A DNA stretch of 64,000 nt from Haloarcula sp. CBA1127. GTDB lineage: Archaea; Halobacteriota; Halobacteria; Halobacteriales; Haloarculaceae. Position numbers and translations under genes: made by a program. Positions 1 through 64,000 of this stretch are shown piece by piece; the first letter of the stretch is position 1; the number at the start of each line of letters is the position of its first letter. The notes under the pieces were generated by a model. That model had not been told where the DNA came from. It ran no database searches and saw only the letters and a program-made list of their open reading frames with translations. The stretch lies in contig NZ_BCNB01000006.1 in NCBI RefSeq assembly GCF_001485575.1, positions 496,001 to 560,000 of the forward strand, given 5' to 3'.

Positions 1-583
1 CCGCATCGCCGTCCCTGAGCCGGATGACGGCCGTCTCCTCCATACCGGTCATCGTGCCGAAGGCCTCGACGACGAAGGCGGCGACGCCGTCGACGCTGGG
101 GGCGCTGGCGATGGCGCGTCCGTAGTTGTTCACGTCGGCCGCCTTCCCAGCAAAGGCCTCGATGCGGTCGCGCTCGGCCGCGAGTTCGCGGAGCCGGCTG
201 CGGCTCCGGGCATCGTACAGGCCGACCAGAACGCCCGCCAGCGCGCCGACAGTAACGAGGTCCACCGTCAGGTACGATGCTCGGGCAAGTGAGCCAGAAG
301 TCACACGCTGGCTGAACAACAGGAGCGCCGCCACGGCGGCGAACGTCACGGTTCCGCCGGCGGCCCACGCGGCCACTCGGGACGTGGCCCCCTCGAATGC
401 CGTGTCACGGGCGAGCCAGACGCCCGCGTACGCTACCGCGAGGCCCATCGCCGCAAAGGGGAGCGCATCGACTGCGACCGCCACCGGAATCCGGGTCTGT
501 TGGACCGCGTGAAGCACCTGCATCGCGGCCAGTACGACGCCGGAGAGCGCCAGGGCCGTCCCCGTCAGAAGTCGCTGGTTCAT
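1..583 (-). CDS. Membrane sensor protein, N-terminal part (runs off the left edge)
   Basis: The minus-strand frame starts at an ATG at 583 and stays open to base 1, giving 194 codons of N-terminus. About four hydrophobic segments (near residues 5-24, 33-58, 70-90 and 103-124) are followed by a charged helix (about 126-150) and then a stretch resembling the start of a GAF-type sensory domain. This layout is common in haloarchaeal sensor histidine kinases and HTH activators, so a signal-transduction role is inferred; no kinase motif lies inside the window. The C-terminal output domain, and so the protein class, cannot be seen. Confidence 0.7.
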   Translation of the reverse strand, partial: MNQRLLTGTALALSGVVLAAMQVLHAVQQTRIPVAVAVDALPFAAMGLAVAYAGVWLARDTAFEGATSRVAAWAAGGTVTFAAVAALLLFSQRVTSGSLARASYLTVDLVTVGALAGVLVGLYDARSRSRLRELAAERDRIEAFAGKAADVNNYGRAIASAPSVDGVAAFVVEAFGTMTGMEETAVIRLRDGDA

Positions 584-633
584 AGCGTCGAATGTCAGCC
601 CTGTCACTAGAGCGTTGCGCCGGTTTCGAGTCG

Positions 634-1257
634 TCAGTCGTCGGGGTACTTCGGCTCGCGGCGCTCGGCCCGTTCGAGGGCGCGCTCGACGACCTCGCGG
701 ACATCGCCGTGGAAGGCGTCGCCGTGACCCGAGTACATGTGTTCGACGCCTGCCGGCATTCGGTCGAGAATGCGCTCGATGCTCTCGATGAGGCGCTCGC
801 GGGACTGGCCGGGGCGGTCCGTGCGGCCGAAAGAGCCGTCGTCGAACGCGCCGTCGTCGTGGACGACCACATCGCCGGAGAACAGGGCTGACTCGGAGAC
901 GAGCGAGACGTGGTCGTCGGCGTGGCCCGGCGTGTACACGACCTCACACTCCTCATCGCCGACGGTGAGCGTGTCGCCGTCAGAGAGTGCGTGGTCCCGG
1001 CGCGGGTGGGACCCGTAGGCGTACAGCGGCGCGTCGAAGGCGTCGAGGACGGCATCGAGTTGCTGGACGTGGTCGCCGTGCTGGTGGGTCAACACAACGG
1101 CGTCGAGCGTGTCAGTATGCTCGCGGATGACATCGACGACGCCGCGCATCGCGCCGGCGTCGACCAGCGTCGTCTGTTCGCCGGTTGCGAGATAGGCGTT
1201 ACAGGTGAACGTCTCAGCCTGATATGTAACGTGTGTTACTTCTGTGTCGAGAGTCAT
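634..1257 (-). CDS. Metallo-beta-lactamase-fold hydrolase
   Basis: The protein has 207 residues. The signature HQHGDH is at residues 58-63, with further likely metal ligands at H112 (PGHADDH) and D129 (FSGD), and a late SGHGD. This is the glyoxalase II / MBL-fold layout with a two-metal hydrolytic centre. The substrate cannot be told; a thioester or similar small-molecule hydrolase is typical for this size. I chose the ATG at 1257 because the upstream in-frame extension (to 1329) is not MBL-like and the fold normally begins with a strand like that at residues 5-12. The protein is cytoplasmic, with no signal peptide. Confidence 0.85.
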   Translation of the reverse strand: MTLDTEVTHVTYQAETFTCNAYLATGEQTTLVDAGAMRGVVDVIREHTDTLDAVVLTHQHGDHVQQLDAVLDAFDAPLYAYGSHPRRDHALSDGDTLTVGDEECEVVYTPGHADDHVSLVSESALFSGDVVVHDDGAFDDGSFGRTDRPGQSRERLIESIERILDRMPAGVEHMYSGHGDAFHGDVREVVERALERAERREPKYPDD

Positions 1258-1414
1258 CGGTAGTGTATGACTAGGTCCGGTGGCGACATTCAAAAAGCAC
1301 GGGTCAGCCCCGTTTTCCCAATGCAACAACAGGACAGGTGGGAGCCATATAGAGAGGCTCTATCTGCCGCCGCTCGTATGAGTGCTGAAAAAGCGATTCT
1401 GAGTGTGTCATAGT

Positions 1415-2887
1415 ATGGCAAGTGATCGTGCTAACCGTCGTCGTTTCCTCCAGATTGGGGGTGCTGCTCTGACTACAACCCTCGCTGGCTGTGGCGGTCT
1501 GACTGATTTAGATAATCCAAGTGGGACAACTGAGTCTGAAGACGAAAAAACCGAGACAAAAGAACAGCAGTACACAATCCCACCAGTAGCAGATATGAAC
1601 TGTACAGGTGTTGAAAATGGAAATGCTGTAATAGAAGCAATTTATGAGCCAGTAACTACGCCCGGAGACTCTCGGTTGTTTATTAAAGATGAAATTACAT
1701 TTGAACTATTTTCGTATACAACCTATCCTGTTGAAAATGAAATAGACCTGAAAAAAGTCGCTGAGAAGACTAAATCTCCCTACGGTGACAGAGATATTAA
1801 ATTTAAGTATCCGCATAAGGAAATACCACAAAATAAACGTGTTAGACACCGGATAAAAGCGACAAATAATAACACTGGAGAATCAGAGTTTATAATGGAT
1901 AAAATAACGCTAGTTTATTTCAATTCACATTATGGTCCTTCAGAATATATTCAAAGTGATTCAAGTTTTTATACAATAATTGAAGAAGAAAATGACAAAC
2001 AAGGTGGGTTTGTAAAAAGAGGAGACAAGTATATAAAGGGGCCTAGCTTTGGATCTGGGTGGAAAGACCCACAGATTGCAGATATTCCATTCACAAGAGA
2101 AGCATTTAAAGTAGAAAATGACCTGTATCAAGAGGGTGAATATCCTATGTGTAGTCCATACTATTATGGAAAAATTGAGATTCCAGTGAGTCTTGTCGAA
2201 AGACAAGAACAAAAGATGGAAAATCGTAATCTTAGAGCGGGATATAACACACTCAACTATAATGACGGACAGGATAATGTATTAGATAGTCCAGTGTGTC
2301 AACAGCACGCTGACGGACTTATTAAATCTCAGGAACAATATAGTGTAAAAAATCATTATGGACTGATCCGATGGGCAGCCGGAACAATTCAATCTGGGGC
2401 ATATGACAAACGACGTGGTGGAGTAAGTGTTACTCAAGCATCAGTTCATCTACCGGGTCCGTATTGGGTAGATAGAACAGAAAACTGTGTCGGACACAGT
2501 TATAATCTAGCTTGGTTGTTATATCATCTGGGATACACTTGTGGAACTGTGTATCTCAACCGTTCAGGACAAGGAATTGCAAACCATGTTGGTGTTGGAA
2601 TTCCTATTCCTAAGGACGTTATGGAATCTGATTTCCCTGAGGAATACCCAGATGCATTTAATAACTCTCCGTCGATCCAAGCAGCATATGTTGATGGTAT
2701 AACTTCTACTTTTGCAAATGATATTGATTCCCTTGGTGATTATCCGTGGCTGTATATTGAAACTACTGGGGGGTTTGAAATTGGAGTTATGCCATTTGAT
2801 AAAGTGGATAGTAGAGGTGTTCAATACGTTCTTGAGCCCGAGGATAATGTATTTGGAACCGATCTCAAAAATCAGACGGGAAGTTGA
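1415..2887 (+). CDS. Tat-exported lipoprotein with transglutaminase-like domain, AT-rich
   Basis: The protein has 490 residues. The N-terminus has twin arginines followed by a lipobox (LAGC, Cys26), so it is probably exported by Tat and lipid-anchored. In the C-terminal third, C358 lies in ENCVGHSYNLAWLL, followed by H391 in NHVGVGI. This resembles the Cys and His boxes of transglutaminase/papain-like folds; E449 (YIETT) might be the third residue, but its spacing is longer than usual. Base composition is strikingly AT-rich compared with both neighbours, which suggests horizontal transfer. A GTG at 1403 is a weaker alternative start. Cell-surface peptide cross-linking or hydrolysis is only a guess. 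Confidence 0.7.
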   Translation: MASDRANRRRFLQIGGAALTTTLAGCGGLTDLDNPSGTTESEDEKTETKEQQYTIPPVADMNCTGVENGNAVIEAIYEPVTTPGDSRLFIKDEITFELFSYTTYPVENEIDLKKVAEKTKSPYGDRDIKFKYPHKEIPQNKRVRHRIKATNNNTGESEFIMDKITLVYFNSHYGPSEYIQSDSSFYTIIEEENDKQGGFVKRGDKYIKGPSFGSGWKDPQIADIPFTREAFKVENDLYQEGEYPMCSPYYYGKIEIPVSLVERQEQKMENRNLRAGYNTLNYNDGQDNVLDSPVCQQHADGLIKSQEQYSVKNHYGLIRWAAGTIQSGAYDKRRGGVSVTQASVHLPGPYWVDRTENCVGHSYNLAWLLYHLGYTCGTVYLNRSGQGIANHVGVGIPIPKDVMESDFPEEYPDAFNNSPSIQAAYVDGITSTFANDIDSLGDYPWLYIETTGGFEIGVMPFDKVDSRGVQYVLEPEDNVFGTDLKNQTGS

Positions 2888-3094
2888 GTGACGAATTTTA
2901 CGTATATTGCTTGTTTTAGTAGCTGATTTGAGTATGATGTGGCTGGTGGGGAGCGAGCAGTAATTGGACTGGCAGAGTTGCTTTTTTGCCAGCTATCCAC
3001 GGAGGTTTTGTTTCCGGTTTTGCGACTGGATATAGTTCGATCAGATTCTTCCAGTCCCCGTCGTGGACGCCCTCCTGACCGTCGGTCGCCACAG

Positions 3095-3155
3095 CGGTTC
3101 CGAGAACCGTCGTGTTAACGCGCTAACACGCTGGAGTCGGCGAGTGATTTTTTAC
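3095..3155 (+). promoter_or_regulatory. Promoter region with two inverted repeats and TATA-like box
   Basis: CGGTTC (3095-3100) pairs with GAACCG (3104-3109) around CGA. CGTGTTA (3111-3117) pairs with TAACACG (3124-3130) around six bases. A T-rich TATA-like element, TTTTTTAC (3148-3155), lies 28 bases upstream of the ATG at 3183, as expected for a leaderless haloarchaeal transcript. The repeats are just upstream of the TATA box, where an activator or repressor could bind. The rest of 2888-3182 shows no coding sequence. Confidence 0.5.
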
Positions 3156-3182
3156 TGTGAACGTCATAGTTGTACACGTACC

Positions 3183-3368
3183 ATGGGGTTCGGGAGCTAC
3201 GACGAATCGGAACAAGACAATCAGGAGTACGACACAGACTTCGAGGACGAGGACGGCCTCGATGCTGAAGAAAACGCCCACGAGGGCGACATCGAATACG
3301 AGTTCACCGCGTCGAACGACGAACTACTCGACAGACTGGAAGACATCAAAGACAACCAGAACACGTGA
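3183..3368 (+). CDS. Small acidic haloarchaeal protein (DUF5786-like)
   Basis: This is a 61-residue, extremely acidic protein beginning MGFGSYDESEQ and ending in a short predicted helix (LLDRLEDIKDNQ). I recall this N-terminus from the haloarchaeal family DUF5786, but could not check it. No catalytic motif is seen. The ATG at 3183 is preferred over the longer frame because a TATA-like box lies about 28 bases upstream. The stop overlaps the GTG start of the next gene (GTGA), so the two are probably translationally coupled. Function unknown. Confidence 0.75.
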   Translation: MGFGSYDESEQDNQEYDTDFEDEDGLDAEENAHEGDIEYEFTASNDELLDRLEDIKDNQNT

Positions 3369-3916
3369 AAGCAGGGGCACGGGCCCTCGGCGTGGCGGAG
3401 TCGTACCGAGCGGAAACCAGTCAGTTCGCTGGCGCTGTCGTCCGCGCCAGTAGAGTGGCCGACGGCTTTGTTTTCAGTACTGCCACGGTCGGCGGGAGCG
3501 ACGCGACTGAGACGGTGTGTGCGATGGTCGACCGACTGGACCGCGAGGACATCCGCTACCTGCTGGTCGCGGGTATCGCACCGGCGTGGTTCAACGTCCT
3601 CGACCTCCAGCGAATTCACGACCACACCGACCTGCCGGTCCTCTCGGTCACCTTCGAGTCCTCGCCGGGGCTCGAAGGGGCCATCCGCGAGGCGTTCGAC
3701 GATTCCGATACCATACAGGACCGGCTGGCGACCTATCGTGCTCAGCCGGAGCGCCGACCGGTGTCGGTGAACGACGAGACGGTGTACGTCCGGAGCGTCG
3801 GTATCGACGACAGCGCCGCCGCAGATGTCGTCCGGGCGTTCACGCCGGAGGGCGGCCGTCCGGAACCCCTCCGAGTCGCCCGACTGGCGGCGCGAGGACT
3901 GGTCGAAATGGAGTGA
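3365..3916 (+). CDS. DUF99 family protein (endonuclease dU / endonuclease V homologue)
   Basis: This 183-residue protein matches the archaeal DUF99 (COG1628) pattern: an early GVAES segment, a hydrophobic strand with D/R pairs (DREDIRYLLVAGIA), then WFNVLDLQRIHDHTDLPVLSVTFE. Family members are related to endonuclease V and act on deaminated bases in DNA; activity here is inferred from family. The GTG start at 3365 overlaps the preceding stop, so it forms a two-gene operon with the small acidic protein. The length is usual for the family. Confidence 0.85.
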   Translation: MKAGARALGVAESYRAETSQFAGAVVRASRVADGFVFSTATVGGSDATETVCAMVDRLDREDIRYLLVAGIAPAWFNVLDLQRIHDHTDLPVLSVTFESSPGLEGAIREAFDDSDTIQDRLATYRAQPERRPVSVNDETVYVRSVGIDDSAAADVVRAFTPEGGRPEPLRVARLAARGLVEME

Positions 3917-4056
3917 GGCGGACGGCGGTAGCGGCCGACCGGCGGCGCTGTGACACAGTCCATCGAAATAGTCGAACAAGCCAAAGTCGCGGCTGTCAGT
4001 TGCCACAGCGAAAGTTATCTATTGCTAAGCTAGACCTGTGGCCGAAAACATCTCGC

Positions 4057-4099
4057 TAGCTATTACTGCCTCATCATTGCCTACAGTTAGTAATAGCTA
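4057..4099. promoter_or_regulatory. 11-bp perfect inverted repeat upstream of the RidA gene
   Basis: TAGCTATTACT at 4057-4067 is exactly complementary to AGTAATAGCTA at 4089-4099, with a 21-base spacer. Partial copies (GCTAAGCTAGA near 4024-4034, TTAGCTGG near 4112-4119) flank it. The near arm ends 33 bases before the first start codon, so the arm overlaps the expected core-promoter position. An operator for a dimeric regulator is the simplest reading. Confidence 0.55.
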
Positions 4100-4131
4100 A
4101 ACGTACCCTGATTAGCTGGCACTGTGTTTGT

Positions 4132-4584
4132 ATGCATACAATGGCAGAAAGCAAGACGCAGGCGAGGAATGCTGTAGAGCCCGCAGAAACGAACGAACAG
4201 ACAAACATCGACAGTAATGTGACCCGGTACGAAGGCGACCAACCGACAGAGCACAGCGTGTACGGCAAGCGCCAGCAGGACAGCCAGCTCCTGTTCTTCG
4301 ACGGACAGGTTCCGGACGCGGACACGGCTCGCAACGGCGATGTGCAGGAACAGACGCTGGCCGCACTCGACCAAATTCGTGCCATGGCTGCCGACTCCGG
4401 TCTCGAACCGCGTGACCTGCTGCGGACGACAGTGTACCTCACGGAGATGGACCAGCTACCAGCGGTCAAGCAAGCGTACGCGGCGTTTTTCGACGGACAG
4501 CGACCGTCACGAAGCGTCGTCGGCGTTGCAAGCCTGCCGAACGACGCGGCGGTGCAGATCGAAGCAACCGGTGTAAAGCGGTAA
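4132..4584 (+). CDS. RidA/YjgF family reactive-intermediate deaminase homologue
   Basis: The protein has 150 residues. After a polar N-terminal extension of about 40 residues comes the RidA core: LLFFDGQVPDAD, QTLAALDQIRAMAADSGLEPRDLLRTTVYLTEMDQ, and AAFFDGQRPSRSVVGVASLPNDAAVQIEA split across the C-terminal half. Family members hydrolyse reactive enamine/imine intermediates from PLP enzymes and act as cytoplasmic trimers. A second in-frame ATG at 4141 (MAESKTQ) is an equally good start. The promoter carries a long inverted repeat, suggesting dedicated regulation. Confidence 0.88.
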   Translation: MHTMAESKTQARNAVEPAETNEQTNIDSNVTRYEGDQPTEHSVYGKRQQDSQLLFFDGQVPDADTARNGDVQEQTLAALDQIRAMAADSGLEPRDLLRTTVYLTEMDQLPAVKQAYAAFFDGQRPSRSVVGVASLPNDAAVQIEATGVKR

Positions 4585-4696
4585 TCGGTGACGAATCTGG
4601 GCGCTGTTGTCGCTGAACCCAGCGGAACCATAGTTCGGGCCAACAGCCCGACCGCGGACCGCTGCGTTTGAGAGCCCCCGGCGCAAACGACGGTGC

Positions 4697-5284
4697 ATGG
4701 AGCAGATGGACGGCCTCGACGTCGTCGGCTGTGAGCGCTGTGACGAACTCTGTCGCTCGCGCTCGCGAATCGTCAACGGCGTCGGCCCCGCGGACGCGGA
4801 CCTGCTGTTCGTCGGGGAGGCCCCCGGCGCGAACGAGGACGAACAGGGCGAACCGTTCGTCGGCCGGAGCGGCGACGTGCTCGACGATGGGCTGCGTGAT
4901 GCCGGCCTCGACCGCGGCGACGTGCGCATCACCAACTGCGTGCGCTGTCGCCCGCCGGACAACCGCGACCCGCGAACAGGCGAACTCGCGAACTGCCGCG
5001 ACTATCTGGAGGCGGAAATCGACCGCGTCGACCCGGAGGTCGTCGTCACACTCGGGAAAGTCCCGGCCGAGCACCTGCTGGAGCGTGACGTTGCGGTCAC
5101 CGGCGAAGCGGGCGACGTGTTCGACGTAGCTATCGCTGGCCAGCCACGCCGGGTGCTCGTCTCTATCCACCCGGCGGCGACGCTGTACGACCCCAGCCAG
5201 AAGGAGACGTTCGAGGCCGCACTGACGACTGCCGCGGAGTTTACCGACGCCCAGAGCGGTCAGTCGCGACTCGGCGAGTTTTAA
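4697..5284 (+). CDS. Type-4 (family 4) uracil-DNA glycosylase
   Basis: The protein has 195 residues. It contains the family-4 box GEAPGANEDEQGEPFVGRSG (about residues 40-59), NCVRCRPPDNR (80-90), and a late HPAATLYDP motif. Cysteines C12, C15, C84 and C100 have the spacing expected for the 4Fe-4S cluster of this family. It removes uracil from DNA as the first step of base excision repair. An internal ATG four codons in (4706) is an alternative start. The gene appears to be monocistronic. Confidence 0.93.
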   Translation: MEQMDGLDVVGCERCDELCRSRSRIVNGVGPADADLLFVGEAPGANEDEQGEPFVGRSGDVLDDGLRDAGLDRGDVRITNCVRCRPPDNRDPRTGELANCRDYLEAEIDRVDPEVVVTLGKVPAEHLLERDVAVTGEAGDVFDVAIAGQPRRVLVSIHPAATLYDPSQKETFEAALTTAAEFTDAQSGQSRLGEF

Positions 5285-5312
5285 AAACGATCGAGTAGTG
5301 CGCTCCGGACCG

Positions 5313-5678
5313 CTAGTTCGCTGCGATGTCCATCGCCTCTGCCTTCGTGTCGACCAGCGAAATGTCGACACCCGAAATTTCGCCGACCCGGCTCTTGAGC
5401 GCCATCTTCTTGATCCCCTCGGAGACGATGACCCAGTTCGTGATACCGAACTCCTTGCCCGCCTCAGCGGCCTCCTGTGCTCGCGTGAATACGTCGTCGT
5501 TCAGTGACGCCTCCATCTGGAGATTTGAGATGTGCGTGTCGACCGCCGGCTGTGAGGCGAGTTCCTCAAACCGTTCATTGACTTTTGCGAACGTCTCGTC
5601 TGTCATCTCCATTTCTTCGGGGAATTCAGCGATGAGAACGTTACCGTCGACGTGCAGAACGTCTGTAATATCAACCAT
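5313..5678 (-). CDS. Conserved haloarchaeal protein, possibly STAS/SpoIIAA-like
   Basis: This acidic 121-residue protein mixes strands and helices: MVDITDVLHVDGNVLIAEFP, a helix with FAKVNERFEELA, and FGITNWVIVSEGIKKMALKS near the C-terminus. The alternation and length are reminiscent of STAS/SpoIIAA-like regulators, but no signature confirms this. The first in-frame ATG is at 5678 (the codon before it is TTG). It is convergent with the UDG gene; the 28-base gap shows no strong terminator. Function unknown. Confidence 0.7.
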   Translation of the reverse strand: MVDITDVLHVDGNVLIAEFPEEMEMTDETFAKVNERFEELASQPAVDTHISNLQMEASLNDDVFTRAQEAAEAGKEFGITNWVIVSEGIKKMALKSRVGEISGVDISLVDTKAEAMDIAAN

Positions 5679-5846
5679 CAACGATCGTATGCGGTAGGTG
5701 AATAAAACTGGGCTAGCTTATTCTCATTTTTGATACCCTCAAGACAGGACGTGTGAACGGAGTAGAGACCACACGCCTGACAATGGCTGTGCCGAAGGCT
5801 TGTTCGAACAGGAACTCACTTACCCCTCGTTCGCCTACGACTCCCC

Positions 5847-6494
5847 ATGAGTGTCAGACAGACGACCGCGGACGTGGTGGTCGTCGATTACGGACTGGGG
5901 AACCTCCGGAGCGTCACGCGCGGGCTCGAACGCGCCGGCGCAGACGTGTCGCTTTCAGAGGACCCCGCAGAGTTCGACGCGGCCGACGGCATCGTCCTGC
6001 CCGGCGTCGGAGCCTTCTCCGAAGGGATGGACAACGCCGGGCCGTTCCGCGAGGCGCTGGTCGAGCAGGCGGAGGCCGGCACGCCGCTGTTCGGGATCTG
6101 TCTCGGGATGCAGATGCTCCTGACGACGAGCGAGGAGGCCGACCACGAAGGGCAGGGTGACGCTGAGGGGCTGGACCTCATTCCGGGCAAGAACGTCCGG
6201 TTCAGCCGCGACCAGACCGTGCCACATATGGGCTGGAACGAACTCGACGTGACGCGGGACCACCCGCTCGTCGAGGGCGTCGACGGCGAACACGCCTACT
6301 TCGTCCACTCCTACTACGCCGTTCCCGACGACGAGAGCGCGACGGTGGCGACGACGGACTACGGGGCGGACTTCGCCTCGATTGTCGCCAACGACGCCGG
6401 CAACGTCTTCGGCACGCAGTTCCACCCGGAGAAGTCTGGTGAGACCGGGCTGCGCATCCTCCGGAACTACGTCGACTACTGTCTCGACCACTGA
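5847..6494 (+). CDS. hisH: Imidazole glycerol phosphate synthase, glutaminase subunit HisH
   Basis: This 215-residue class-I glutamine amidotransferase has nucleophile C85 in GICLGMQ, and H193 and E195 in FHPEKSG completing the triad. The N-terminal DYGLGNLRSV and PGVGAFSEGM are typical HisH motifs. It supplies ammonia from glutamine to HisF for histidine and AICAR synthesis. HisF is not nearby, as is usual in haloarchaea where his genes are scattered. The length matches the family. Confidence 0.96.
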   Translation: MSVRQTTADVVVVDYGLGNLRSVTRGLERAGADVSLSEDPAEFDAADGIVLPGVGAFSEGMDNAGPFREALVEQAEAGTPLFGICLGMQMLLTTSEEADHEGQGDAEGLDLIPGKNVRFSRDQTVPHMGWNELDVTRDHPLVEGVDGEHAYFVHSYYAVPDDESATVATTDYGADFASIVANDAGNVFGTQFHPEKSGETGLRILRNYVDYCLDH

Positions 6495-6517
6495 GTTCTC
6501 GAACCGGGTTCGTTTGT

Positions 6518-7363
6518 ATGTCCACGAAGGCTCCTGTCGTCCTGCTCACCGGCGCAGCGTCGGGTATCGGAGCGGCGACGGCGCGGGCGTTCGACGACGA
6601 CGGCTGGACCGTCTACGCGACGGACGTTCGGACGGAGTTCCCAACGGATATCCGCGAGCGCTGTCGCTGTCTCGGACTCGACGTAACTGACAGCGAGCAG
6701 GTCAAGGCTGTCGTTGACCACATCATCGAGGAAGCGGGACGGCTCGACTGTCTGGTGAACAATGCCGGCTACGGGGTCGCCGGTCCGGTCGAAGATGTTT
6801 CCAGCGACAGCGTTCGCGAGCAGTTCGACGTGCTGGTCCACGGCCCACACCGGCTCGCACAGGCAGTGCTACCCCAGATGCGCGAACACGGCGGGCGCAT
6901 CATCACCGTCTCAAGCGTCCTGGGCCACACCGCGTCGCCCGGACTCGGCGCGTATTCAGCCGGGAAAGCCGCCGTCGAGTCGCTTTCTGACGCACTTCGG
7001 ATAGAGGTTGCCGGCGCGGACGACATCCATATCTCGCTCGTCGAACCAGCGTGGGTCGAGACGGGGTTCGCCGACGGCGCGCTGGGGAGCCTGCGTGATG
7101 CGGACCGGACGCCGACCTACGACCGGACGTACGATGCGCTGGAGGACGGCTGGGTCCTCACCGGTGGACCGCTGGCGACAACGCCAGATGCCGTCGCGAC
7201 GACGGTACTCGCCGCAGCGACCGACGAGCCGCCGAAGGCCCGCTATCCTGTCGGGTCCTTCGCCACGTTCGTCCGATGGACCCACTGGCTCCCGGCGCGA
7301 CTGCAGGACCCGATACACCGCGGGTTCAGTCGAGCGAGCGCGTTTCTGGGGCGGTGGCTATGA
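6518..7363 (+). CDS. Short-chain dehydrogenase/reductase
   Basis: The protein has 281 residues with a classical SDR layout: nucleotide-binding TGAASGIG (11-18), NNAG (81-84), SS at 132-133, and catalytic Y146 and K150 in YSAGK. The basic residues after the second strand are few and acidic D37 is present (YATDV), favouring NAD(H); this is inference. Its stop overlaps the ATG of the acetoacetate-decarboxylase-like gene, so the two probably act on a common keto/hydroxy substrate. The C-terminal helix region (KARYPVGSFATFVRWTHWLP) resembles retinol/steroid-dehydrogenase-like SDRs. Confidence 0.92.
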   Translation: MSTKAPVVLLTGAASGIGAATARAFDDDGWTVYATDVRTEFPTDIRERCRCLGLDVTDSEQVKAVVDHIIEEAGRLDCLVNNAGYGVAGPVEDVSSDSVREQFDVLVHGPHRLAQAVLPQMREHGGRIITVSSVLGHTASPGLGAYSAGKAAVESLSDALRIEVAGADDIHISLVEPAWVETGFADGALGSLRDADRTPTYDRTYDALEDGWVLTGGPLATTPDAVATTVLAAATDEPPKARYPVGSFATFVRWTHWLPARLQDPIHRGFSRASAFLGRWL

Positions 7364-8094
7364 CGCATCTGTCCGGCGGCGACCGGATTCGGCTCTCGAC
7401 CGGCCACGAAGTGACGCTGCCGCTGGTCACCGAAACGACAGTCGCCGGCGCGGTGCTCCCGGCGCGATACGACGTTGCCGAGTCGCTGCTGCCCGATGGA
7501 CTGACACCGGTTCGAGTAACGGCCCGGCAGGCCGCGGTCGTGCTCCTCTGTGTCGAGTATCACCGTATCGGCGACGACGCGATGGCCCCCTACGACGAGT
7601 TCGCGGTGCTGATTGGCGCAACGGCGGAAGGGTGGCAGCCACCACTGGTGCCACTGCTGACCCGCGATATCGGTGGCTACGTCTGGTCACTCCCGGTGAC
7701 AACTGAACCCGCTCGCGCCCTCGGCGACGAAATCTGGGGCTATCCGAAGACAGTCGCCGACATCACCCACCGCGACGACGTGACCCGCCGCGAAACGACG
7801 ATCGTCGAGGACGGCGAGCGCGTGGCGACGGTCAGCATCGACTGGCCCCGGACCTGGGAGCGCCGGGAAACGGTCGAGAGCTACGCAGTTCGTGAGGGGC
7901 GACTGGAACGGACACTGGTCGAATTCCAAGGGAAACTGGGGGCCGCACCGCTGAGCGGGCGCGTCGACGTTGACCTGGGCGACCACGACCGGGCCGACAC
8001 GCTCCGGTCGCTCGACCTCGGCTCCCGGTCAGTCCTTCGGTTCTCACTGGAAGGACGGATCACGTATGGGGCCGGGCGGTCGGTAGAGCGGTAG
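7360..8094 (+). CDS. Acetoacetate decarboxylase family protein
   Basis: The protein has 244 residues. The family hallmark EIWGYPKTVADI places K130 at the position of the Schiff-base lysine of acetoacetate decarboxylase. Upstream YDEFAVLIGAT and the C-terminal L.FQGKLG-type strands fit the same fold. The ATG at 7360 overlaps the SDR stop (ATGA), indicating coupling; the longer frame from 7276 would overlap the SDR heavily. The real substrate is unknown: the family also includes non-decarboxylating lyases and hydratases. Confidence 0.85.
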   Translation: MTHLSGGDRIRLSTGHEVTLPLVTETTVAGAVLPARYDVAESLLPDGLTPVRVTARQAAVVLLCVEYHRIGDDAMAPYDEFAVLIGATAEGWQPPLVPLLTRDIGGYVWSLPVTTEPARALGDEIWGYPKTVADITHRDDVTRRETTIVEDGERVATVSIDWPRTWERRETVESYAVREGRLERTLVEFQGKLGAAPLSGRVDVDLGDHDRADTLRSLDLGSRSVLRFSLEGRITYGAGRSVER

Positions 8095-8183
8095 CGGGGC
8101 GATGCAGTAGAGTGGGGGCAGTGCAGTAACGAAGTAGCAGGAGAGACGATAGCAGAGCGCTACAGAAACTGTGGCACGAGCAT

Positions 8184-8283
8184 ACCGCGCGCCGACGGCG
8201 CGCGGTTTCACGCGAATCGCGGAGCGATTCGCGCGTTTTTCGCCCACGTTTTTGCCGCGAGCGGTGAGCGCGTAGCGCTCACC
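8184..8283. repeat. Three consecutive GC-rich palindromes between convergent genes
   Basis: Three near-adjacent perfect hairpins are visible: 11-bp arms at 8184-8194/8196-8206 (1-base centre), 10-bp arms at 8211-8220/8224-8233 (GGA centre), and 9-bp arms at 8263-8271/8275-8283 (GTA centre). T-runs follow the second (8236-8240) and precede the third (8249-8253). They fill the gap between two convergent genes, so bidirectional termination is a plausible role; a mobile or RNA element is also possible. Confidence 0.75.
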
Positions 8284-8302
8284 CGAGCGGGAAAAAGGTG
8301 GT

Positions 8303-8656
8303 CTATAGGAACTCCCGGACCTCAGAGTACCACATATCGTGCTCGTCAACGGCGTCGATGGCCTCAGCGATGCGAACGGCGATGGCGTGCCAGCAGAGCT
8401 GGTCGGGGTCGTCGGTGTCGAGGTTGTACTCGCTGTCGGCGCAGGTACAGCCGCCGTCCTCGACGATGTACTCGTCGTCGTGGCCGACGACGACCGTGAA
8501 ATCACGGTACTGCTTGACGCGGCTCTCGCCGACGGCCTCGATAGCCTGATGGCCGCGGTCATCGTGAACGTCGACGATAGCCGACACTGCGTCGGGGGTC
8601 AGCTCCCCGGCGGCTTCGAGGTCGGCCACCCACTCCTCGACTCCGGTCACATCCAT
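8303..8656 (-). CDS. SWIM zinc-finger domain protein
   Basis: This acidic 117-residue protein has a CxC...CxH arrangement in the second half: CTC followed about 16 residues later by CWH, which is the SWIM zinc-finger pattern. The preceding strands (SRVKQYRDFTVVVGHDDEYIVED) also fit SWIM proteins. SWIM domains bind DNA or proteins; some archaeal members are linked to recombination (RadA paralogues), but no such neighbour exists here. The gene is convergent with the decarboxylase-like gene across three hairpins. Confidence 0.8.
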   Translation of the reverse strand: MDVTGVEEWVADLEAAGELTPDAVSAIVDVHDDRGHQAIEAVGESRVKQYRDFTVVVGHDDEYIVEDGGCTCADSEYNLDTDDPDQLCWHAIAVRIAEAIDAVDEHDMWYSEVREFL

Positions 8657-8790
8657 GCTACGGAAAGGGGTGACAAAACGGCGTCGGCTTCAGCAGCCAA
8701 GCCCCGGGTGGCTCGCAGCCGACAGCAGGGGATTATCAGCGCTTGTACTGTGCCCAGAAGAATAAACACGGACTGTGGGTTCCTTCCGAC

Positions 8791-10473
8791 ATGAACCTCG
8801 ACCTCCCGTGGCTAGCGCTGGGCTCGTTTGCCTCGGGGATCGGGTCGCTGTATCTGCTGGCCCAGCTCCGGGCACACTGGGACAAGCCCGGCGCGCGGTG
8901 GTTCGTCGCGACCATCGTCACACAGACGGTCTGGTGTTTCAGCTACGGCGTGGCGCTGCTGGTGTTCGACCCGACACTGCGCCTCGCTCTGGAGATGGTG
9001 TCCTGGCTGGGCATCATCTGGATTGGCTTCTGTTTTCTCTCGTTCGCGCTGGGATACACGGGTCGGACGAATGTCCTCGAAAGCGGCTGGTACCGTGGCG
9101 TGGCGGTGCTGCCGCTCGTCGAAACGGCGCTTGTCGTCACGAACCCGGTCCACACCGTGGTCTGGCAGGGCTTCCGGGTCGTACCGGCTGCCGGCGGCGC
9201 AGGAGCCGAGTACGCTGTCTTGCCGGTGGGACTGCTCACGATCATCGTCGCAATGCTGTTCGTCAGCTTCGGGACCCTACTGGTGTTCGATACGGTCGTC
9301 AGCTACGGCCCGCTGTACCGGCGCGAGGCGCTGGCGGTCGGCCTGAGTCCCATACCGCCCGGGGCCGCGGTGTTGCTGTGGGCCGGCGGGGTCGGACCGG
9401 TTCCGGCGGTGAACCTGACGCCGCTCCTGTTCCTGCCCCACGTCGGGCTGGATCTGTACGCGTTCGTTCGCAGCGATATGTTCGAGTTCCACCCAGCGAC
9501 CCGGCGGGCCGGCGAGCGGGCGGCCATCCACGACATCGCCACGCCCGTCGCCATCGTCGACGAACAGGGCCGGGTCGTGAACCTCAACCCCGCCGCCGAA
9601 CAGATGTTCGCCGTCGACAAGCACGAGGCACTGACGGAGCCGCTGAACGATTTTCTGGGCGACGACGATATCGCGACCGACGGCGGGAGTTCACGGGTGT
9701 CTATCGAGGCCGGTGGTCGACACCGCGAGTTCAAGATCCGGCAGACGGCGCTCCGCGACGAGACAGGCACGCAACTGGGGTATACGGTCGTCTTTCAGGA
9801 CATCACCGACGAGATCCGCCGCGAGCGCCGTCTCGAAGTGCTCAATCGTTTTCTCAGACACAACGTCCGCAACGAGAGCGTCGTCATCCAGGCCCGGGCA
9901 GAACTGCTGGCGACGGAACTCGACGGCGACCACGCCGACTACGCGGCGACTATCGAGGAGTCGGTCGGTCGGCTGGTCGACTCCGGCCAGAAGGCCCGGA
10001 CCCTCGCCGAAGCGGGGGCCGGAGATGCGACCCCCGAACCCGTCGTGCTGGCCGACCTCGCCGCCGAAGTCATCGACGCAGCCCGCGAGGAACACGGTGG
10101 CTCGGTCACGGTTGAGATGCCCGACGACCTCCGGCTGACGACCCAGCCCGCCCTGCTGGAAATCCTGCTCACCAACCTCGTCGAGAACGCTCTCCAGCAC
10201 GTTCCGGACGCCGTCGTCACTGTCAGCGCGGAGGTCGATGACGACGATGTCGTGCTGACCGTCAGCGACAACGGCCCCGGGGTGCCCGAACACGAACTTG
10301 GCGTGCTGGAGCGGGGCCGCGAGACGGACCTGAACCACGGCAGCGGCATCGGCCTCTGGCTCGTCCGCTGGACCGCGACGACGCTGGAAGGGGACCTCGA
10401 TTTCGACACGAGCGACGGGACGACGGTGACCGTTCGACTGCCTCAGGAGCGGACGGCCGCCGAAGCAGAGTGA
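8791..10473 (+). CDS. 7TM-PAS sensor histidine kinase
   Basis: The protein has 560 residues. About seven hydrophobic segments in residues 1-225 match the haloarchaeal histidine-kinase N-terminal 7TM region. A PAS domain follows (about 245-345; IATPVAIVDEQGRVVNLNPAAE), then the dimerisation/phosphoacceptor helix with H357 in RHNVRNE. The ATPase domain has N-box NLVENALQH, G1 DNGPGVPEHE and G2 GSGIGLWLV. The ATG at 8791 starts directly before the first membrane span; the earlier ATG at 8743 adds only polar residues. No response regulator is adjacent, so it is an orphan kinase. Confidence 0.93.
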   Translation: MNLDLPWLALGSFASGIGSLYLLAQLRAHWDKPGARWFVATIVTQTVWCFSYGVALLVFDPTLRLALEMVSWLGIIWIGFCFLSFALGYTGRTNVLESGWYRGVAVLPLVETALVVTNPVHTVVWQGFRVVPAAGGAGAEYAVLPVGLLTIIVAMLFVSFGTLLVFDTVVSYGPLYRREALAVGLSPIPPGAAVLLWAGGVGPVPAVNLTPLLFLPHVGLDLYAFVRSDMFEFHPATRRAGERAAIHDIATPVAIVDEQGRVVNLNPAAEQMFAVDKHEALTEPLNDFLGDDDIATDGGSSRVSIEAGGRHREFKIRQTALRDETGTQLGYTVVFQDITDEIRRERRLEVLNRFLRHNVRNESVVIQARAELLATELDGDHADYAATIEESVGRLVDSGQKARTLAEAGAGDATPEPVVLADLAAEVIDAAREEHGGSVTVEMPDDLRLTTQPALLEILLTNLVENALQHVPDAVVTVSAEVDDDDVVLTVSDNGPGVPEHELGVLERGRETDLNHGSGIGLWLVRWTATTLEGDLDFDTSDGTTVTVRLPQERTAAEAE

Positions 10474-10569
10474 GTGTGGAATCGTCGTAGACAGCCGAGA
10501 TAGCTGACCGAGCCGCCTGCGATTACACAGCCGACCAGGCTCAGTGCCACTGCACAGTCGACATCGGGC

Positions 10570-10683
10570 GGGACTGAAAGGGGCCGGTCGCTCGACATGC
10601 GAGACGACGTAAGCACTGGAACGAGCGAAGCGAGTGAAGGGCGCAGCGAGTCGCAGCGGTCGAGCGACCGGGGGCTTTCTGGC
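10570..10683 (+). repeat. Intergenic element, copy 1 (GGGACTGAAAGGGGCC ... GGGGGCTTTCTGGC)
   Basis: This 114-bp non-coding element lies between the kinase gene and trm1. Its ends, GGGACTGAAAGGGGCC (10570-10585) and GGGGGCTTTCTGGC (10670-10683), recur exactly on the opposite strand at 42534-42717. The interior is a series of short GAGCGAAGCGAG-type imperfect palindromes that could fold into hairpins. GAAAG near one end could pair with CTTTC at the other. The rest of 10474-10762 holds nothing else recognisable. Confidence 0.7.
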
Positions 10684-10762
10684 TGTTTGCAGTAAATCAA
10701 GCACCGCTAGACCCAACAGGCAGGTTCGAACGACTTAACGGCGCCCGCACGGACCGGAGAGT

Positions 10763-11866
10763 ATGCGCGTCAGTGAGGGCCGGGTGACGGTCACGGTGCC
10801 GGAACAGCCGGAGGCGGGAAAGGGTGCAGACGTGTTCTTCAACCCCGTTCAGGAGCTGAACCGCGACATCACCGTGGCGGCGCTGCGGGCCTACCGAGAG
10901 CGAACCCCCCGCGTGTCGACGTATCTGGACGCCACCGCCGCCAGCGGCATCCGGGGCGTCCGTGCGGCGGCCAACGACTGGGAGACGACGCTGTGTGATA
11001 TCGACGACGACGCGACGGCGCTGTGTGAACAGAACCTCGAACGCAACGACCTCGCGGCCTCGGTCCGGCGGTCGGACGCAAACGTGCTCATGCACTCCGA
11101 GGCCTTCGACGTGGTCGACGTGGACCCCTTCGGGACGCCGATCCCCTTCGCCGACGCGGCGGTGCAGGGGACCAAACACCTCCTCTGTGTGACGGCCACC
11201 GACACCGCGCCGCTGTGTGGGGCGCACTTCGAGAGCGGCGTCCGCTCGTACGGCGCAGTGCCGCGAAACACCGAATTCCACGCAGAGATGGGGATGCGGG
11301 TGCTCCTGTCGGCGATGGTCCGCACCGCCGCCCGCTACGACATTGCCGCCCGGCCGATTCTCAGCCACGCGACCAAGCACTACGCCCGGACCTATCTAGA
11401 GTTCGACCACGGCGCAAAAGTCGCCAACGACTGCATCGACGAACTCGGCTACGTCCACCACTGCCAGCACTGCCTCTGGCGCGACCACGACTACGGCCTC
11501 ATCGCCGACCCGCCCGAGGACTGTCCGGTCTGTGACGAACACCTCCAGACGGCCGGCCCCATCTGGCTCGGTCGGACCTGTGACCCCGAGTTCGTCAGCG
11601 CCGTTTCCGAACAGGTCACAGAGGAGATGGGCACCGCCGACGAAGCCAAAGAACTGCTGGCGACACTCAGAGACGAAATCGACACGCCGACACACTACGA
11701 CCAGCACCGCCTCTGCAAGCGCTGGGGGCGCGGCGCGGAAGCCATGGACGAGTTCATCGAGAAGCTCCGCGACGCTGGCTACGCGGCCTCCCGAACGCAC
11801 TACGGCGGCACGACGTTCAAGACGGACGCCGACGTGGTGGAGATCCGCGAAGCGACGGCGGAGTAA
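10763..11866 (+). CDS. trm1: tRNA (guanine-26 N2)-dimethyltransferase Trm1
   Basis: The protein has 367 residues. Near the start, [16 protein letters not shown] is the Trm1 signature. The SAM-binding region is [15 protein letters not shown], and [13 protein letters not shown] is the catalytic DPF/Y-G motif. A C-terminal zinc-binding stretch (CQHCLW...CPVC) and a wHTH-like tail ([13 protein letters not shown]) complete the archaeal Trm1 layout. It methylates G26 of tRNAs using SAM. It is monocistronic. Confidence 0.95.
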
Positions 11867-11928
11867 CGGACTACGGGAGTCCAGACAGTAACCGAGGATT
11901 GCAAACAGAGTGCGAGTCGAGCTAATTC

Positions 11929-12345
11929 TTACCGACCGTTCGCCCGACCGACGCTCTCTCGAACCGCGGAGACGAGGTCGTAGCCCAGCAGGTACACCGG
12001 GCGCAGGAAGTAGTTCGCCATCCCCGCGAGACCGAGCAGCCCGCCGATGGCCTGCATCTCGCCGGGCGTGGCCGACAGGCGGACGAGCAGCGGCAGCACC
12101 GTGATGAGCGGCGCGAGCCACAGCGACTGGACAATGCCGTCCATATCGACACCAGCGACGGGACCGAATCGGTCCTCGTCCGGACGGGCAACGAATAGAA
12201 CAGCCGTCAGTACCAGCAGGCCAACGACAATCGGCAGGGACGCGCCGACCCCGGCGACACCGAAGCCGATAGCTAGTGCGGCCGCGACGAGCAACAGGAC
12301 GGTCACCTGCATCGTCCCGTGCCGGATGGCCGCTTCCGTATCCAT
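11929..12345 (-). CDS. Four-segment membrane protein, uncharacterised
   Basis: This 138-residue protein begins MDTEAAIRHGTMQ and has four hydrophobic segments (roughly 13-35, 38-55, 70-92 and 98-118). Haloarchaeal membrane proteins of this kind are common and uncharacterised. I took the ATG at 12345 because the longer frame (to 12720) runs antisense through the MATE gene and is Arg/Pro/Ser-rich noise. It is divergent from the MATE gene across 94 bases that must hold both promoters. Function unknown. Confidence 0.75.
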   Translation of the reverse strand: MDTEAAIRHGTMQVTVLLLVAAALAIGFGVAGVGASLPIVVGLLVLTAVLFVARPDEDRFGPVAGVDMDGIVQSLWLAPLITVLPLLVRLSATPGEMQAIGGLLGLAGMANYFLRPVYLLGYDLVSAVRESVGRANGR

Positions 12346-12439
12346 ATCCGGTCGTTGCAGCGGCGCTGTATAAACCCTGTGAGGGCGGCTCCCCTTTCTT
12401 AACACCTTTCGGGTTCGACCGCAAAGCAGTGGCGAACAC

Positions 12440-13876
12440 GTGCCCTCCACGTACAATCCGGTCCGTGGCGTCCTGCTGTTCATCGGCGGCCTGCTCGCGC
12501 GGTTCGACCTCGTCGAGCGCGAGCGGGTCCGACGAGCGACGGACCTGTCCTGGCCCCGGATCGTCACCGGGCTCGCGCGGATGTCGAAGTCGACGGTCGA
12601 CGTGGCGATGGTGGGGCTAGCACTCGGACCGACCGCCATCGCCGGCGTCGGCTTCGCCGCGCCGTTCTGGGAACTGGTGTTCGCGCTGGGCGGCGGCGTC
12701 GCCGGCGGGACAATCGGCATGGTGTCCCAGCGCTACGGTGCCGACGCCGGCGAGGAACTGGCGGTCACCGTCACGACCAGCGCCACTGTCGTACTCGGGC
12801 TGACACTTCCGCTGGCGGCGGCGTACTGGGTCGTCCCCGGACTGCTCGTCGACCTCGTCGGAACGGGGTCCGAAGCCGTCGGATACGGGGTCCAGTACCT
12901 GCGCGTCGCCGCCCTCGGTGTCCCCTTCGCCGCACTGAACCTCATCGCCAGTCGGACGCTCGTGGGAGCCGACGACGCCTGGACGCCGATGCTGTTGCGG
13001 GCCGGCGGCGCGGTCGTCAACATCGCATTGAACGCCGTCTTCATCTTCGGATTCGGCCTCGGCGTCGTCGGTGCGGCCCTGGGCACGGTCATTGCGAACG
13101 TGCTGGTCACGGCTGGGTTCGCCGTCGGACTGGCTCGCGGTGGCCTGCCGATCATCGGCGCGTTCCCGGTCCGGGTTCCGGTGTCGCGACCGTTACTCGA
13201 CCGGAGACTGGGGCGAGACCTCGCGAAAACCGGGACCCCGCTCGTGGGAGCCAACCTCGCACGGACCGGGGCGCAGTTCCCTCGGCTGTTCATCGTCGGC
13301 TTGTTCGGGCCTGGCGTCGTCTCGGCCTACGTCGTGGCACTCCGCGTCCGGGCGCTGCTTGACACGCCGAACTGGGGACTGAGCCTCGCATCGAGTAGCC
13401 TCGTCGGGCAAGCACTCGGCGACGATGACGAGGCCGAGGCGACCGTCTGGGCGGAGACAGTACTCCGGTTGAGTATTGGCGTGTACATCGTCGTCGCAGC
13501 GACGCTGCTCCCGTTCTCACGGGGCATCGCCCGTCTGTTCGTTTCGGACCCCACGGTGCTCCCGCTGGTGACGGTGTTCGTCGCCGTCGCGTGTGCCAGT
13601 GTCGTGTTCCGTGGCGTCGACGGCGGCTCAGTCGGGCCGCTCCGGGCCAGCGGCGACACGCGCTGGCCGTTTTACTCACAGCTGGCCGGAATGTACCTGT
13701 TCGCCCTCCCGCTGGCGTATCTCGGCTACGTCACGCCGCTCGGCGAACTCGCGCTGTACGCCTCGCTCGTCGTCGAGACGGCGGTTCCCGCGGCGGTGAC
13801 GTACTATCGGTTCCGCTCGGGAACGTGGCGGGTCGTGAGCCGGTCGTACCGGCCCGACGCAGCGCTCGACGACTGA
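12440..13876 (+). CDS. MATE family efflux transporter
   Basis: The protein has 478 residues from a GTG start with about 12 hydrophobic segments in two homologous halves. MATE features include PRIVTGLARMSKSTVDVAMVG at the first helix and VAGGTIGMVSQRYGA in the second. These are Na+- or H+-coupled exporters of cationic compounds. A second MATE gene at 18758 shares the family but is clearly different in sequence and has a TetR regulator, whereas this one does not. The BrkB-like gene starts 70 bases downstream, so co-transcription is possible. Confidence 0.92.
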   Translation: MPSTYNPVRGVLLFIGGLLARFDLVERERVRRATDLSWPRIVTGLARMSKSTVDVAMVGLALGPTAIAGVGFAAPFWELVFALGGGVAGGTIGMVSQRYGADAGEELAVTVTTSATVVLGLTLPLAAAYWVVPGLLVDLVGTGSEAVGYGVQYLRVAALGVPFAALNLIASRTLVGADDAWTPMLLRAGGAVVNIALNAVFIFGFGLGVVGAALGTVIANVLVTAGFAVGLARGGLPIIGAFPVRVPVSRPLLDRRLGRDLAKTGTPLVGANLARTGAQFPRLFIVGLFGPGVVSAYVVALRVRALLDTPNWGLSLASSSLVGQALGDDDEAEATVWAETVLRLSIGVYIVVAATLLPFSRGIARLFVSDPTVLPLVTVFVAVACASVVFRGVDGGSVGPLRASGDTRWPFYSQLAGMYLFALPLAYLGYVTPLGELALYASLVVETAVPAAVTYYRFRSGTWRVVSRSYRPDAALDD

Positions 13877-13946
13877 GATGGCGTCGATGGCCGACTGACA
13901 TCAGCCAGTCGACAGTATATTTGTGGCTCCACTCTGACGTGCTCGG

Positions 13947-15182
13947 GTGGACCGCACACGCGCTGTCTCCGTCGGTCGGGCTGTCATCCGTACCGTTCAG
14001 GAGGAAGAGGTCTCCTTTCTCGCCGCTGGCATCGCCTACTACATGTTCGTCTCGCTCCTGCCGCTGTTGTTGCTGACGCTGGTCGTCGGCACGCTGGCGG
14101 GCGGAGAAGCCTTCGCCGAGCGGATCGTGACGGCGGCGGGAGACGTGCTCACACCGGCGGCGTCGACACTGCTCGAAGACGCGCTGACCAGCGGGGCCGG
14201 TCGCGGTGGTGCGACTGTGCTCGGTGTCGGCGTGACGCTGTGGAGCGCGCTCAAGGTGTTCCGCGGACTGGATACGGCCTTCAGTCGCGTCTACGGGACG
14301 GACGGCCCCGACTCGATTGTCGGCGAAGTCATCGACGGGCTGGCTGCGCTGGGTGGCATCGGTATCGCACTGGTCGGGCTCGGTATCATCGGCGCGTTCG
14401 GGACGGTGCTGGGCGTGCAGGTCGCGCTCGGCGGGCTCGCGCTCGTTCCCGTGCTGGCAGTCGCCTTCCTTCCGCTGTACTACCTCTTTCCCGACCAAGA
14501 GATGACACTGCAGGAGGCCATCCCCGGCGCGGTGTTCGCCGGCGTCGGGTGGACACTGCTCGGGACGGGATTCAACGTCTACGCGGCGCAGGCCGATTCC
14601 TATCAGGTGTATGGCGTCATCGGTGGGGTCCTGTTGCTCGTGACGTGGTTTTACTTCGCCGGACAGGTGCTTCTCGTGGGGGCAGCGGTCAACGCGGCGC
14701 TCGCGGACCGGCAACTACAACAGGTATCGCGCCGACGGTCCGGCAAAGCGATGAGTGAGGACGCTGACGAGACCGACACGCCCCCGCCGGCCGGCGCCGA
14801 TACGCCCGGCCGAGACGCCGACGAGTTGACAGATGAGGAACTACAGGAACTCCGCGAGGAGTTCGAGTCATTCCGTGAGGACATCGAGGGCCGGACGCTC
14901 CACCGTGACGAGGTGCGGTCGGACCTCAAACAGTACGTCCGCCGCCGGATGCGCCGCGGCCACGCCCGCCAGTGGGGTCCCTACATCGTCTTGCTGTACG
15001 GTACGATCATGACCCTTGGCGCGTTCTACTACCTGAAGGGGCTCTGGGCCGTGCTGGCGATGCTGGTCATCTGGCTGTCGACGCTCGGCCTCTACGCCGT
15101 GATGATTGCGGTCGGTGTGACGCTTACTGCCACCGGCCTCCCCGGACGACTCGTCGACCGCGTGCGTGACTGGCGACAGTGA
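13947..15182 (+). CDS. YihY/BrkB family membrane protein with extra C-terminal region
   Basis: The protein has 411 residues from a GTG start. Residues 1-260 match the YihY/BrkB family, with FLAAGIAYYMFVSLLPLLL, GLDTAFSRVYG and LLVTWFYFAGQVLLVGAA; these were long mis-named ribonuclease BN. An acidic linker (about 275-300), a charged helix (DEELQELREEFESFREDIEG) and two more hydrophobic segments (345-365, 370-395) follow, resembling a separate small haloarchaeal membrane protein fused on. Transport or envelope function is likely but undefined. Its stop overlaps the GTG of the PAP2 gene. Confidence 0.88.
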   Translation: MDRTRAVSVGRAVIRTVQEEEVSFLAAGIAYYMFVSLLPLLLLTLVVGTLAGGEAFAERIVTAAGDVLTPAASTLLEDALTSGAGRGGATVLGVGVTLWSALKVFRGLDTAFSRVYGTDGPDSIVGEVIDGLAALGGIGIALVGLGIIGAFGTVLGVQVALGGLALVPVLAVAFLPLYYLFPDQEMTLQEAIPGAVFAGVGWTLLGTGFNVYAAQADSYQVYGVIGGVLLLVTWFYFAGQVLLVGAAVNAALADRQLQQVSRRRSGKAMSEDADETDTPPPAGADTPGRDADELTDEELQELREEFESFREDIEGRTLHRDEVRSDLKQYVRRRMRRGHARQWGPYIVLLYGTIMTLGAFYYLKGLWAVLAMLVIWLSTLGLYAVMIAVGVTLTATGLPGRLVDRVRDWRQ

Positions 15183-16075
15183 TACGGGCTGTCGGCGTCA
15201 CCGAGGTGCTGTCAGCGTTGCCCGGCGCGGTCGTCGTGCTGTTCGCGCTGATCACCCAGCTTGGGGATTTCTGGTTCACGTTTCTGGCCTGTGGCCTGCT
15301 GTACTGGCTCGGCCCGTGGACGCCGAAATTTGGGCAGGACCTCACTCGCGACCGGACGGCGATGCTGGTGGCGCTACTCGCCGTCGGTGTCGCGCTCGTC
15401 GTGTCACTGAAGGGCGTGTTCGCGCTGCCGCGGCCGCCCGGGGCGGGCACAGCCACCCACGCCGAACTGCTCCCGGCGGCGCTACGGGGCGCCTACGAGT
15501 CGATGGCGACCGGAGAGGGGTTCGGCTTCCCGAGCGGCCACGCCACCCTTTCGCTGCTCGTCTGGGGCGGCATCGCATGGGCGCTCCGGGTCGGCACGCG
15601 TCGACAGCGCACCGCTGTCGCCGCGACAATCATTGCCCTCATCGGGCTCTCCCGACTGGTACTCGGCGTCCACTACCTCGCCGATATCGTTGCGGGCTTT
15701 GCCATCGCCGGGACAGCCCTCGCATTCGCCCTCGGCGCGCTCAAAACGCCCGAGCGGGTGTTTGGCCTCGCGGCCGTCATCGCCGTGGCAGGGCTGTTCG
15801 TCACCGGCGTTTCCCGCAATTCGGCCGGCGCGCTGGGTGTCGCTGTCGCGGGTGCCGTGGTCTGGGCGCTACTGGGAGATTCGATCCCGGAGCCGACCCG
15901 GCACGGTGTCGGTATCACGGCGCTGCTGGGCGTTGTCTCGGTCGGAGCGTTGCTCGGGGTGACGTTCGGGTTAGACCCGACACCGGGCATCGTCACGTTA
16001 CTTGCGGGGCTTGGGACCGGAGCGCTGCTAACGCTACCGCTGGCCGGTGAGCGCCTCGCAGAAAATACTGAATAG
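15179..16075 (+). CDS. PAP2-family membrane phosphatase
   Basis: The protein has 298 residues with several hydrophobic segments. The three PAP2 motifs are all present: KGVFALPRPP, FPSGHAT, and SRLVLGVHYLADI. It likely dephosphorylates a lipid or isoprenyl phosphate at the membrane. The C-terminal third adds further transmembrane helices beyond the core domain. The GTG start overlaps the BrkB-like stop (GTGA), so the pair is translationally coupled. Confidence 0.92.
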   Translation: MIRAVGVTEVLSALPGAVVVLFALITQLGDFWFTFLACGLLYWLGPWTPKFGQDLTRDRTAMLVALLAVGVALVVSLKGVFALPRPPGAGTATHAELLPAALRGAYESMATGEGFGFPSGHATLSLLVWGGIAWALRVGTRRQRTAVAATIIALIGLSRLVLGVHYLADIVAGFAIAGTALAFALGALKTPERVFGLAAVIAVAGLFVTGVSRNSAGALGVAVAGAVVWALLGDSIPEPTRHGVGITALLGVVSVGALLGVTFGLDPTPGIVTLLAGLGTGALLTLPLAGERLAENTE

Positions 16076-16083
16076 GGAGCCGT

Positions 16084-17439
16084 TTAGAACTTCTCGAGGT
16101 AGCGGTCGAGTTCCCAGTCGGAGACGTCGACAAGGTACTCCTTGTGCTCCTGCGTTTTGGCCTCAACGAAGTTCTCGTAGACGTGCTCGCCGAGTGCGTC
16201 CTGAATCACTTCGTCGTTTTCGAGCGCCTCGACGGCCTCGCCGAGGTTCGATGGGAGCGTGGTGATGCCGTACTCCTCGCGTTTCTCTTCGTCGAAGTCG
16301 TAGATGTTCTCGCGGACAGGGTCGTCGCACTCGAGCTCCTGTTCGACGCCGTCGAGACCGGCGTGGATGAGTGCGGCGAAGGCGAGGTACGGGTTACACG
16401 ACGGGTCGGGGAAGCGAGCCTCGATACGGCTTGCGGCCGGCGTTCGGGCGGCCGGCTTGCGGATGAGCGCCGAGCGGTTACGGTCGGACCAGGCGACGTA
16501 GACAGGCGCCTCGTAGCCCGGGACCAGACGCTTGTAGGAGTTCACGGTCGGGTTCGAGACGGCCGTGATAGCTGGTGCGTGCTTGAGGATACCGGCGGTG
16601 AAGCTCTTTGCCGTCTCGGAGAGGTTGAACTCGTCGTCCTCGTCGTGGAACGCGTTCTCGCCGTCCTCGGTGAACAGCGAGAGGTGCGTGTGCATCCCGG
16701 AGCCGTTGATCTTCGGGATGGGTTTCGGCATGAACGTCGCGTGCAGGTCGTGCTCAGCCGCGATGGCGCGGACGACAGAGCGGAAGGTTGCGACGTTGTC
16801 GGCCGTCGAGAGCGCGTCGTCGTAGGTGAAGTTGATCTCGTGCTGGCCCTGAGCGACCTCGTGGTGGGAGGCTTCGATGTCGAAGCCCATGTCTTCGAGG
16901 CCGTAGATGATGTCACGGCGCACGTCGGAGGCGAGGTCCTTCGGTGCGAGGTCGAAGTAGCCACCGGCGTCGTTGGTCTTGGTCGTCGCACGGCCCTCTT
17001 CGTCTTCTTCGAACAGGAAGAACTCGGGCTCGGGGGCGGCGTTGACCGTATAGCCCATGTCGTTTGCGCGCTCGATCGCACGCTTCAGGACGCCGCGCGG
17101 GTCACCGGAGAACGGTTCGCCGGTCGAGGTGTCGATGACATCACAGATGAGACGGGCACTGGAACCGCCTTCGACGTTTTCTCTCCACGGGAGCACGGAG
17201 AACGTCGAGGGGTCCGGGTCCAGACGCATGTCGGACTCCTGAATGCGGACGAAGCCGTTAATCGAGGAGCCGTCGAAGTAAATCCCCTCTGTGAACGCTT
17301 TCTCTGCCTGGTCGGCTGTGATCGAGACGTTCTTGATCGTGCCGAGGATGTCGGTAAACTGGAGCCGGAGGAAGTCGACGTTCTTCTCGTCGATTTCGTC
17401 GAGTACCTCCTGTGCCGCCTCTGAAAGTTCGCTTGTCAT
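16084..17439 (-). CDS. glnA: Glutamine synthetase, type I
   Basis: The protein has 451 residues. Motifs include the N-terminal [15 protein letters not shown], the metal/glutamate-site [31 protein letters not shown], and the C-terminal YLEKF. It condenses ammonia and glutamate with ATP and is the main nitrogen-assimilation enzyme. The ATG at 17439 gives the family start [16 protein letters not shown]; the longer frame to 17526 runs through the promoter. It is divergent from an Lrp-type regulator 126 bases away, an arrangement also known in other haloarchaea, so Lrp control is likely. Confidence 0.97.
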
Positions 17440-17565
17440 CTTTGGACACCCGATAGGAGCGGTGCTACTACTAAAACCCTGCTGATTTGCGCAAAGGTTT
17501 CGACGCTTTCGCTTACATTTGGACATTCGTAAAATTCTAATCCCTGGGGGGCGTCCCCCGATGTA
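17440..17565. promoter_or_regulatory. Divergent glnA-lrp promoter region
   Basis: These 126 bases separate the two start codons. On the minus strand a T-rich TATA-like stretch (complement of 17471-17477) is about 32 bases before the glnA ATG. On the plus strand AAAATTCTAA (17531-17540) is about 26 bases before the lrp ATG. TTTGGACA occurs twice (17441-17448 and 17518-17525). A GGGGG-GCGT-CCCCC hairpin (17546-17559) ends six bases before the lrp start. Lrp autoregulation here is inference. Confidence 0.5.
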
Positions 17566-18024
17566 ATGACGTACGAAAATCTCGACCGTGAGCTAGTGAA
17601 TGCACTTCTGGGTGACGGCCGTGCCAGCCTCCGAAGCCTTGGAGAAGACCTCGACGTGTCGGTAACGACCGTCTCAAACCACCTTTCCGATCTCGAGGAC
17701 GAGGGGATCATCAACGGGTATACCCCCAAAGTCGACTACGACAAGCTCGGTTACGACGTGACGGCCATCATTCAGCTCAAGGTGGAAGGGTCGTCGCTCC
17801 CGGCAGTCACCGAGGATCTCGAAGAGCACAAGCAGATGATCTCGGTGTACGAGGTCACCGGTGACTACGACGTCATCGCGGTCGGGAAGTTCACCGACAC
17901 TGACGGCATGAACGCCCAGATAAAGGAACTCCTCACCGACCCAGACATCAGGGAATCGAACACCTCCGTCGTGCTTAACGCCGCAAGCGAACACGAGCAG
18001 TTCGACCTCGACCTGAAGGAGTAG
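17566..18024 (+). CDS. lrp: Lrp/AsnC family transcription regulator
   Basis: The protein has 152 residues. An N-terminal HTH (about residues 8-55; [28 protein letters not shown]) is followed by an RAM/AsnC effector domain (about 65-140; [12 protein letters not shown]). Such proteins bind amino acids and form octamers. The position opposite glnA suggests control of glutamine synthetase and itself. The gene symbol rests on this context and could be one of several Lrp paralogues. Confidence 0.93.
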
Positions 18025-18136
18025 CGACCGCCCTTCTACCGTCGTTCCGAGCGGTCCCCGAGCGACGGCTCCCGGGAATCTGATTTCCGGGTGGCATGGC
18101 ACGCGAACCCAGCCTCAAATGGTACCGACGAATACT

Positions 18137-18150
18137 TGACTGACCAGTCA
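18137..18150. promoter_or_regulatory. TetR-type operator palindrome
   Basis: TGACTG-AC-CAGTCA is a perfect 6-2-6 palindrome, 14 bases before the TetR-family ATG at 18165. It overlaps the region expected to carry the TATA box and transcription start. This strongly suggests autorepression of the regulator-transporter operon by the encoded TetR protein. Confidence 0.7.
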
Positions 18151-18164
18151 GTTAGTTACGCGTA

Positions 18165-18761
18165 ATGAACGACGGCGACACGGCCGACGACATTATGGAT
18201 GCGACCTACCGTGCGCTGTGTACGCACGGCTATGCAGATCTGACGATGCAGGACATCGCCGACGAGTCGGACAAGAGCAAAGCTGCCCTCCACTACCACT
18301 ACGACAGCAAGCACGACCTCCTCTGTGCGTTCCTCGACTACCTCTATGACGGGTTCGTCGACCGGATCGAGGACCCCGCCGGCGAGACCCCACACGAGCG
18401 CCTGCTGGCACTCATCGATTCCGTGCTGGACAAGCCAGACGACGGGAGCGAGGAGTTCGGGACGGCGATCCTCGAAATCCGTGCCCACGCACCCTACGAA
18501 CCCGGCTTTCGCGAGCGACTCACCGAATTCGACGACTACCTCGTCAACGAACTCGAAGTGATCCTCGAAGACGGTATCGCTGATGGGACGTTCAAATCCG
18601 ACCTCGATGCCGAGGAGACCGCCCGGTTCATCGTCACCGTCCTGACCGGGGCTGCGACCGAGCGCGTCACGACCGGACGCCCGGTCAAGTGTACCAGACG
18701 GATGCTCACCGAGTACGTCGAGACGCATCTCCTAGACGGACAGCAGGAGGTCACAGCGTGA
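18165..18761 (+). CDS. TetR/AcrR family transcription regulator
   Basis: The protein has 198 residues. The N-terminal HTH (about 5-50) reads AYADLTMQDIADESDKSKAALHYHY-like, which is the TetR signature, followed by an all-helical ligand domain. It likely represses itself and the coupled MATE gene, as a palindrome sits in its promoter. The stop overlaps the GTG start of the transporter. A drug- or metabolite-responsive efflux switch is the expected role. Confidence 0.93.
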   Translation: MNDGDTADDIMDATYRALCTHGYADLTMQDIADESDKSKAALHYHYDSKHDLLCAFLDYLYDGFVDRIEDPAGETPHERLLALIDSVLDKPDDGSEEFGTAILEIRAHAPYEPGFRERLTEFDDYLVNELEVILEDGIADGTFKSDLDAEETARFIVTVLTGAATERVTTGRPVKCTRRMLTEYVETHLLDGQQEVTA

Positions 18762-20245
18762 GCGTCCGGCAGAAACTGGGCCGTCTGGGTTCGCGGCTCG
18801 GGAACCTATTCAAGGGGCAGGAGGAACTGGACCTGACCAGCGGCGACATCGGCAAGCCGCTGCTGTTTCTTTCCTTCCCCATCGTCATCACGAACCTGCT
18901 ACAGGTGGCGTACAACCTCGCAGACACGTTCTGGCTGGGGCAGTACTCCACGACGGCGCTGGCGGCGATCTCCTTTGCCTTCCCGATGATCTTCCTGCTC
19001 ATCTCGCTCGGGATGGGCCTGTCAGTGGCCGGGAGCGTACTGGTCGCCCAGCACACCGGGGCCGAGGAGCACCGCGAGGCCGAATACGCCGCCTCCCAGA
19101 CTGTGACGTTCGCGCTGCTAGCCTCCGTGCTGCTCGGCGTGACCGGTTACTTCTTTGTCGAGGACTTTCTGTCGCTGCTGGGCGCATCCAGCGAGGTGCT
19201 CCCGGGCGCGACAGGCTACCTACAGGTCGTCTCGCTCGGGCTGACGGCGATGTTCGGCTTCTTCGTGTTCATCTCACTGATGCGCGGGGCCGGCGACACC
19301 ATCACGCCGATGCTGGTGATGTTCGGGACTGTCGTACTGAACATCGTCATCGACCCGTTCCTCATCTTCGGCTGGTGGGTGTTCCCCGAGATGGGCGTCG
19401 TCGGCGCGGCCGTCGCGACGATCTTCTCGCGTGCCGTAGCGCTGGTCGTCGGCATCGGTATCCTGCTGTCGGGCCGGCGCGGCGTGCGGATCCACCTCAG
19501 CGATATGGCTCCCGATCTGGAGTACCTCCGGAAACTGCTCAGGCTGGGCATCCCGGCCTCCGTTGAAGGCACCGGGCGTGCTGTGTCGGTCAACGCCATG
19601 CTGTTCATCGTTGGGACGTTCTCCGTGACCGTCGTGGCAGCCTTCGGCGTCGGTATCCGCGTGTTCTCGCTGGTGTTCATGCCGGCCATCGCGATGGACC
19701 GCGGCGTCGAGACGATGACCGGCCAGAACCTCGGTGCCGAGCGGCCTGACCGCGCAGCGACGGCCAACCACTTCGCTGCAAAGGTGTCGTTCGCTATCCT
19801 CACCGTCCTCGGCGTAGTCACTATCTTCGCCGCGCCGACCGTCGTCAGCGTGTTCAGCGACGACCCCGAGGTCGTCCGCATCGGGGCCGAGTTCCTCCAG
19901 TGGGTCGCCCCGACCTTCGGCTTCATCGGCATCGTTCGGGCCTACTCCGGCGGGTTCCGAGGGGCTGGCAAGACGCTCACCGCAGCGGCGCTTGCGGTTA
20001 CCATGCTGGGAATCATCCGGCTGCCGGTCGCCTGGGTCGCCTCCCGCCCGGTGGCGGTCCCGGCATGGCTCGGCCCGCAGGTCGTCGACCTCTTCGCGTA
20101 CTCGCTGGCCGAACAGGGTATCTGGCTGGCCTTCGCCGTCTCGAACGTCCTCGCGGCCGGCCTCGCAGCGGCCTGGTTCCTCCGGGGGACGTGGCGCGAC
20201 GCCGACGCGCGGGCCAGCAGTGAGCCGGCCGTCGCCGACGACTGA
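18758..20245 (+). CDS. MATE family efflux transporter (TetR-coupled)
   Basis: The protein has 495 residues from a GTG that overlaps the TetR stop (GTGA). About 12 transmembrane segments follow a basic N-terminus; IGKPLLFLSFPIVITNLLQVAYNLADTFWLG is split around helix 1, and the second-half repeat has the same pattern. It belongs to the DinF/NorM-like MATE branch. The longer frame from 18689 would lie inside the TetR gene and is rejected. Export of toxic or signalling compounds under TetR control is inferred. Confidence 0.93.
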   Translation: MSVRQKLGRLGSRLGNLFKGQEELDLTSGDIGKPLLFLSFPIVITNLLQVAYNLADTFWLGQYSTTALAAISFAFPMIFLLISLGMGLSVAGSVLVAQHTGAEEHREAEYAASQTVTFALLASVLLGVTGYFFVEDFLSLLGASSEVLPGATGYLQVVSLGLTAMFGFFVFISLMRGAGDTITPMLVMFGTVVLNIVIDPFLIFGWWVFPEMGVVGAAVATIFSRAVALVVGIGILLSGRRGVRIHLSDMAPDLEYLRKLLRLGIPASVEGTGRAVSVNAMLFIVGTFSVTVVAAFGVGIRVFSLVFMPAIAMDRGVETMTGQNLGAERPDRAATANHFAAKVSFAILTVLGVVTIFAAPTVVSVFSDDPEVVRIGAEFLQWVAPTFGFIGIVRAYSGGFRGAGKTLTAAALAVTMLGIIRLPVAWVASRPVAVPAWLGPQVVDLFAYSLAEQGIWLAFAVSNVLAAGLAAAWFLRGTWRDADARASSEPAVADD

Positions 20246-20291
20246 TGACACTGCTTATTGGGAGATAACCGGAAAACAGTCTGACAGCGCG

Positions 20292-20840
20292 TCAGCGCCG
20301 TTCGGCCCGCTCGAAGCGCTCGTCGGTGAGGTACACATCCCCGTCCTGAACCGAGACCTCGATACTGTCGAGGGCGTCACCGGCACAGGGCCCGTGCGTA
20401 CAGACGCCGTCGTCGGGTTCGAACTGCGCGCCGTGTTTGTGACACACCAGCTGGTCACCCCGCACAATCGCGCCCCGGCCCGGGTCCAGCGGGACCTCGG
20501 GCTGGTGGGGACAGGAGTTGCGCCAGGCGGCGACGGCGTCGCCTGAACGGTGCAGGATACAGTTGACGCCGCGCCGACCGTCGCGCGCTTCGAACACGAG
20601 CGTGCTGTCGGTTGGCACCGAATCGAGTTCGGCGATGCGGCGCGGCTCGGTACCATCGTCGTCATTGCCGTCAGGCGACTGTTCGTCGTTACCGCCAGCC
20701 GCCTGCACATCGTCGCCAGTCCCAGAAAAGCTGAATCGGACCGTCGCATCGCCGGCTTCGACCTCGCCACCGTCGTCGTGGATGCGGACCGATTCCGACT
20801 CGTCGTCAGCATCAACGGTCACATCCACGGGGTCGCTCAT
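20292..20840 (-). CDS. Rieske [2Fe-2S] domain protein
   Basis: The protein has 182 residues. The acidic N-terminal half is low complexity (GGNDEQSPDGNDDDG). The C-terminal Rieske domain has CPH (in NSCPHQPEV) and CHKH (in LVCHKHGAQF), the two Cys-x-His / Cys-x2-His ligand pairs, and the family GDAL turn. It is probably a soluble ferredoxin-like electron carrier or a subunit; no oxygenase neighbour is visible. I chose the ATG at 20840 (MSDPVDVTVD). Confidence 0.88.
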   Translation of the reverse strand: MSDPVDVTVDADDESESVRIHDDGGEVEAGDATVRFSFSGTGDDVQAAGGNDEQSPDGNDDDGTEPRRIAELDSVPTDSTLVFEARDGRRGVNCILHRSGDAVAAWRNSCPHQPEVPLDPGRGAIVRGDQLVCHKHGAQFEPDDGVCTHGPCAGDALDSIEVSVQDGDVYLTDERFERAERR

Positions 20841-20913
20841 AGCAACTTGTCTGCGACTGACGCACATAGCGATGTCGAAGTTGGCCGCAGCATGCCGGTT
20901 GCAAAACGATGTT

Positions 20914-21222
20914 ATGTCAGCCGCTCAGAAGGTCGATATGGACCAAGACGACGTTTCCGTCGAAGTGGAGGTTGAGGTAGCGGTAGACACAGCGGAACTG
21001 GAAGCCGAAGTCGAAGACATGGCGGAGTTCGAGGCAGAACTGGAGGGTAAGGGAATAGAAATCGAACTGGAAGCCGAAGTCGAGTTCGCCGAGCACGAGG
21101 AGATGGGCGAACACGAGGAAACGGACGAGCGGGAAGATGAGACGGACGGCTCCGAAGTCGATACTGAGACAGAAGCCGGCGAGATGGATGAGGCTGCGGA
21201 CAGCGACGAAGAACAAGAGTAG
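20914..21222 (+). CDS. Glu-rich small protein, uncharacterised
   Basis: This 102-residue frame (ATG 20914, or 20938) is dominated by alternating Glu/Val and Glu/Ala/Leu patterns (VSVEVEVEVAVDTAELEAEVE) and an acidic tail. The alternation could form amphipathic strands. It contains no recognisable domain. Codon third positions vary between synonyms (GAA and GAG mixed), which fits real coding sequence, but low complexity means the call is tentative. It is divergent from the Rieske gene. Confidence 0.5.
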   Translation: MSAAQKVDMDQDDVSVEVEVEVAVDTAELEAEVEDMAEFEAELEGKGIEIELEAEVEFAEHEEMGEHEETDEREDETDGSEVDTETEAGEMDEAADSDEEQE

Positions 21223-21492
21223 TCGCGGGCAGCAACAGCGACGGTTCGCAGGACACCCCTGGTGACTGCGGGGGAACTGCTGTCACAATCACAGGTGCGC
21301 ATCGATCTCAGCGAGTAGTCTCGCCAGCGCTGTGGCCGAGTGGACCCGAGCAATGTTCATCGACGACAGCCGTAGCGCCTGATTCCCGATGCCGCCACGG
21401 CCCGCTGGCCGCACAACCTCCTGTCAAAATTCGTACTGAAATCAATTTCTCAGAATACTTACTAATCAGTCCCGGCTACGAACAGACACACG
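21223..21492. promoter_or_regulatory. Non-coding gap with a small palindrome before the FMN reductase gene
   Basis: No convincing frame lies in these 270 bases. GAAAT-CA-ATTTC (21438-21449) is a short palindrome, and an AT-rich stretch TACTTACTAA (21455-21464) lies about 28-38 bases before the ATG at 21493, matching a TATA/BRE position. The palindrome directly upstream may be an operator. Confidence 0.35.
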
Positions 21493-22077
21493 ATGCACGA
21501 CACGCCAAACGTTATCGGTGTCAGCGGCAGCCTTCGTGACGAGAGCGGAACCAGAATCGCCGTCCAGCACGCCCTCGATGCAGCAGCGGGGGCTGGCGCG
21601 ACGGTTGAACACATCGACCTGCGGGAATGGGACCTCCCGCTGTTCGACCCTGACGCGAGTGTGGCAGACTCCGGTGACGGCCCGGAACTCGCTGCCCGTG
21701 TCCGCGAGGCCGACGCGATGGTCCTCGGAACGCCTGTGTATCATGGCACAATCGCCTCACCGCTGAAGACGGCGCTCGACTACTGCAGTATCGAGGATGT
21801 CGAGGGGACGACCGTCGGCATCCTCGCAGTGGCCGGCGGCGGGTTCCCCACGCCGACGCTACAGCACCTTCGGGCCTCCGTCATAGAGTTGAAGGGCTGG
21901 CCGCTCCCGCAAGATGTCGCCATCCCTGACTCGTGGGCCGCCTTCGAGGACGGCAGCATCGCCGACGGAGACATCACAGAGCGCGTCGAAGAACTGGGCG
22001 CAACCGTCGTCGCCTACGCAGGGATTGCGGACCGACGCGAGGAAACGGAACAGTCGGAACTGGCGACCGGGGACTGA
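21493..22077 (+). CDS. NAD(P)H-dependent FMN reductase
   Basis: The protein has 194 residues with a flavodoxin-like fold: GVSGSLRDESGTR (FMN phosphate loop, about 9-21), a central strand DAMVLGTPVYHGTIASPLKTALD (about 74-96), and AGGGFPTP. It is similar to NADPH-dependent FMN/azo/chromate reductases. It probably reduces flavin or quinones in the cytoplasm. It ends two bases before the stop of the convergent downstream gene. Confidence 0.9.
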   Translation: MHDTPNVIGVSGSLRDESGTRIAVQHALDAAAGAGATVEHIDLREWDLPLFDPDASVADSGDGPELAARVREADAMVLGTPVYHGTIASPLKTALDYCSIEDVEGTTVGILAVAGGGFPTPTLQHLRASVIELKGWPLPQDVAIPDSWAAFEDGSIADGDITERVEELGATVVAYAGIADRREETEQSELATGD

Positions 22078-22079
22078 AA

Positions 22080-23600
22080 TTACTCGAACCAGTCGACGAA
22101 ACTCCCCTCCAGCAGGTTCCCCTCCTGATGACGGATATAGGTAGCCTGCATCCCCCAGATAGCTTCTGCCAGCGGGACGTTCTCCTCGACGCGACGGCGG
22201 ACATAGTCGTGTTTCCAGCGTGCGGGCGTGAGCCGGCGGTCGACGCGCTCGCGCAGCGGCCGGATGTACCCATGGGCCTCCTCCGCCGAGAGGCCCCGCT
22301 GTTCGAGCCCCTCGCGTGCGTGCTCGAACAGTTCACCGTATATCTCTTCGGTGCTGGTCGTCGTTGCCCCATCAGCGGTTATCCACTCAATTTTTGCCCG
22401 GAGGCCGTTCCGAGCGGCGGTGTAGAAGTTCCGCTTCGCCGTTTCCCAGTCCAGGGACTGGATGGGATGTTCGAGCCGCGGCAGGCTCTCCATCAGGCCG
22501 GCAAAGACAGCCGCGAACCCGATTGCGTCGTCGACGGTCGGCTGTGCGGCCAGCGGGCGGAACTCGATGCGGGCGTTGGCCGCCGACCGGGTCGGCCCTT
22601 CGAACACCGGCCTAACCCACCGCCAGTACGTGCCGTGCTTGTGCCGGAAGTGGACAAAGTCGTCGTCGAAGCGGGTCCCCGACTGCAGGTCGACCGGGAC
22701 GATGGTGTCGTCCTCGACGATGTCGTCGATGGCCTCCTCGACTGAGTCAAAATCCGGCGGGAAGCAGACCTTCGGTGGCGTCGAGTCGCCGTCGGGCGGA
22801 TTGAGCACCGATTCGAAGACGCCGATACGGTTCTCCATCTTTGCTCCGGCGACGATCTCCGGGTCGGGCGCATCGTCGTACAGGTCCGGCGGGAAAAACG
22901 GCGAGTTGACGCCAAGCGCCAGCAGCGGCGCGGCGATACGGAGCGCGTAGCTGAAATACTCCGGCAGATCCGGAGCGTGAGGAATCTGGTAGTGGGGTTG
23001 AATCGAGGTGATGAGCGATTCCGGCATCACCGTCTCGGCCTGTATCGAAACGTGTGGCGCGTCGATTTCGAACGCCGAGGGGTAATCCGTGTTGGCCATC
23101 GTGTGATAGCGGACGGAGTCCGACATGTTCGTCCCGATGCGGACGCCGCTCTGTTCGACGCAGTCACAGAGGTACTCCCGGGCCGTCTCGCCGGCGGGTG
23201 GAACGGTCCACATGCCGTCGGAGACCAGGCGAATGCCCTCGTTGCGCACCCGTTGCTGGGCCGGCATCAGCGACGCCTTCAGTTCGTTTCGCTGGGCCGC
23301 CAGCCCGTGGGTGTTCAGCGGCTGCGGGCTCGTCTGCATCTCGGCGTTGTGCAGGCCGAGTTCCTTTTCGAACCCGATGAGTTCGAGCAACTGACGCGGG
23401 ACCCGCTGGAGCGCGTCGGTCTGCTCATCGACGGCATACAGCTCCAGTTCCATGCCGACGATCGCCTCCGAGTTGTCGAAGGTCCCGCTCCGGACCGCGG
23501 ATTTGAGCGCTTCGGCTTCCTCGCGGGCCCGTTCGTTGAACGACTCGCTGTCCGCTGCAAGCACCTCGGCCACCCGGTCTGCCAGTTCCGAAGCCGACAT
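22080..23600 (-). CDS. Glutamate-cysteine ligase-like protein (GCS2-related)
   Basis: The protein has 506 residues. VGMELELYAVDE is the ATP/glutamate-binding strand typical of the GCS2/carboxylate-amine ligase superfamily, and NAEMQTSP and IEFRPLAAQPT fit later active-site strands. It is longer than classical archaeal GshA (about 360 residues), so it may be a different amide-bond ligase. I chose the ATG at 23600 (MSASELADR); an ATG at 23633 is possible. It is convergent with the FMN reductase gene, with only two bases between the stops. Confidence 0.7.
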   Translation of the reverse strand: MSASELADRVAEVLAADSESFNERAREEAEALKSAVRSGTFDNSEAIVGMELELYAVDEQTDALQRVPRQLLELIGFEKELGLHNAEMQTSPQPLNTHGLAAQRNELKASLMPAQQRVRNEGIRLVSDGMWTVPPAGETAREYLCDCVEQSGVRIGTNMSDSVRYHTMANTDYPSAFEIDAPHVSIQAETVMPESLITSIQPHYQIPHAPDLPEYFSYALRIAAPLLALGVNSPFFPPDLYDDAPDPEIVAGAKMENRIGVFESVLNPPDGDSTPPKVCFPPDFDSVEEAIDDIVEDDTIVPVDLQSGTRFDDDFVHFRHKHGTYWRWVRPVFEGPTRSAANARIEFRPLAAQPTVDDAIGFAAVFAGLMESLPRLEHPIQSLDWETAKRNFYTAARNGLRAKIEWITADGATTTSTEEIYGELFEHAREGLEQRGLSAEEAHGYIRPLRERVDRRLTPARWKHDYVRRRVEENVPLAEAIWGMQATYIRHQEGNLLEGSFVDWFE

Positions 23601-23691
23601 ATCTCCGGGTTTGCAGCCATAGGTGTTAAGCATGCCCCAGAAAGCGGGCAGGTAGCGAGCGCGTGGATTCCACACGCACGAGGCGACCGCT

Positions 23692-23813
23692 GCTCACTCC
23701 CGACCTCGCCGAGAAGGCAGATCACACATCCTCACAGCAGCTCGCCGATGTCGCTCACTCCCGACCTCGCCGAGAAAGCAATTCACACACGCTCATAGCA
23801 GCTCGCCGACGTC
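23692..23813. repeat. 61-bp tandem duplication covering a gene tail
   Basis: Positions 23692-23752 and 23753-23813 are direct repeats of 61 bases with seven mismatches. The second copy contains the last codons of the gene at 23793-24287 (encoding SDVGELL and stop), and the first copy retains the same codons as a vestige (SDIGELL and stop). The drift between copies indicates an old duplication. Confidence 0.85.
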
Positions 23814-24287
23814 GCTCATCGTCTCTCCTAACGGGTCCCGTTCCTCAGTCGTCAGCGCTCCTTCGACCGCATCGCGGGCCGCTGGCAGCGGCTCGTGCGT
23901 CTCGATGTACACAGCTAGGGCAAACTCCTGTTCAGTCACATCGGCGAGTGCGATAGCGTCGTTGCGGGAGAGATCCCCGGCAAGCCAATCGGCGATCATC
24001 TCACGTCCCTGTGGGCCGACCGGTGACACTTGCTCGCCGACGAGATGGAGCGTCTTGGCGGCCATCACAGGCGCAACACCGGCGGCACGGCCCGCATCGC
24101 CGACGCTCTTGCCGGCTGCGTAGGCCTCGACGACGGTCGCCGCTGTCGCCGCTGAGCACGGGAGATCATCGGCCACCGGGGCCAGTCGTTCCGGGAGGGA
24201 CGCGTCTGTCTCGTCAACGGCAGCGATGCCGCGGTCACGCTGGTGGGTCGTGACCTCGACACCGGCAGCGATATCCGACAACGTCAT
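23793..24287 (-). CDS. Haloarchaeal protein with HTH-like segments, divergent from tfb
   Basis: This 164-residue helical protein has segments such as AYAAGKSVGDAGRAAGVAPVM and WLAGDLSRNDAIALADVT that look like helix-turn-helix units, so DNA binding is possible. I do not recognise a named family with certainty (DUF7858 comes to mind, unverified). An AT-rich element at 24311-24320 lies about 26-33 bases before its ATG, indicating a leaderless promoter. The gene's tail is duplicated downstream. The divergent partner is tfb. Confidence 0.7.
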   Translation of the reverse strand: MTLSDIAAGVEVTTHQRDRGIAAVDETDASLPERLAPVADDLPCSAATAATVVEAYAAGKSVGDAGRAAGVAPVMAAKTLHLVGEQVSPVGPQGREMIADWLAGDLSRNDAIALADVTEQEFALAVYIETHEPLPAARDAVEGALTTEERDPLGETMSDVGELL

Positions 24288-24363
24288 TAAAAATTTCCTA
24301 CGCTACACCGAAATTTAATACTGTCGGAACCTCGATAGGCGCTGCTGTCAATCCCAGTGTCAA

Positions 24364-24382
24364 CCTACCGGTTACCGGTAGG
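24364..24382. promoter_or_regulatory. Perfect 9-bp inverted repeat upstream of tfb
   Basis: CCTACCGGT (24364-24372) and ACCGGTAGG (24374-24382) are exact inverted repeats around a single T. The site lies in the 171-base gap between the divergent HTH-like gene and tfb, about 77 bases before the tfb ATG. TTTTTTAACC (24424-24433) further down looks like the tfb TATA box. An operator for a dimeric regulator is likely. Confidence 0.6.
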
Positions 24383-24458
24383 CAGTTTCGTCGAAAAACG
24401 CCCGGAAACCCGCCTTTGCATCGGTTTTTTAACCCTCCATCCAGCCGTAGGTGGAAAC

Positions 24459-25319
24459 ATGAGTGCGACGGTAACGCAATGTCCAGAGTGTAATGGGTCG
24501 GTCAAACAGCAGGGCGTCGAATCGGTCTGTGGCAGCTGCGGGCTGGTCGTCGGTGAGGACGCCATCGACCCCGGTCCGGAGTGGCGGTCATTCGACGACG
24601 ATGACACTGACCGGGCACGCACGGGTGCGCCGCTGACGCGGTCGCGCCACGACCGCGGCCTCTCGACGAAGATCGGCCGGTCGACACGGCTGAAAGGGCG
24701 TAAGCGGCGTCAGTTCGCCCGCCTCCGCCGCGAGCACAACCGCGCCCAGATCAGTTCGAAACGCGAGCGAAACAAGGTGTACGCCTTCACCGAGATCCGG
24801 CGCATCATCAGTTCGATGGCGCTTTCAGACGCGATCCGGGACCGGGCCTGCGTGCTGTTCGAATCCGCACAGAACGAGGACCTACTGCAGGGACGAACGC
24901 TGGAAGGGTTCGCGGCCGCAGCTATCTACGCCACCTGCCGGACCGAAGGCGTCGCCCGAACCGTCGACGAACTCTGTACTGTCGCCAAAGCGACTCAGGC
25001 GGAGCTTCGTGCAGCGTACGACGCCTTGAACAGAGAACTCGGACTGCCGACTGGCCCGATTGATCCTCGCGAGTACGTACCACGGTTCGCAACAACGCTG
25101 GACCTGCCGACGGCAGTCCGACAGCACGCGGAACGGCTCGTCGACGAGGCACAGGACCGCGGGCTGGTCAGCGGGCGCAATCCGGCCGGCGTCGCGGCGG
25201 CGTGTCTCTACACCGCGGCCCAAGAGCAGGACGTGGCGCTCACGCAGGCCGAGGCGGCAGAGACGGCAGACGTAACGCCAGTCACGCTCCGCGGGACCTA
25301 CACCGAACTACAAGAGTAG
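24459..25319 (+). CDS. tfb: Transcription initiation factor TFB
   Basis: The protein has 286 residues. The N-terminal zinc ribbon uses C8, C11, C24 and C27. The B-finger/linker follows (PEWRSFDDDD, LSTKIGR), then two cyclin-like repeats (about 100-190, 195-286) with AAAIYATCR and AAACLYTAA. It recruits RNA polymerase to TBP-bound promoters. It is shorter than many haloarchaeal TFBs and one of several paralogues expected, so it may serve a gene subset. Its 3' end overlaps the 3' end of the convergent MinD-like gene by 22 bases. Confidence 0.93.
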   Translation: MSATVTQCPECNGSVKQQGVESVCGSCGLVVGEDAIDPGPEWRSFDDDDTDRARTGAPLTRSRHDRGLSTKIGRSTRLKGRKRRQFARLRREHNRAQISSKRERNKVYAFTEIRRIISSMALSDAIRDRACVLFESAQNEDLLQGRTLEGFAAAAIYATCRTEGVARTVDELCTVAKATQAELRAAYDALNRELGLPTGPIDPREYVPRFATTLDLPTAVRQHAERLVDEAQDRGLVSGRNPAGVAAACLYTAAQEQDVALTQAEAAETADVTPVTLRGTYTELQE

Positions 25320-26014
25320 ACGGCGTCAGCGAGCCCTTCAATCGAGCGCCGAGCCGGTGTGTCTGGCGCTGTTTCTCGAAGCGGCTGTCCATGCGCCTGT
25401 GCCGTCGCTAGCGGCTCACTTTCCGGGATAGCGACGGCCGGCGCACCGAACCGGTCCGCGACAGCCCCGGTCGCAGGATCTGGACCAGCGCGGTTGAGGG
25501 CGACCCGACAGAGTCCGGCATCGAGTTCGCGAGCCAGCGCCCGGACCCGGAGCGCGTCAGCGAGCGCCGCGTCTTCCGGCGTCGTGACGAGTACCGCGGC
25601 GTCGGCAGCGGCAAGGGGCAGCCCTACGTCGGCGTGCATCCCGGCCGGCGAGTCCACGATGACCCAGCGGTAGGTCCGCTCCAGCGCGGCGAATACGTCT
25701 GTGAGCCTCCGCAAGTCGGCACTCCGAGCACCGGCCAGCGTTCGTCCGCATGGGACGAGAGTCACAGGACCGTCCTCCCGGACAGCTTCGTGCGGGTCGG
25801 CGCGGTCGGCAAGAACGTCGTGCAGGTCAGGACCGTGACTGGACGGGAGGTCCGCCATCCCGAGGTCACCGTCGACGACGATGCTGCCCGCGTTCGCGTT
25901 TGCGAACGAGTCCCCGCTGTCAGTCCGTTCGAGCGCGTCGAGTTCCGCCGCGAGATTGTACGCAATAGTGGACTTGCCGACGCCGCCCTTGCCGCCGGTG
26001 ACTGCCAAGATCAT
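25298..26014 (-). CDS. MinD/ParA-family P-loop ATPase
   Basis: The protein has 238 residues. The deviant Walker A GGKGGVGKST (7-16) with the signature lysine, DGDLGMADL (A' region) and WVIVDSPAGMHADV (Walker B-like) define the MinD/ParA family. The enzyme likely cycles between membrane or partner-bound states. It is the last gene of a four-gene minus-strand cluster; its ATG overlaps the preceding stop. The partner proteins next to it are uncharacterised, so its cargo is unknown. Confidence 0.92.
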   Translation of the reverse strand: MILAVTGGKGGVGKSTIAYNLAAELDALERTDSGDSFANANAGSIVVDGDLGMADLPSSHGPDLHDVLADRADPHEAVREDGPVTLVPCGRTLAGARSADLRRLTDVFAALERTYRWVIVDSPAGMHADVGLPLAAADAAVLVTTPEDAALADALRVRALARELDAGLCRVALNRAGPDPATGAVADRFGAPAVAIPESEPLATAQAHGQPLRETAPDTPARRSIEGLADAVYSCSSV

Positions 26015-26778
26015 GCCAAGCTGGACAGGGTCTCTGTCGGCACCGTAGCAGCCGATCGTCGGTCGGCGAGCCGCTCAGCCCGCCGAGCCAGCGCCCGGAG
26101 CATTTGCTCGTCAGTGTCGCCGCGTGCCGCAACTGTCCGGACACCGGACAGCCCGTCCGCCGCACGAACTGCGGCTGTCGCTGCCGACAGCGAGTCCGCC
26201 TCGGCCAGCCGCTCGGCACGGTCGACCCGTCGAGCAACGGTTTCGAGCCACTGCGAGACAGCGTCTGGAAGGTGCTGATCCGGTCGTTGGCCGATCGAAG
26301 TCCTCGACTCGGCTGACGGTTGGCGTCCCGCTGGCTGTGGTTCGATGTCCCGCTCGGATGCAGGGCTGGCCGGCCCAGCGCTCGCGGTCTCGGCCGCTCG
26401 TACCGACTCGGCTGTTGGGACAGCGTCAGCAGGTGGTGACGGATCGCCCAGTTCCCTGAGTACGGCATCTGCAGAGTCGAATCGCTCGTCCGCTGAGGTC
26501 GTATCGAGCGCCGGATCGGCGCGCACCAGCTCCGCCGGCTGGTCAGACAGCGGGGCTGGCGTCGCGTACCCAAGCGCGTGTGTCCCCGGCCTGACGACCC
26601 CTTCAAACCCGTCCTCCGACCAGCCGGCCTCGGGAACGCCCTGCTTTCTCGGCGGCCAGAGCGGGCCATCGAGACAGTTCCGAACAGTAATTCGAGTCGG
26701 TTCGGCAACATCGCTGACGGTCGCCGTAACGAGCGTTACGCCGTCGACTCGCTCGGCGCGACAGTCGAAGGTAACCAT
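26011..26778 (-). CDS. Uncharacterised haloarchaeal protein upstream of the MinD-like gene
   Basis: The protein has 255 residues. An N-terminal beta-rich domain (about 1-75; VTFDCRAERVDGVTLVTATV, ITVRNCLDGPLWPPRKQGVP) is followed by an acidic, Ala/Ser/Pro-rich linker and a C-terminal helical region (LETVARRVDRAERLAEAD) likely forming a coiled coil. I recall such proteins as DUF7857, unverified. Its TGA overlaps the ATG of the MinD-like ATPase, indicating coupling. A partner or cargo role is inferred from context only. Confidence 0.72.
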   Translation of the reverse strand: MVTFDCRAERVDGVTLVTATVSDVAEPTRITVRNCLDGPLWPPRKQGVPEAGWSEDGFEGVVRPGTHALGYATPAPLSDQPAELVRADPALDTTSADERFDSADAVLRELGDPSPPADAVPTAESVRAAETASAGPASPASERDIEPQPAGRQPSAESRTSIGQRPDQHLPDAVSQWLETVARRVDRAERLAEADSLSAATAAVRAADGLSGVRTVAARGDTDEQMLRALARRAERLADRRSAATVPTETLSSLA

Positions 26779-26810
26779 AGGAACGGTGGCCCGGCCTTCC
26801 GATTTAAAAG

Positions 26811-27620
26811 TCAGCAACGGACGATAGGGGCGTCGAGATAGTCCGACGCAGCCGCTGGCGTCCTGAACCGGTCCGTTTCGAGAACGACCGGTGCAGGCGT
26901 TTTGGCGACCCGGAGCACGGCCAGAGCGGCCGGTACTGGGTCGGCGTCGAACGGGTCGTCCGGAACTGGCCCGGGAACGGCTTCGATAGCCCGAGCGAAT
27001 GCATCAGCGCACCGGTCGACAAGAGTCGCCCGAGCGCTCCGCCGGAGGTTGGCCAGTTCGTCGGAAAGCCGACGCTGTTCCTCCAGTGTGTCACGGTAGG
27101 CGCGTGCCCGCTCCCGGCGGAGTTCGCGAGTCTCTCTGGCGGCAGTCTGTCGAGTCTTCCGTTCGCTCAGTTCCGTCGCTGCGTCTCGGAGGTCAGCCTG
27201 TACCGTCCCGTCGTCCGCACCGACCGCCTGCCGGGCGGTGAGACGACCGCGGTGGGTAGCGACCGCTTCCTGCAGGCCGTCGATGGTCGAATCCGGGACG
27301 GGATCGACAGGGTCCGGCAGATCCGGCGGCGAGCATTCAAGCTCGGCCAGCTGGGCGTGGCGGTCTGCGATAGCGTCATCCTGCGGCGTCTCGTATCCCC
27401 GTGACCGGGCGGCGGCCGCGAGTGCAGTCCGCGTCCGGAGCCCCATCGATGGGTGGATGTGTCCGACGTACGCGTACACGGCCGGTGGCTCCGGGCAGGA
27501 CACGACCGGAAAACGCCGCTGTCCACGGATGCTTGCGGCGACGGTTCGACCGCCGACGTTTCGGGTTCGGAGGTCGACGACAGCGCCCGTGTACGTGGTT
27601 CCAGCGACGCGGAGCTTCAC
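26811..27620 (-). CDS. Uncharacterised haloarchaeal coiled-coil protein
   Basis: The protein has 269 residues. It begins with a beta-rich segment (LRVAGTTYTGAVVDLRTRNVG), then a region around GHIHPSMGLRTRTALAAAARSRG, and a long Arg/Glu-rich helix (about 120-200) that is probably a coiled coil. I recall the family as DUF7856, unverified. The GTG start overlaps the TGA of the upstream gene. Conserved GHIHPSMGLR looks like a functional motif but is unassigned. Confidence 0.72.
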   Translation of the reverse strand: MKLRVAGTTYTGAVVDLRTRNVGGRTVAASIRGQRRFPVVSCPEPPAVYAYVGHIHPSMGLRTRTALAAAARSRGYETPQDDAIADRHAQLAELECSPPDLPDPVDPVPDSTIDGLQEAVATHRGRLTARQAVGADDGTVQADLRDAATELSERKTRQTAARETRELRRERARAYRDTLEEQRRLSDELANLRRSARATLVDRCADAFARAIEAVPGPVPDDPFDADPVPAALAVLRVAKTPAPVVLETDRFRTPAAASDYLDAPIVRC

Positions 27621-27952
27621 AGGTCGACGCCTCGGAGTTGGTCCGGGTCTGGGAGGTCACGCCCCGACGCGAACCGTTCGTATGGCGTCGCCGGTTCCTC
27701 GCGTGCCTCGTACCGTCTGGCCGCCTCGCGGATATGCTCCGGAGCATCTGTCGGCTCGAACGGTTCGACGCGCTCGATCTGCACGTCAAGGTCGTGTTTC
27801 TCGTGGAGCCGAAGCGCCTGAAAGGCCCCGAACTCTGTTCCGGAGAACAACGCTGCTCTCCCGAACTGCCGAACGACACAGTCTTCGTGGGCACGACAGA
27901 CGTTCCGCAGGTCTCTGCGTGCCGCCCGGGAGTATGTGACGACGAGTAGCAC
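27617..27952 (-). CDS. Small uncharacterised haloarchaeal protein, first gene of the MinD cluster
   Basis: The protein has 111 residues from a GTG start (VLLVVTYSRAARRDLRNVCRAHEDCVVRQFG). Two cysteines and ALFSGTEFGAF are notable; the C-terminal half is acidic with PYERFASGRDLPDPDQLRG. I recall this as DUF7855, unverified. It heads the minus-strand operon of three uncharacterised genes plus the MinD-like ATPase, with a GTGA overlap to the next gene. AT-rich sequence just upstream (27966-27990) is a likely promoter. Confidence 0.7.
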   Translation of the reverse strand: MLLVVTYSRAARRDLRNVCRAHEDCVVRQFGRAALFSGTEFGAFQALRLHEKHDLDVQIERVEPFEPTDAPEHIREAARRYEAREEPATPYERFASGRDLPDPDQLRGVDL

Positions 27953-28121
27953 TGGCTAGGCATTGGTATTATTACTATAAAATTTTACTGAATTGAATGA
28001 GAAATGGGCTGAATATATATGACGGTCGGGAAGAAAGATAGGTGGACAGGCGAACTCGGGAGTCAGTACTGTAGGGCTGATGTGGACTATGCCGACAGTA
28101 CTCACGCTGCTCGAAAATGGC

Positions 28122-28394
28122 CTACTCGACGACTGTAACGGTAAATTCGCCGGCATCTGCGACGAGGTCACGAACCCGCTCGCGGGCCGCTGTCTCGGAT
28201 GGCGCGAGGACGACGAGGCCATCCACGGCGGCCCCGCCGTTTGCCCGGTAGGCTTGCAGGTCCCCCTCGAACTCAGTCGCATAGGTCCGGAGCGTCCCGC
28301 GAACGTCCCGTTCGAGGTCACTGAGCGACCGCGACCCGGCCTCGAACTCGGCCAGCGCCTCCTCGATATTGCGGAGTGCGGAAATACGGTCCAT
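28122..28394 (-). CDS. Small uncharacterised protein coupled to mcm
   Basis: The protein has 90 residues. A helical N-terminus (ISALRNIEEALAEFEAGSRSLSDLERDVRGTL, described in two parts) is followed by a strand-rich end (GLVVLAPSETAARERVRDLV, FTVTVVE). I do not recognise a domain; DUF7854 comes to mind, unverified. Its ATG lies four bases past the mcm stop, so it is very probably co-transcribed with mcm and may act in replication. The 169 bases downstream (27953-28121) show no gene. Confidence 0.72.
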   Translation of the reverse strand: MDRISALRNIEEALAEFEAGSRSLSDLERDVRGTLRTYATEFEGDLQAYRANGGAAVDGLVVLAPSETAARERVRDLVADAGEFTVTVVE

Positions 28395-28395
28395 A

Positions 28396-31300
28396 TCAGG
28401 TCGTCCGGAGGTGGTCCGTCCGAGGCTCGTACACCTCGCCTTTCTGTTTCAGCTTGTCAATCTCGTGTTCGGCCTTCGACTCGTCGATGCCGACTTCCTC
28501 GGCGCGTTCGATGACCACGTCAGCGGGTGCGCCCTCGTCATACTCGTCCTCGATGTCGGAGATGATGCCTTTGATGTTCTGGATGCGGTCGCGCTGGGTC
28601 TTCGACTGGCCGGTCTCGACCACGTCGGCATCGAACTCGCCGGTCTCGGGATCGACACCGATCTCCTTCAGGCAGTAGTGGGCGATGTCGACTGCCCGGT
28701 CGGCGTCGGCTTCGTCGACGGTGTCGGAGAGGCGTATACGTGCAGAGGCTTCAGCAAGCCGGACCAGCGCCTCCAGCTTCCGGGCGGTGACGGGCACCGG
28801 CGCGTCCTCGTCCTGACCCTTCATCCGCAGGTCGACGTAGAAGTCCTCGATACGGCTCTTTGCCTCCTCGGTCATCGTCGGGAAGCAGTTGCGCTTCGCG
28901 TAGGCGACGTACTTCCGGAGAAGGTCCGGCTCGATTGTCGGTGCGACCTCCTCAGTAACGGTCCCAACCTCCTCCTCACTGAAGTTTGAGGTGGGGTTTT
29001 CGGTCCGATGCGTGTGGAGTTCGCCGGCGTAGTTGGTCTGGATGATGTGCTCGGCGAGGTTGCGGTCCTTCTCCTCATCGGGCTTGTCCGTCACGGTGAA
29101 GATGAGGTCGAACCGCGAGATAAGCGCCGGTTCAAGGTCTATCTGCTCACCGATGGGTTCGTACTGGTCGAAGCGGCCGTACTTGGGGTTGGCCGCGCCC
29201 AGGAGCGAACAGCGGGATTTGAGTGTCGCGTTGATTCCCGCCTTCGAGACGCTGATACGCTGCTGTTCCAGCGCCTCGTGCATGGCGGAGCGGTCTTCCG
29301 GGCTCATTTTGTCGAGTTCGTCGATGGCGGCGATACCCTGATCTGCGAGCACGAGCGCGCCCGCCTCCAGCGTCCACTGCTGGCCGTCGCCGAAATCGTC
29401 GCGAACGGCGGCCGCGGTAAGCCCCGCGCTCGATGACCCTTTGCCGGAGGTGTAGACAGAGCGTGGCGCGATATTCTCGATATATGATAGCATCTGGGAG
29501 TTATGCGAGACAACCCCGTTAGTGAGGTAGTTGTGCGTACCCTCGATTTCGAGATCGTAGACCCACTTCTCATCGTGTTCGATGGGTTCTATCGACTCGA
29601 TTCGGTCCCACGCGATATCACCTTCGACGAGTGCAGTAAGTGCGTCCAGATCCCGGCGGAGTGAATCCGTTCCGCCCCCGTCACTGGCCGCAGTGTCGCC
29701 GGCAGGAGAGTTACGGTCCATCGCAGCCAATCGCGTCTCAAAGGCATCAAGAACCGATTCGAGACTGTCGTGGCTCGGGTTTCTGCGCCCCCGCTCGTAG
29801 TGTTGATACGTCGACCGTGGAAGGCCACATTCGTCCTGTGTCAACCCAAGGGCTTCCCGAAGGCGGCGGAGTTCCGGACCCAGAGCGGGGACAATATCGA
29901 GATTTGTATTTCCGCGGACTCCTTCGAACTGCTGGCACGCCTCTGTCTTTCGCTCTGTAACAAATCCGATTTTTTCGGCGTAGTCGTGGAAGGAGTTCCC
30001 GGAGATTCGAAGCCGGTAGCTGCCGTTGCTCCGGGGTTGGAGTTGTGCTGTGATTCCCTGCGTGACGAGCAGGGACCGAACATCTTTCAGCAGCTGTTTA
30101 CTCATCGAGGCAACAGTAATCTCCCGCTGTGATGTCGAGACGTGACCCTCCCCCTCAATATATCCTCTGATAAATCCGGAAACAACGTCGTCGCTCGCAC
30201 GCATGATATCTTGCGGAACACGTCTGTCTGCCGACGACGCGAGCAACGTCTCGTCCAGAGCTGCGAGGAAGCTAACGAACTCGCCAGCCGAACACAACAG
30301 TTCGCGGGCAGTCTTACCGTCGTGTGGATCTCGTTCTGTAACGTTGAGGTTCAGTGTCTCCAGAGCGGATTTTGCGTCGTCGAGCAGTTCGACGTCGTTG
30401 TTCGTTATCGAAACGAAGCCCGTGTTATCTGCTCGCTGTTCGACGTACCCCTCGGCAACGATATAGCCGATAAGACGGGCTAGCTCAGGGTTCCACTGCG
30501 CCGGGAGTTCAAGATCGACACTGTTGTTGGCCTGTGATTCTCGGAACGTGATGTCCAAATCGTCGTAGCCATCTGTCGATAACTCTCTGGGAACTGCAAT
30601 ATGTGTTCCACTCTCTAATTCCTCGGCTTTCCTGGCCTGAAACCGTCCGTCAGCCTGAACGAACAGCGGATGGGACGGCGTTATGTCGAGTTCGCGACCA
30701 GTCGAAGTTCGAATGCGATACAGCGTATCCGGTGCTTCGCGCTTCCAGACCTTGGTCGCTCGCTGGGTGGCTATCGTCCCATCCTGCCGGAGTGACGGGA
30801 CATCGAAGTCAACCGCATCCCACACTCCGTCGTCGACTGGGTTGGGATCATCTAAGTTCGATTCGACGATCTCTCGGATCGGGCGTTCGTGACCGTCTGC
30901 AAGTGTCACCCGTGTATCGCCGTGGACGCATTTCCCCGTTCCCGGATCTCCTATCAGCAACATATGGAGGTCTCCACGTATTCGAGAGCCGTCAGGTAGC
31001 TCCTTCGTCACGCCCGAGAAGAGCTGGAGCATCATCGCGAGCTTCTCTTTCTCGTAGCCGTAGATAGAGGGGGCAATGGCCCCGACCATCTTGTCGTAGA
31101 TATCGGATTCGTTGGAGAGTTCGACGATCTCCTTCTTGTCGGCGTCGGTGATCTCCATGTCCTCGAACTGCTCGTCTTCGATTTCGACGCTGACGCCCTC
31201 CATGTAGATGTCGAACATCGGGGACTTCTCGTTGTCGTTGCCCCGCTGGTCGAGTTTGAGGATGCCGGTCACGCGGACGTGGTCGCCGGCGGTGACGTGG

Positions 31301-31923
31301 CCCGTGATGTCGTCCTCGATGTTGATGTCGATTGACTGGGGCGTCTCCCCGCCACGCAGTCCCTCGGGAGATTCCTGTACACGGAGTTTCTGGGCGTCGA
31401 TGAACTGCGACTGGTCGGTGTTGAGCCGGAACGGCCCCTGACGCTCACAGCCCTGGCAGTCGTGGGGTTCCTGAAAGTCACCGGCGGTCTGTGGAATGCG
31501 CGTGAGTGTTCCACAGCGCTGGCACTCGAAGGCCGCCTCGATGACTTTCGGGCGTACATCGGTCGCTTTCCGGATGATACCACGGACGGCGACGAGGTTG
31601 CCGTGGTGTTCGTGGCGCAGGTCGCGGATATCCTCGGATTCGGGGAGGTTCCGGACGCGGACGTGAGCCTGTCCGAGCGAGACATCAACCGGGAGGTCGT
31701 ACAGTCGAAGGGCCTCCTCGGCGTACTCCTGAATCTGCCCGGGCTTGGTGCGGTAGTCGTCGGCCAGGTCCGGGTCGAAGCGATAGAGGTCGTCCCAGTC
31801 GATATACAGCGATTTCTGGTCGTTCGGGTATTTCTGGGCGAGCTCACCGATCTCGTTGCGGTAGTAGTTGCGGTAGAACTCCTCGAAGCGGTCGATGAGT
31901 TCGGTGTTCTCGGCGGTCGCCAT
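28396..31923 (-). CDS. mcm: MCM replicative DNA helicase with intein
   Basis: The encoded precursor has 1175 residues; removing the intein leaves 698, the usual archaeal MCM size. The N-terminal domain has the zinc site C134, C137, C156, C159. The AAA+ domain has Walker A GDPGTGKS (split by the intein after K331), Walker B LVLADQGIAAIDELDKM and the arginine-finger SRFDLIF. A C-terminal wHTH ends the protein. It forms the hexameric replication helicase. A short gene follows immediately downstream. Helicase activity requires splicing, because the catalytic loop is interrupted. Confidence 0.97.
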   Translation of the reverse strand: MATAENTELIDRFEEFYRNYYRNEIGELAQKYPNDQKSLYIDWDDLYRFDPDLADDYRTKPGQIQEYAEEALRLYDLPVDVSLGQAHVRVRNLPESEDIRDLRHEHHGNLVAVRGIIRKATDVRPKVIEAAFECQRCGTLTRIPQTAGDFQEPHDCQGCERQGPFRLNTDQSQFIDAQKLRVQESPEGLRGGETPQSIDINIEDDITGHVTAGDHVRVTGILKLDQRGNDNEKSPMFDIYMEGVSVEIEDEQFEDMEITDADKKEIVELSNESDIYDKMVGAIAPSIYGYEKEKLAMMLQLFSGVTKELPDGSRIRGDLHMLLIGDPGTGKCVHGDTRVTLADGHERPIREIVESNLDDPNPVDDGVWDAVDFDVPSLRQDGTIATQRATKVWKREAPDTLYRIRTSTGRELDITPSHPLFVQADGRFQARKAEELESGTHIAVPRELSTDGYDDLDITFRESQANNSVDLELPAQWNPELARLIGYIVAEGYVEQRADNTGFVSITNNDVELLDDAKSALETLNLNVTERDPHDGKTARELLCSAGEFVSFLAALDETLLASSADRRVPQDIMRASDDVVSGFIRGYIEGEGHVSTSQREITVASMSKQLLKDVRSLLVTQGITAQLQPRSNGSYRLRISGNSFHDYAEKIGFVTERKTEACQQFEGVRGNTNLDIVPALGPELRRLREALGLTQDECGLPRSTYQHYERGRRNPSHDSLESVLDAFETRLAAMDRNSPAGDTAASDGGGTDSLRRDLDALTALVEGDIAWDRIESIEPIEHDEKWVYDLEIEGTHNYLTNGVVSHNSQMLSYIENIAPRSVYTSGKGSSSAGLTAAAVRDDFGDGQQWTLEAGALVLADQGIAAIDELDKMSPEDRSAMHEALEQQRISVSKAGINATLKSRCSLLGAANPKYGRFDQYEPIGEQIDLEPALISRFDLIFTVTDKPDEEKDRNLAEHIIQTNYAGELHTHRTENPTSNFSEEEVGTVTEEVAPTIEPDLLRKYVAYAKRNCFPTMTEEAKSRIEDFYVDLRMKGQDEDAPVPVTARKLEALVRLAEASARIRLSDTVDEADADRAVDIAHYCLKEIGVDPETGEFDADVVETGQSKTQRDRIQNIKGIISDIEDEYDEGAPADVVIERAEEVGIDESKAEHEIDKLKQKGEVYEPRTDHLRTT
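29500..30930 (-). other. Intein inside mcm (477 codons), with LAGLIDADG endonuclease and an HTH
   Basis: The intein starts at Cys (CVHGDTRV) and ends with VVSHN before Ser of the C-extein. Block B is ITPSHPLF (83-90), and the C-terminal block is GTHNYLTNGVVSHN (464-477). Two LAGLIDADG-type helices, ARLIGYIVAEGY (151-162) and SGFIRGYIEGEGH (251-263), mark a homing endonuclease. Residues 350-395 resemble a Cro/XRE helix-turn-helix (LRRLREALGLTQDECGL), which is unusual in inteins. Base composition is slightly lower in GC than the exteins. The insertion site is the Walker A loop, GTGK/S. Confidence 0.93.
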
Positions 31924-32079
31924 TTGAGTGGACAGTGGTTATGCCCACTGGCCTAAGAAGGTTCGCAAACCGGGGTGGAACTGAAATGAGGCGGCACGAG
32001 GGTGCTATCAGTATCAGTGTCGAGAATTGGGGCAAGTAGTTTTTGCTGGTATACCTGATTCACTCAGAGTAGAATAACC

Positions 32080-33231
32080 GTGCGCGATCAAAAAATCACA
32101 AGGCGTCGACTCCTCGCCAGCGGCAGCGCGGCCGCAACCGCAGCGTTCGCTGGCTGTGCGAGCCGTTTCGAGAATTTGGGAGGGAGCGGCGCAGGGGACG
32201 AGGGTTCCAGCGAGAGCCAGCAAGCGACCGCCAGCGGCATCAACGAGAGTGATGCGGCGGCGACTGTCGGGATGGTGTACGCGCTGGGCGGGCTCGATGA
32301 CCGCTCGTTCAACGATGCGGCGAACCGCGGGATTCAGCGCGCACGCCTCGATGACGGGGTCGAGTACACGAATCACGAGCCAAACAGTGTCGCCGGATTC
32401 GCCGAGGTACAGGCCGAACTGGCGAGTTCGACGAACCCGTCATACGACCTGATCTGCTGTATCGGATTCCTGCAGGCAGAGGGGCTGTCTGAGACCGCCT
32501 CAGAGTACACGGACCAGCAGTTCATGATCGTCGACTCTGTCGTGGATGCTGACAACGTAGCCAGTTACGTGTTCCGCGAACACGAGGGGTCATTTCAGGC
32601 CGGGAATCTTGCCGGGCTGCTCACGACCAGGGACGTCAACCTCGGTGCGGGTGCAACGAACCCGGAAGAGACGACCGTCGGGTTTGTCGGCGGCCTCGAC
32701 CAGCCAATCATTCACAGGTTCGAGGCCGGCTTCAAAGCCGGCGTCGAGTACGCCAACGCGGACGTTGATGTCCTCACCGAGTACCTCGGGAACTTCGACG
32801 ACGTGCAGGGCGCCCGCGACATCGCAGCCGGGATGTACGACGATGGAGCAGACATCGTCTACCACGCGGCGGGTGGCGCAGGTGTGGGCATCTTCCAGGC
32901 CGCACAGGCCTATGAGCGGTACGCAATCGGGGTAGACTCAGACCAGTCCCGGAGCAACCCCCGGTACGCGGACGTCGTGCTCGCGAGCATGGTCAAGCGA
33001 GTGAACGTTGCGGTCTACAACGCGGCGACGGCAACAGTCGCAGACAACCTCCCTGCTGGTGAGGTCGTCTCGCTTGGGCTTGATAGTGACGGCGTCGGCA
33101 TTGTCTATGGGACCTCCCTCGAGCCAGCAATTCCCGACGACGTCAGGGAGGCGCTGTCGACATCGCGGGAGCAGGTCGCTGCCGGCGACATTGTCGTGCC
33201 CACTGAGCGCTCCAACACGGGTGGTGCCTGA
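32080..33231 (+). CDS. BMP-family substrate-binding lipoprotein
   Basis: The protein has 383 residues from a GTG start. The N-terminus has RRR followed by a lipobox (AGC, Cys26): a Tat-exported lipid-anchored protein. The mature part matches the BMP/Med/PnrA type, with [40 protein letters not shown] and [15 protein letters not shown]. These bind nucleosides or similar ligands for ABC import. No ABC permease follows; the TGA overlaps the ATG of a methyl-accepting transducer, so it probably presents ligand to a chemoreceptor. Confidence 0.93.
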
Positions 33232-35561
33232 TGACGGGCGGTCCGCTTGACGGACTGGCGAGCGCGCTTGATCGAGTCGCCCCCGAGTTCGTCCGGCAGC
33301 GGTTCGCTGCGAAGTTCGCTGTTGCGTTCCTCGCAGTGTTGCTCGTCATCGCGGGCGCCGGCGCGTTCACGTTCCAGGCGACATCCACAGCCGTCGAACG
33401 CCAGACGACTGGACAGCTCGCCGAGACCAGCCAGCTGGAGGGGGACTCTATCGGCTCGTGGGTCGAACAGCAACGCACGCACACGCGCTCCGTCTCGCAG
33501 GGTGAACCGCTCCGGAGCGACCGACGAGCGGCCGCGTATATCCTTCTGCAGGACCAGCTACTGCCTGACGATGTTGTCAGTATGCACCTCGTAAACGATA
33601 CTCGTGGCGAAGTGGTTGCCAGCACGGAACTCCCGCTAGAGGGGCGGTCGCTGTCAGAACTTGACGCCCCGTGGACGAACGCGGAAGTGCCGGAGGGCCC
33701 CGGGAACAACACACAGGTCTGGTCGAGTAGTCGGTCGTACCGCTCACCGGTCCTCAACGACGAACCCGTGATGGCGTTCGCGAGTTCGGTCCCGAAGCGT
33801 GATGGCTCGCACCTCGTCGTCGTCACGCGCATCCAGAGCCAGGTCGACCGGCTCAGCGATACGAATTCGACGAAGGAAACCACGATTCTGAACACCAACG
33901 ACGAGACGGTACTGAACATCGACCGCGAGTTCGATGCTGACACCCACAGAGAGAGCCTCGCGGCGATCCGCGATGCGAACGGTACTGCAGCACCGGTAAC
34001 AGCGGTGTCCGATGGTCGCGTGTACGCGTTCGCACCTGTCCCAACCACGAACTGGGTCACAGTGACGAGCCTGGACACGGCTCAGGCGTTTAGTGTCCGG
34101 GATACGGTCGGGCAGACAGTCGGCCTGCTTGTCCTGCTGGCACTCGTTTCGTTGTCGGCTGTCGGCCTCGTACTCGGGAAACGCACAGTCGACCCGCTGA
34201 AGCAGCTGCGAGACCGTGCTGAACGCATCGAGGCCGGCGACTTCGATGTCGACCTCTCGACGAACCGCGCCGATGAAATCGGCCGGCTCTACGGGACGTT
34301 TGACGATATGCGGATCTCTCTCCAGAACCGCATTCAGGAAGCGGAGGATGCGGTCGAGGAGGCAAAGACGGCGCGGTCGGAGGCCGAAGAGCTCCGCACG
34401 GAAGCGGAGGACGCACGAGCTGAGGCAGAAGAAGCCAGCCAGCGCCTCCAGGAGCGCGCCACCGAGTACAGCGCAGTGATGCAGGAGATCGCTGACGGTG
34501 ACCTCACGAAGCGACTCGACGAAGACGCGGAGGAGACGGCAATGCGAGAAGTCGCAGTGGAGTTCAACGCAATGCTCGACGGGCTCGAAGCAACCGTCAG
34601 TGAGGTTGCGGCGTTCGCCGACGAAGTCGCGGATGCCACAATCGAGGTCGCGACTGGGGCCGAGGAAATCGAGACGACGAGCCAGACCGTCAGTGACCGC
34701 ATACAGGAGATCGCCGACGGTGCCATCAGACAGCACGACGACCTCGAGGAGGCTGCCGCCGAAATGGACGAGCTATCGGCGAGCATCGAGGAAGTCGCAG
34801 CGTCGTCGACGACGGTCGCAGAGACGGCCAGAGAAGCCGTCGACCGTGGCGAAACGGGCCGGGAGGCCGCCGAGTCGGCCATTGACGACATGGCGGAAAT
34901 CGAGTCCCGCTCGGCAGACGCGGTCGACCAGATTCTCGCGCTACAGGAGCGGATGGACGACATCGGCGAGATTGTCGACTTCATCTCGGATATCGCCGAG
35001 CAGACGAATATGCTCGCCCTGAACGCCAACATCGAGGCTGCCCGGGCCGACAAGGACGGCGAGGGCTTCGCCGTTGTCGCCGACGAGGTCAAGAACCTCG
35101 CGGAGGAGACAAAACAGGCGGCAGCGGAGATAGAATCCGAAATCGCGGCCGTGCAAACGGAGACAGACGAGACTGTCACGGACATCCGCGCGACTAGCGA
35201 GCACATCGACACCGGCGTGAAGACTGTCCGCGAGGCTGCCGACGCCATAGAAGACACTGTCGACGCAATCGAGAACGCCAACGATGGGATTCAGGAGATT
35301 GCGGATGCCACTGAGGACCAGGCCGACGCAACGCAAAGCGTCGTCCACCGCGTCGACGGGGTCTCGGAGATCAGCCAGAACGTGACGGAGGACGCCGAGC
35401 AGGTATCGGCAGCCGCCGAAGAGCAGTCCGCGTCCGTCGCTGAAATCGCCCAGAGCGCGGACGAACTCCGCGACCGTGCCGACTCGCTGGCCGCAACCGT
35501 CGACGAGTTCGACACCAGTGACGGGGAGGGCGGCCACAGTGATGTCGAAGGCAAGCGATAA
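33231..35561 (+). CDS. Methyl-accepting chemotaxis transducer (Htr type)
   Basis: The protein has 776 residues. A transmembrane helix near residues 27-48, an extracellular dCache-like sensor (about 50-285), a second helix near 290-312, a HAMP domain (to about 365), a coiled coil of Glu/Ala-rich heptads, and the signalling hairpin with [18 protein letters not shown] near residue 590 are visible. It controls CheA. Coupling to the upstream binding lipoprotein parallels the BasB-BasT and CosB-CosT pairs of Halobacterium. The ligand cannot be read from sequence. Confidence 0.95.
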
Positions 35562-35785
35562 CCACTCCACGCGTTCCGTCCCTGATGGGACTGGCGACTA
35601 GCGCGGCGTGATATCGGGACGGGTTCTTTTCGCAATGTTGCTCGGAGAGTCGCTACGGACATGGTGGTGAGGACTGGCCGCGGCTACGAGTGTGAACAGC
35701 GATGACAGCAAAGAACTGGCAAAACGGGTCGCTAAGGAATTAGCAGTAGAAGCGACAGAAGGGCCGCGTTCGTTATCGCAAGGAT

Positions 35786-35857
35786 GGGATCGCCCAGATT
35801 TGAACTAGGGGCGCGGGCACCCAAGGCCCGAAGGTTACCAAGCTACCCCACGATCCC
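35786..35857 (-). tRNA. tRNA-Pro (anticodon TGG)
   Basis: The minus strand folds as a cloverleaf: acceptor GGGATCG/CGATCCC, anticodon stem CGGGC/GCCCG with loop CTTGGGT (anticodon TGG), and T arm CCTAG/CTGGG with loop TTCAAAT. It has 72 bases without an encoded CCA and no intron. Confidence 0.95.
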
Positions 35858-35912
35858 GTACTACTCTCTCGATTCGACAGCCTGTAAAGCGTTTCGTTGC
35901 GAGGCGACCATG

Positions 35913-37814
35913 TCACGCGGGAGCGAGGCCCCAGAAATACGCGATGCCAAGCGTCGTTGCGACGGCGAATACAGCCTGTAGCGGCGCACCAACCTTCAGA
36001 TAGTCGGTGAATCGGTACCCACCGGGGCCATAGACAAGGAGGTTGGTCTGATAGCCGACCGGCGTCATGAACGCCGTCGAGGCGGCAAAGGTGACGGCGA
36101 GGACGAAGGCGAAGGCATTGGCGTTCAGTTGCTGGGCGGTTTCGATGGCGACCGGGATCATCAGGACGACGGAAGCGTTGTTCGAGATGATGTTCGTCAG
36201 CAGTGCCGTGACGAGATACATCAGACCGAGGACGACGGCGAGGCCACCTCCAGCGGTAAGGACGCTGCCAGCACCCATGACGAACAGCTCCGCGAGCAGG
36301 TCAGCGCCGCCGGTCTCCTGTAGTGCGGTGCCAAGCGGGATGACGCCGGCAAGCAGGAAGATGACGTCCCACTGGACGGCGTCATACAGCTCCGGCGGGC
36401 GGAGACAGCCGGTGAGCACCATCGCCAGCGCGCCGCCGAGCGCCGAGATAACGATGTGGACCGGCGTCAGCGCCGCGACGCCGACGACAGCAGCGACGAT
36501 GCCGATAGCGACGGGAATCTTCGACCGCCGGAAATCCGGCCGTGCGACCTCCTGGGCGACAATCAAGTCGTTGTTACGGTTGAGACGGTCGATGCTTTCG
36601 GGGGTGGCCTGCACCAGAAGCGTATCGCCGATGCGGAGTGTAACGTGGTCCATTCGCTGGCGGTACAGCTCCTGCCCGTGGCGAAGCGCCAGCACGGTCG
36701 CGTCGTAGCGCTGGCGGAAGTTCGTGGAGACGAGTGTCTCGCCGATAAGCGAGGAGCCGGGGGCGACGACAACCTCAACGAGGTTTTTCCGCTCGTTTGC
36801 GGTTTCCAGTTCCGCGTCGTCGACCTCGACATCCGGAATGATGTCCAGCCCTTCGACGTCGAGGAGGTCGACGAGCGTGTCTCGGTCCGTCCGAACGGCG
36901 AAGACATCACCGGCCTGAATGGATTTCTGGCCGAGCGGTTCGAGGAAGGTGCGTTTCTCGCGGACCAACTGGACGATGTCCACGTCGAACGCCGAGACTC
37001 TGAGCGCCTCGTCGACAGTCTGCCCGATGAGCGGGGAGTCTTCGCGAACGACAACCTCGGTCAGGTACTCACCCATCTCGAACTCCTCGGTGAGGTCTTC
37101 TTCGACCGGAATCCGCGACGGGACCAGATAGCGCCCGACGGTAAGGAGATAAACCGTTCCGATGACGGTCACGATGATGCCGAGCTGGGTGAACTCGAAC
37201 ATACTGAACGGCTGGTCGATCAGTTCCGCCGAGAGCTGCGAGGCGAGGATGTTCGTCGAGGTCCCAATGAGCGTCAGCATTCCGCCGAACATCGAAGCAT
37301 AGGACAGCGGCAGCAACAGTTTCGACGGCGAGAGCTTGCCCTTGTGTGCGATGTCAGTGACCATCGGCAGGAGGATGGCAACGGCGGCAGTGTTGTTGAT
37401 GAACCCTGAGATAGGCGCAACCAGTCCGACGGTCGCACTGAGCTGTTTCGTTTCGCTGTCTCCGGTCAGTGAGGCGATTTTCGCGCCGAGAATCTGGACG
37501 ATACCGGTCCGCTGGACACCGTCGGAGAGAATGAACATCGCAAGCACCGTTATTGTCGCCGTCGAGGCGAAGCCCGAGAGCCCGCGATCCAGCGGCGAAA
37601 TCCCGTCACCGGCCTGATGTAACACGTACACCGGCTCGGCGAGGAGTCCGGCATCAGCCGCCAGAGTCGTTGCTGGCTCGGCCAGCATCAGCGCGACCAT
37701 GACGGCGATAGCAGTCACGTCGACGGGCAGCGCCTCCGTCGCAAACAGCACCAGCGCGGCGACGATGACCGCGAACACGAACAACATCCCCGGCGTGACA
37801 GGTGGCAGCGACAC
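35913..37814 (-). CDS. SLC13-family permease with two TrkA-C domains
   Basis: The protein has about 633 residues. Two membrane halves of hydrophobic helices flank a central soluble pair of RCK_C/TrkA-C domains (about 205-385; EFEMGEYLTEVVVREDSPLIGQTV and LVEVVVAPGSSLIGETL). NNTAAVAILLP and NNASVVLMIP are the substrate/Na+ loops of the SLC13/DASS ion-transporter superfamily. It probably carries sulfate, dicarboxylate or another anion. I prefer the GTG at 37814, with a T-rich TATA-like stretch about 25-31 bases upstream; an ATG at 37787 is the alternative. Confidence 0.88.
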   Translation of the reverse strand: MSLPPVTPGMLFVFAVIVAALVLFATEALPVDVTAIAVMVALMLAEPATTLAADAGLLAEPVYVLHQAGDGISPLDRGLSGFASTATITVLAMFILSDGVQRTGIVQILGAKIASLTGDSETKQLSATVGLVAPISGFINNTAAVAILLPMVTDIAHKGKLSPSKLLLPLSYASMFGGMLTLIGTSTNILASQLSAELIDQPFSMFEFTQLGIIVTVIGTVYLLTVGRYLVPSRIPVEEDLTEEFEMGEYLTEVVVREDSPLIGQTVDEALRVSAFDVDIVQLVREKRTFLEPLGQKSIQAGDVFAVRTDRDTLVDLLDVEGLDIIPDVEVDDAELETANERKNLVEVVVAPGSSLIGETLVSTNFRQRYDATVLALRHGQELYRQRMDHVTLRIGDTLLVQATPESIDRLNRNNDLIVAQEVARPDFRRSKIPVAIGIVAAVVGVAALTPVHIVISALGGALAMVLTGCLRPPELYDAVQWDVIFLLAGVIPLGTALQETGGADLLAELFVMGAGSVLTAGGGLAVVLGLMYLVTALLTNIISNNASVVLMIPVAIETAQQLNANAFAFVLAVTFAASTAFMTPVGYQTNLLVYGPGGYRFTDYLKVGAPLQAVFAVATTLGIAYFWGLAPA

Positions 37815-37929
37815 GTCTGGCCCCTGCGCCGCCAGCGACAAAAGGATGGGTCGTTTGCGGGCGCGGACGTCCGCTCACATCCTGACCCGGCGGCCGACGT
37901 TTATGCCTGTCCGGGCCGAATAGGTCACA

Positions 37930-38103
37930 ATGAGCCTTTTCAACGATCTCGGTCGAAAAGTCGAGGAGCTGAAACAGGAGGTCGGAAACGCGACCGACGA
38001 CGAAGCCACCCACCGGTGTATCGAGTGTGATACGCTCCTCTACACAGACCACGACGAGTGTCCCGACTGTGGGAGCACGTCGGTCATACCCCTGTCTGAC
38101 TAG
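37930..38103 (+). CDS. Zinc-ribbon microprotein
   Basis: The protein has 57 residues. It starts MSLFNDLGRKVEELKQEVGN and has CIEC and CPDC knuckles about 17 residues apart, which together form a zinc ribbon, ending in TSVIPLSD. Such small zinc-ribbon proteins are common in haloarchaea and largely uncharacterised. It is divergent from the SLC13 gene. The stop is at 38101-38103. Confidence 0.75.
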   Translation: MSLFNDLGRKVEELKQEVGNATDDEATHRCIECDTLLYTDHDECPDCGSTSVIPLSD

Positions 38104-38136
38104 CAACAGCGAGGAACCCGGCCGGAGTCGCGTCGC

Positions 38137-40326
38137 TCACCGCGTCGGGCCGTCACGACCCAAGTCTTTGAGCAGGGCGTCGTAGCTCCGGCCGAACACC
38201 GCCTGCTTTCTGAGCGACGTTATCGCAACCTCAAAGACAGGGACTGCGAACTCCCCGGCAGGCCCACCGACGACAACGGCCGCTTCGTGGTCCGTCTCGT
38301 CGGTCCATTCGCCGTCGAGGTGCCGGACGAGTACTTCGCCGAAGTAGGCGCCGAGTTCCCGCACGACGCTGGTGAACGCGCGGTCGTCGAACGACGCGTC
38401 GCTCCCGAACGTCGTCTCGGCGAAGCGCTCGTCGTCCCACTCCGCGTCGACCAGATCGTCGAGCCGCGAAAGCGAGGCCGGCGAGAAATCGAGGTCGTGT
38501 TCGCCCCAGAAGTCGGCGAACTCGACAGCGGTATCGGCGTGGTCCGCGCGGACCGTGCCGGGGTCCCACGAGCGATCCATCGAGCCAACGGTCGAATCGC
38601 TGTCAGTGGAAGCGGACAGTTCACTCTCGTCGGTGGCCGCTGTCGCAGCCGTCTCGTCAGCGGTCACGTCCTGTGACGGTGCATTACCAGTGGCACCAGA
38701 CGCCTCGACATCCTCGGCAGGGGCCGATGTGTCACTGTCATCAAACAGTTCCCTAGCGTCGGATTCTGCACCGGCTGCCGGCTCGTCATCGACCGCCTCG
38801 GCATCAGCTGTGTCTGCAAGTGGCTCGTCGACCGCGGCTTCGGAACCCGCCGCGTCTGGAGCGGCGTCTGCCGACGCATCCGGCGAGCTATCGGGAGTCG
38901 ATTCGTCGTCCATCGATTCATCGACCTCCTCGGCGTCGGCTGTGTCCGTCGCTCCTTCGTCAGCGGGTGTGTCAGTTGCCGCCCCCGCGGGTGTGTTGTC
39001 GCCGGTTCCGTCTTCGTCGCGGGAATCGGCAACCGAGTCCTCGGACGGTATCTCGGTCGTTGGCGCATCGTCCGAAGGGTCCACTGGGGCACTGCCAACC
39101 GTCGGCTCCGCTTCGTCGATGTAGGTGGCCGCTTCGTCGGCCGTGATCGTATCATCGTCCGTCATCTCTTCATCAGCCGTGACCGCATCATCGCCCGTCG
39201 TCTCGCCAGCAGCAGTCGTGTCGGCAGTCGGTCCATCCACAGAGGCGTCGAGCGGTGGCTCCGTCACCGGTGTTTCAGCCGTTGGTTGATCAGCAGCGGT
39301 GTCATCCGCCGGCTGCTCGACGGCGGTGTCGGTGGCCGACCCCGCGTCGGTTGAGTCGATAGTCGGTTCCGCTTCGGTGGTTTCAGCGGCCGGCGGCTCG
39401 CTGTCGGCATCATCTGACGCTGAATCGGTCGTATCGGGATCTGCGTTCCCGCCGATGTCGGCAGTCGAGCCGTCAGCTTCGTTGTCCGACGGAGCCTCGT
39501 TCTCTGGCTCGTCAGTATCCTCACTGACGACAGGCGTGGGGTCGGCGTCGTCCGACTGGTCACCCGTTTCCGATTCGGGTTCGACCCGGCGAACGACGCG
39601 GGTCGGCTTCGTCTCGATGGTCTGGGACGAATCGGAATCAGCGGTATCGCCGGCAGTTGCCCCCCCTCGCTCGTCTGTCGCCGTCGATTCGGGGGATGCG
39701 TCGCGCTCGTCAGCCTGTCCGTCGTCGACGCGGCGAACGATCCGCGTCGGCTCTGAGACGGCGCTGTCGGCGTCGGTTTCACCCGTCTCCGGGTCTACCA
39801 GTCCATCGTCAGTTCCCTGTGCGGCATCCAGTGCCAGTTCGGATTCCAGTCGCGTCACAACAGCCGCGAACACCGGCTTGTCGCCGAATGAGCGGGCGGC
39901 CACATCGAACACCGCGACTGCCACCTCGTCGTCCGGCCCGGCAACGGCGACGCCCCATCGACCGTCGGCCTGGACCCACTCGCCGTCGTAGGCTCGTACG
40001 AGGAGTTCACCGAGATAGCTCCCGAACCGAACCGTGTTCTCAGTGTAGGTCGTCACACTCGCGTCATCGCCCGCGGTTCTGCCGTCGTAGCTCTCCTCGA
40101 TGGCCGTATCGAGGCGGGCAAGCGCGTCGGGGTCGAACGTCAGCGGGTCCGCGCCGTCGACGACGTGCTCGGCGTACTCCCGGAACGTCGTCGGGTCGAG
40201 CGTCGCCGTGTCCAAGAGTCCCGGCCCATCGTCGGACGGCGGGTCGCCCCCGGCCGTCCGCTCGTCCCCGTCGGTCGACGAGTCATCGCCACCGACGGCG
40301 CGACGGATCGTATCGAACAGGCCCAT
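38137..40326 (-). CDS. Large acidic protein with two terminal copies of one domain
   Basis: The protein has 729 residues. Residues about 45-170 and about 595-725 are recognisably similar (both have an AxYFGEVLVRxxDGEW / GSYLGELLVRAYDGEW core followed by VAVAGPDDEVAVAVFDVA / VVVGGPAGEFAVPVFEVA), so the protein has a duplicated domain. Between them is a roughly 400-residue Asp/Thr/Ala/Glu-rich disordered linker. No known fold is recognised. I take the ATG at 40326 (MGLFDTIRRAVGG); a GTG at 40332 is possible. Function unknown. Confidence 0.75.
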   Translation of the reverse strand: MGLFDTIRRAVGGDDSSTDGDERTAGGDPPSDDGPGLLDTATLDPTTFREYAEHVVDGADPLTFDPDALARLDTAIEESYDGRTAGDDASVTTYTENTVRFGSYLGELLVRAYDGEWVQADGRWGVAVAGPDDEVAVAVFDVAARSFGDKPVFAAVVTRLESELALDAAQGTDDGLVDPETGETDADSAVSEPTRIVRRVDDGQADERDASPESTATDERGGATAGDTADSDSSQTIETKPTRVVRRVEPESETGDQSDDADPTPVVSEDTDEPENEAPSDNEADGSTADIGGNADPDTTDSASDDADSEPPAAETTEAEPTIDSTDAGSATDTAVEQPADDTAADQPTAETPVTEPPLDASVDGPTADTTAAGETTGDDAVTADEEMTDDDTITADEAATYIDEAEPTVGSAPVDPSDDAPTTEIPSEDSVADSRDEDGTGDNTPAGAATDTPADEGATDTADAEEVDESMDDESTPDSSPDASADAAPDAAGSEAAVDEPLADTADAEAVDDEPAAGAESDARELFDDSDTSAPAEDVEASGATGNAPSQDVTADETAATAATDESELSASTDSDSTVGSMDRSWDPGTVRADHADTAVEFADFWGEHDLDFSPASLSRLDDLVDAEWDDERFAETTFGSDASFDDRAFTSVVRELGAYFGEVLVRHLDGEWTDETDHEAAVVVGGPAGEFAVPVFEVAITSLRKQAVFGRSYDALLKDLGRDGPTR

Positions 40327-40405
40327 GGACACCGGAAGTACGTGCCGCTACAAGAATGTACGCCGAAAGGATACTCGGCCGACAGGTCTGTGGGGCGAAA
40401 GCGAC

Positions 40406-42451
40406 TCAGTGCTCGTCGCGCAGTTCCATGTCGGCGACGATTTCGTAGGGATGTTGTCCCTTGCGGATGCCGTCGAGCAACTGGAATGATTCGTCGGGCG
40501 CGAGGAAGTGCCGGGTCACAGCCCGGCCAAGTGGCGTCGGCGAGAGGCCGTCGATAAACTCGTATTCGAGGAGTTTCCCCAGCGCGTGTTTCGTCGGTAC
40601 CTCGCCGACCATCCGGTCGTTGAGCCGCTTGGCCTGCTTGCCGGCGACGGTGACGTTGGCCAGCGTCTCTTCGACGGCTGCACCCTCGTCGTAGCGGGTG
40701 ATGACTGGCTCCATCTCGCCTTTCAGCAGCTTGAACGCCACTTCGTCCTCGGTCATCTCCATGCTGTTGTGGTACGAACAGTCAGGCTCGACCAGCATGT
40801 AGACAGTGCCCTTGTCGTGGTAGTCCGGGCGGCCGGCCCGGCCAAGCATCTGGCTGAACTCCTGAACGGTGAGCCACTCGATACCCATTGCCAGCGAATC
40901 GAAGATAACCTGCGAGGCGGGGAAGTCAACCCCCGCGGCCAGCGCCGCCGTCGTCACGACCGCCGCAAGGTCCTGGTCGGCGAACTGCCGCTCGACGCGC
41001 TGGCGCTTCCGGTTGTCCAAGCCAGCGTGGTACGGCGCGGAACTGTACTCCAGTTTCCGTGAAATCTGGTGACAGCGCCGCCGGGAGTTGGTGAAGATAA
41101 TGGTCTGGCCGCGATAGCCTTTGCTGGATTTGTTGTCGAAGGCCCGCTTGACGAGCTTCTTTTCGGTCTCGATTTTCTCGCGGCCGTCGGCGAACGTGAC
41201 GTGGCGCTCGATTGGGACCGGTCGCTCCTCGAACTCGATGAGCGTCGCCCGGAGCTGGTCGGCCAGCTGGCCGGGGTTGCCGACCGTTGCCGAGAGATAT
41301 ATCCACTGCGTGTCGCCGCTATCCGGTGCGCCACCGGACTCGCAGTAGTATTTGAGTCTGGAGATCAGGCCGTCGAGCCGGTGGCCCCGCTCGTCTTCAC
41401 CGAGCGTGTGGACCTCGTCGATGACGACGGTCCCGACAGTGCCGAGGTCCTTGCCGGTCCGGAGCGCGTGGTCGATGCCTTCGTAGGTCCCGACAATAAC
41501 ATCGGCTTCGGGGTCGAAGCGCCCACCCTCGTCGGCGATGCGGCTCGCGCCCACGCGTAGTGACACGTCGACCATGTCGCCGTAGCGGTCCTGAAACTGC
41601 TCGTATTTCTGGTTTGCAAGCGCGACCAGCGGGACGAGAAACAGCATCGTGCCCTTGTTGTTCAGGACACGGTCGATGCCGGCCATCTCGCCGATAAGCG
41701 TCTTCCCCGTCGCCGTTGCGCTCACGACCAGCTGGTCGCGGCCCGCCGTCGCTCCGTGCTCGACGGCGAGACTTTGGACCGGCAACAGCGTGTCGAACCG
41801 GGATTCGAGGTGCTCCTGCATCCCGGGGTGGAGGTCCAGCGAATCGACGCGAACGGGGTCGACCTCGTCGACGGTGGCCGAGATTTCGTCGAACTTCGTC
41901 AGGTCAGGGTCCAGCTGGCCCGACAGGAGGTTCGTCACCCGGTCGAGGTCCTGTACTTCGAGCAGCAGTTCTTCGAGCCGGTCGCGGGCGTCACCGCTGA
42001 TACTTCCTTTGAACGCGAGTTCGCGGTCGAGTTGCTGGCGAGCGCACTCCGGGCAGATGGTTTCGTCGTCGGTCTCGATAGCGGTCTCGCTGGTAATCGG
42101 CGAGTAACGCCCGTCGGAGGCACACAGCCGACAGGTCCGGACGACCTTGGCCTCAACCTGATACGCATCGAGCATCTCGCGGACGCGGTCGCGGGCGAGC
42201 GGGGCGGTCTGTTCTGAAATGCGAATGCGGGCCGCGCGGCGGGCAAGGTCGACGAACTGGTCGGGCGAGCGAAGCTCCTCACTGGTCCCGTCCTTGACGC
42301 GGAGCCGACGCGGGCGGGGGCCGGCGTCGGTCTCTTTCAGTTCGAGGATGCCGTGGAAGAGCCGCTCGCCGTCCCGGTGGGCGGCGACGCGGAACTCCTC
42401 GCCGTGTTCGTGGAGGAACAGGGCCTCTACCTGTGCGGCCTGCTGTGACAC
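40406..42451 (-). CDS. DEAD/DEAH-box helicase (Ski2-like) with N-terminal zinc region
   Basis: The protein has 681 residues from a GTG. An N-terminal region (1-150) with CRLC...CPEC, probably zinc-binding, precedes the helicase core: Q-motif-like region, Walker A ATATGKT, DEVH, SATVG, and the C-terminal motif QMLGRAGRPDYHDKG. This resembles archaeal Ski2/Hel308-type superfamily-2 helicases but lacks the classical Hel308 length. A DNA-repair or RNA-processing role is possible. It appears monocistronic. Confidence 0.9.
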   Translation of the reverse strand: MSQQAAQVEALFLHEHGEEFRVAAHRDGERLFHGILELKETDAGPRPRRLRVKDGTSEELRSPDQFVDLARRAARIRISEQTAPLARDRVREMLDAYQVEAKVVRTCRLCASDGRYSPITSETAIETDDETICPECARQQLDRELAFKGSISGDARDRLEELLLEVQDLDRVTNLLSGQLDPDLTKFDEISATVDEVDPVRVDSLDLHPGMQEHLESRFDTLLPVQSLAVEHGATAGRDQLVVSATATGKTLIGEMAGIDRVLNNKGTMLFLVPLVALANQKYEQFQDRYGDMVDVSLRVGASRIADEGGRFDPEADVIVGTYEGIDHALRTGKDLGTVGTVVIDEVHTLGEDERGHRLDGLISRLKYYCESGGAPDSGDTQWIYLSATVGNPGQLADQLRATLIEFEERPVPIERHVTFADGREKIETEKKLVKRAFDNKSSKGYRGQTIIFTNSRRRCHQISRKLEYSSAPYHAGLDNRKRQRVERQFADQDLAAVVTTAALAAGVDFPASQVIFDSLAMGIEWLTVQEFSQMLGRAGRPDYHDKGTVYMLVEPDCSYHNSMEMTEDEVAFKLLKGEMEPVITRYDEGAAVEETLANVTVAGKQAKRLNDRMVGEVPTKHALGKLLEYEFIDGLSPTPLGRAVTRHFLAPDESFQLLDGIRKGQHPYEIVADMELRDEH

Positions 42452-42533
42452 AATTATCTAGTGGCGACTGCGCTACTTGAGCGGTTCGGACTAGGTGTGA
42501 GTGTTGCTGGTGTTGGTGCCGATGACTTGAAGC

Positions 42534-42717
42534 GCCAGAAAGCCCCCTCGCGGACGACTCGTCTGACTCCGTGCGCACCTCGTCACTCCCGCCAGTCGTT
42601 CCTGCGGTGCTACAGTCGTCAGACTCGCCCTCCGTTCACGGGTCACTTCGTTCCCCGTTCACGCGCTACGAGGGCTCACTGTGTTCGCCCTCGCGGCGCT
42701 CGGCCCCTTTCAGTCCC
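42534..42717 (-). repeat. Intergenic element, copy 2 (opposite orientation)
   Basis: This 184-bp element has the same two termini as copy 1 at 10570-10683: GCCAGAAAGCCCCC (42534-42547, complement of the end motif) and GGCCCCTTTCAGTCCC (42702-42717, complement of the start motif). The interior differs in length and sequence but again contains several imperfect palindromes built on GAAC/GTGA-type arms. It fills most of the 348-base gap between the helicase and cupin genes. Confidence 0.7.
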
Positions 42718-42799
42718 ACCCGCTTGGATTGGGTAGTCGGCCGAGAACGGGGTTTTTGCCGCTCAGCTGTTGCTATTCCCGTGAGACTGTTGATAGCAA

Positions 42800-43165
42800 C
42801 TATTCCTGCAGTTTGATTTCGTCATCGCCAGCGGGAACCGCACAGAGGAACGCGCCCGGTTCGTCACCGTCGTTGCGGTACCAGTGGACGGTGCCGGCGG
42901 GGATATGGAGGCTGTCGCCGGCCTCGACTTCGTACTCCTCGCCCTCAATGCCGACGGTGTACCGGCCGGCAAGGACGTACTGCTCGTGTTCGATGTCGTT
43001 GGTGTGTTTCGGCACGCTGCCGCCGGGGGCGAGCGTGAAGCGACGGATTGCGAGGTTGCCGCCGCCGCTCTCCTCGCCGATGAGAACGCCCTTTTCCAGC
43101 CCATCAGCTGCGTCGACGGCCTCGTACTCAATGTCGTCCGCGCGGCGAATCAGTGGGTCGCTCAT
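42800..43165 (-). CDS. Cupin-domain protein
   Basis: The protein has 121 residues. The cupin metal motif 1, P..HTNDIEHEQYVLAG, and motif 2, GDSLHIPAGTVHWYRN, give a compact single-domain cupin with likely His metal ligands. Ligand or enzymatic role is unknown. I start at the ATG at 43165 (MSDPLIRR); the longer frame is antisense to the protease gene. It is divergent from the site-2 protease gene, sharing a 100-base promoter gap. Confidence 0.9.
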   Translation of the reverse strand: MSDPLIRRADDIEYEAVDAADGLEKGVLIGEESGGGNLAIRRFTLAPGGSVPKHTNDIEHEQYVLAGRYTVGIEGEEYEVEAGDSLHIPAGTVHWYRNDGDEPGAFLCAVPAGDDEIKLQE

Positions 43166-43265
43166 GTGCGGTCCATCGCGGGCGCACCGCAAAGGCGTAC
43201 CGGGGACGGTGACCTCCGCAATCACGCCAAGGGGGCTTAAGACCGTCCCCCGACAAGCGACGGGT

Positions 43266-44471
43266 ATGCGCCGGTTTCGTATCGGAAGCGCGTTCGGAAT
43301 CCCCATCCAGTTGGACCTGACGTTTCTCCTCGTGCTACCGCTGTTCGCCTGGATTATCGGGACACAGATCGAACAGACGACCGAGCTGTTGAATGGGACA
43401 CTGAACGCCGGGCTGGATGCGGCCGTCCTTACTGACGGCGCACTCGTCTGGGTGCTCGGCATCGGTGCGGCGGTCGGCCTGTTCACCGGCGTCGTCCTCC
43501 ACGAGCTCGGCCACTCCCTCGTAGCCATCCGCTATGGCTTCCCCATCGATTCCATCACGCTCTGGCTGTTCGGCGGCATCGCCCAGCTCAGCGAGATGCC
43601 CGAAGACTGGAAACAGGAACTGGTCATCGCCATCGCCGGCCCTATCGTCAGCATTGCCGTCGGCGGTGTCTGTTTTGTCGCGTTCCAGATTCTCCCGAGC
43701 GGTGCGGCGACGCCTATCGAATCGGCCCGGTTCATCCTCGGCTATCTCGCGCTGATGAACATCGCGCTGGCGGCGTTCAACATGCTGCCGGGGTTCCCGA
43801 TGGACGGCGGCCGCGTCCTTCGTGCGCTGCTCGCCCGCCGCCGGTCCTACGCCAGAGCCACAACCATCGCCGCCGAGGTCGGGAAGATATTCGCCGTCTT
43901 CCTCGGCCTCTTTGGCATCTTCGTCCTCGGAAATATCTTCCTCGCCGGCCTGGCCTTCTTCATCTACATCGGCGCGGCGGGCGAGTCCCGGCAGACCTCA
44001 ATGCGGGCCGCGTTCGAGGGCGTCACCGTCGCAGACGTGATGACGCCGGCGGACCACGTGACGACGGTCCCCGAAGACATGTCTGTCCGTGAGCTCATCC
44101 AGACGATGTTCAGGGAGCGCCACACCGGCTATCCGGTCAAGCGCAGCGGCGAGGTCGTCGGCCTCGTCACGCTCGAAGACGCCCGCGCCGTGCAGGAGGT
44201 CGAGCGCGATGCCTACACCGTCGGCGACGTGATGACGACGGAGATCATCACAATCAGCCCGGACACCGACGTGATGGACGCGCTGACTTCACTTCAGCAG
44301 AACTCCGTCGGTCGCTTGCTCGTCACTGACGAGGACGACTCCTTCGAGGGGCTGCTCACCCGGACAGATATCATGACGGCGCTCTCGATTATCAAGTCCA
44401 GTGGCGACTTTACCCCCATCGGCGAGACGGAGACCGAAACTGTCCGGCCCGAGTCCAGAATAGAGCGCTGA
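43266..44471 (+). CDS. Site-2 protease (M50) with two CBS domains
   Basis: The protein has 401 residues. Transmembrane helices surround HELGH (79-83), and the second metal site is NMLPGFPMDGG with D180. Two CBS domains occupy about 255-385. The domain order matches the archaeal/bacterial S2P-CBS family, whose CBS pair senses adenine nucleotides. It probably performs regulated intramembrane proteolysis, with unknown substrates. I chose the ATG at 43266; the in-frame upstream extension lies in the intergenic element and cupin antisense and is rejected. Confidence 0.95.
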   Translation: MRRFRIGSAFGIPIQLDLTFLLVLPLFAWIIGTQIEQTTELLNGTLNAGLDAAVLTDGALVWVLGIGAAVGLFTGVVLHELGHSLVAIRYGFPIDSITLWLFGGIAQLSEMPEDWKQELVIAIAGPIVSIAVGGVCFVAFQILPSGAATPIESARFILGYLALMNIALAAFNMLPGFPMDGGRVLRALLARRRSYARATTIAAEVGKIFAVFLGLFGIFVLGNIFLAGLAFFIYIGAAGESRQTSMRAAFEGVTVADVMTPADHVTTVPEDMSVRELIQTMFRERHTGYPVKRSGEVVGLVTLEDARAVQEVERDAYTVGDVMTTEIITISPDTDVMDALTSLQQNSVGRLLVTDEDDSFEGLLTRTDIMTALSIIKSSGDFTPIGETETETVRPESRIER

Positions 44472-44472
44472 A

Positions 44473-45120
44473 TCACTTCTCGGCCAGATACGACATCGCT
44501 GCCTCGTCGGAGACCTGGTCGAACTGCTCGTAGTACTGGCCGACGGCGCGGAACGCCGACGGGACTTCCAGACAGACCACCTCGTCGACTAGGGCTTCGA
44601 GGTCCGAAATCGCCGACGGTGAGCCGACCGGAACCGCGAGCACAAGCCGCTCGGGGTCCGCCTGTCGGATTTGCTCGATGCAGGCCCGCGCCGTCGCGCC
44701 CGTCGCCACGCCGTCGTCGACGAGGCACACCCGCTTACCAGTAAGTGACGGCGACGACTCCGAGTCGCGGTAGCGCTGGGCTTTCTGCTTGGCGGCTTCG
44801 GCCATCTCCGCTCGTGTGCTCGCAACGTAGTCGCGGGGTATCTCGCGTCGCTCGATGACATCGGTGTTGAGCCAGACCGACCCGTCGGCGGCGACGGCGC
44901 CGATGGCGTACTCGGGGTTGTTCGGTGCGCCGATCTTCTTTGCGACCGCAATGTCCAGCGGCGCGCCTAGCGCGTCGGCGACGGGACGCCCCACCGGGAG
45001 TCCACCGCGCGGTATCGCGAGGACCATGTCGGCTTCGATGTCCCGCTCGCGCAACGCCTCTCCCAGCCGCTGTCCAGCAGCCTGCCTGTTCTTGAACGTC
45101 GGGGAGCGGTTGCGTCCCAT
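44473..45120 (-). CDS. Phosphoribosyltransferase
   Basis: The protein has 215 residues. The PRPP motif is VCLVDDGVATGATA, and the N-terminal VLAIPRGGLPVGRPVADALGAPLDIAV is typical of type-I PRTs. The base specificity cannot be inferred; many archaeal members are of unknown substrate (ComF-like). The ATG at 45120 (MGRNRSPTFKNR) is chosen. It is convergent with the site-2 protease, with one base between the two stops. Confidence 0.92.
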   Translation of the reverse strand: MGRNRSPTFKNRQAAGQRLGEALRERDIEADMVLAIPRGGLPVGRPVADALGAPLDIAVAKKIGAPNNPEYAIGAVAADGSVWLNTDVIERREIPRDYVASTRAEMAEAAKQKAQRYRDSESSPSLTGKRVCLVDDGVATGATARACIEQIRQADPERLVLAVPVGSPSAISDLEALVDEVVCLEVPSAFRAVGQYYEQFDQVSDEAAMSYLAEK

Positions 45121-45209
45121 ACTAGTTAGTTCGCTGTCGAGATGCAAATATTTCCGCATTCTGGCAGCGTCGAGATAGTCAAACGAGCCAGTACCAGCGA
45201 AGCGCCTCG

Positions 45210-45488
45210 TTACTCGTCGGACAGCGCCGTGGCAATCGCTTCGAGTTCATCCTTGCGGAAGGGCTGCTCCGCGTCCGCCGGGTCATCATCGTCCCGTTCT
45301 CCGATTTTCCAGAGAATACCCGCCCGCATCTGTGGCTTCGATGGTAGCCGGTCCGTGTCGATGTCATATCCGACGGCCTCGCAGATCGCCGCCAGCGCTT
45401 CCTTGGTAAAAGCAGTCGAGACCGGGCGTTCGTACCGTCCGACAGCCTCGCGAATCTCGTTCCGCAGTTCGTCGACAGTTGGTGACAT
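45210..45488 (-). CDS. Conserved haloarchaeal protein, uncharacterised
   Basis: The protein has 92 residues, ATG 45488 (or 45494). It is helical with a KEALAAICEAVGYDIDTDRLPSK-like centre and an acidic tail. I do not recognise the family. It lies about 90 bases from the phosphoribosyltransferase gene on the same strand. Function unknown. Confidence 0.65.
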   Translation of the reverse strand: MSPTVDELRNEIREAVGRYERPVSTAFTKEALAAICEAVGYDIDTDRLPSKPQMRAGILWKIGERDDDDPADAEQPFRKDELEAIATALSDE

Positions 45489-45531
45489 ACGCATACTGGC
45501 GGCGGGCCCGATTGTGTAAATTCCGGTCCGA

Positions 45532-46380
45532 CTACACCGTCACACCACCGACAGCAGACGGGTCCCGCCGCTGGATGCCAGCCCGCCAGCGCAATTCTGC
45601 CCGCGAGACGTGACCGAACTCCGCCCGACGGTGACAGCCCGGACACAGCGAGACGACGTTGTCCAGCGTGTGTGCGTCTTGAACCGTCAGCGCCGGCATC
45701 GCGGCGAACAGCCGGACCGGCACGATATGGTGCACATCCGGGTTCCGCCCCAGTTCGGCGGCAGCAGTCCCACACAGCACGCAGGCGTGGTCGTCCCGCG
45801 CTAAAGCCAGCTCGCGTACTGCCCGCCATCCCGGCCCGTAGTCGCCGACGCCACCGCCGCGCCAGTTCGGATTGCCGTCACCAGTGAACGCCTCGGAGAG
45901 CCACGCAGCGTGGCAGTCGCGGCTGCAAAGGACGACTTCGCCAGTCACGTCGCTCGGATATCGCTCAACGGGGCTGTCACAGATGGAACAGTCAAAGTTG
46001 AGCTTTCCGCCGTTCCAGTTTGGATTTGCCGCATCGGAAATCTCTCGGCTGTGCCGCCACTCAGCGTTCTCGACACACTCCGGGCAGTAACATCCCTTCT
46101 TTTCTGATGGATAGTACTCGAAAACCGTGCCGCAATTGTCACAGGTCGTTTCTGCTTTCGCGCCGGAGTAATTTGGGTTGTCAGCCCCAGAAAAGGATAC
46201 CGCAGCGTCGCGACACTCGTCAGAGCAGTAGCGTTTCTCGTATTCAGAATGAAATCGGTCCGAACAGTGGTCACACTCCCTGTTTGGCAGACGTTCGCCG
46301 TGAGTGCTGCTGTGGTGAACGCGAAGTCCACGCTTCGAGTCAAACGTTCGGTCACAGGAGGGACAATCGTTGTTTCCCAT
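45532..46380 (-). CDS. HNH endonuclease with multiple zinc knuckles
   Basis: The protein has 282 residues. It begins with a C2H2 finger (CPSCDRTFDSKRGLRVHHSSTH), followed by MYM/FCS-like CxxC modules (CDHC, YCSDEC; CDNC, CPEC; CSIC, LCSRDC), with NPN(Y/W)xG repeats between them (GADNPNYSG, AANPNWNGG, GDGNPNWRG). A C-terminal HNH domain follows (CVLC...DVHHIVP...NVVSLCPGCH). These look like genome-invasion or defence-associated HNH proteins, which is inference. tRNA-His lies about 100 bases upstream. Confidence 0.9.
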   Translation of the reverse strand: MGNNDCPSCDRTFDSKRGLRVHHSSTHGERLPNRECDHCSDRFHSEYEKRYCSDECRDAAVSFSGADNPNYSGAKAETTCDNCGTVFEYYPSEKKGCYCPECVENAEWRHSREISDAANPNWNGGKLNFDCSICDSPVERYPSDVTGEVVLCSRDCHAAWLSEAFTGDGNPNWRGGGVGDYGPGWRAVRELALARDDHACVLCGTAAAELGRNPDVHHIVPVRLFAAMPALTVQDAHTLDNVVSLCPGCHRRAEFGHVSRAELRWRAGIQRRDPSAVGGVTV

Positions 46381-46484
46381 CGATAAGTACTGTTTATTTA
46401 CACTTCATAAAGAAATGGATGCAGAATGGAGATGTAAATTTGCGGAATTCTGAGAGTGTCGAAATCGCCGCGTAGAAAGTCTGA

Positions 46485-46556
46485 GTCCGGGCGCGGGAAT
46501 TGAACCCGCCTCTTAGCCACCACAAGGCTAAAGGATGCCACTACCCCAGCCCGGAC
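46485..46556 (-). tRNA. tRNA-His (anticodon GTG)
   Basis: The minus strand folds with acceptor (G-1)TCCGGGC/GCCCGGA(C73), so the additional 5' G is encoded in the gene. The anticodon stem TAGCC/GGCTA carries loop TTGTGGT (anticodon GTG), and the T arm is GCGGG/CCCGC with loop TTCAATT. The gene is 72 bases and has no intron. Confidence 0.95.
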
Positions 46557-46724
46557 ACGCTTGCTGAAGCATACGTAGATATTCCGCTGGAACAGAAATA
46601 CGTTACGAATCTGGAAACCAGTGGGTCGTGAGAGCGCGTGACAGCGGTGGAATATCGGACGCTGACCAGTCCATCGGCTGCTTCGGGATGCTTTTACACT
46701 GCCGACGCGTACAGATTGGCACGC

Positions 46725-47177
46725 GTGGCCATCACCGATAAGATCTACGTCAAGAACCACCAGCAACTCGCCTCCCAGTTAGAGACGAGTTTCCCGAAAG
46801 GGGCGTTCAAGGGGGCGACGCTGGATATTCTCTTTCAGGGCGAGGGGCTAGCAAAGCTCGACGAAGCTTCCAGAGAGCGGGTCCTCGATTTCGCCGAGGA
46901 CTTTCTGGACTGTGACTGTGAGGCCAACCCTCACTGTGGCTGTGCCGAACGGAAGTTCATCTCGTACCTGCTGGAGCTGCGCGAGCAAGGGATGGGGCCG
47001 GACGCAATCGTCGACGTGATGAGCGACGACTATATGCTGTATGCCTATCCGGGCGACGTGCTGTCGTTCCTCGATAACTCCGTCAGAACGTTAGAAGCCG
47101 TGGAAACCCTGGCCGACGTCGATGGGCGCGACGACGTGGCTGAAGACGTGCAACAGAAGCGCCAGCGGTTACTCTAG
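46725..47177 (+). CDS. Uncharacterised haloarchaeal protein (DUF5814-like)
   Basis: The protein has 150 residues from GTG 46725 (VAITDKIYVKNHQQLASQLETSF). A conserved region FDFAEDFLDCDCEANPHCGCAERKF has five cysteines, which suggests metal binding. The C-terminal half has DYMLYAYPGDVLSFLDNSVRTLEA. I recall the family as DUF5814, unverified. A T-rich element (46692-46697) about 30 bases upstream supports the leaderless GTG start. The 3' end overlaps the convergent ribbon-helix-helix gene by nine bases. Confidence 0.78.
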   Translation: MAITDKIYVKNHQQLASQLETSFPKGAFKGATLDILFQGEGLAKLDEASRERVLDFAEDFLDCDCEANPHCGCAERKFISYLLELREQGMGPDAIVDVMSDDYMLYAYPGDVLSFLDNSVRTLEAVETLADVDGRDDVAEDVQQKRQRLL

Positions 47178-47603
47178 GTCGTCAAAGCTGCCGATGCGAT
47201 AGGAGGCGTCCTCCTCTTCGCCCTGGTCGAGGTCTTCGAGGTGAATGACCTCGTCCTGGTCCATCTCGTCGAGTTGCTGGCGGAGTTTGGTGACGTAGCG
47301 CTTGTGTTCTTCCAGTTGTTCGCGGAGGTGCTCGGCTTCGAGTTCAAGCCGTTCGTGCTCGCGGACGAAGCTCTTCGGAACTTCGACTTTCGGCGGGAAG
47401 CTCTCGGTGCTGGTCTCAGTTGCGTCGTCCTCGAACTCGTGTTCCGGCGCGACTTTCACCTGGCCGTCGTGGGAAACGAGCGTGTCGACGTAGTCACGAA
47501 AAACTGCGGACAGCGAGATATCGCGCTCCTCAGCGATTTCGCGGAGGGTTTCGAATTTGTCCTCGCTGACGCGAAAGGAGATAGTCTTGTTTTTGTTGCC
47601 CAT
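47169..47603 (-). CDS. Ribbon-helix-helix protein with coiled coil
   Basis: The protein has 144 residues. The N-terminus MGNKNKTISFRVSEDKFETLREIAEERDISLSAVFRDYVDTLV (described in parts) reads as a CopG-like ribbon-helix-helix. A long Glu/Leu/Arg/Gln-rich helix follows (about 85-125; ERLELEAEHLREQLEEHK), then an acidic end. Transcription regulation or chromosome-associated function is inferred. The ATG at 47603 is chosen; the longer frame (to 47789) is not supported. Convergent nine-base overlap with the preceding gene. Confidence 0.85.
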   Translation of the reverse strand: MGNKNKTISFRVSEDKFETLREIAEERDISLSAVFRDYVDTLVSHDGQVKVAPEHEFEDDATETSTESFPPKVEVPKSFVREHERLELEAEHLREQLEEHKRYVTKLRQQLDEMDQDEVIHLEDLDQGEEEDASYRIGSFDDLE

Positions 47604-47736
47604 AGTTACGTACTGTTTTAGCAGCAACGTATTTAATCGTTTGTCAGACGCTACCGGACCTGTTCCTTTGTGACCGTCGCTGGCAGCAGTCGAACCGCTG
47701 TGATTTAACCGCCGGCCGACCTCGGTATCGGCAGAG

Positions 47737-48165
47737 ATGGCGACAGACATCGACGCAACTGGCCACCACTTCGGTATCATCGTCAGCAATCTGGACCGCG
47801 CGGTCGAGTTCTACCGGGACGTTCTGGGGCTTGACGTAGTGACTCGCTTTTCCGTCGGTGACGAGGCGTTTGGAGGCGCTGTCGACATTGAGGGAGCCAG
47901 CGCCGAGCTGGTCCACCTCGACGCCGGCAACGTGCGTCTGGAACTGGCGACCTACGAACCCAAGGGCGAGGAAATGCCCGACCCCGACCTCAATCGGCCG
48001 GGGGCGACCCATCCCGGGCTGGAAGTCGACGACCTCAACGCCGTCGCCGACCGCTTGCCCGACGACGTTGAGACACTCAGCGGCCCGCAGACGACCGAAA
48101 GCGGGACGACTATCATGTTCGTCGTCGACCCAGAGGGGAACCGAATCGAGCTACTGGAGCCGTAG
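47737..48165 (+). CDS. VOC/glyoxalase-like protein
   Basis: The protein has 142 residues with the vicinal-oxygen-chelate layout: HHFGIIVSNLDRAVEFYRDVLGLDV at the start, then repeated beta-alpha-beta-beta-beta units with VDPEGNRIELLEP at the end. Metal ligands are likely H10, E72-type and the terminal E. It may be a methylmalonyl-CoA epimerase- or glyoxalase-like enzyme; the substrate is unknown. Confidence 0.88.
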   Translation: MATDIDATGHHFGIIVSNLDRAVEFYRDVLGLDVVTRFSVGDEAFGGAVDIEGASAELVHLDAGNVRLELATYEPKGEEMPDPDLNRPGATHPGLEVDDLNAVADRLPDDVETLSGPQTTESGTTIMFVVDPEGNRIELLEP

Positions 48166-48211
48166 CAGCGGACCACTCACCAGCAGCAAAAAATAGACGA
48201 CTGCGCCGCGG

Positions 48212-48826
48212 TCAGTCTGCGCTGGCTTCGGCCTGCTCGTCCTGCAGACTCTCCAGCGCGCCGACGACTGACTGCCGATAGTTCTCGATTGACAGTTGCT
48301 CGTATTCCTCGTCAGCCATCGAGATATACTCGTCAGTGGCCGGGTCCTCCATGTCGGCTTCCTTGTACCGCTTGACCCGGTCAAGCGTTCGCTCGGCCGT
48401 TTCGACGACCCAGCGGTCCCGCGTTGCTTCGTCGACCTTCGAGATGGACTCGGGGCGAATCGAGACGTTCACTTCGCCCTCGTCGGTCTCGTAGGTGCGT
48501 GGCTTGCCGACGACGGCGACGTAGGCCGGCGGTTCCAGTTCGCGCAGCATCGACGCCGCGTCAGGCTGGTACTGCCCGGCGTACATGAAGAACGTGTCGC
48601 CGTTGGGGTCGACGACTCGTCCCTGCCAGTACTCGCTGTCCTCGCCGACGTCCTCGGTCTCGGTGAGGGTGCCGACCAGGAACACGCGGTTAGCGCGCTG
48701 GCCGGTCGGGAGGAGGACGTACACCGGCGCACGGTCGTCGTCGGATTCCTTGAACGTGTAGCTTGCGTCGTTGAACTCGCGTGCGAAGACGCGCCGTGCG
48801 ACCTCGCGGGTGGGTGTACTCGCCAT
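48212..48826 (-). CDS. rpap: RPA-associated protein (RPAP), OB-fold
   Basis: The protein has 204 residues. It matches haloarchaeal COG3390 RPA-associated proteins: REVARRVFAREFNDASYTFKESDD, APVYVLLPTGQRANRVFLVGTLTE, then an OB-fold-like stretch with VDPNGDTFFMYAGQYQP, and an acidic helical C-terminus. It forms a complex with the adjacent RPA. Its ATG immediately follows the RPA stop. In Haloferax volcanii RPA3-RPAP3 is organised in the same way; the size here (314 + 204) fits that pair best. Confidence 0.9.
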   Translation of the reverse strand: MASTPTREVARRVFAREFNDASYTFKESDDDRAPVYVLLPTGQRANRVFLVGTLTETEDVGEDSEYWQGRVVDPNGDTFFMYAGQYQPDAASMLRELEPPAYVAVVGKPRTYETDEGEVNVSIRPESISKVDEATRDRWVVETAERTLDRVKRYKEADMEDPATDEYISMADEEYEQLSIENYRQSVVGALESLQDEQAEASAD

Positions 48827-49771
48827 TTAGATCGACCTCGCTTTGATGAGAATCTCGTCTGCATCCACGGCTCCGGTCAGTCGCTCCTGCTCATCGGCGA
48901 GCAAGTAGCGGCCGAAGGTCGGACCGCGAACGCGGTAATACCGGCCGAGGATTTTCTGTCGCATCTCGTCGGCGACGACGGTGGTGTCGAGCGCGTCCAT
49001 CGCCATCTCCTTCGCCTCTTCGAGGGCGATGCCGGTCAACTCCTCGGTCGCGTCCTCGTCGAAGATGACCTCGGTGACCTCCTCGCCGTCATCGAGGACG
49101 CCCTTGATTCGGAGGTCGAACTCGCCTTCGACCTCGCCGTGTTCGCTACAGCGGCCGTTCTGGAGGACGCGCGTGCAGTCGTCCTCCGGACAGCGCTTGA
49201 TGAGGCCGGAGCCCGACTGGATGTCGACCAACGCGCCGTCGGCCTCGACGCTGTCGTCGCCGACTTCGATTGCCTCGTCGAGTTCCTCAATGGTTGTCGT
49301 CCGGTTGAGCTTCACGGAGAAGCGACCCTGGTACTCGTCGGTAACGACGTTTCGCAAGGCGTAGGACTTGCCCTCTTCGAGTGACGGGAGGTCGGACTTC
49401 GACCACTTCGTGAACTTGATTGTGCCCGTTTCATCGCCCAGCAGGCCGACCTGCGCGACGGCATCGGCGCGTGGCTCCCAGAGTTCGACGACCGTCGCGC
49501 GGACGTCGACCCACTCCTCGGGGGCGTCGACATCAGCAACGTCCACCTGCTCGTTGCCGCCGCCGTCGCCGCCACCTAGTTGGTCGCGGTCCATGCCGGC
49601 CTCGTCGAGGTACGTGTTGACGACGCTCCGGCGTGCCTCACTGATCGGGACCTGATAATCGTTCACCAGCGTATCGAGACGGTCGACAACGTCGTCGACG
49701 TCAATCTCTAGCTGGTCGGAAAACTGCTCGTGTATCTCTGTCGCGTGGGTACGCAAATCTGACTCAGTCAT
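48827..49771 (-). CDS. rpa3: Replication protein A (RPA3-type single-strand DNA-binding protein)
   Basis: The protein has 314 residues. An N-terminal helical region is followed by OB-fold(s) (WVDVRATVVELWEPR, TGTIKFTKWSKSDLP), then a zinc motif (CPEDDC...CSEH), and another fold to the end. It binds single-stranded DNA during replication and repair. The length (about 311 in Haloferax RPA3) suggests the RPA3 paralogue, not RPA1. The downstream stop-start junction with rpap is immediate, so the two are translationally coupled. Confidence 0.9.
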   Translation of the reverse strand: MTESDLRTHATEIHEQFSDQLEIDVDDVVDRLDTLVNDYQVPISEARRSVVNTYLDEAGMDRDQLGGGDGGGNEQVDVADVDAPEEWVDVRATVVELWEPRADAVAQVGLLGDETGTIKFTKWSKSDLPSLEEGKSYALRNVVTDEYQGRFSVKLNRTTTIEELDEAIEVGDDSVEADGALVDIQSGSGLIKRCPEDDCTRVLQNGRCSEHGEVEGEFDLRIKGVLDDGEEVTEVIFDEDATEELTGIALEEAKEMAMDALDTTVVADEMRQKILGRYYRVRGPTFGRYLLADEQERLTGAVDADEILIKARSI

Positions 49772-49943
49772 TGGCTTTCACTGTCTCCGCCTAGTTTTCG
49801 TTGGGAGACAATCGACGGTTGGTCGCCTTTGGTTATAAACACTCGCCCAGCGGAGTGAAAGTGAATGTGGATATCAGACCCCTGGAGTCACGTCGTGAGA
49901 GTCACGCGAGAAGATTGATTTGTGGCCGGGCACAACGGTCAGT

Positions 49944-50228
49944 ATGGCCGACGACGACCGACTCGCACGGTTCATCCGGGATACCTTGCGGTCGGCCGAG
50001 CAGCAACTCTCCGATGCGAAGAAGGCCTACAAGAACGGCAAGCGGTCGGCAGAGGCCGGCCTGCCAAGAGACGAGGAAGGGCGGGCCCGAATCGTCTGTC
50101 GCCGCCACGCCGAGTACCGCGCGGTGTCGATGGACGAGCAACGGCGGCCAGTCTGCTACGACGCAGAGAGTCCGGACTGTCAGGGCTGTGTCGAAGACAT
50201 CAGGGACGGGACGATAGAAACGTGGTAA
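49944..50228 (+). CDS. Small Cys-rich haloarchaeal protein (DUF7091-like)
   Basis: The protein has 94 residues. A basic/helical start (LARFIRDTLRSAEQQLSDAKKAYKNGKRSAEAGLP) precedes a cluster with CRRHAEY, CYD, and CQGC, which looks like a zinc site. I recall the family as DUF7091, unverified. No motif gives a function. It lies 82 bases before a sugar-nucleotidyltransferase gene on the same strand. Confidence 0.72.
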   Translation: MADDDRLARFIRDTLRSAEQQLSDAKKAYKNGKRSAEAGLPRDEEGRARIVCRRHAEYRAVSMDEQRRPVCYDAESPDCQGCVEDIRDGTIETW

Positions 50229-50310
50229 CTCGCTGACGGCAGTGGGTTCGGCTGGTCTCCACCTCGGTCGCCAGTACAACACTTTAGCACTGGCTGGGCA
50301 AAACCCGAGT

Positions 50311-51306
50311 ATGGAGCGACCAATTGTCGCGCTCGTCCTGGCCGGGGGAACCGGCACGCGCCTGTATCCAGCAAGTCGGAGCGACCGCCCCAAACAGTTT
50401 CTCTCGTTCGGGCAGGCGGAGTCACTACTCGCCGAGACTGTCAGTCGGGTTGGGTTCGCCGACGAAACCTACGTGCTGACTCGGGAGTCATTCGCCGACG
50501 GGGTCCGAGAGCGCGTCCCAAATGCGGCGGTCCTAACCGAACCGGAATCAAAAGACACCGGGCCGGCACTGGCGTACGCGGCCCACCGCATCCGCGAGCA
50601 GGTCGGCGACTGTGTGCTGCTGTGTCTCCCGAGCGACCACCGGATTTCAGGGCCGTTTGAGACAGTCGCACGGACGGCCGCGCGGGCCGCAGTGGAAACC
50701 GAGGGGCTCGTCACCGTCGGCATCGAACCGGACCGGCCGGCGACCGGCTACGGCTACATCAAGCCAGGGCCGTCCGAGAACGGCTTCGCGCCGGTCGAGA
50801 CGTTCCACGAGAAACCCGACCGGGAGACCGCGACGGAGTACGTCCGGGAGGGATTCTACTGGAACGCTGGCCTGTTCGCGTGGACGCCGACAGCCCTCCT
50901 GTCCGCTGCCGCGTCCTCGCCGCTTGCACCGATGGTCGAGCGACTCGACGACGGGGACCACGACGCCGCATTCGACGCCGTCGACCCGGTGAGTGTCGAT
51001 TACGCTGTACTCGAAGACGCCGAGAACGCCTTCGTCGTTCCGGCGGCGCTGGACTGGGACGACCTGGGGTCGTGGGATGCCTTCGAGCGCGTCCTCGACG
51101 GCCAAGACGGAAACGCGGTGCTGGGCGAGGCAGCTACTATCGACGCCGAGGGGAACGTGCTGGCGAGCGACGGCCACGTCAGCGCGGTCGGCGTCGAAGA
51201 CCTCGTCGTGGCGTCATTCGACGACCGGACGCTCGTGGTCCCGAAAGACGAGGCCCAGCGGGTCCGAGAAGTGGTCGCAGAACTGCGGGACGTCGGGCGG
51301 TTCTGA
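50311..51306 (+). CDS. Mannose-1-phosphate guanylyltransferase-like nucleotidyltransferase
   Basis: The protein has 331 residues. The nucleotide-binding loop LVLAGGTGTRLYPASRSDRPKQF (split) is the signature of NDP-sugar pyrophosphorylases, and the SDH / FHEKPDRETA / FYWNAGLF motifs are those of mannose-1-phosphate guanylyltransferases (ManC type). It makes GDP-mannose for glycans. The ATG at 50311 is preferred over the longer frame starting at 50242. Confidence 0.9.
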   Translation: MERPIVALVLAGGTGTRLYPASRSDRPKQFLSFGQAESLLAETVSRVGFADETYVLTRESFADGVRERVPNAAVLTEPESKDTGPALAYAAHRIREQVGDCVLLCLPSDHRISGPFETVARTAARAAVETEGLVTVGIEPDRPATGYGYIKPGPSENGFAPVETFHEKPDRETATEYVREGFYWNAGLFAWTPTALLSAAASSPLAPMVERLDDGDHDAAFDAVDPVSVDYAVLEDAENAFVVPAALDWDDLGSWDAFERVLDGQDGNAVLGEAATIDAEGNVLASDGHVSAVGVEDLVVASFDDRTLVVPKDEAQRVREVVAELRDVGRF

Positions 51307-51327
51307 GTGGGCCGACGGCCGGAACTA

Positions 51328-52110
51328 TTAGCTCTGCATCGCCCCGCCGTCAACGGGCAGGGCCGTTCCAGTGACGTATGAGGACCGGGGCGAGGAGAGG
51401 AAGGCGACGACGTCCCCGAGTTCTTCCGGTCGGCCGACACGCTGCAGCGGGGCGTCAGCCCAAGATTCGATGCCCTCCTGGTATGAGGCGTACTCGCCCC
51501 GCTCGACGGCTGCTTCGACGAGTTCCTCGATGCGTGGTGTCTCGTGTGCGCCGGGGAGGACGGCGTTGACGCGGACTTCCGGCGCAAACTCGTTAGCCTG
51601 TGTCTTCATCAGGCCGATAACAGCGCGGCGGACAGCGTTCGAAAGCACTAGGTCGTCGATGGCTTCCCGGACAGAGCGGGAGGTGATATTGACGATAGTG
51701 CCAGCATCAGAGTCCCTGAGGTGTGGGTATGCGGCCCGGGTGGTCCAGACAACACTCATCACGAGCAGGTCGTAGGCGCTGTACCACTCTCGCTCGGTCG
51801 TCTCCATGAACGGTCCAGGGGCCGGACCGCCGGCGCTGGTGACGACATGGTCGAGGCTGCCGAAGCTGTCGACAGTTTCCTCGACAAGTGCCTCGACCTG
51901 GTCGGGGTCAGTGATATCAGCCTCAACGGCCAGCACGTCGCCGTCGCCGACCGCTTCGAGCCGGTCCCGTGCCTCGTCGACGTGTTCCGGCGTCCGGCCA
52001 CAGACCGCTACGTTGGCACCGTCCGCAGCGAGGGCTTCGGCGCTCGCAAGTCCAAGTCCGCTCGTTGCGGCGGTACACAGCGCTGCGTTGCCATCGAGTT
52101 CGAGGTCCAT
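51328..52110 (-). CDS. SDR-fold protein lacking the catalytic Tyr-Lys pair
   Basis: The protein has 260 residues. The Rossmann N-terminus is LCTAATSGLG, where the first Gly of the usual TGxxxGxG is Ala, and VNAVLPG later is SDR-like. At the catalytic position LSNAVRRAV replaces YxxxK: the Tyr position is Ser and the Lys position is Arg. It may be a divergent oxidoreductase of the type that uses other residues, or a non-enzymatic binding protein. I chose ATG 52110; an upstream GTG (52137) is possible. It is convergent with the guanylyltransferase gene. Confidence 0.82.
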   Translation of the reverse strand: MDLELDGNAALCTAATSGLGLASAEALAADGANVAVCGRTPEHVDEARDRLEAVGDGDVLAVEADITDPDQVEALVEETVDSFGSLDHVVTSAGGPAPGPFMETTEREWYSAYDLLVMSVVWTTRAAYPHLRDSDAGTIVNITSRSVREAIDDLVLSNAVRRAVIGLMKTQANEFAPEVRVNAVLPGAHETPRIEELVEAAVERGEYASYQEGIESWADAPLQRVGRPEELGDVVAFLSSPRSSYVTGTALPVDGGAMQS

Positions 52111-52173
52111 ATCCACAGGAAGGACCGACTGGCTCAAAGAAGTCCCGCTCGCAAACTGTCCAACCGGTGTGTC

Positions 52174-52626
52174 CTAGCTGCCCCAGAAGTTGTCCCGACT
52201 CCCGAGACGCCGGCCGTCATCATCAGCATTGTCCTCCGTCTCGTCAGCGTCGGCGTCGTTTTCTTCGGTTTCAGACTCGGAGAGGTCTTCGTCCATCTCC
52301 AGTCGCTCGACTTCCTCAGCCCGGGCGTGGTTCGAGTGGACGTTCGTCACCTTGACCAGCGAGCGAGCCGGGGGGAGGACGCCGTCGACCATGATGATGA
52401 AGCCGTCCTCGGTCCGACCAACACCGGCACCGCTCTCGTGGATGTCCTCGACGTCGACAGTGACTTCCTCGCCCATCTTGACCGGCTGGCTCTTGAGCTC
52501 CGAGATCGGCTGGTTGTAGTGATTGCACCACTCGGCGCCGCCACGGTCGCCGTAGTGGGTACAGCCCATCCCCTGAATTCGTTCGGTGAATTCGGGACAG
52601 TCGTCTGCGAGCGGACAATCGGCCAT
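52174..52626 (-). CDS. TRAM-domain protein with N-terminal cysteine cluster
   Basis: The protein has 150 residues. The N-terminus (MADCPLADDCPEFTERIQGMGCTHYGDRGGAEWC, described in parts) has four cysteines that may bind a metal. A TRAM domain (about 50-115; GEEVTVDVEDIHESGAGVGRTEDGFIIMVDGVLPP, in pieces) is an RNA-binding beta-barrel. The C-terminal tail is acidic. Archaeal TRAM proteins act as RNA chaperones. The ATG at 52626 is chosen. Confidence 0.9.
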   Translation of the reverse strand: MADCPLADDCPEFTERIQGMGCTHYGDRGGAEWCNHYNQPISELKSQPVKMGEEVTVDVEDIHESGAGVGRTEDGFIIMVDGVLPPARSLVKVTNVHSNHARAEEVERLEMDEDLSESETEENDADADETEDNADDDGRRLGSRDNFWGS

Positions 52627-52771
52627 ATCAGGGGATAACGTGGCCGCTGGCAAAACGCTTGCGACCCCGTGTCCGAGGCGCACAGCCTGTTATTACGTTT
52701 GAGATTTTCACCGGCACACACTTTACCGCCACTCGCTGGTTGTCGCGTAGCATTCGGCAACACCCAGAGCT

Positions 52772-54220
52772 ATGAGAACGCAGCTGTTTGCAGGACTGGT
52801 CTGTCTCCTTCTGGTTTGCACGTCTCCGGTCGCCCTCGGTGTCGAATCGGGGCCACCAGCGCAGGGCAGTGCCGACCGCGACAGTTCGATTACTGTCCAG
52901 TACACAATCGACAGAGAGCCGAACCAGACCGGTCAGGCCCGGGTAACCGCGACGATTGAGCGACCACGGTACGTCACCGGACTATCGGTACGGACGCCGG
53001 GAGGAGCGACAGTCCTCCGGGCCGACGGGCTCCAGTCCGATGGCGACCGCTGGCGTCTCAGCGGTGCTACTGAGAGAGCACGACTGACCTACACCGTGCC
53101 AGTCGGACTCTCGACGACGTTCGGCCAGCGGACCGCCGACACCCGCAACTGGACGCTGCTTGCCAGACAGGAGGTGTCACTGCGTGCCCACTGGCGCTGG
53201 CGCGTCGGGCCGCGGCCCACATGGAACGAATCGCTCGCACTCGCGCCCGGGCAAAGCGGTGTCGCCGGGCGTACGGCCGCCTACATCGGCCCCCACGAGA
53301 CAGAAACGAGAACGGTCGATGGCGACCGGATCACGCTCATTGTCCCGTCGGGTTCGGAGCTGCGACCCAACCGAACCGCCGTTCTGGACGCCATCAGCCA
53401 TGCGAAACGTGCCTCAACCGCCGGAACGGACCACGACCACATCCGCGTGTTTGTCGCGCCGAATGAACTTGCACCGGGTGGGTACACCCCGTCGAACGGC
53501 GCGTCGGATGTCATCGTCAACGCCGGCGAACCCGTCCGATCCCCGGTCAACGTCTGGGTCCACGAATACCGCCACACGCGACAGACCTTCGAAACAGCGC
53601 CAGGGATGGACTGGCTCAGCGAGGGAAGCGCGGACTACCACACCGCGGCCCTCACGTACAGCGCGGGCGGCATCGATGCAGACCAGTTCCATGAGCGGGT
53701 GACGACCGAGCGCCACGAAAGCGCCGATCTGACACGGCCCGATACCTGGGACGGACCGGGCGCACAGTACCACAAAGGAACGCGTGTCGTCGCGGCCATC
53801 GACGCCCGTCTCCGGCAAGCGACTGACGGCACCCGAACGTTCGAAGCGGTCCTCGACAGACTGACCCGACACGACGACCACATCACCCTCGCGCTGTTCG
53901 CCGAGACGGTGTCGGCTGTCGCCGGAGGTGAACTCAATGCGTTTGTTCGACAGGCTGTCACTGGCACCGCGCCGTCGGTCCCGGCCGAGACACTCACGGA
54001 CCGCGACCTGCGGCGAAGCGGCGCAGCAGATACGACCGGCCGGCGGACGAATTTCGCGCCGTCGGGCGATAGCAGTGCGACCACAGCGACCACCGCCGGT
54101 GACGGTCCCAGACACGTCGCCGATACCACGCGGCCCGTCACGGACCGCCACGGGGAGTGGACCGTGCTCGGGACGCTCGGCCTGCTGTCGGTGTTGCTGG
54201 TTCGTCGCCAGCGACCGTAA
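52772..54220 (+). CDS. Secreted gluzincin-like protein with C-terminal anchor
   Basis: The protein has 482 residues. It has an N-terminal signal peptide (residues 1-25, ending near AL/GVESG), a beta-rich exodomain, and HEYRH at residues 264-268 followed by WLSEGSADY with E284. This is the HExxH...E layout of gluzincin peptidases (M1/M61-like). A low-complexity Thr/Ala-rich stretch leads to a C-terminal hydrophobic segment (LGTLGLLSVLLVRRQRP) typical of haloarchaeal cell-surface anchors. It is probably an outer-surface metallopeptidase; substrate unknown. Confidence 0.85.
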   Translation: MRTQLFAGLVCLLLVCTSPVALGVESGPPAQGSADRDSSITVQYTIDREPNQTGQARVTATIERPRYVTGLSVRTPGGATVLRADGLQSDGDRWRLSGATERARLTYTVPVGLSTTFGQRTADTRNWTLLARQEVSLRAHWRWRVGPRPTWNESLALAPGQSGVAGRTAAYIGPHETETRTVDGDRITLIVPSGSELRPNRTAVLDAISHAKRASTAGTDHDHIRVFVAPNELAPGGYTPSNGASDVIVNAGEPVRSPVNVWVHEYRHTRQTFETAPGMDWLSEGSADYHTAALTYSAGGIDADQFHERVTTERHESADLTRPDTWDGPGAQYHKGTRVVAAIDARLRQATDGTRTFEAVLDRLTRHDDHITLALFAETVSAVAGGELNAFVRQAVTGTAPSVPAETLTDRDLRRSGAADTTGRRTNFAPSGDSSATTATTAGDGPRHVADTTRPVTDRHGEWTVLGTLGLLSVLLVRRQRP

Positions 54221-54352
54221 TGCGTCGAGAGTCGTTTCGGTTGCGCTGCAGAATGCCACGGCCAGCCATTGCAGCCGAGCACCAACGCGGTGGTCTATGC
54301 CGAATATGTTTTTCCACAACTGTCATGCCGGCCGCTTACCTGTCACCTGACA

Positions 54353-54715
54353 ATGGCATCACAGTCCATTTTCGAGCGGATCGGCGGTCGCGACGCGGTC
54401 GAGGCGGTGGTTTCGGACTTCTACGACCGAGTACTCGACGACCCAGTGCTCGAACCGTACTTCGAAGCGACCGACATGGACCAGCTCCGCAGCCATCAAG
54501 CGCAGTTCATCAGTGCCGTCGCCGGCGGCCCAGTCGACTACGACGGCGACGATATGCAAACCGCCCACGAGGGCATGGGAATCACCGAAGGGGCGTTCGC
54601 CAATGTCGCGACCCACCTCGAAGCCGCGCTCCGAGAGAACGGCGTCCCCGACGACGACATCGAAGCGATTCTCACCGAGGTCGCCGCCATGGAAGACGAT
54701 ATCGTGGAGGCGTAG
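54353..54715 (+). CDS. Group-1 truncated haemoglobin
   Basis: The protein has 120 residues. FYDRVLDDP near the B helix (F23, Y24), AVAGGP in the CD region, and the proximal His in TAHEGMG (H72) match group-I truncated haemoglobins. It binds haem and O2/NO, and may detoxify NO or sense oxygen. I start at the ATG at 54353. Confidence 0.93.
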   Translation: MASQSIFERIGGRDAVEAVVSDFYDRVLDDPVLEPYFEATDMDQLRSHQAQFISAVAGGPVDYDGDDMQTAHEGMGITEGAFANVATHLEAALRENGVPDDDIEAILTEVAAMEDDIVEA

Positions 54716-55188
54716 CCGGTCGCCATGAGTCAGGCACGGGCTCACGCACAGCGCCGGAGTTGGAGGCTGAAGCTGATTATGCAGCGAAACACAGTATCGC
54801 CGTCACCCTGTCCCAGCAAACGGAGACCATGACAGCGCAGGGTTTCACCCAGATGTTCAAAACAGTAGCCAAGTGTGAAAATGTCACTGTTACATACGTG
54901 TTGCCGGGAAATCAATGCGTGTGAAGGGGACGAAACCGGTGCCGTCCCCCCAAGTCGGGTTGCCGTGCCTCTGACAGGTCATGCAAGCTGACACGGTACT
55001 GGTAGTCGTCTGCCCTTCACTGTAATACTGCAAGGGTGGGTCTCGGAAGCGATTGGCTTTGTGAGACCGGATAGCAGGCAGTGAACCACAGAGACAGTGA
55101 AATGAGACCAATGACACACTTGGTACTGCTACTTCGCGGCGTGTAGTGTGGCTGTCTACATTACGATCATCCGGAGAGAGATCACTGC
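54716..55188. other. Gap at the left edge of the accessory island; possible coding remnant 54754-54924
   Basis: No complete gene is recognised in these 473 bases. A plus-strand frame from 54754 to the TGA at 54922-54924 reads like protein (ELEAEADYAAKH, TQMFKTVAKCENVTVTYV) but lacks an obvious start, so it may be a remnant of a lost gene. The opposite-strand frame at 54890-55219 does not look like a haloarchaeal protein. Base composition drops here, consistent with the edge of acquired DNA. Confidence 0.35.
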
Positions 55189-55335
55189 ATGAAATCGGGA
55201 ACGATGCTTGCGTGGTCACCGAGGAAGGAAGCGTATTTCGAGGAAGAATACGACGCCGAGCAAGGCGTCTATATCAACGGTAGTGGCCCAACGGAGCCAT
55301 CGACGAGTGCAGATGCAGAAACGAACGACGTGTAA
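55189..55335 (+). CDS. Short acidic protein upstream of a phiH-like regulator
   Basis: This 48-residue frame (MKSGTMLAWSPRKEAYFEEE, acidic to the end) lies 12 bases before the phiH-repressor-like gene on the same strand. Its acidic composition is haloarchaeal. It has no domain. The call rests on size, composition and position, so it could be spurious. Confidence 0.4.
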   Translation: MKSGTMLAWSPRKEAYFEEEYDAEQGVYINGSGPTEPSTSADAETNDV

Positions 55336-55347
55336 TCGCCCTTCACC

Positions 55348-55641
55348 ATGACGATTCGTAAGACCGCCCGCTGGCAACGGAGTATCGATGACCGAATACT
55401 GGAACACCTTCGGGATGACTCGGTATCGACAGCCAGACAAATGGCTATCCGCGACAGTATTCATGCAACGGAAGCGCAGGTACAAGATCGTTGTCGGGTG
55501 CTGGCCGATGCCGATCTGGTGGCGTTTCTGACCGAGGATCAAGATTTCGTCGAGCTGACGACGGAAGGCGAGCAGTATCTGGAGGGAGAGATCGACGTAG
55601 AGTTGTATCCGTATCCGCGGCATCCGAAGGCGATGGAGTAG
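55348..55641 (+). CDS. Winged-HTH regulator, phiH1-repressor-like
   Basis: The protein has 97 residues. RSIDDRILEHLRDDSVSTARQMAIRDSI is the start of a winged helix of the type found in phage phiH1 repressor-like proteins of haloarchaea; the wing is LTTEGEQYLEGEIDVE. Proteins of this type are typical of haloarchaeal viruses and integrated elements. It is placed at the left end of the AT-rich island and may regulate it. Confidence 0.8.
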   Translation: MTIRKTARWQRSIDDRILEHLRDDSVSTARQMAIRDSIHATEAQVQDRCRVLADADLVAFLTEDQDFVELTTEGEQYLEGEIDVELYPYPRHPKAME

Positions 55642-55700
55642 GCCGACCCGGTGGGTGGGTCGGTGGGTGAAGTAGAACGAACTGAAAAGTGGCGAAATGT

Positions 55701-55707
55701 TATATAA
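55701..55707 (+). promoter_or_regulatory. TATA box of the P-loop ATPase gene
   Basis: TATATAA starts 33 bases before the ATG at 55734, the expected distance for a leaderless archaeal transcript. A second similar stretch (55724-55730) lies too close to the start to be the TATA box. Confidence 0.6.
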
Positions 55708-55733
55708 CCTCAGAATAGACTGATATATAACTA

Positions 55734-57014
55734 ATGAGTCAAGATATCACGTCTGTCGATAATGTATTTGGTATTACAAGAGAACTGCCGAAGAATTACG
55801 TTGGAAGAGACTCAGTTGATGGTAAATTAAATGAGGATTTGTCTAGAGGTAAGCATATAGTAGTGTATGGGAGTTCTAAGCAAGGAAAAACATGTCTTAG
55901 AAAACACTGTATTGATTCGGAAGAACAGATAACCGTTCAGTGTAGTAATAAATGGGAGCTAAAAGATATACACTCGACGATTCTTAAACAGGCAGGATAC
56001 GAGATCACATTATCAGAGAAGAAGACGGTATCTGGCACACAAAAAATCAAAGCCCGCCTGTCAGCAGGAGTCCCACATTTCGGTGCAAGTTCTTCAGTAG
56101 AAGGCGAAAAATCGGAATCTACAGAGACAGAAACGAAAGAACTTGAGTTAGATCCAACCGATGTGAATGATGTAATAAGGGCGTTAAAAGAAATCGGGTT
56201 TGACAAGTATATTGTATTAGAAGATTTCCATTATTTGCCTGAAAACACACAGAAAGATTTTGCTGTGGCATTAAAAGCGTTCCACGAAGCATCACCGTTT
56301 TGTTTTATTATAGTTGGCGTTTGGCTTGAACAGAACAGGCTGATTGTACACAACGGTGATCTTACTGGCAGAGTCATCGCTGTAAACGCTGATGAGTGGA
56401 AACATAATCAACTGAGAAGGGTAATCGAGAAGGGGGAAAATATTCTCAATGTGAAATATGATCTGGATTTTAAGGACGAGTTGATAAACAATTGTTTTGA
56501 CAGTGTATACATTGTTCAAGAGGCGTGTCGAAACGTCGCTCTTGAGGAAGATGTATCAGAAACACAGCCGGAACTTGAGAGATTGGCAAGTGATACTGAT
56601 GCCAAAGATATAATTAACCAAGTTGTAGATGAGCAAAGCGCGAGGTATAGAGCGTTTATTAGGCAGTTTTCGGACGGATTTCAAGCTACGGAATTGGAAA
56701 TGTACAAATGGATACTATATCCGATATTGGAGGCAGATACCGATGACTTAGACGATGGAATACTATATGCAGATCTTCGAGAGAAAATTCAATCAGAGCA
56801 TCCTAGAGGGGACGATCTAAACCCAGGGAACCTGACACAAGCGCTCAAATCTACAGCCTCTCTACAGGTTGATAAGGATATTAAGCCGATCATCATGGAC
56901 TATGACCAAACAAACAGGCGACTCAGTATTGTAGATAGAGGATTTTTGATTTGGTTAGATAATACAGAACGAACAGAGCTATTTGAACAGGCTGGCTTGA
57001 ACGAAGTTATTTAA
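55734..57014 (+). CDS. P-loop ATPase, AT-rich, possibly defence-related
   Basis: The protein has 426 residues. Walker A is GSSKQGKT (46-53), Walker B is YIVLEDFHYLP (about 159-169), and a C-terminal region ends with LSIVDRGFLIWLDN, which resembles winged-helix output. The layout (AAA/STAND-like ATPase followed by about 200 helical residues) is that of single-protein ATPases seen in mobile islands, where some act in defence; this role is not proven here. Base composition is AT-rich. It is preceded by a clear TATA box. Confidence 0.75.
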   Translation: MSQDITSVDNVFGITRELPKNYVGRDSVDGKLNEDLSRGKHIVVYGSSKQGKTCLRKHCIDSEEQITVQCSNKWELKDIHSTILKQAGYEITLSEKKTVSGTQKIKARLSAGVPHFGASSSVEGEKSESTETETKELELDPTDVNDVIRALKEIGFDKYIVLEDFHYLPENTQKDFAVALKAFHEASPFCFIIVGVWLEQNRLIVHNGDLTGRVIAVNADEWKHNQLRRVIEKGENILNVKYDLDFKDELINNCFDSVYIVQEACRNVALEEDVSETQPELERLASDTDAKDIINQVVDEQSARYRAFIRQFSDGFQATELEMYKWILYPILEADTDDLDDGILYADLREKIQSEHPRGDDLNPGNLTQALKSTASLQVDKDIKPIIMDYDQTNRRLSIVDRGFLIWLDNTERTELFEQAGLNEVI

Positions 57015-57143
57015 TTATAGATATTTGGGTGTCTGAGTCGATTGCCGAAGCTTGGTAACTAAATAATAGAACCTTGAGATGGTATAAATATATGAATTCA
57101 CCAATAAATTGAAGTGGATAGTTTTGAATTGTAAAACCACGTC

Positions 57144-57806
57144 ATGAAACGCCGTGATGCGATTAAGGGTGGGTTGGTAACAATTCTTTCGACTGGTATT
57201 GCAGGTTGTGGAATCCTTGGTGGGAGTGGTGTCCAAGATAGCGACGGTGACGGAGTAATTGATTCAGAAGACTATGCACCGCAAGACTCTGATGTACAGG
57301 AGAAATCTGATATTAGCGGTTCAGATAGCTCTCAGAGTTCCGGTCCTAAGACAGATACAGGATCAAACTCGGAGAGTGAGCTAATCGGAACTGCTGTCGG
57401 GAAATACAAAGCAGGGTATCAGGGAATGCAGAGTAGCAAGGATCTTCTCGGCACAGCTATCGATTCCTATGGACAGGAGAACTACGGGCTAGTGGAGATG
57501 ACTTTGGAAGGGTTTGAGCAAGACATGAGTGCGTTTTCTGATGCATTTGGTGAAGCCGCTTCAGCTGCGGACGAATTGGGAGAATCCGAAGTTCAGCAAT
57601 CAGCAATTGCGGGTCAGAACGAGATCGAGCATCTAGTGAGTGCAGCCGATAATGTTCGAGGTGCAGCAAAGGATGCCAAGAATGAAAACTGGGATGATTC
57701 AGATGCTAAGTTAGCTCAAGCACAGACAGCAATCAAGAGTGCAGAGAATCGGCATAGGGAAATGATGGAGCCAAGTGCTGTTGAGTCCAGATTGATGGAC
57801 ATCTGA
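57144..57806 (+). CDS. Tat-lipoprotein with calcium-type repeat and helical domain
   Basis: The protein has 220 residues. Its N-terminus has RR and the lipobox AGC (Cys22), so it is lipid-anchored outside the cell. DSDGDGVIDSEDYAPQDSD is a thrombospondin type-3-like calcium repeat. The rest is helical (about 80-215). A TATA-like box (57083-57092) lies about 50-60 bases upstream, implying a short leader. Function unknown; it shares the AT-rich character of its neighbours. Confidence 0.75.
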   Translation: MKRRDAIKGGLVTILSTGIAGCGILGGSGVQDSDGDGVIDSEDYAPQDSDVQEKSDISGSDSSQSSGPKTDTGSNSESELIGTAVGKYKAGYQGMQSSKDLLGTAIDSYGQENYGLVEMTLEGFEQDMSAFSDAFGEAASAADELGESEVQQSAIAGQNEIEHLVSAADNVRGAAKDAKNENWDDSDAKLAQAQTAIKSAENRHREMMEPSAVESRLMDI

Positions 57807-57936
57807 ATGAATTACTAACTGTGAATAAGTTGCAGGTAGGTAGTAAAAATTGAAAGAGACATGGAATGGTATTTTGATAGGATTAAAATATCGTTAGGAA
57901 GGACTATTCGATATGGAGAGTTCTCTACGATAGCTT

Positions 57937-58491
57937 ATGTCCTCTAATGAAAACTCAAAGGAGATACCTCAAGAGAAATTGTTTGACATACTGGGGAACA
58001 GACGAAGGCGAATAGCAGTCCATCTTCTTCAAGAAGAGGGTGCAATGAGTATGACTGATTTGGCGGAGAGAGTTGCTTCAATAGAGTTTAATTCTTCTGT
58101 AGAGAATCTTGAAGGAAAGGAAAGAAAGAGAGTTTATGTGGCATTATTTCAGACACATGTTCCGAAACTTGAAGAAGTTGGACTTGTAGAATATGATCAA
58201 GATCAAGGCTTTGTGGAAGCCACGGATGTTCTACTAGATTTACAGTATAATGTCAGGGTTGAGAAGGGAAAAACGGATAAGATATTCTTCACGATAAGAG
58301 GGATTATTGTAATCATTACTTCTTTTGTCATTATATCTACGATAAGCCCAAGTATCACCGGTGTTGAAATTGGTACACCATCTCTTGCGGTGATTATGAT
58401 ACTTATTTCAATTACACTATCATTGACCTATTATGCTGAGAAGCTGAGTGGTCCGAATATTTCAGATATAGATTTCAAGGAGAATGTATAG
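57937..58491 (+). CDS. DUF7344-like HTH protein with two membrane helices
   Basis: The protein has 184 residues. An N-terminal winged-helix (residues about 14-95; LFDILGNRRRRIAVHLLQEEGAMSMTDLAERVAS in parts, VPKLEEVGLVEYD) is typical of the haloarchaeal DUF7344 family. Two hydrophobic helices follow (about 115-145, 148-170). Such proteins are membrane-bound regulators. Its stop immediately precedes the ATG of a tiny membrane protein, so the pair forms an operon. Confidence 0.82.
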   Translation: MSSNENSKEIPQEKLFDILGNRRRRIAVHLLQEEGAMSMTDLAERVASIEFNSSVENLEGKERKRVYVALFQTHVPKLEEVGLVEYDQDQGFVEATDVLLDLQYNVRVEKGKTDKIFFTIRGIIVIITSFVIISTISPSITGVEIGTPSLAVIMILISITLSLTYYAEKLSGPNISDIDFKENV

Positions 58492-58683
58492 ATGGCGGAC
58501 GATATAACCCTCAAATCACTGTTAGAGATATTATCTCATAATGTTTTAATGATAGCCATTGCTTTTAGTATTGCCTCTGGTCTGATTTTTCAGATCAATC
58601 CAGATATTAGCAAATCACTGGGTCTTACTTCGGGTATTTTGGTTTTAATATCAGCAGCGGTATATCGGCTATCTAACCATTGA
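58492..58683 (+). CDS. Tiny two-helix membrane protein
   Basis: The protein has 63 residues. Two hydrophobic helices (about 15-34 and 43-58) separated by a short polar loop. Its start abuts the stop of the HTH-membrane protein, with no gap, so it is very likely translated with it. It has no known family. It could modulate the partner; this is a guess. Confidence 0.7.
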   Translation: MADDITLKSLLEILSHNVLMIAIAFSIASGLIFQINPDISKSLGLTSGILVLISAAVYRLSNH

Positions 58684-58722
58684 GGAGTTAACAGTTCATA
58701 GAATACAGCAGGTCAAAACGTA

Positions 58723-59349
58723 TTATCCATTTGGCCCATTATCCAATAAGAGGTCCAATAATTCTCCCCATGCAACATCCTTCTCGAATAGTCCTGCTCG
58801 AAGGTTCCACGCCCACGGCGCAGCATCGTCAGGATCGTATCCAGTCGCCTTCTCGATTTCATTTAAACTCCCGCCGAACAGTCTGTCAGTCGGTGCGTCA
58901 GCATCGGCAGGCCACGTCTCGAAGAACTCAGCGCTCTTCTTGGCCGCTTTGTACATTGCCAAGGTTGAGAGACGCTTACGCTCAGGATGGAGGTCCTTCC
59001 CGGTGTGGACAACAACAGCTTCCATGTCGACGCCGATCTTCGCGTAGCGCTTTGCCAATGGCGTGTACTGCTCGGCCACCTCTCGGCGGTTCGTTCGGGC
59101 ATCAAAGTGTGTCGAACCTTCGTCGATCAGGATGGCCTTCGGTCGGTCGCGATGTTCGAGCAGCTGCACGGCGAGATCGTGAGCTGACGTGACGACGATA
59201 TCCGTCTGTTCCCACGTCCGGACGTTCGAGAGTACCAGGAGATCATCGAGGTCGAGCGACCGCAGCGTGATCAGGAGGATAGCCGTGTTGGTCTTGCCCG
59301 TATTCGGGTTGCTCGCAGCAGTTACGAACTCCGTTGTTCTCGATCTGGT
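58723..59349 (-). pseudogene. Truncated P-loop ATPase gene (N-terminus missing)
   Basis: The frame is open from the stop at 58723 to an in-frame TGA at 59350-59352 but has no ATG. Walker A NPNTGKT (coded near 59291-59309) is inside, followed by LLVLSNVRTWEQTDIVVTSAHDLAVQL and KAILIDEGSTHFDART. The in-frame GTG at 59169 would exclude Walker A. ATPases like this occur in haloarchaeal plasmids and proviruses. The gene is GC-rich, unlike its AT-rich neighbours, and its 5' end is broken close to the tRNA fragment. Confidence 0.7.
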
Positions 59350-59392
59350 TCACCGTATTTGATTCTAAAAGCAGTAAGCCAGCAGTTTATCG

Positions 59393-59566
59393 ACGGACAC
59401 GGTGGGATTCTCACTCGACAGCGAGACTCGCTGGCTCACGGCGACGCCGTTCATACCGTGATTCTCACTGTGCTCGAACCATACACGCTTGTCCCGCGCA
59501 GTTCGAATCCGGTGCCGCTACGGCTCACCTTGTCCGCAGATAACGGGCACGGTGGGATTCGAACCC
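59393..59566. repeat. Attachment-site-like direct repeat of the tRNA-Arg 3' end
   Basis: CACGGTGGGATTC at 59398-59410 exactly matches 59548-59560 inside the tRNA-Arg gene, 150 bases to the right. The similarity extends to about 24 bases (59393-59416 versus 59543-59566) with four mismatches. Such duplications of a tRNA 3' end are left by integrative elements that use the tRNA as attachment site. GTTCGAATCC at 59501-59510 could be part of another decayed tRNA fragment. No integrase is seen, so the element is degraded or its boundaries lie elsewhere. Confidence 0.6.
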
Positions 59567-59648
59567 ACGACCGTCGGATGTCTTCCCCCGATGGCAGCGC
59601 CAGCGGAGATAGAAGTCCGACGCTCTATCCGGGCTGAGCTACGTGCCC
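59545..59648 (-). tRNA. tRNA-Arg (anticodon TCT) with intron
   Basis: The minus strand folds with acceptor GGGCACG/CGTGCCC, D arm GCTC/GAGC, anticodon stem TCGGA/TCCGA, anticodon TCT, and T arm GTGGG/CCCAC with loop TTCGAAT. About 30 bases (TCTCCGCTGG through GGGGGAAGAC) interrupt the anticodon loop after position 37, the canonical archaeal intron site. The gene spans 104 bases including the intron. Confidence 0.93.
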
Positions 59649-59702
59649 TCGCTACCGTATATTTCCGGCGGTGACAAAAGAAATGCGGAACACGGTCATC
59701 GG

Positions 59703-59999
59703 TCAGTCATCGCTGTCGAGGTCTTCTTCGACGTCGTCGGCCGTCGTGATAGCGTTCACGTTGCCGGTCTGAATCGCTGTCAGGCCAGCCAAGTCACAGA
59801 GGGCGTCGATTTCGTCCTGTGTCGTCGAGACCAGCAGGTCGTCGAACTGGAGGTGGCGCTCGACGGTCGCGCCGGCGGCTTCCGCGGCGGTGGCGACGCG
59901 CTCGGGGTCGGCATCGTCGGCCGTTTCGAGAACCAGATCGACAGGCTCGCCGTCGATTGGGTCGGCGCGTAGACTCTCGACGGCACGGGAAACGTACAT
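59703..59999 (-). CDS. Small uncharacterised haloarchaeal protein
   Basis: The protein has 98 residues. It is acidic (ADDADPERVATAAEAAGATVE) with a hydrophobic middle and an acidic tail (DDVEEDLDSDD). No family is recognised. Its ATG overlaps the stop of the DUF373 gene (TAATG), so it is co-translated with that membrane protein. Function unknown. Confidence 0.7.
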   Translation of the reverse strand: MYVSRAVESLRADPIDGEPVDLVLETADDADPERVATAAEAAGATVERHLQFDDLLVSTTQDEIDALCDLAGLTAIQTGNVNAITTADDVEEDLDSDD

Positions 60000-61096
60000 T
60001 ACTCCGATGAGGGACCGCCTGGGCCTTGGTTGTGCTGTTCGGCGCGGTCGAAGCGGGCCTCCGCGACAGCGAAGCCCAGCGTACTGACAAGCCCGAGCAG
60101 CGTCCCACCAGTGAGCATTATAGCGAGGTATTCCAAGTCCTGCACCCCGAGAAAGAAGGCGCTGACAGCGTGTAACACGAGAGCAATCGAGAGGACGTAG
60201 AAGGGGGCGTTGAGATACCGCCAGCGGAAGCTCCCGTCAAGGTACTCGTCGGTCACGCGGCCGAGGCTGGAGGTGATGCCAGCGGCGGCGAACCACTGAA
60301 TCGCGCCGGAGACCAGCGACGCGATAACTTCCAGTGCGTCGGGGTCCGTTTGCCGTTCGAGTTCCTGTACGCCGCTGACGCCGCCGATAGCGAGCAGTGC
60401 GGCCGCGACGACGTAGGTGATGATTGTCACGCGCCCGGCGTACAGTCCAGACGTCGTCCGCTCAACCGCTTCGTCCAGTATCTTCTCAGCGCCGAGGCCC
60501 CGGGCGAGGATATAGAGCCCAAGCAGGCCGGAGATAACGCCCAGCGCGGAGCCGGGGTAGCCCAGTGCTTCGATGGCGATTGTCAGCGGGTAAATCAGCA
60601 GGAGGATACCCAGCGGAACCAGTATCGTCCCGCGAGTCTCTGGGTCATCCAGCACCTGTTTGATGGTGTAGTACATCGATTCGAGGTTCTGGGCCTGCCG
60701 GACGACGACGCGACGAACGCCGTCGATTTGGACCCGCGAGCGGATAACGGGGACCACCGACTCGTCCTGTGCGCCGTCGGTGACGATGAGCGCCCGCACG
60801 TCCTCGCTGGCCGCCAGCGACGCGAGAACGGTATCGACCTCCTCGCCGACTGCCCGGTTGGCGGCGACATCGCTCCCGTCGACGCCGGTGACGGCTGCGA
60901 CTTCGACCGGCTCGTCGGTGATGTCGTCGTAGATGTGGACGCCCTCGAACAGGACGTTCACGTCGGAGTCCTCCGGGTCGTTCGAAGCCAGCGCCACCGC
61001 TGCGTCTACGACGGCATCGCGCCCGATGACTGGCGTCTGGATGCCGGTCTTGCGGCCGAGGTCGTCGTCGAGATCGATACACAGCACCAGCAGCAT
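59999..61096 (-). CDS. DUF373 family membrane protein
   Basis: The protein has 365 residues. The N-terminal soluble part (about 1-140; LLVLCIDLDDDLGRK, AVGEEVDTVLASLAASEDVRALIVTDGAQDE) and then about six hydrophobic segments match DUF373, a conserved archaeal family. Its role is unknown, possibly in membrane signalling. A small protein follows it in the same operon. Confidence 0.88.
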   Translation of the reverse strand: MLLVLCIDLDDDLGRKTGIQTPVIGRDAVVDAAVALASNDPEDSDVNVLFEGVHIYDDITDEPVEVAAVTGVDGSDVAANRAVGEEVDTVLASLAASEDVRALIVTDGAQDESVVPVIRSRVQIDGVRRVVVRQAQNLESMYYTIKQVLDDPETRGTILVPLGILLLIYPLTIAIEALGYPGSALGVISGLLGLYILARGLGAEKILDEAVERTTSGLYAGRVTIITYVVAAALLAIGGVSGVQELERQTDPDALEVIASLVSGAIQWFAAAGITSSLGRVTDEYLDGSFRWRYLNAPFYVLSIALVLHAVSAFFLGVQDLEYLAIMLTGGTLLGLVSTLGFAVAEARFDRAEQHNQGPGGPSSE

Positions 61097-61141
61097 CTAT
61101 CGGCGCTACGCCGCCTGTGTTTAACTTCTTTCGGGACCGCC

Positions 61142-61642
61142 TCACCCTGTTTCCGACAGCGTCCCGCGGGTCCGGCGTTCGACGAGCAACAGCGCCGCAA
61201 GACCGAGAATAATGAGCGTGTACGCCGCTGCGGCGGTGAGCGCGGCCTGTTCGGAGCTGTACTCACCGGTGCGGAAGATGATGGCCTTCCGGACCATCGC
61301 GATGACGCCCGTGTAGATGACCAGGCGGACGATGCGGCGCGTCTCGCTTTCCTGCGTGTACGCGACGACGGTCTGGTACACCTCCACGATAATGAACAGG
61401 AGGAGGGCCGTGTCGATGAAACCAACAACGACCAGCGGGTCGGTGATATCGCCACGAAGTGCGCTCTGGAATATCTGGAGCGTCAGGTCGAAGACGCCAA
61501 TAGCAAAGAGAAGGACCAGTACCAGCGCCGCGATGACTTCGACGTACCGGATGAGCGACTCGCTGACCCCCAGCACTCGATCGTCGAACGACTCCGCTTC
61601 CGGCAGTGGCCCGCCCACGGGGTCGGCGTCCTCGTCATCCAT
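61142..61642 (-). CDS. PsiE-like membrane protein
   Basis: The protein has 166 residues, ATG 61642. Four hydrophobic segments in a compact membrane unit (VIAALVLVLLFAIGVFDLTL, PLVVVGFIDTALLLFIIVEVY, and later ones) match phosphate-starvation-inducible PsiE-type proteins. In bacteria PsiE responds to phosphate starvation, but function here is inferred. It is on the same strand as the DUF373 gene, 45 bases upstream, so co-transcription is plausible. Confidence 0.82.
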   Translation of the reverse strand: MDDEDADPVGGPLPEAESFDDRVLGVSESLIRYVEVIAALVLVLLFAIGVFDLTLQIFQSALRGDITDPLVVVGFIDTALLLFIIVEVYQTVVAYTQESETRRIVRLVIYTGVIAMVRKAIIFRTGEYSSEQAALTAAAAYTLIILGLAALLLVERRTRGTLSETG

Positions 61643-61768
61643 ACGCACAGAACGGACGCCGGCCCATTCAAAGCGGTCCCCATCTGGCGTGGCCCACCCC
61701 ATGCCGTCTTATCCCACGCTGGGTCAGATGCGCACGCTTTTTCCCGCTGGGAGCGGTGGCTAGAGACA

Positions 61769-62797
61769 ATGATTTCCGAGGGCTGCGAACAGTGCGCCAA
61801 AGGCGGCAAGATGGTGCTGTTCGTCTACGGCTACTGCGACCAGCGAGACTGCTTCTACTGTCCCCTCGGGGAAAACCGCAAGAACGTCACCCAGATGTAC
61901 GCCAACGAGCGTCCCGTCGAGGACGACTCGGACGTCATCGAGGAAGCCAAGCGCATGAGCGCGCTGGGCACCTCAATCACGGGTGGCGAACCCCAGGAAG
62001 TGCTCGACCGGACCTGTCACTATCTGGAACTGCTGAAAGACGAGTTCGGCGAGGACCACCACACGCACCTCTACACCGGCATCCCTGGCGGCCGCGAGAA
62101 TATGCGCCGCCTCTCGGAAGCCGGCCTCGACGAGATCCGCTTCCACCCGCCGCTGGAGCAGTGGGGCGACCTCCACGGCACCGAGTGGGAGGACATCCTC
62201 TACATCGCCCGCGAAGAAGGACTGACGCCGGCCTTCGAGATTCCGGGCATCCGCGCCGAGGAGGAGTTCCTCGAATTCCTCGACGAGGGCGCAGCCGACT
62301 TCTGTAACATCAACGAGTTCGAGATGTCCGACGGGAACTACCGCCGGATGCAGGAGGAAGGCTTCGAACTGAAAGAGGACCACATGAGCGCCGTCGAGGG
62401 GTCCCACGATATTCTGGAGAAGATGGGCGACCACGAGAAGGTGTACTTCTGTACGAGCGTGTTCAAGGACGCCGCCCAGCACCGCTCGCGGCTCAAGCGG
62501 ATGGCCCGCAACATCCGCCGTCCGTTCGACGACGTGACCGACGACGGGACGCTCGTCTACGGGAAGGCGTGGACCTCTGAAGCGCGACTCGAAACCCTCG
62601 GCGTCCCCGAGGAGTACTACACCGTCAAGTCCGAGCACGTCGAACTCGCCTGGTGGCTGCTGGAGGAGATGGTCGAGGAGGGCGATGTCGAGAAGGGCGA
62701 AATCGTCGAGCAGTACCCGACCTACGACGGGACGGTCGTTGAACGGACGCCGCTGTCGAACGGTGCTGACGCCGGACGAGCGACGGCCGACGACTAG
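61769..62797 (+). CDS. Radical SAM protein (COG2108-like) with CX4CX2C motif
   Basis: The protein has 342 residues. C23, C28 and C31 (CDQRDCFYC) form a CX4CX2C cluster, where the usual radical SAM motif is CX3CX2C. The flanking GYCDQRDCFYCPLGENRK and ITGGEPQEVLDRT (SAM-binding GGEP) confirm the superfamily. Additional C6 and C9 lie upstream. The family is widespread in archaea and uncharacterised. The ATG at 61769 is chosen; the very long in-frame extension upstream is antisense to other genes. Confidence 0.9.
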   Translation: MISEGCEQCAKGGKMVLFVYGYCDQRDCFYCPLGENRKNVTQMYANERPVEDDSDVIEEAKRMSALGTSITGGEPQEVLDRTCHYLELLKDEFGEDHHTHLYTGIPGGRENMRRLSEAGLDEIRFHPPLEQWGDLHGTEWEDILYIAREEGLTPAFEIPGIRAEEEFLEFLDEGAADFCNINEFEMSDGNYRRMQEEGFELKEDHMSAVEGSHDILEKMGDHEKVYFCTSVFKDAAQHRSRLKRMARNIRRPFDDVTDDGTLVYGKAWTSEARLETLGVPEEYYTVKSEHVELAWWLLEEMVEEGDVEKGEIVEQYPTYDGTVVERTPLSNGADAGRATADD

Positions 62798-62898
62798 CGA
62801 CCCAGTTCGGTTTGTCTTCTCGGTTGCCGCAATTCGCGGGCCTGCACTGTCCAGCCGTGGCTTTATTTATCAGCTAAGAGAAATGCCGGTGACCCTCC

Positions 62899-63738
62899 AT
62901 GCGCCTTGCTATCGACAGCGGTAAGCTCCTGTACGCACTCGGTGTCCTGTTCGCCGCAACGGCGCTGCTGTATTTCGTCCGCGATGTTGTGTTCGACCTC
63001 TCGATAACGGTGAAAGCGGCGCTGCTGTTGCTGGGCTTTATTGCGCTGTTCGTTGCGGGTGTGGCCCTCGAGCGGGACGTGCTAGATGTCGTCGCCTTCG
63101 CTCTCAGTGGCGTGACCTACGTCGTGTTCGTCGGCTACGTCGTCGTTCGGTATTCGCCGGGCGAGACGGGGACGTTCCTGTTGCTCGCCGCGTCCGCGGG
63201 GCTGTTCGTCGGGCTCGGCTACGCGCTTCGGGCAGGGATTCCGACGCCGTCGCGGCGAACGGCAGCAGCCGCCCTCGGTGGCCTCCTCATCGTGAGCGCC
63301 GTTCTCGTGGGAGCCGACGCGCTCAGCGGCGGGGTGACCTACGATGTGCAGACAAGCGAGTCGGTCACCGTGTCGGTCCCTGAGACAGAGCGAGGAGGTG
63401 GCGGGTACGCACCCGTCAGCAGGCAGATCGGAACGGTTACCGCTTCGAACCCGTCACCGTTCCTGCGGGCACTCAACCCCCCGACCGTCTCAAGCTGTCT
63501 CGTCGGACCTGCCGAGAACCCCCGGGAGGACGTGTGGGTGGATGTAGATAGAGACTGGGACGAAGATACACTCGCCGGGTCGACCACGAAGTCCTACGCA
63601 GTGACGGGCGAGTTCCGACTGGACACGAACCGCACCGGACAGGTAACGTTCGCCATCGAGCGAGGCAGCGACTGCAGCGTCGTTCGGTCCGAACCGACGA
63701 TAGCGATTCAGGTCGACGAAGGCGACTCGTTAGACTGA
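62899..63738 (+). CDS. Membrane protein with extracellular beta-rich C-terminal part
   Basis: The protein has 279 residues. Several hydrophobic helices occupy residues about 8-145 (up to five segments). The rest (about 150-279) is beta-rich and polar with two Cys (SSCLVGP, GSDCSVV), consistent with an outside domain with a disulfide or two. No family is recognised. Its 3' end overlaps the convergent zinc-ribbon gene by nine bases. Function unknown. Confidence 0.72.
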   Translation: MRLAIDSGKLLYALGVLFAATALLYFVRDVVFDLSITVKAALLLLGFIALFVAGVALERDVLDVVAFALSGVTYVVFVGYVVVRYSPGETGTFLLLAASAGLFVGLGYALRAGIPTPSRRTAAAALGGLLIVSAVLVGADALSGGVTYDVQTSESVTVSVPETERGGGGYAPVSRQIGTVTASNPSPFLRALNPPTVSSCLVGPAENPREDVWVDVDRDWDEDTLAGSTTKSYAVTGEFRLDTNRTGQVTFAIERGSDCSVVRSEPTIAIQVDEGDSLD

Positions 63739-64000
63739 TTCCTCTAGTTCTGTGAGACACGACTGACAGTAGCTGGCGTCTTGCATGTTCGGCGTGCCGC
63801 AGGTGTCACAGGTCACGACCGACATCTTTGTTTCAGACAGCAGTGACGCCTCAGCGTCGGTGAGCACGTCGACTGGCCAGTCAGGTCCAGTCGGCGACTG
63901 GTCCTGCATCTCGGCACGCTGGTGGGCCTGCTGGATGAGTTCGTCGTCACGCATCGCTTCGAGGCCGCGCCACAGCCCCAGAAACAGCAACGTCGGCGCG
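63730..64000 (-). CDS. Zinc-ribbon protein, C-terminal part (runs off the right edge)
   Basis: The frame is open to the window's end; the visible 90 codons begin with a hydrophobic stretch (LLFLGLWRGLE) and end with a zinc ribbon (CDTCGTPNMQDASYCQSCLTELE). Haloarchaeal proteins with membrane helices and such a ribbon exist (DUF7575 comes to mind, unverified). The start lies outside. An in-frame TTG at 63990 could start it inside the window but the frame continues upstream. Confidence 0.65.
   Translation of the reverse strand, partial: APTLLFLGLWRGLEAMRDDELIQQAHQRAEMQDQSPTGPDWPVDVLTDAEASLLSETKMSVVTCDTCGTPNMQDASYCQSCLTELEESV

Follow-up and report, generated by a model that had tools for sequence, protein, structure and literature searches.

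Temperate pleolipoviruses and proviruses such as HHPV4, Halfgib1 and SNJ2 carry tandem phiH-like repressors, a VP8 ATPase and a tRNA attachment site, with cargo placed between the repressor and the structural module. Integration at tRNA genes has been published for viruses of this kind, among them the induced virus Halfgib1 with a tRNA-Arg as its site (PMC7911831; PMC5867852). The cargo of HHPV4 includes HHPV4I, the product of gene 6, a modification-dependent restriction enzyme that cuts Gm6ATC-containing DNA and for which its authors propose the exclusion of other viruses (PMC10101028). In P2 and P4 prophages and satellites, antiviral genes are swapped at one fixed variable site of a temperate element (PMC9122126). 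The locus described here, in Haloarcula sp. CBA1127, has the layout of HHPV4, Halfgib1 and SNJ2 and differs from them in being a non-mobile remnant that lost the integrase, the left attachment site (attL), the spike, VP3 and Rep by deletion and kept VP8 in truncated form. We refer to the whole stretch of 64,000 nucleotides that was analysed as the window.

The island is a remnant of a pleolipovirus-type provirus

The original prediction had described an AT-rich block of four genes, lying beside a tRNA-Arg with an intron, as a decayed integrative element whose integrase is missing. GC content is 0.40-0.43 over about 55500-58700 compared with 0.60-0.66 in the flanks, the block as a whole is bounded at about 55178-59410, and the four cargo ORFs are present as described, with no integrase among the island ORFs. 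The tRNA gene is found by both ARAGORN with introns and Rfam and is not detected by ARAGORN run without introns. The features of the locus are as follows.

54269-55177, plus strand: host left flank; blastn and junction alignments with L003-L013 place the end of its homology to empty sites in relatives at about 55177
54269 or 54354 to 54715, plus strand: globin-like gene in the left flank
55178-55336, plus strand: phiH-like repressor 1, a frameshifted 3' fragment joined to host sequence (aligns with L055 7411-7600; frame judged from sequence)
55348-55641, plus strand: phiH-like repressor 2, intact, 97 aa (phrog_2440, 1.2e-31)
55700-55707, plus strand: possible archaeal TATA box TTATATAA, 27 bp 5' of the ATPase start codon (read from sequence)
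55734-57014, plus strand: PDC-S59-family ATPase, 426 aa (PADLOC)
57144-57806, plus strand: Tat lipoprotein, 220 aa (signal and lipobox in sequence)
57937-58491, plus strand: DUF7344 winged-helix protein with a C-terminal transmembrane (TM) segment, 184 aa (Pfam PF24035, 1.5e-26)
58492-58683, plus strand: TM63, a 63-aa TM protein (ORF; first base directly after the DUF7344 stop)
58723 to about 59340, minus strand: pleolipovirus VP8 ATPase, truncated to about residues 131-329 of 329
59355-59410, no strand: right edge of the provirus with the attachment core at 59393-59410 (73% to L055; junction alignment)
59411-59543, no strand: older integration scar, from the displaced tRNA tail to the tRNA gene (95% match of 59393-59432 to the L013 scar)
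59544-59648, minus strand: tRNA-Arg(UCU) with a 30-nt intron (ARAGORN with introns and Rfam)

The right flank is present, whole or in part, in all 32 searched genomes of the genus. In close relatives the globin-like gene and the several hundred bp that follow it run straight into the tRNA region or are set apart from it by no more than a short scar, and the island is therefore an insertion. The site is thus empty in close relatives, and these empty sites together with intact proviruses in sister genomes demonstrate directly that the block is a decayed integrative element lacking its integrase, as had been predicted.

Genome G027 holds at the same tRNA-Arg a complete provirus (locus L055) that is collinear with both ends of the island at 85-87% DNA identity. 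Its gene order is integrase, CxxC protein, repressor 1, repressor 2, a pilin gene, VP8, more ORFs, spike, a VP3-like protein, Rep (DUF1424) and the tRNA end. Three blocks of the window align with it in order, 55197-55666 with 7460-7933 (87%), 58751-59352 with 8839-9448 (85%) and 59355-59410 with the right edge at 17249-17304 (73%), and the island is therefore a deletion derivative of such a provirus. A second intact provirus of this kind occupies the same tRNA in G021, and other remnants within the genus retain there a pilin cargo gene (G024), a piece of VP8 (G016) or a piece of repressor (G002). A functional provirus would have an integrase with both attachment sites and a spike, a VP3-like membrane protein and a VP8 ATPase; here only the right attachment edge and a truncated VP8 are left. 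We speak of a remnant rather than of a provirus because the integrase and the second attachment site are absent.

Repressor 2 is 96% identical to its counterpart in the G027 provirus, 75% to that of a provirus in G196 and 37% to the HHPV4 repressor. The phiH-like regulator had been noted before as the border of the island; it belongs to the element rather than lying outside it. The truncated VP8, overlooked in the original prediction, is the last 60% of the virion ATPase of the element and is 60% identical to HHPV1 VP8 and 94% identical to G027 VP8 over 199 aa, with the N-terminus gone.

Attachment scar and decay of the provirus

The copy of the tRNA 3' end predicted at a distance of exactly 150 bp is there, with 17 of 18 bases the same between 59393-59410 and 59543-59560. 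The sequence left of the 59393-59410 core matches the intact G027 provirus at its right edge, and 59393-59432 matches the scar of the empty site L013 at 95% over 40 bp; because its two sides match these two different sequences the repeat goes beyond chance. Empty sites such as L013 have an old displaced tRNA tail followed by a scar of about 110 bp. In the alignments, the repeat marks the right end of this provirus, which is joined to the older displaced tRNA tail. Given the two half-matches, one to the L013 scar and one to the provirus right edge, the provirus appears to have entered the displaced tail rather than the tRNA itself. We also considered the repeat as the two ends of one small element and dropped this reading, as its flanks match different things.

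The left junction, at about 55178, connects host DNA with the middle of repressor 1, and the alignment shows that attL, the integrase and half of repressor 1 have been lost; no left attachment copy survives. At the right junction VP8 breaks off just before its Walker A region and continues into the final ~40 bp of the provirus. Relative to L055 about 7.8 kb are missing there, and with them the N-terminus of VP8, the spike, VP3 and Rep. Having lost the ability to excise on its own, the locus is now a fixed region of the host.

The island carries a PDC-S59 ATPase

The first cargo gene encodes a protein of the PADLOC candidate family PDC-S59, with a match over the full length of the profile (E 2.6e-84, residues 7-407 against 4-399 of 428). 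Like the family as defined by PADLOC it is a single gene, differing in its position within a haloarchaeal virus slot, and we found no published experiment on any PDC-S59 member in the open literature. The protein contains a Walker A motif GSSKQGKT (46-53), a Walker B region VLEDFHYL (161-168) and a C-terminal winged helix, and retains the residues that are invariant across 66 aligned relatives. A sigma-70-type promoter scan was discarded as not meaningful for an archaeon.

In the predicted model (pLDDT 88.7) the entire chain is made up of the NTPase and the winged helix. The best matches in the PDB are the archaeal ATPase 2qen (Z 19.1, 322 residues aligned, rmsd 5.1) and 2fna (Z 17.1), followed by Orc1/Cdc6 proteins (Z 14-16) and then NRC4 and CED-4; a sequence search for a solved relative gave weak matches only (E 0.37 or worse). 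Judged from this model, the Walker motifs and the NTPase/winged-helix fold would place the protein among the STAND NTPases, whose arrangement it shares with archaeal PABY2304 and SSO1545, with NRC4 and CED-4 and, by analogy, with Avs-type defence. Unlike these, it has no sensor repeats or fused effector domain recognised by Pfam, NCBIfam or PADLOC.

Relatives of the ATPase occur at 143 places in the genome collection, mostly bacterial and from many phyla, with identities of up to 58%; within the genus the sole relative is a 23% identical protein of G024 on a different contig. In a midpoint-rooted tree the window protein clusters with its G343, Halorubrum and Halonotius relatives (support 95/96) in a haloarchaeal clade that lies among bacterial sequences, and this nesting suggests that the lineage is probably of bacterial origin. 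The other haloarchaeal relatives, including that of the G196 provirus, form a separate distant group with long branches, so that two ATPase lineages have reached the same slot. Across 80 loci there was no recurrent partner gene, and in Halorubrum, G343 and others the gene occupies by itself an AT-rich stretch of 1.5-2 kb close to a tRNA. In a set of 100 nearest neighbours of the family PADLOC finds a CBASS cyclase, a DRT-type reverse transcriptase, AriA, Old, AbiL and the TIR-type PDC-S35, and two distant relatives of the ATPase have a C-terminal TIR domain. No direct relative was found in 50,697 virus records, and a single-protein scan of viral contigs likewise gave none; that a living virus has carried the ATPase is suggested by the remnant and by the distant relative in the G196 provirus.

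A variable slot between repressors and VP8 in sister elements

The cargo of the island sits between the repressors and VP8. In the compared proviruses and remnants, as in HHPV4 and Halfgib1, the repressors are separated from VP8 or the structural module by a block of variable content. We tallied 17 such slots, from 14 proviruses or remnants of pleolipovirus type in which VP8 is clear, two virus records and L231, a more distant element with the same layout; the viral contigs, with six VP8 loci only, stand outside this tally. In each of the 16 slots measured, GC content is lower than in the remainder of the sequence (0.395-0.576 versus 0.565-0.656; Halfgib1 is outside this set).

Known or candidate defence genes were found in six of the 17 slots (PADLOC at 1e-10 or better), two of which were found through the ATPase itself. 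PDC-S59 is present twice, in the window and in G196 (E 2e-29). The G131 slot has a trypsin-like PDC-S45 protein (1.1e-25) and that of G429 a PDC-M48B protein (1.2e-20) together with a Csx27-like membrane protein (2.7e-10), whilst Halfgib1 carries a type II restriction enzyme with its methylase and a SIR2-like protein, and HHPV4 the restriction enzyme HHPV4I. A small control set of 46 proteins, 33 from the window outside the island and 13 from the core of such proviruses, gave no PADLOC match at 1e-10. With the window and G196 left out, two of the 10 slot proteins in one batch match (one-sided P about 0.03, in a small test), and the HHPV4 and Halfgib1 slots are additional to that batch. Many slot genes match no defence family, and a protein of 335-340 aa with no assigned function is common to most of the compared proviruses.

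Related elements therefore hold different known or candidate defence genes at the same site, in what is a small sample, and the slot has been shown for several relatives to be exchangeable, often with antiviral genes. The likeness to the P2/P4 hotspots lies in the one fixed variable site of a temperate element where antiviral genes are swapped; the differences are that the elements here are archaeal pleomorphic viruses, that the site is the repressor-VP8 slot and that proof in vitro exists for HHPV4I alone. A search of the open literature, with most subscription journals outside its scope, found no description of this slot as a hotspot. The wider slot pattern is a more interesting result than the island itself. 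For archaeal virology it defines a place where new defence genes can be sought: in a common family of temperate viruses, a slot whose borders are fixed and whose contents are mostly unannotated.

Likely function of the cargo

We consider it likely that the locus records a pleolipovirus-type provirus in a displaced tRNA tail, decayed by deletion with its slot kept, in which the PDC-S59 ATPase is a lone antiviral sensor of the STAND type. In this reading a temperate provirus integrated at the displaced copy of the tRNA-Arg(UCU) 3' end, and deletions, as the alignments show, then eroded it while the exchangeable accessory slot was kept. The 426-aa ATPase would act alone as a compact sensor, its NTPase and winged-helix unit recognising some product of an incoming virus; on recognition it would switch its nucleotide state and oligomerise, and infection would be stopped. 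The antiviral role is the best explanation that the comparisons offer, and the switch and the oligomerisation are putative steps within it. The earlier suggestion of defence cargo gains support, at the level of sequence, from PDC-S59 membership, from the contents of sister slots and from the defence genes beside the family in bacteria. Beyond this, it is possible, though we hold it only tentatively, that the slot is a general exchangeable antiviral hotspot, an archaeal counterpart of those of P2/P4, and that PDC-S59 is a minimal stand-alone STAND immune receptor which passed from bacteria to viruses of haloarchaea and can persist after a provirus has decayed, as a gene domesticated by the host.

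Decay of this kind could also have left the block as inert debris, with drifting cargo of no function in the host. VP8 and repressor 1 are broken, the integrase is lost and G016 and G002 retain only pieces at this tRNA, but the frames of the ATPase, repressor 2, the lipoprotein and the DUF7344 protein are intact amid broken viral neighbours, the ATPase retains the residues invariant in its 66 relatives, and G024 has kept only slot cargo, its pilin gene, at the same tRNA; we regard functionless debris as unlikely. It is very unlikely that the ATPase works for the virus itself and not in defence, for example as a factor of replication or regulation resembling Orc1/Cdc6. The fold comparison does yield Orc1/Cdc6, and in Harhisp1, a related virus, a gene is annotated as Orc1-type. 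Against this, archaeal STAND ATPases head the structural matches, the close relatives are mostly genes of bacterial chromosomes, with some on plasmids, beside defence genes, and the intact G027 provirus has no such ATPase, which shows that the virus can do without it.

The four cargo genes lie side by side on one strand and resemble each other in composition, and G168 also has homologues of the lipoprotein and the DUF7344 protein near a repressor, as would fit a single system such as membrane-linked sensing coupled to ATPase signalling. That they form one system is nevertheless quite doubtful, as relatives of the ATPase in Halorubrum, G343, Halonotius and bacteria lack these partners, DUF7344 genes are found everywhere, relatives of the lipoprotein adjoin repressors with no ATPase, and gaps of 129-130 bp separate the first three genes. 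A surface-sensing system, the other role proposed for the block, found no specific support.

The lone sensor that we favour is a small, testable STAND-like protein, apparently bacterial in origin, in archaea with laboratory genetics, and the locus offers a case of a host retaining viral cargo after decay of the virus. The lipoprotein is probably cargo in its own right, as is the DUF7344/TM63 pair, and the cargo genes appear to be independent of each other. The DUF7344 family is near-ubiquitous in haloarchaea (present in 382 of 392 genomes), and TM63 has marginal matches only elsewhere. Homologues of the lipoprotein adjoin phiH-like repressors at L063/L233, L064/L232 and L071/L231, in the genomes G009, G286 and G168, and one guess is that it blocks superinfection.

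Cargo of the repressor-VP8 slot

The slot between the phiH-like repressors and the virion ATPase gene VP8 carries, in most of the proviruses compared, a conserved protein of 335-340 aa, for which Pfam and PADLOC returned no match and in which a motif read by eye (...DFEI.GYEVDVKTS...) suggests a PD-(D/E)XK-like nuclease. In the induced virus Halfgib1 the slot encodes a SIR2-like protein, annotated only as a TPR protein, together with restriction-modification genes. Genome G024 has an independent remnant at the tRNA-Arg used in the window, and there the slot is reduced to the pilin gene with the DNA around it.

Slot features in the compared loci
L044 10184-11191, conserved 335-340 aa protein
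L221 10355-11377, conserved 335-340 aa protein
L228 8585-9598, conserved 335-340 aa protein
L229 4778-5785, conserved 335-340 aa protein
L098 8994-14219, Halfgib1 slot: type II restriction enzyme, cytosine methylase, SIR2-like protein
L006 2523-3344, G024 remnant with pilin gene
L054 2610-3431, G024 remnant with pilin gene

Relatives of the PDC-S59 ATPase

An ATPase 57% identical to that of the window stands alone in an AT-rich patch of Halorubrum sp. (L106 5719-7272), approximately 200 bp beyond the 3' end of a tRNA-Arg(UCU), which is also the isoacceptor at the window site. In Salinicola and Aeromonas, TIR-type PDC-S35 genes (L109 5093-5899; L119 1899-2804) lie directly upstream of PDC-S59 ATPases, and distant plasmid-borne relatives in Gloeothece and Curtobacterium (L102 2767-4281; L103 2782-4254) carry a C-terminal TIR domain.

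The window also holds a second AT-rich patch (GC ~0.38):
1403-2887, Tat lipoprotein-like ORF of 494 aa (+)
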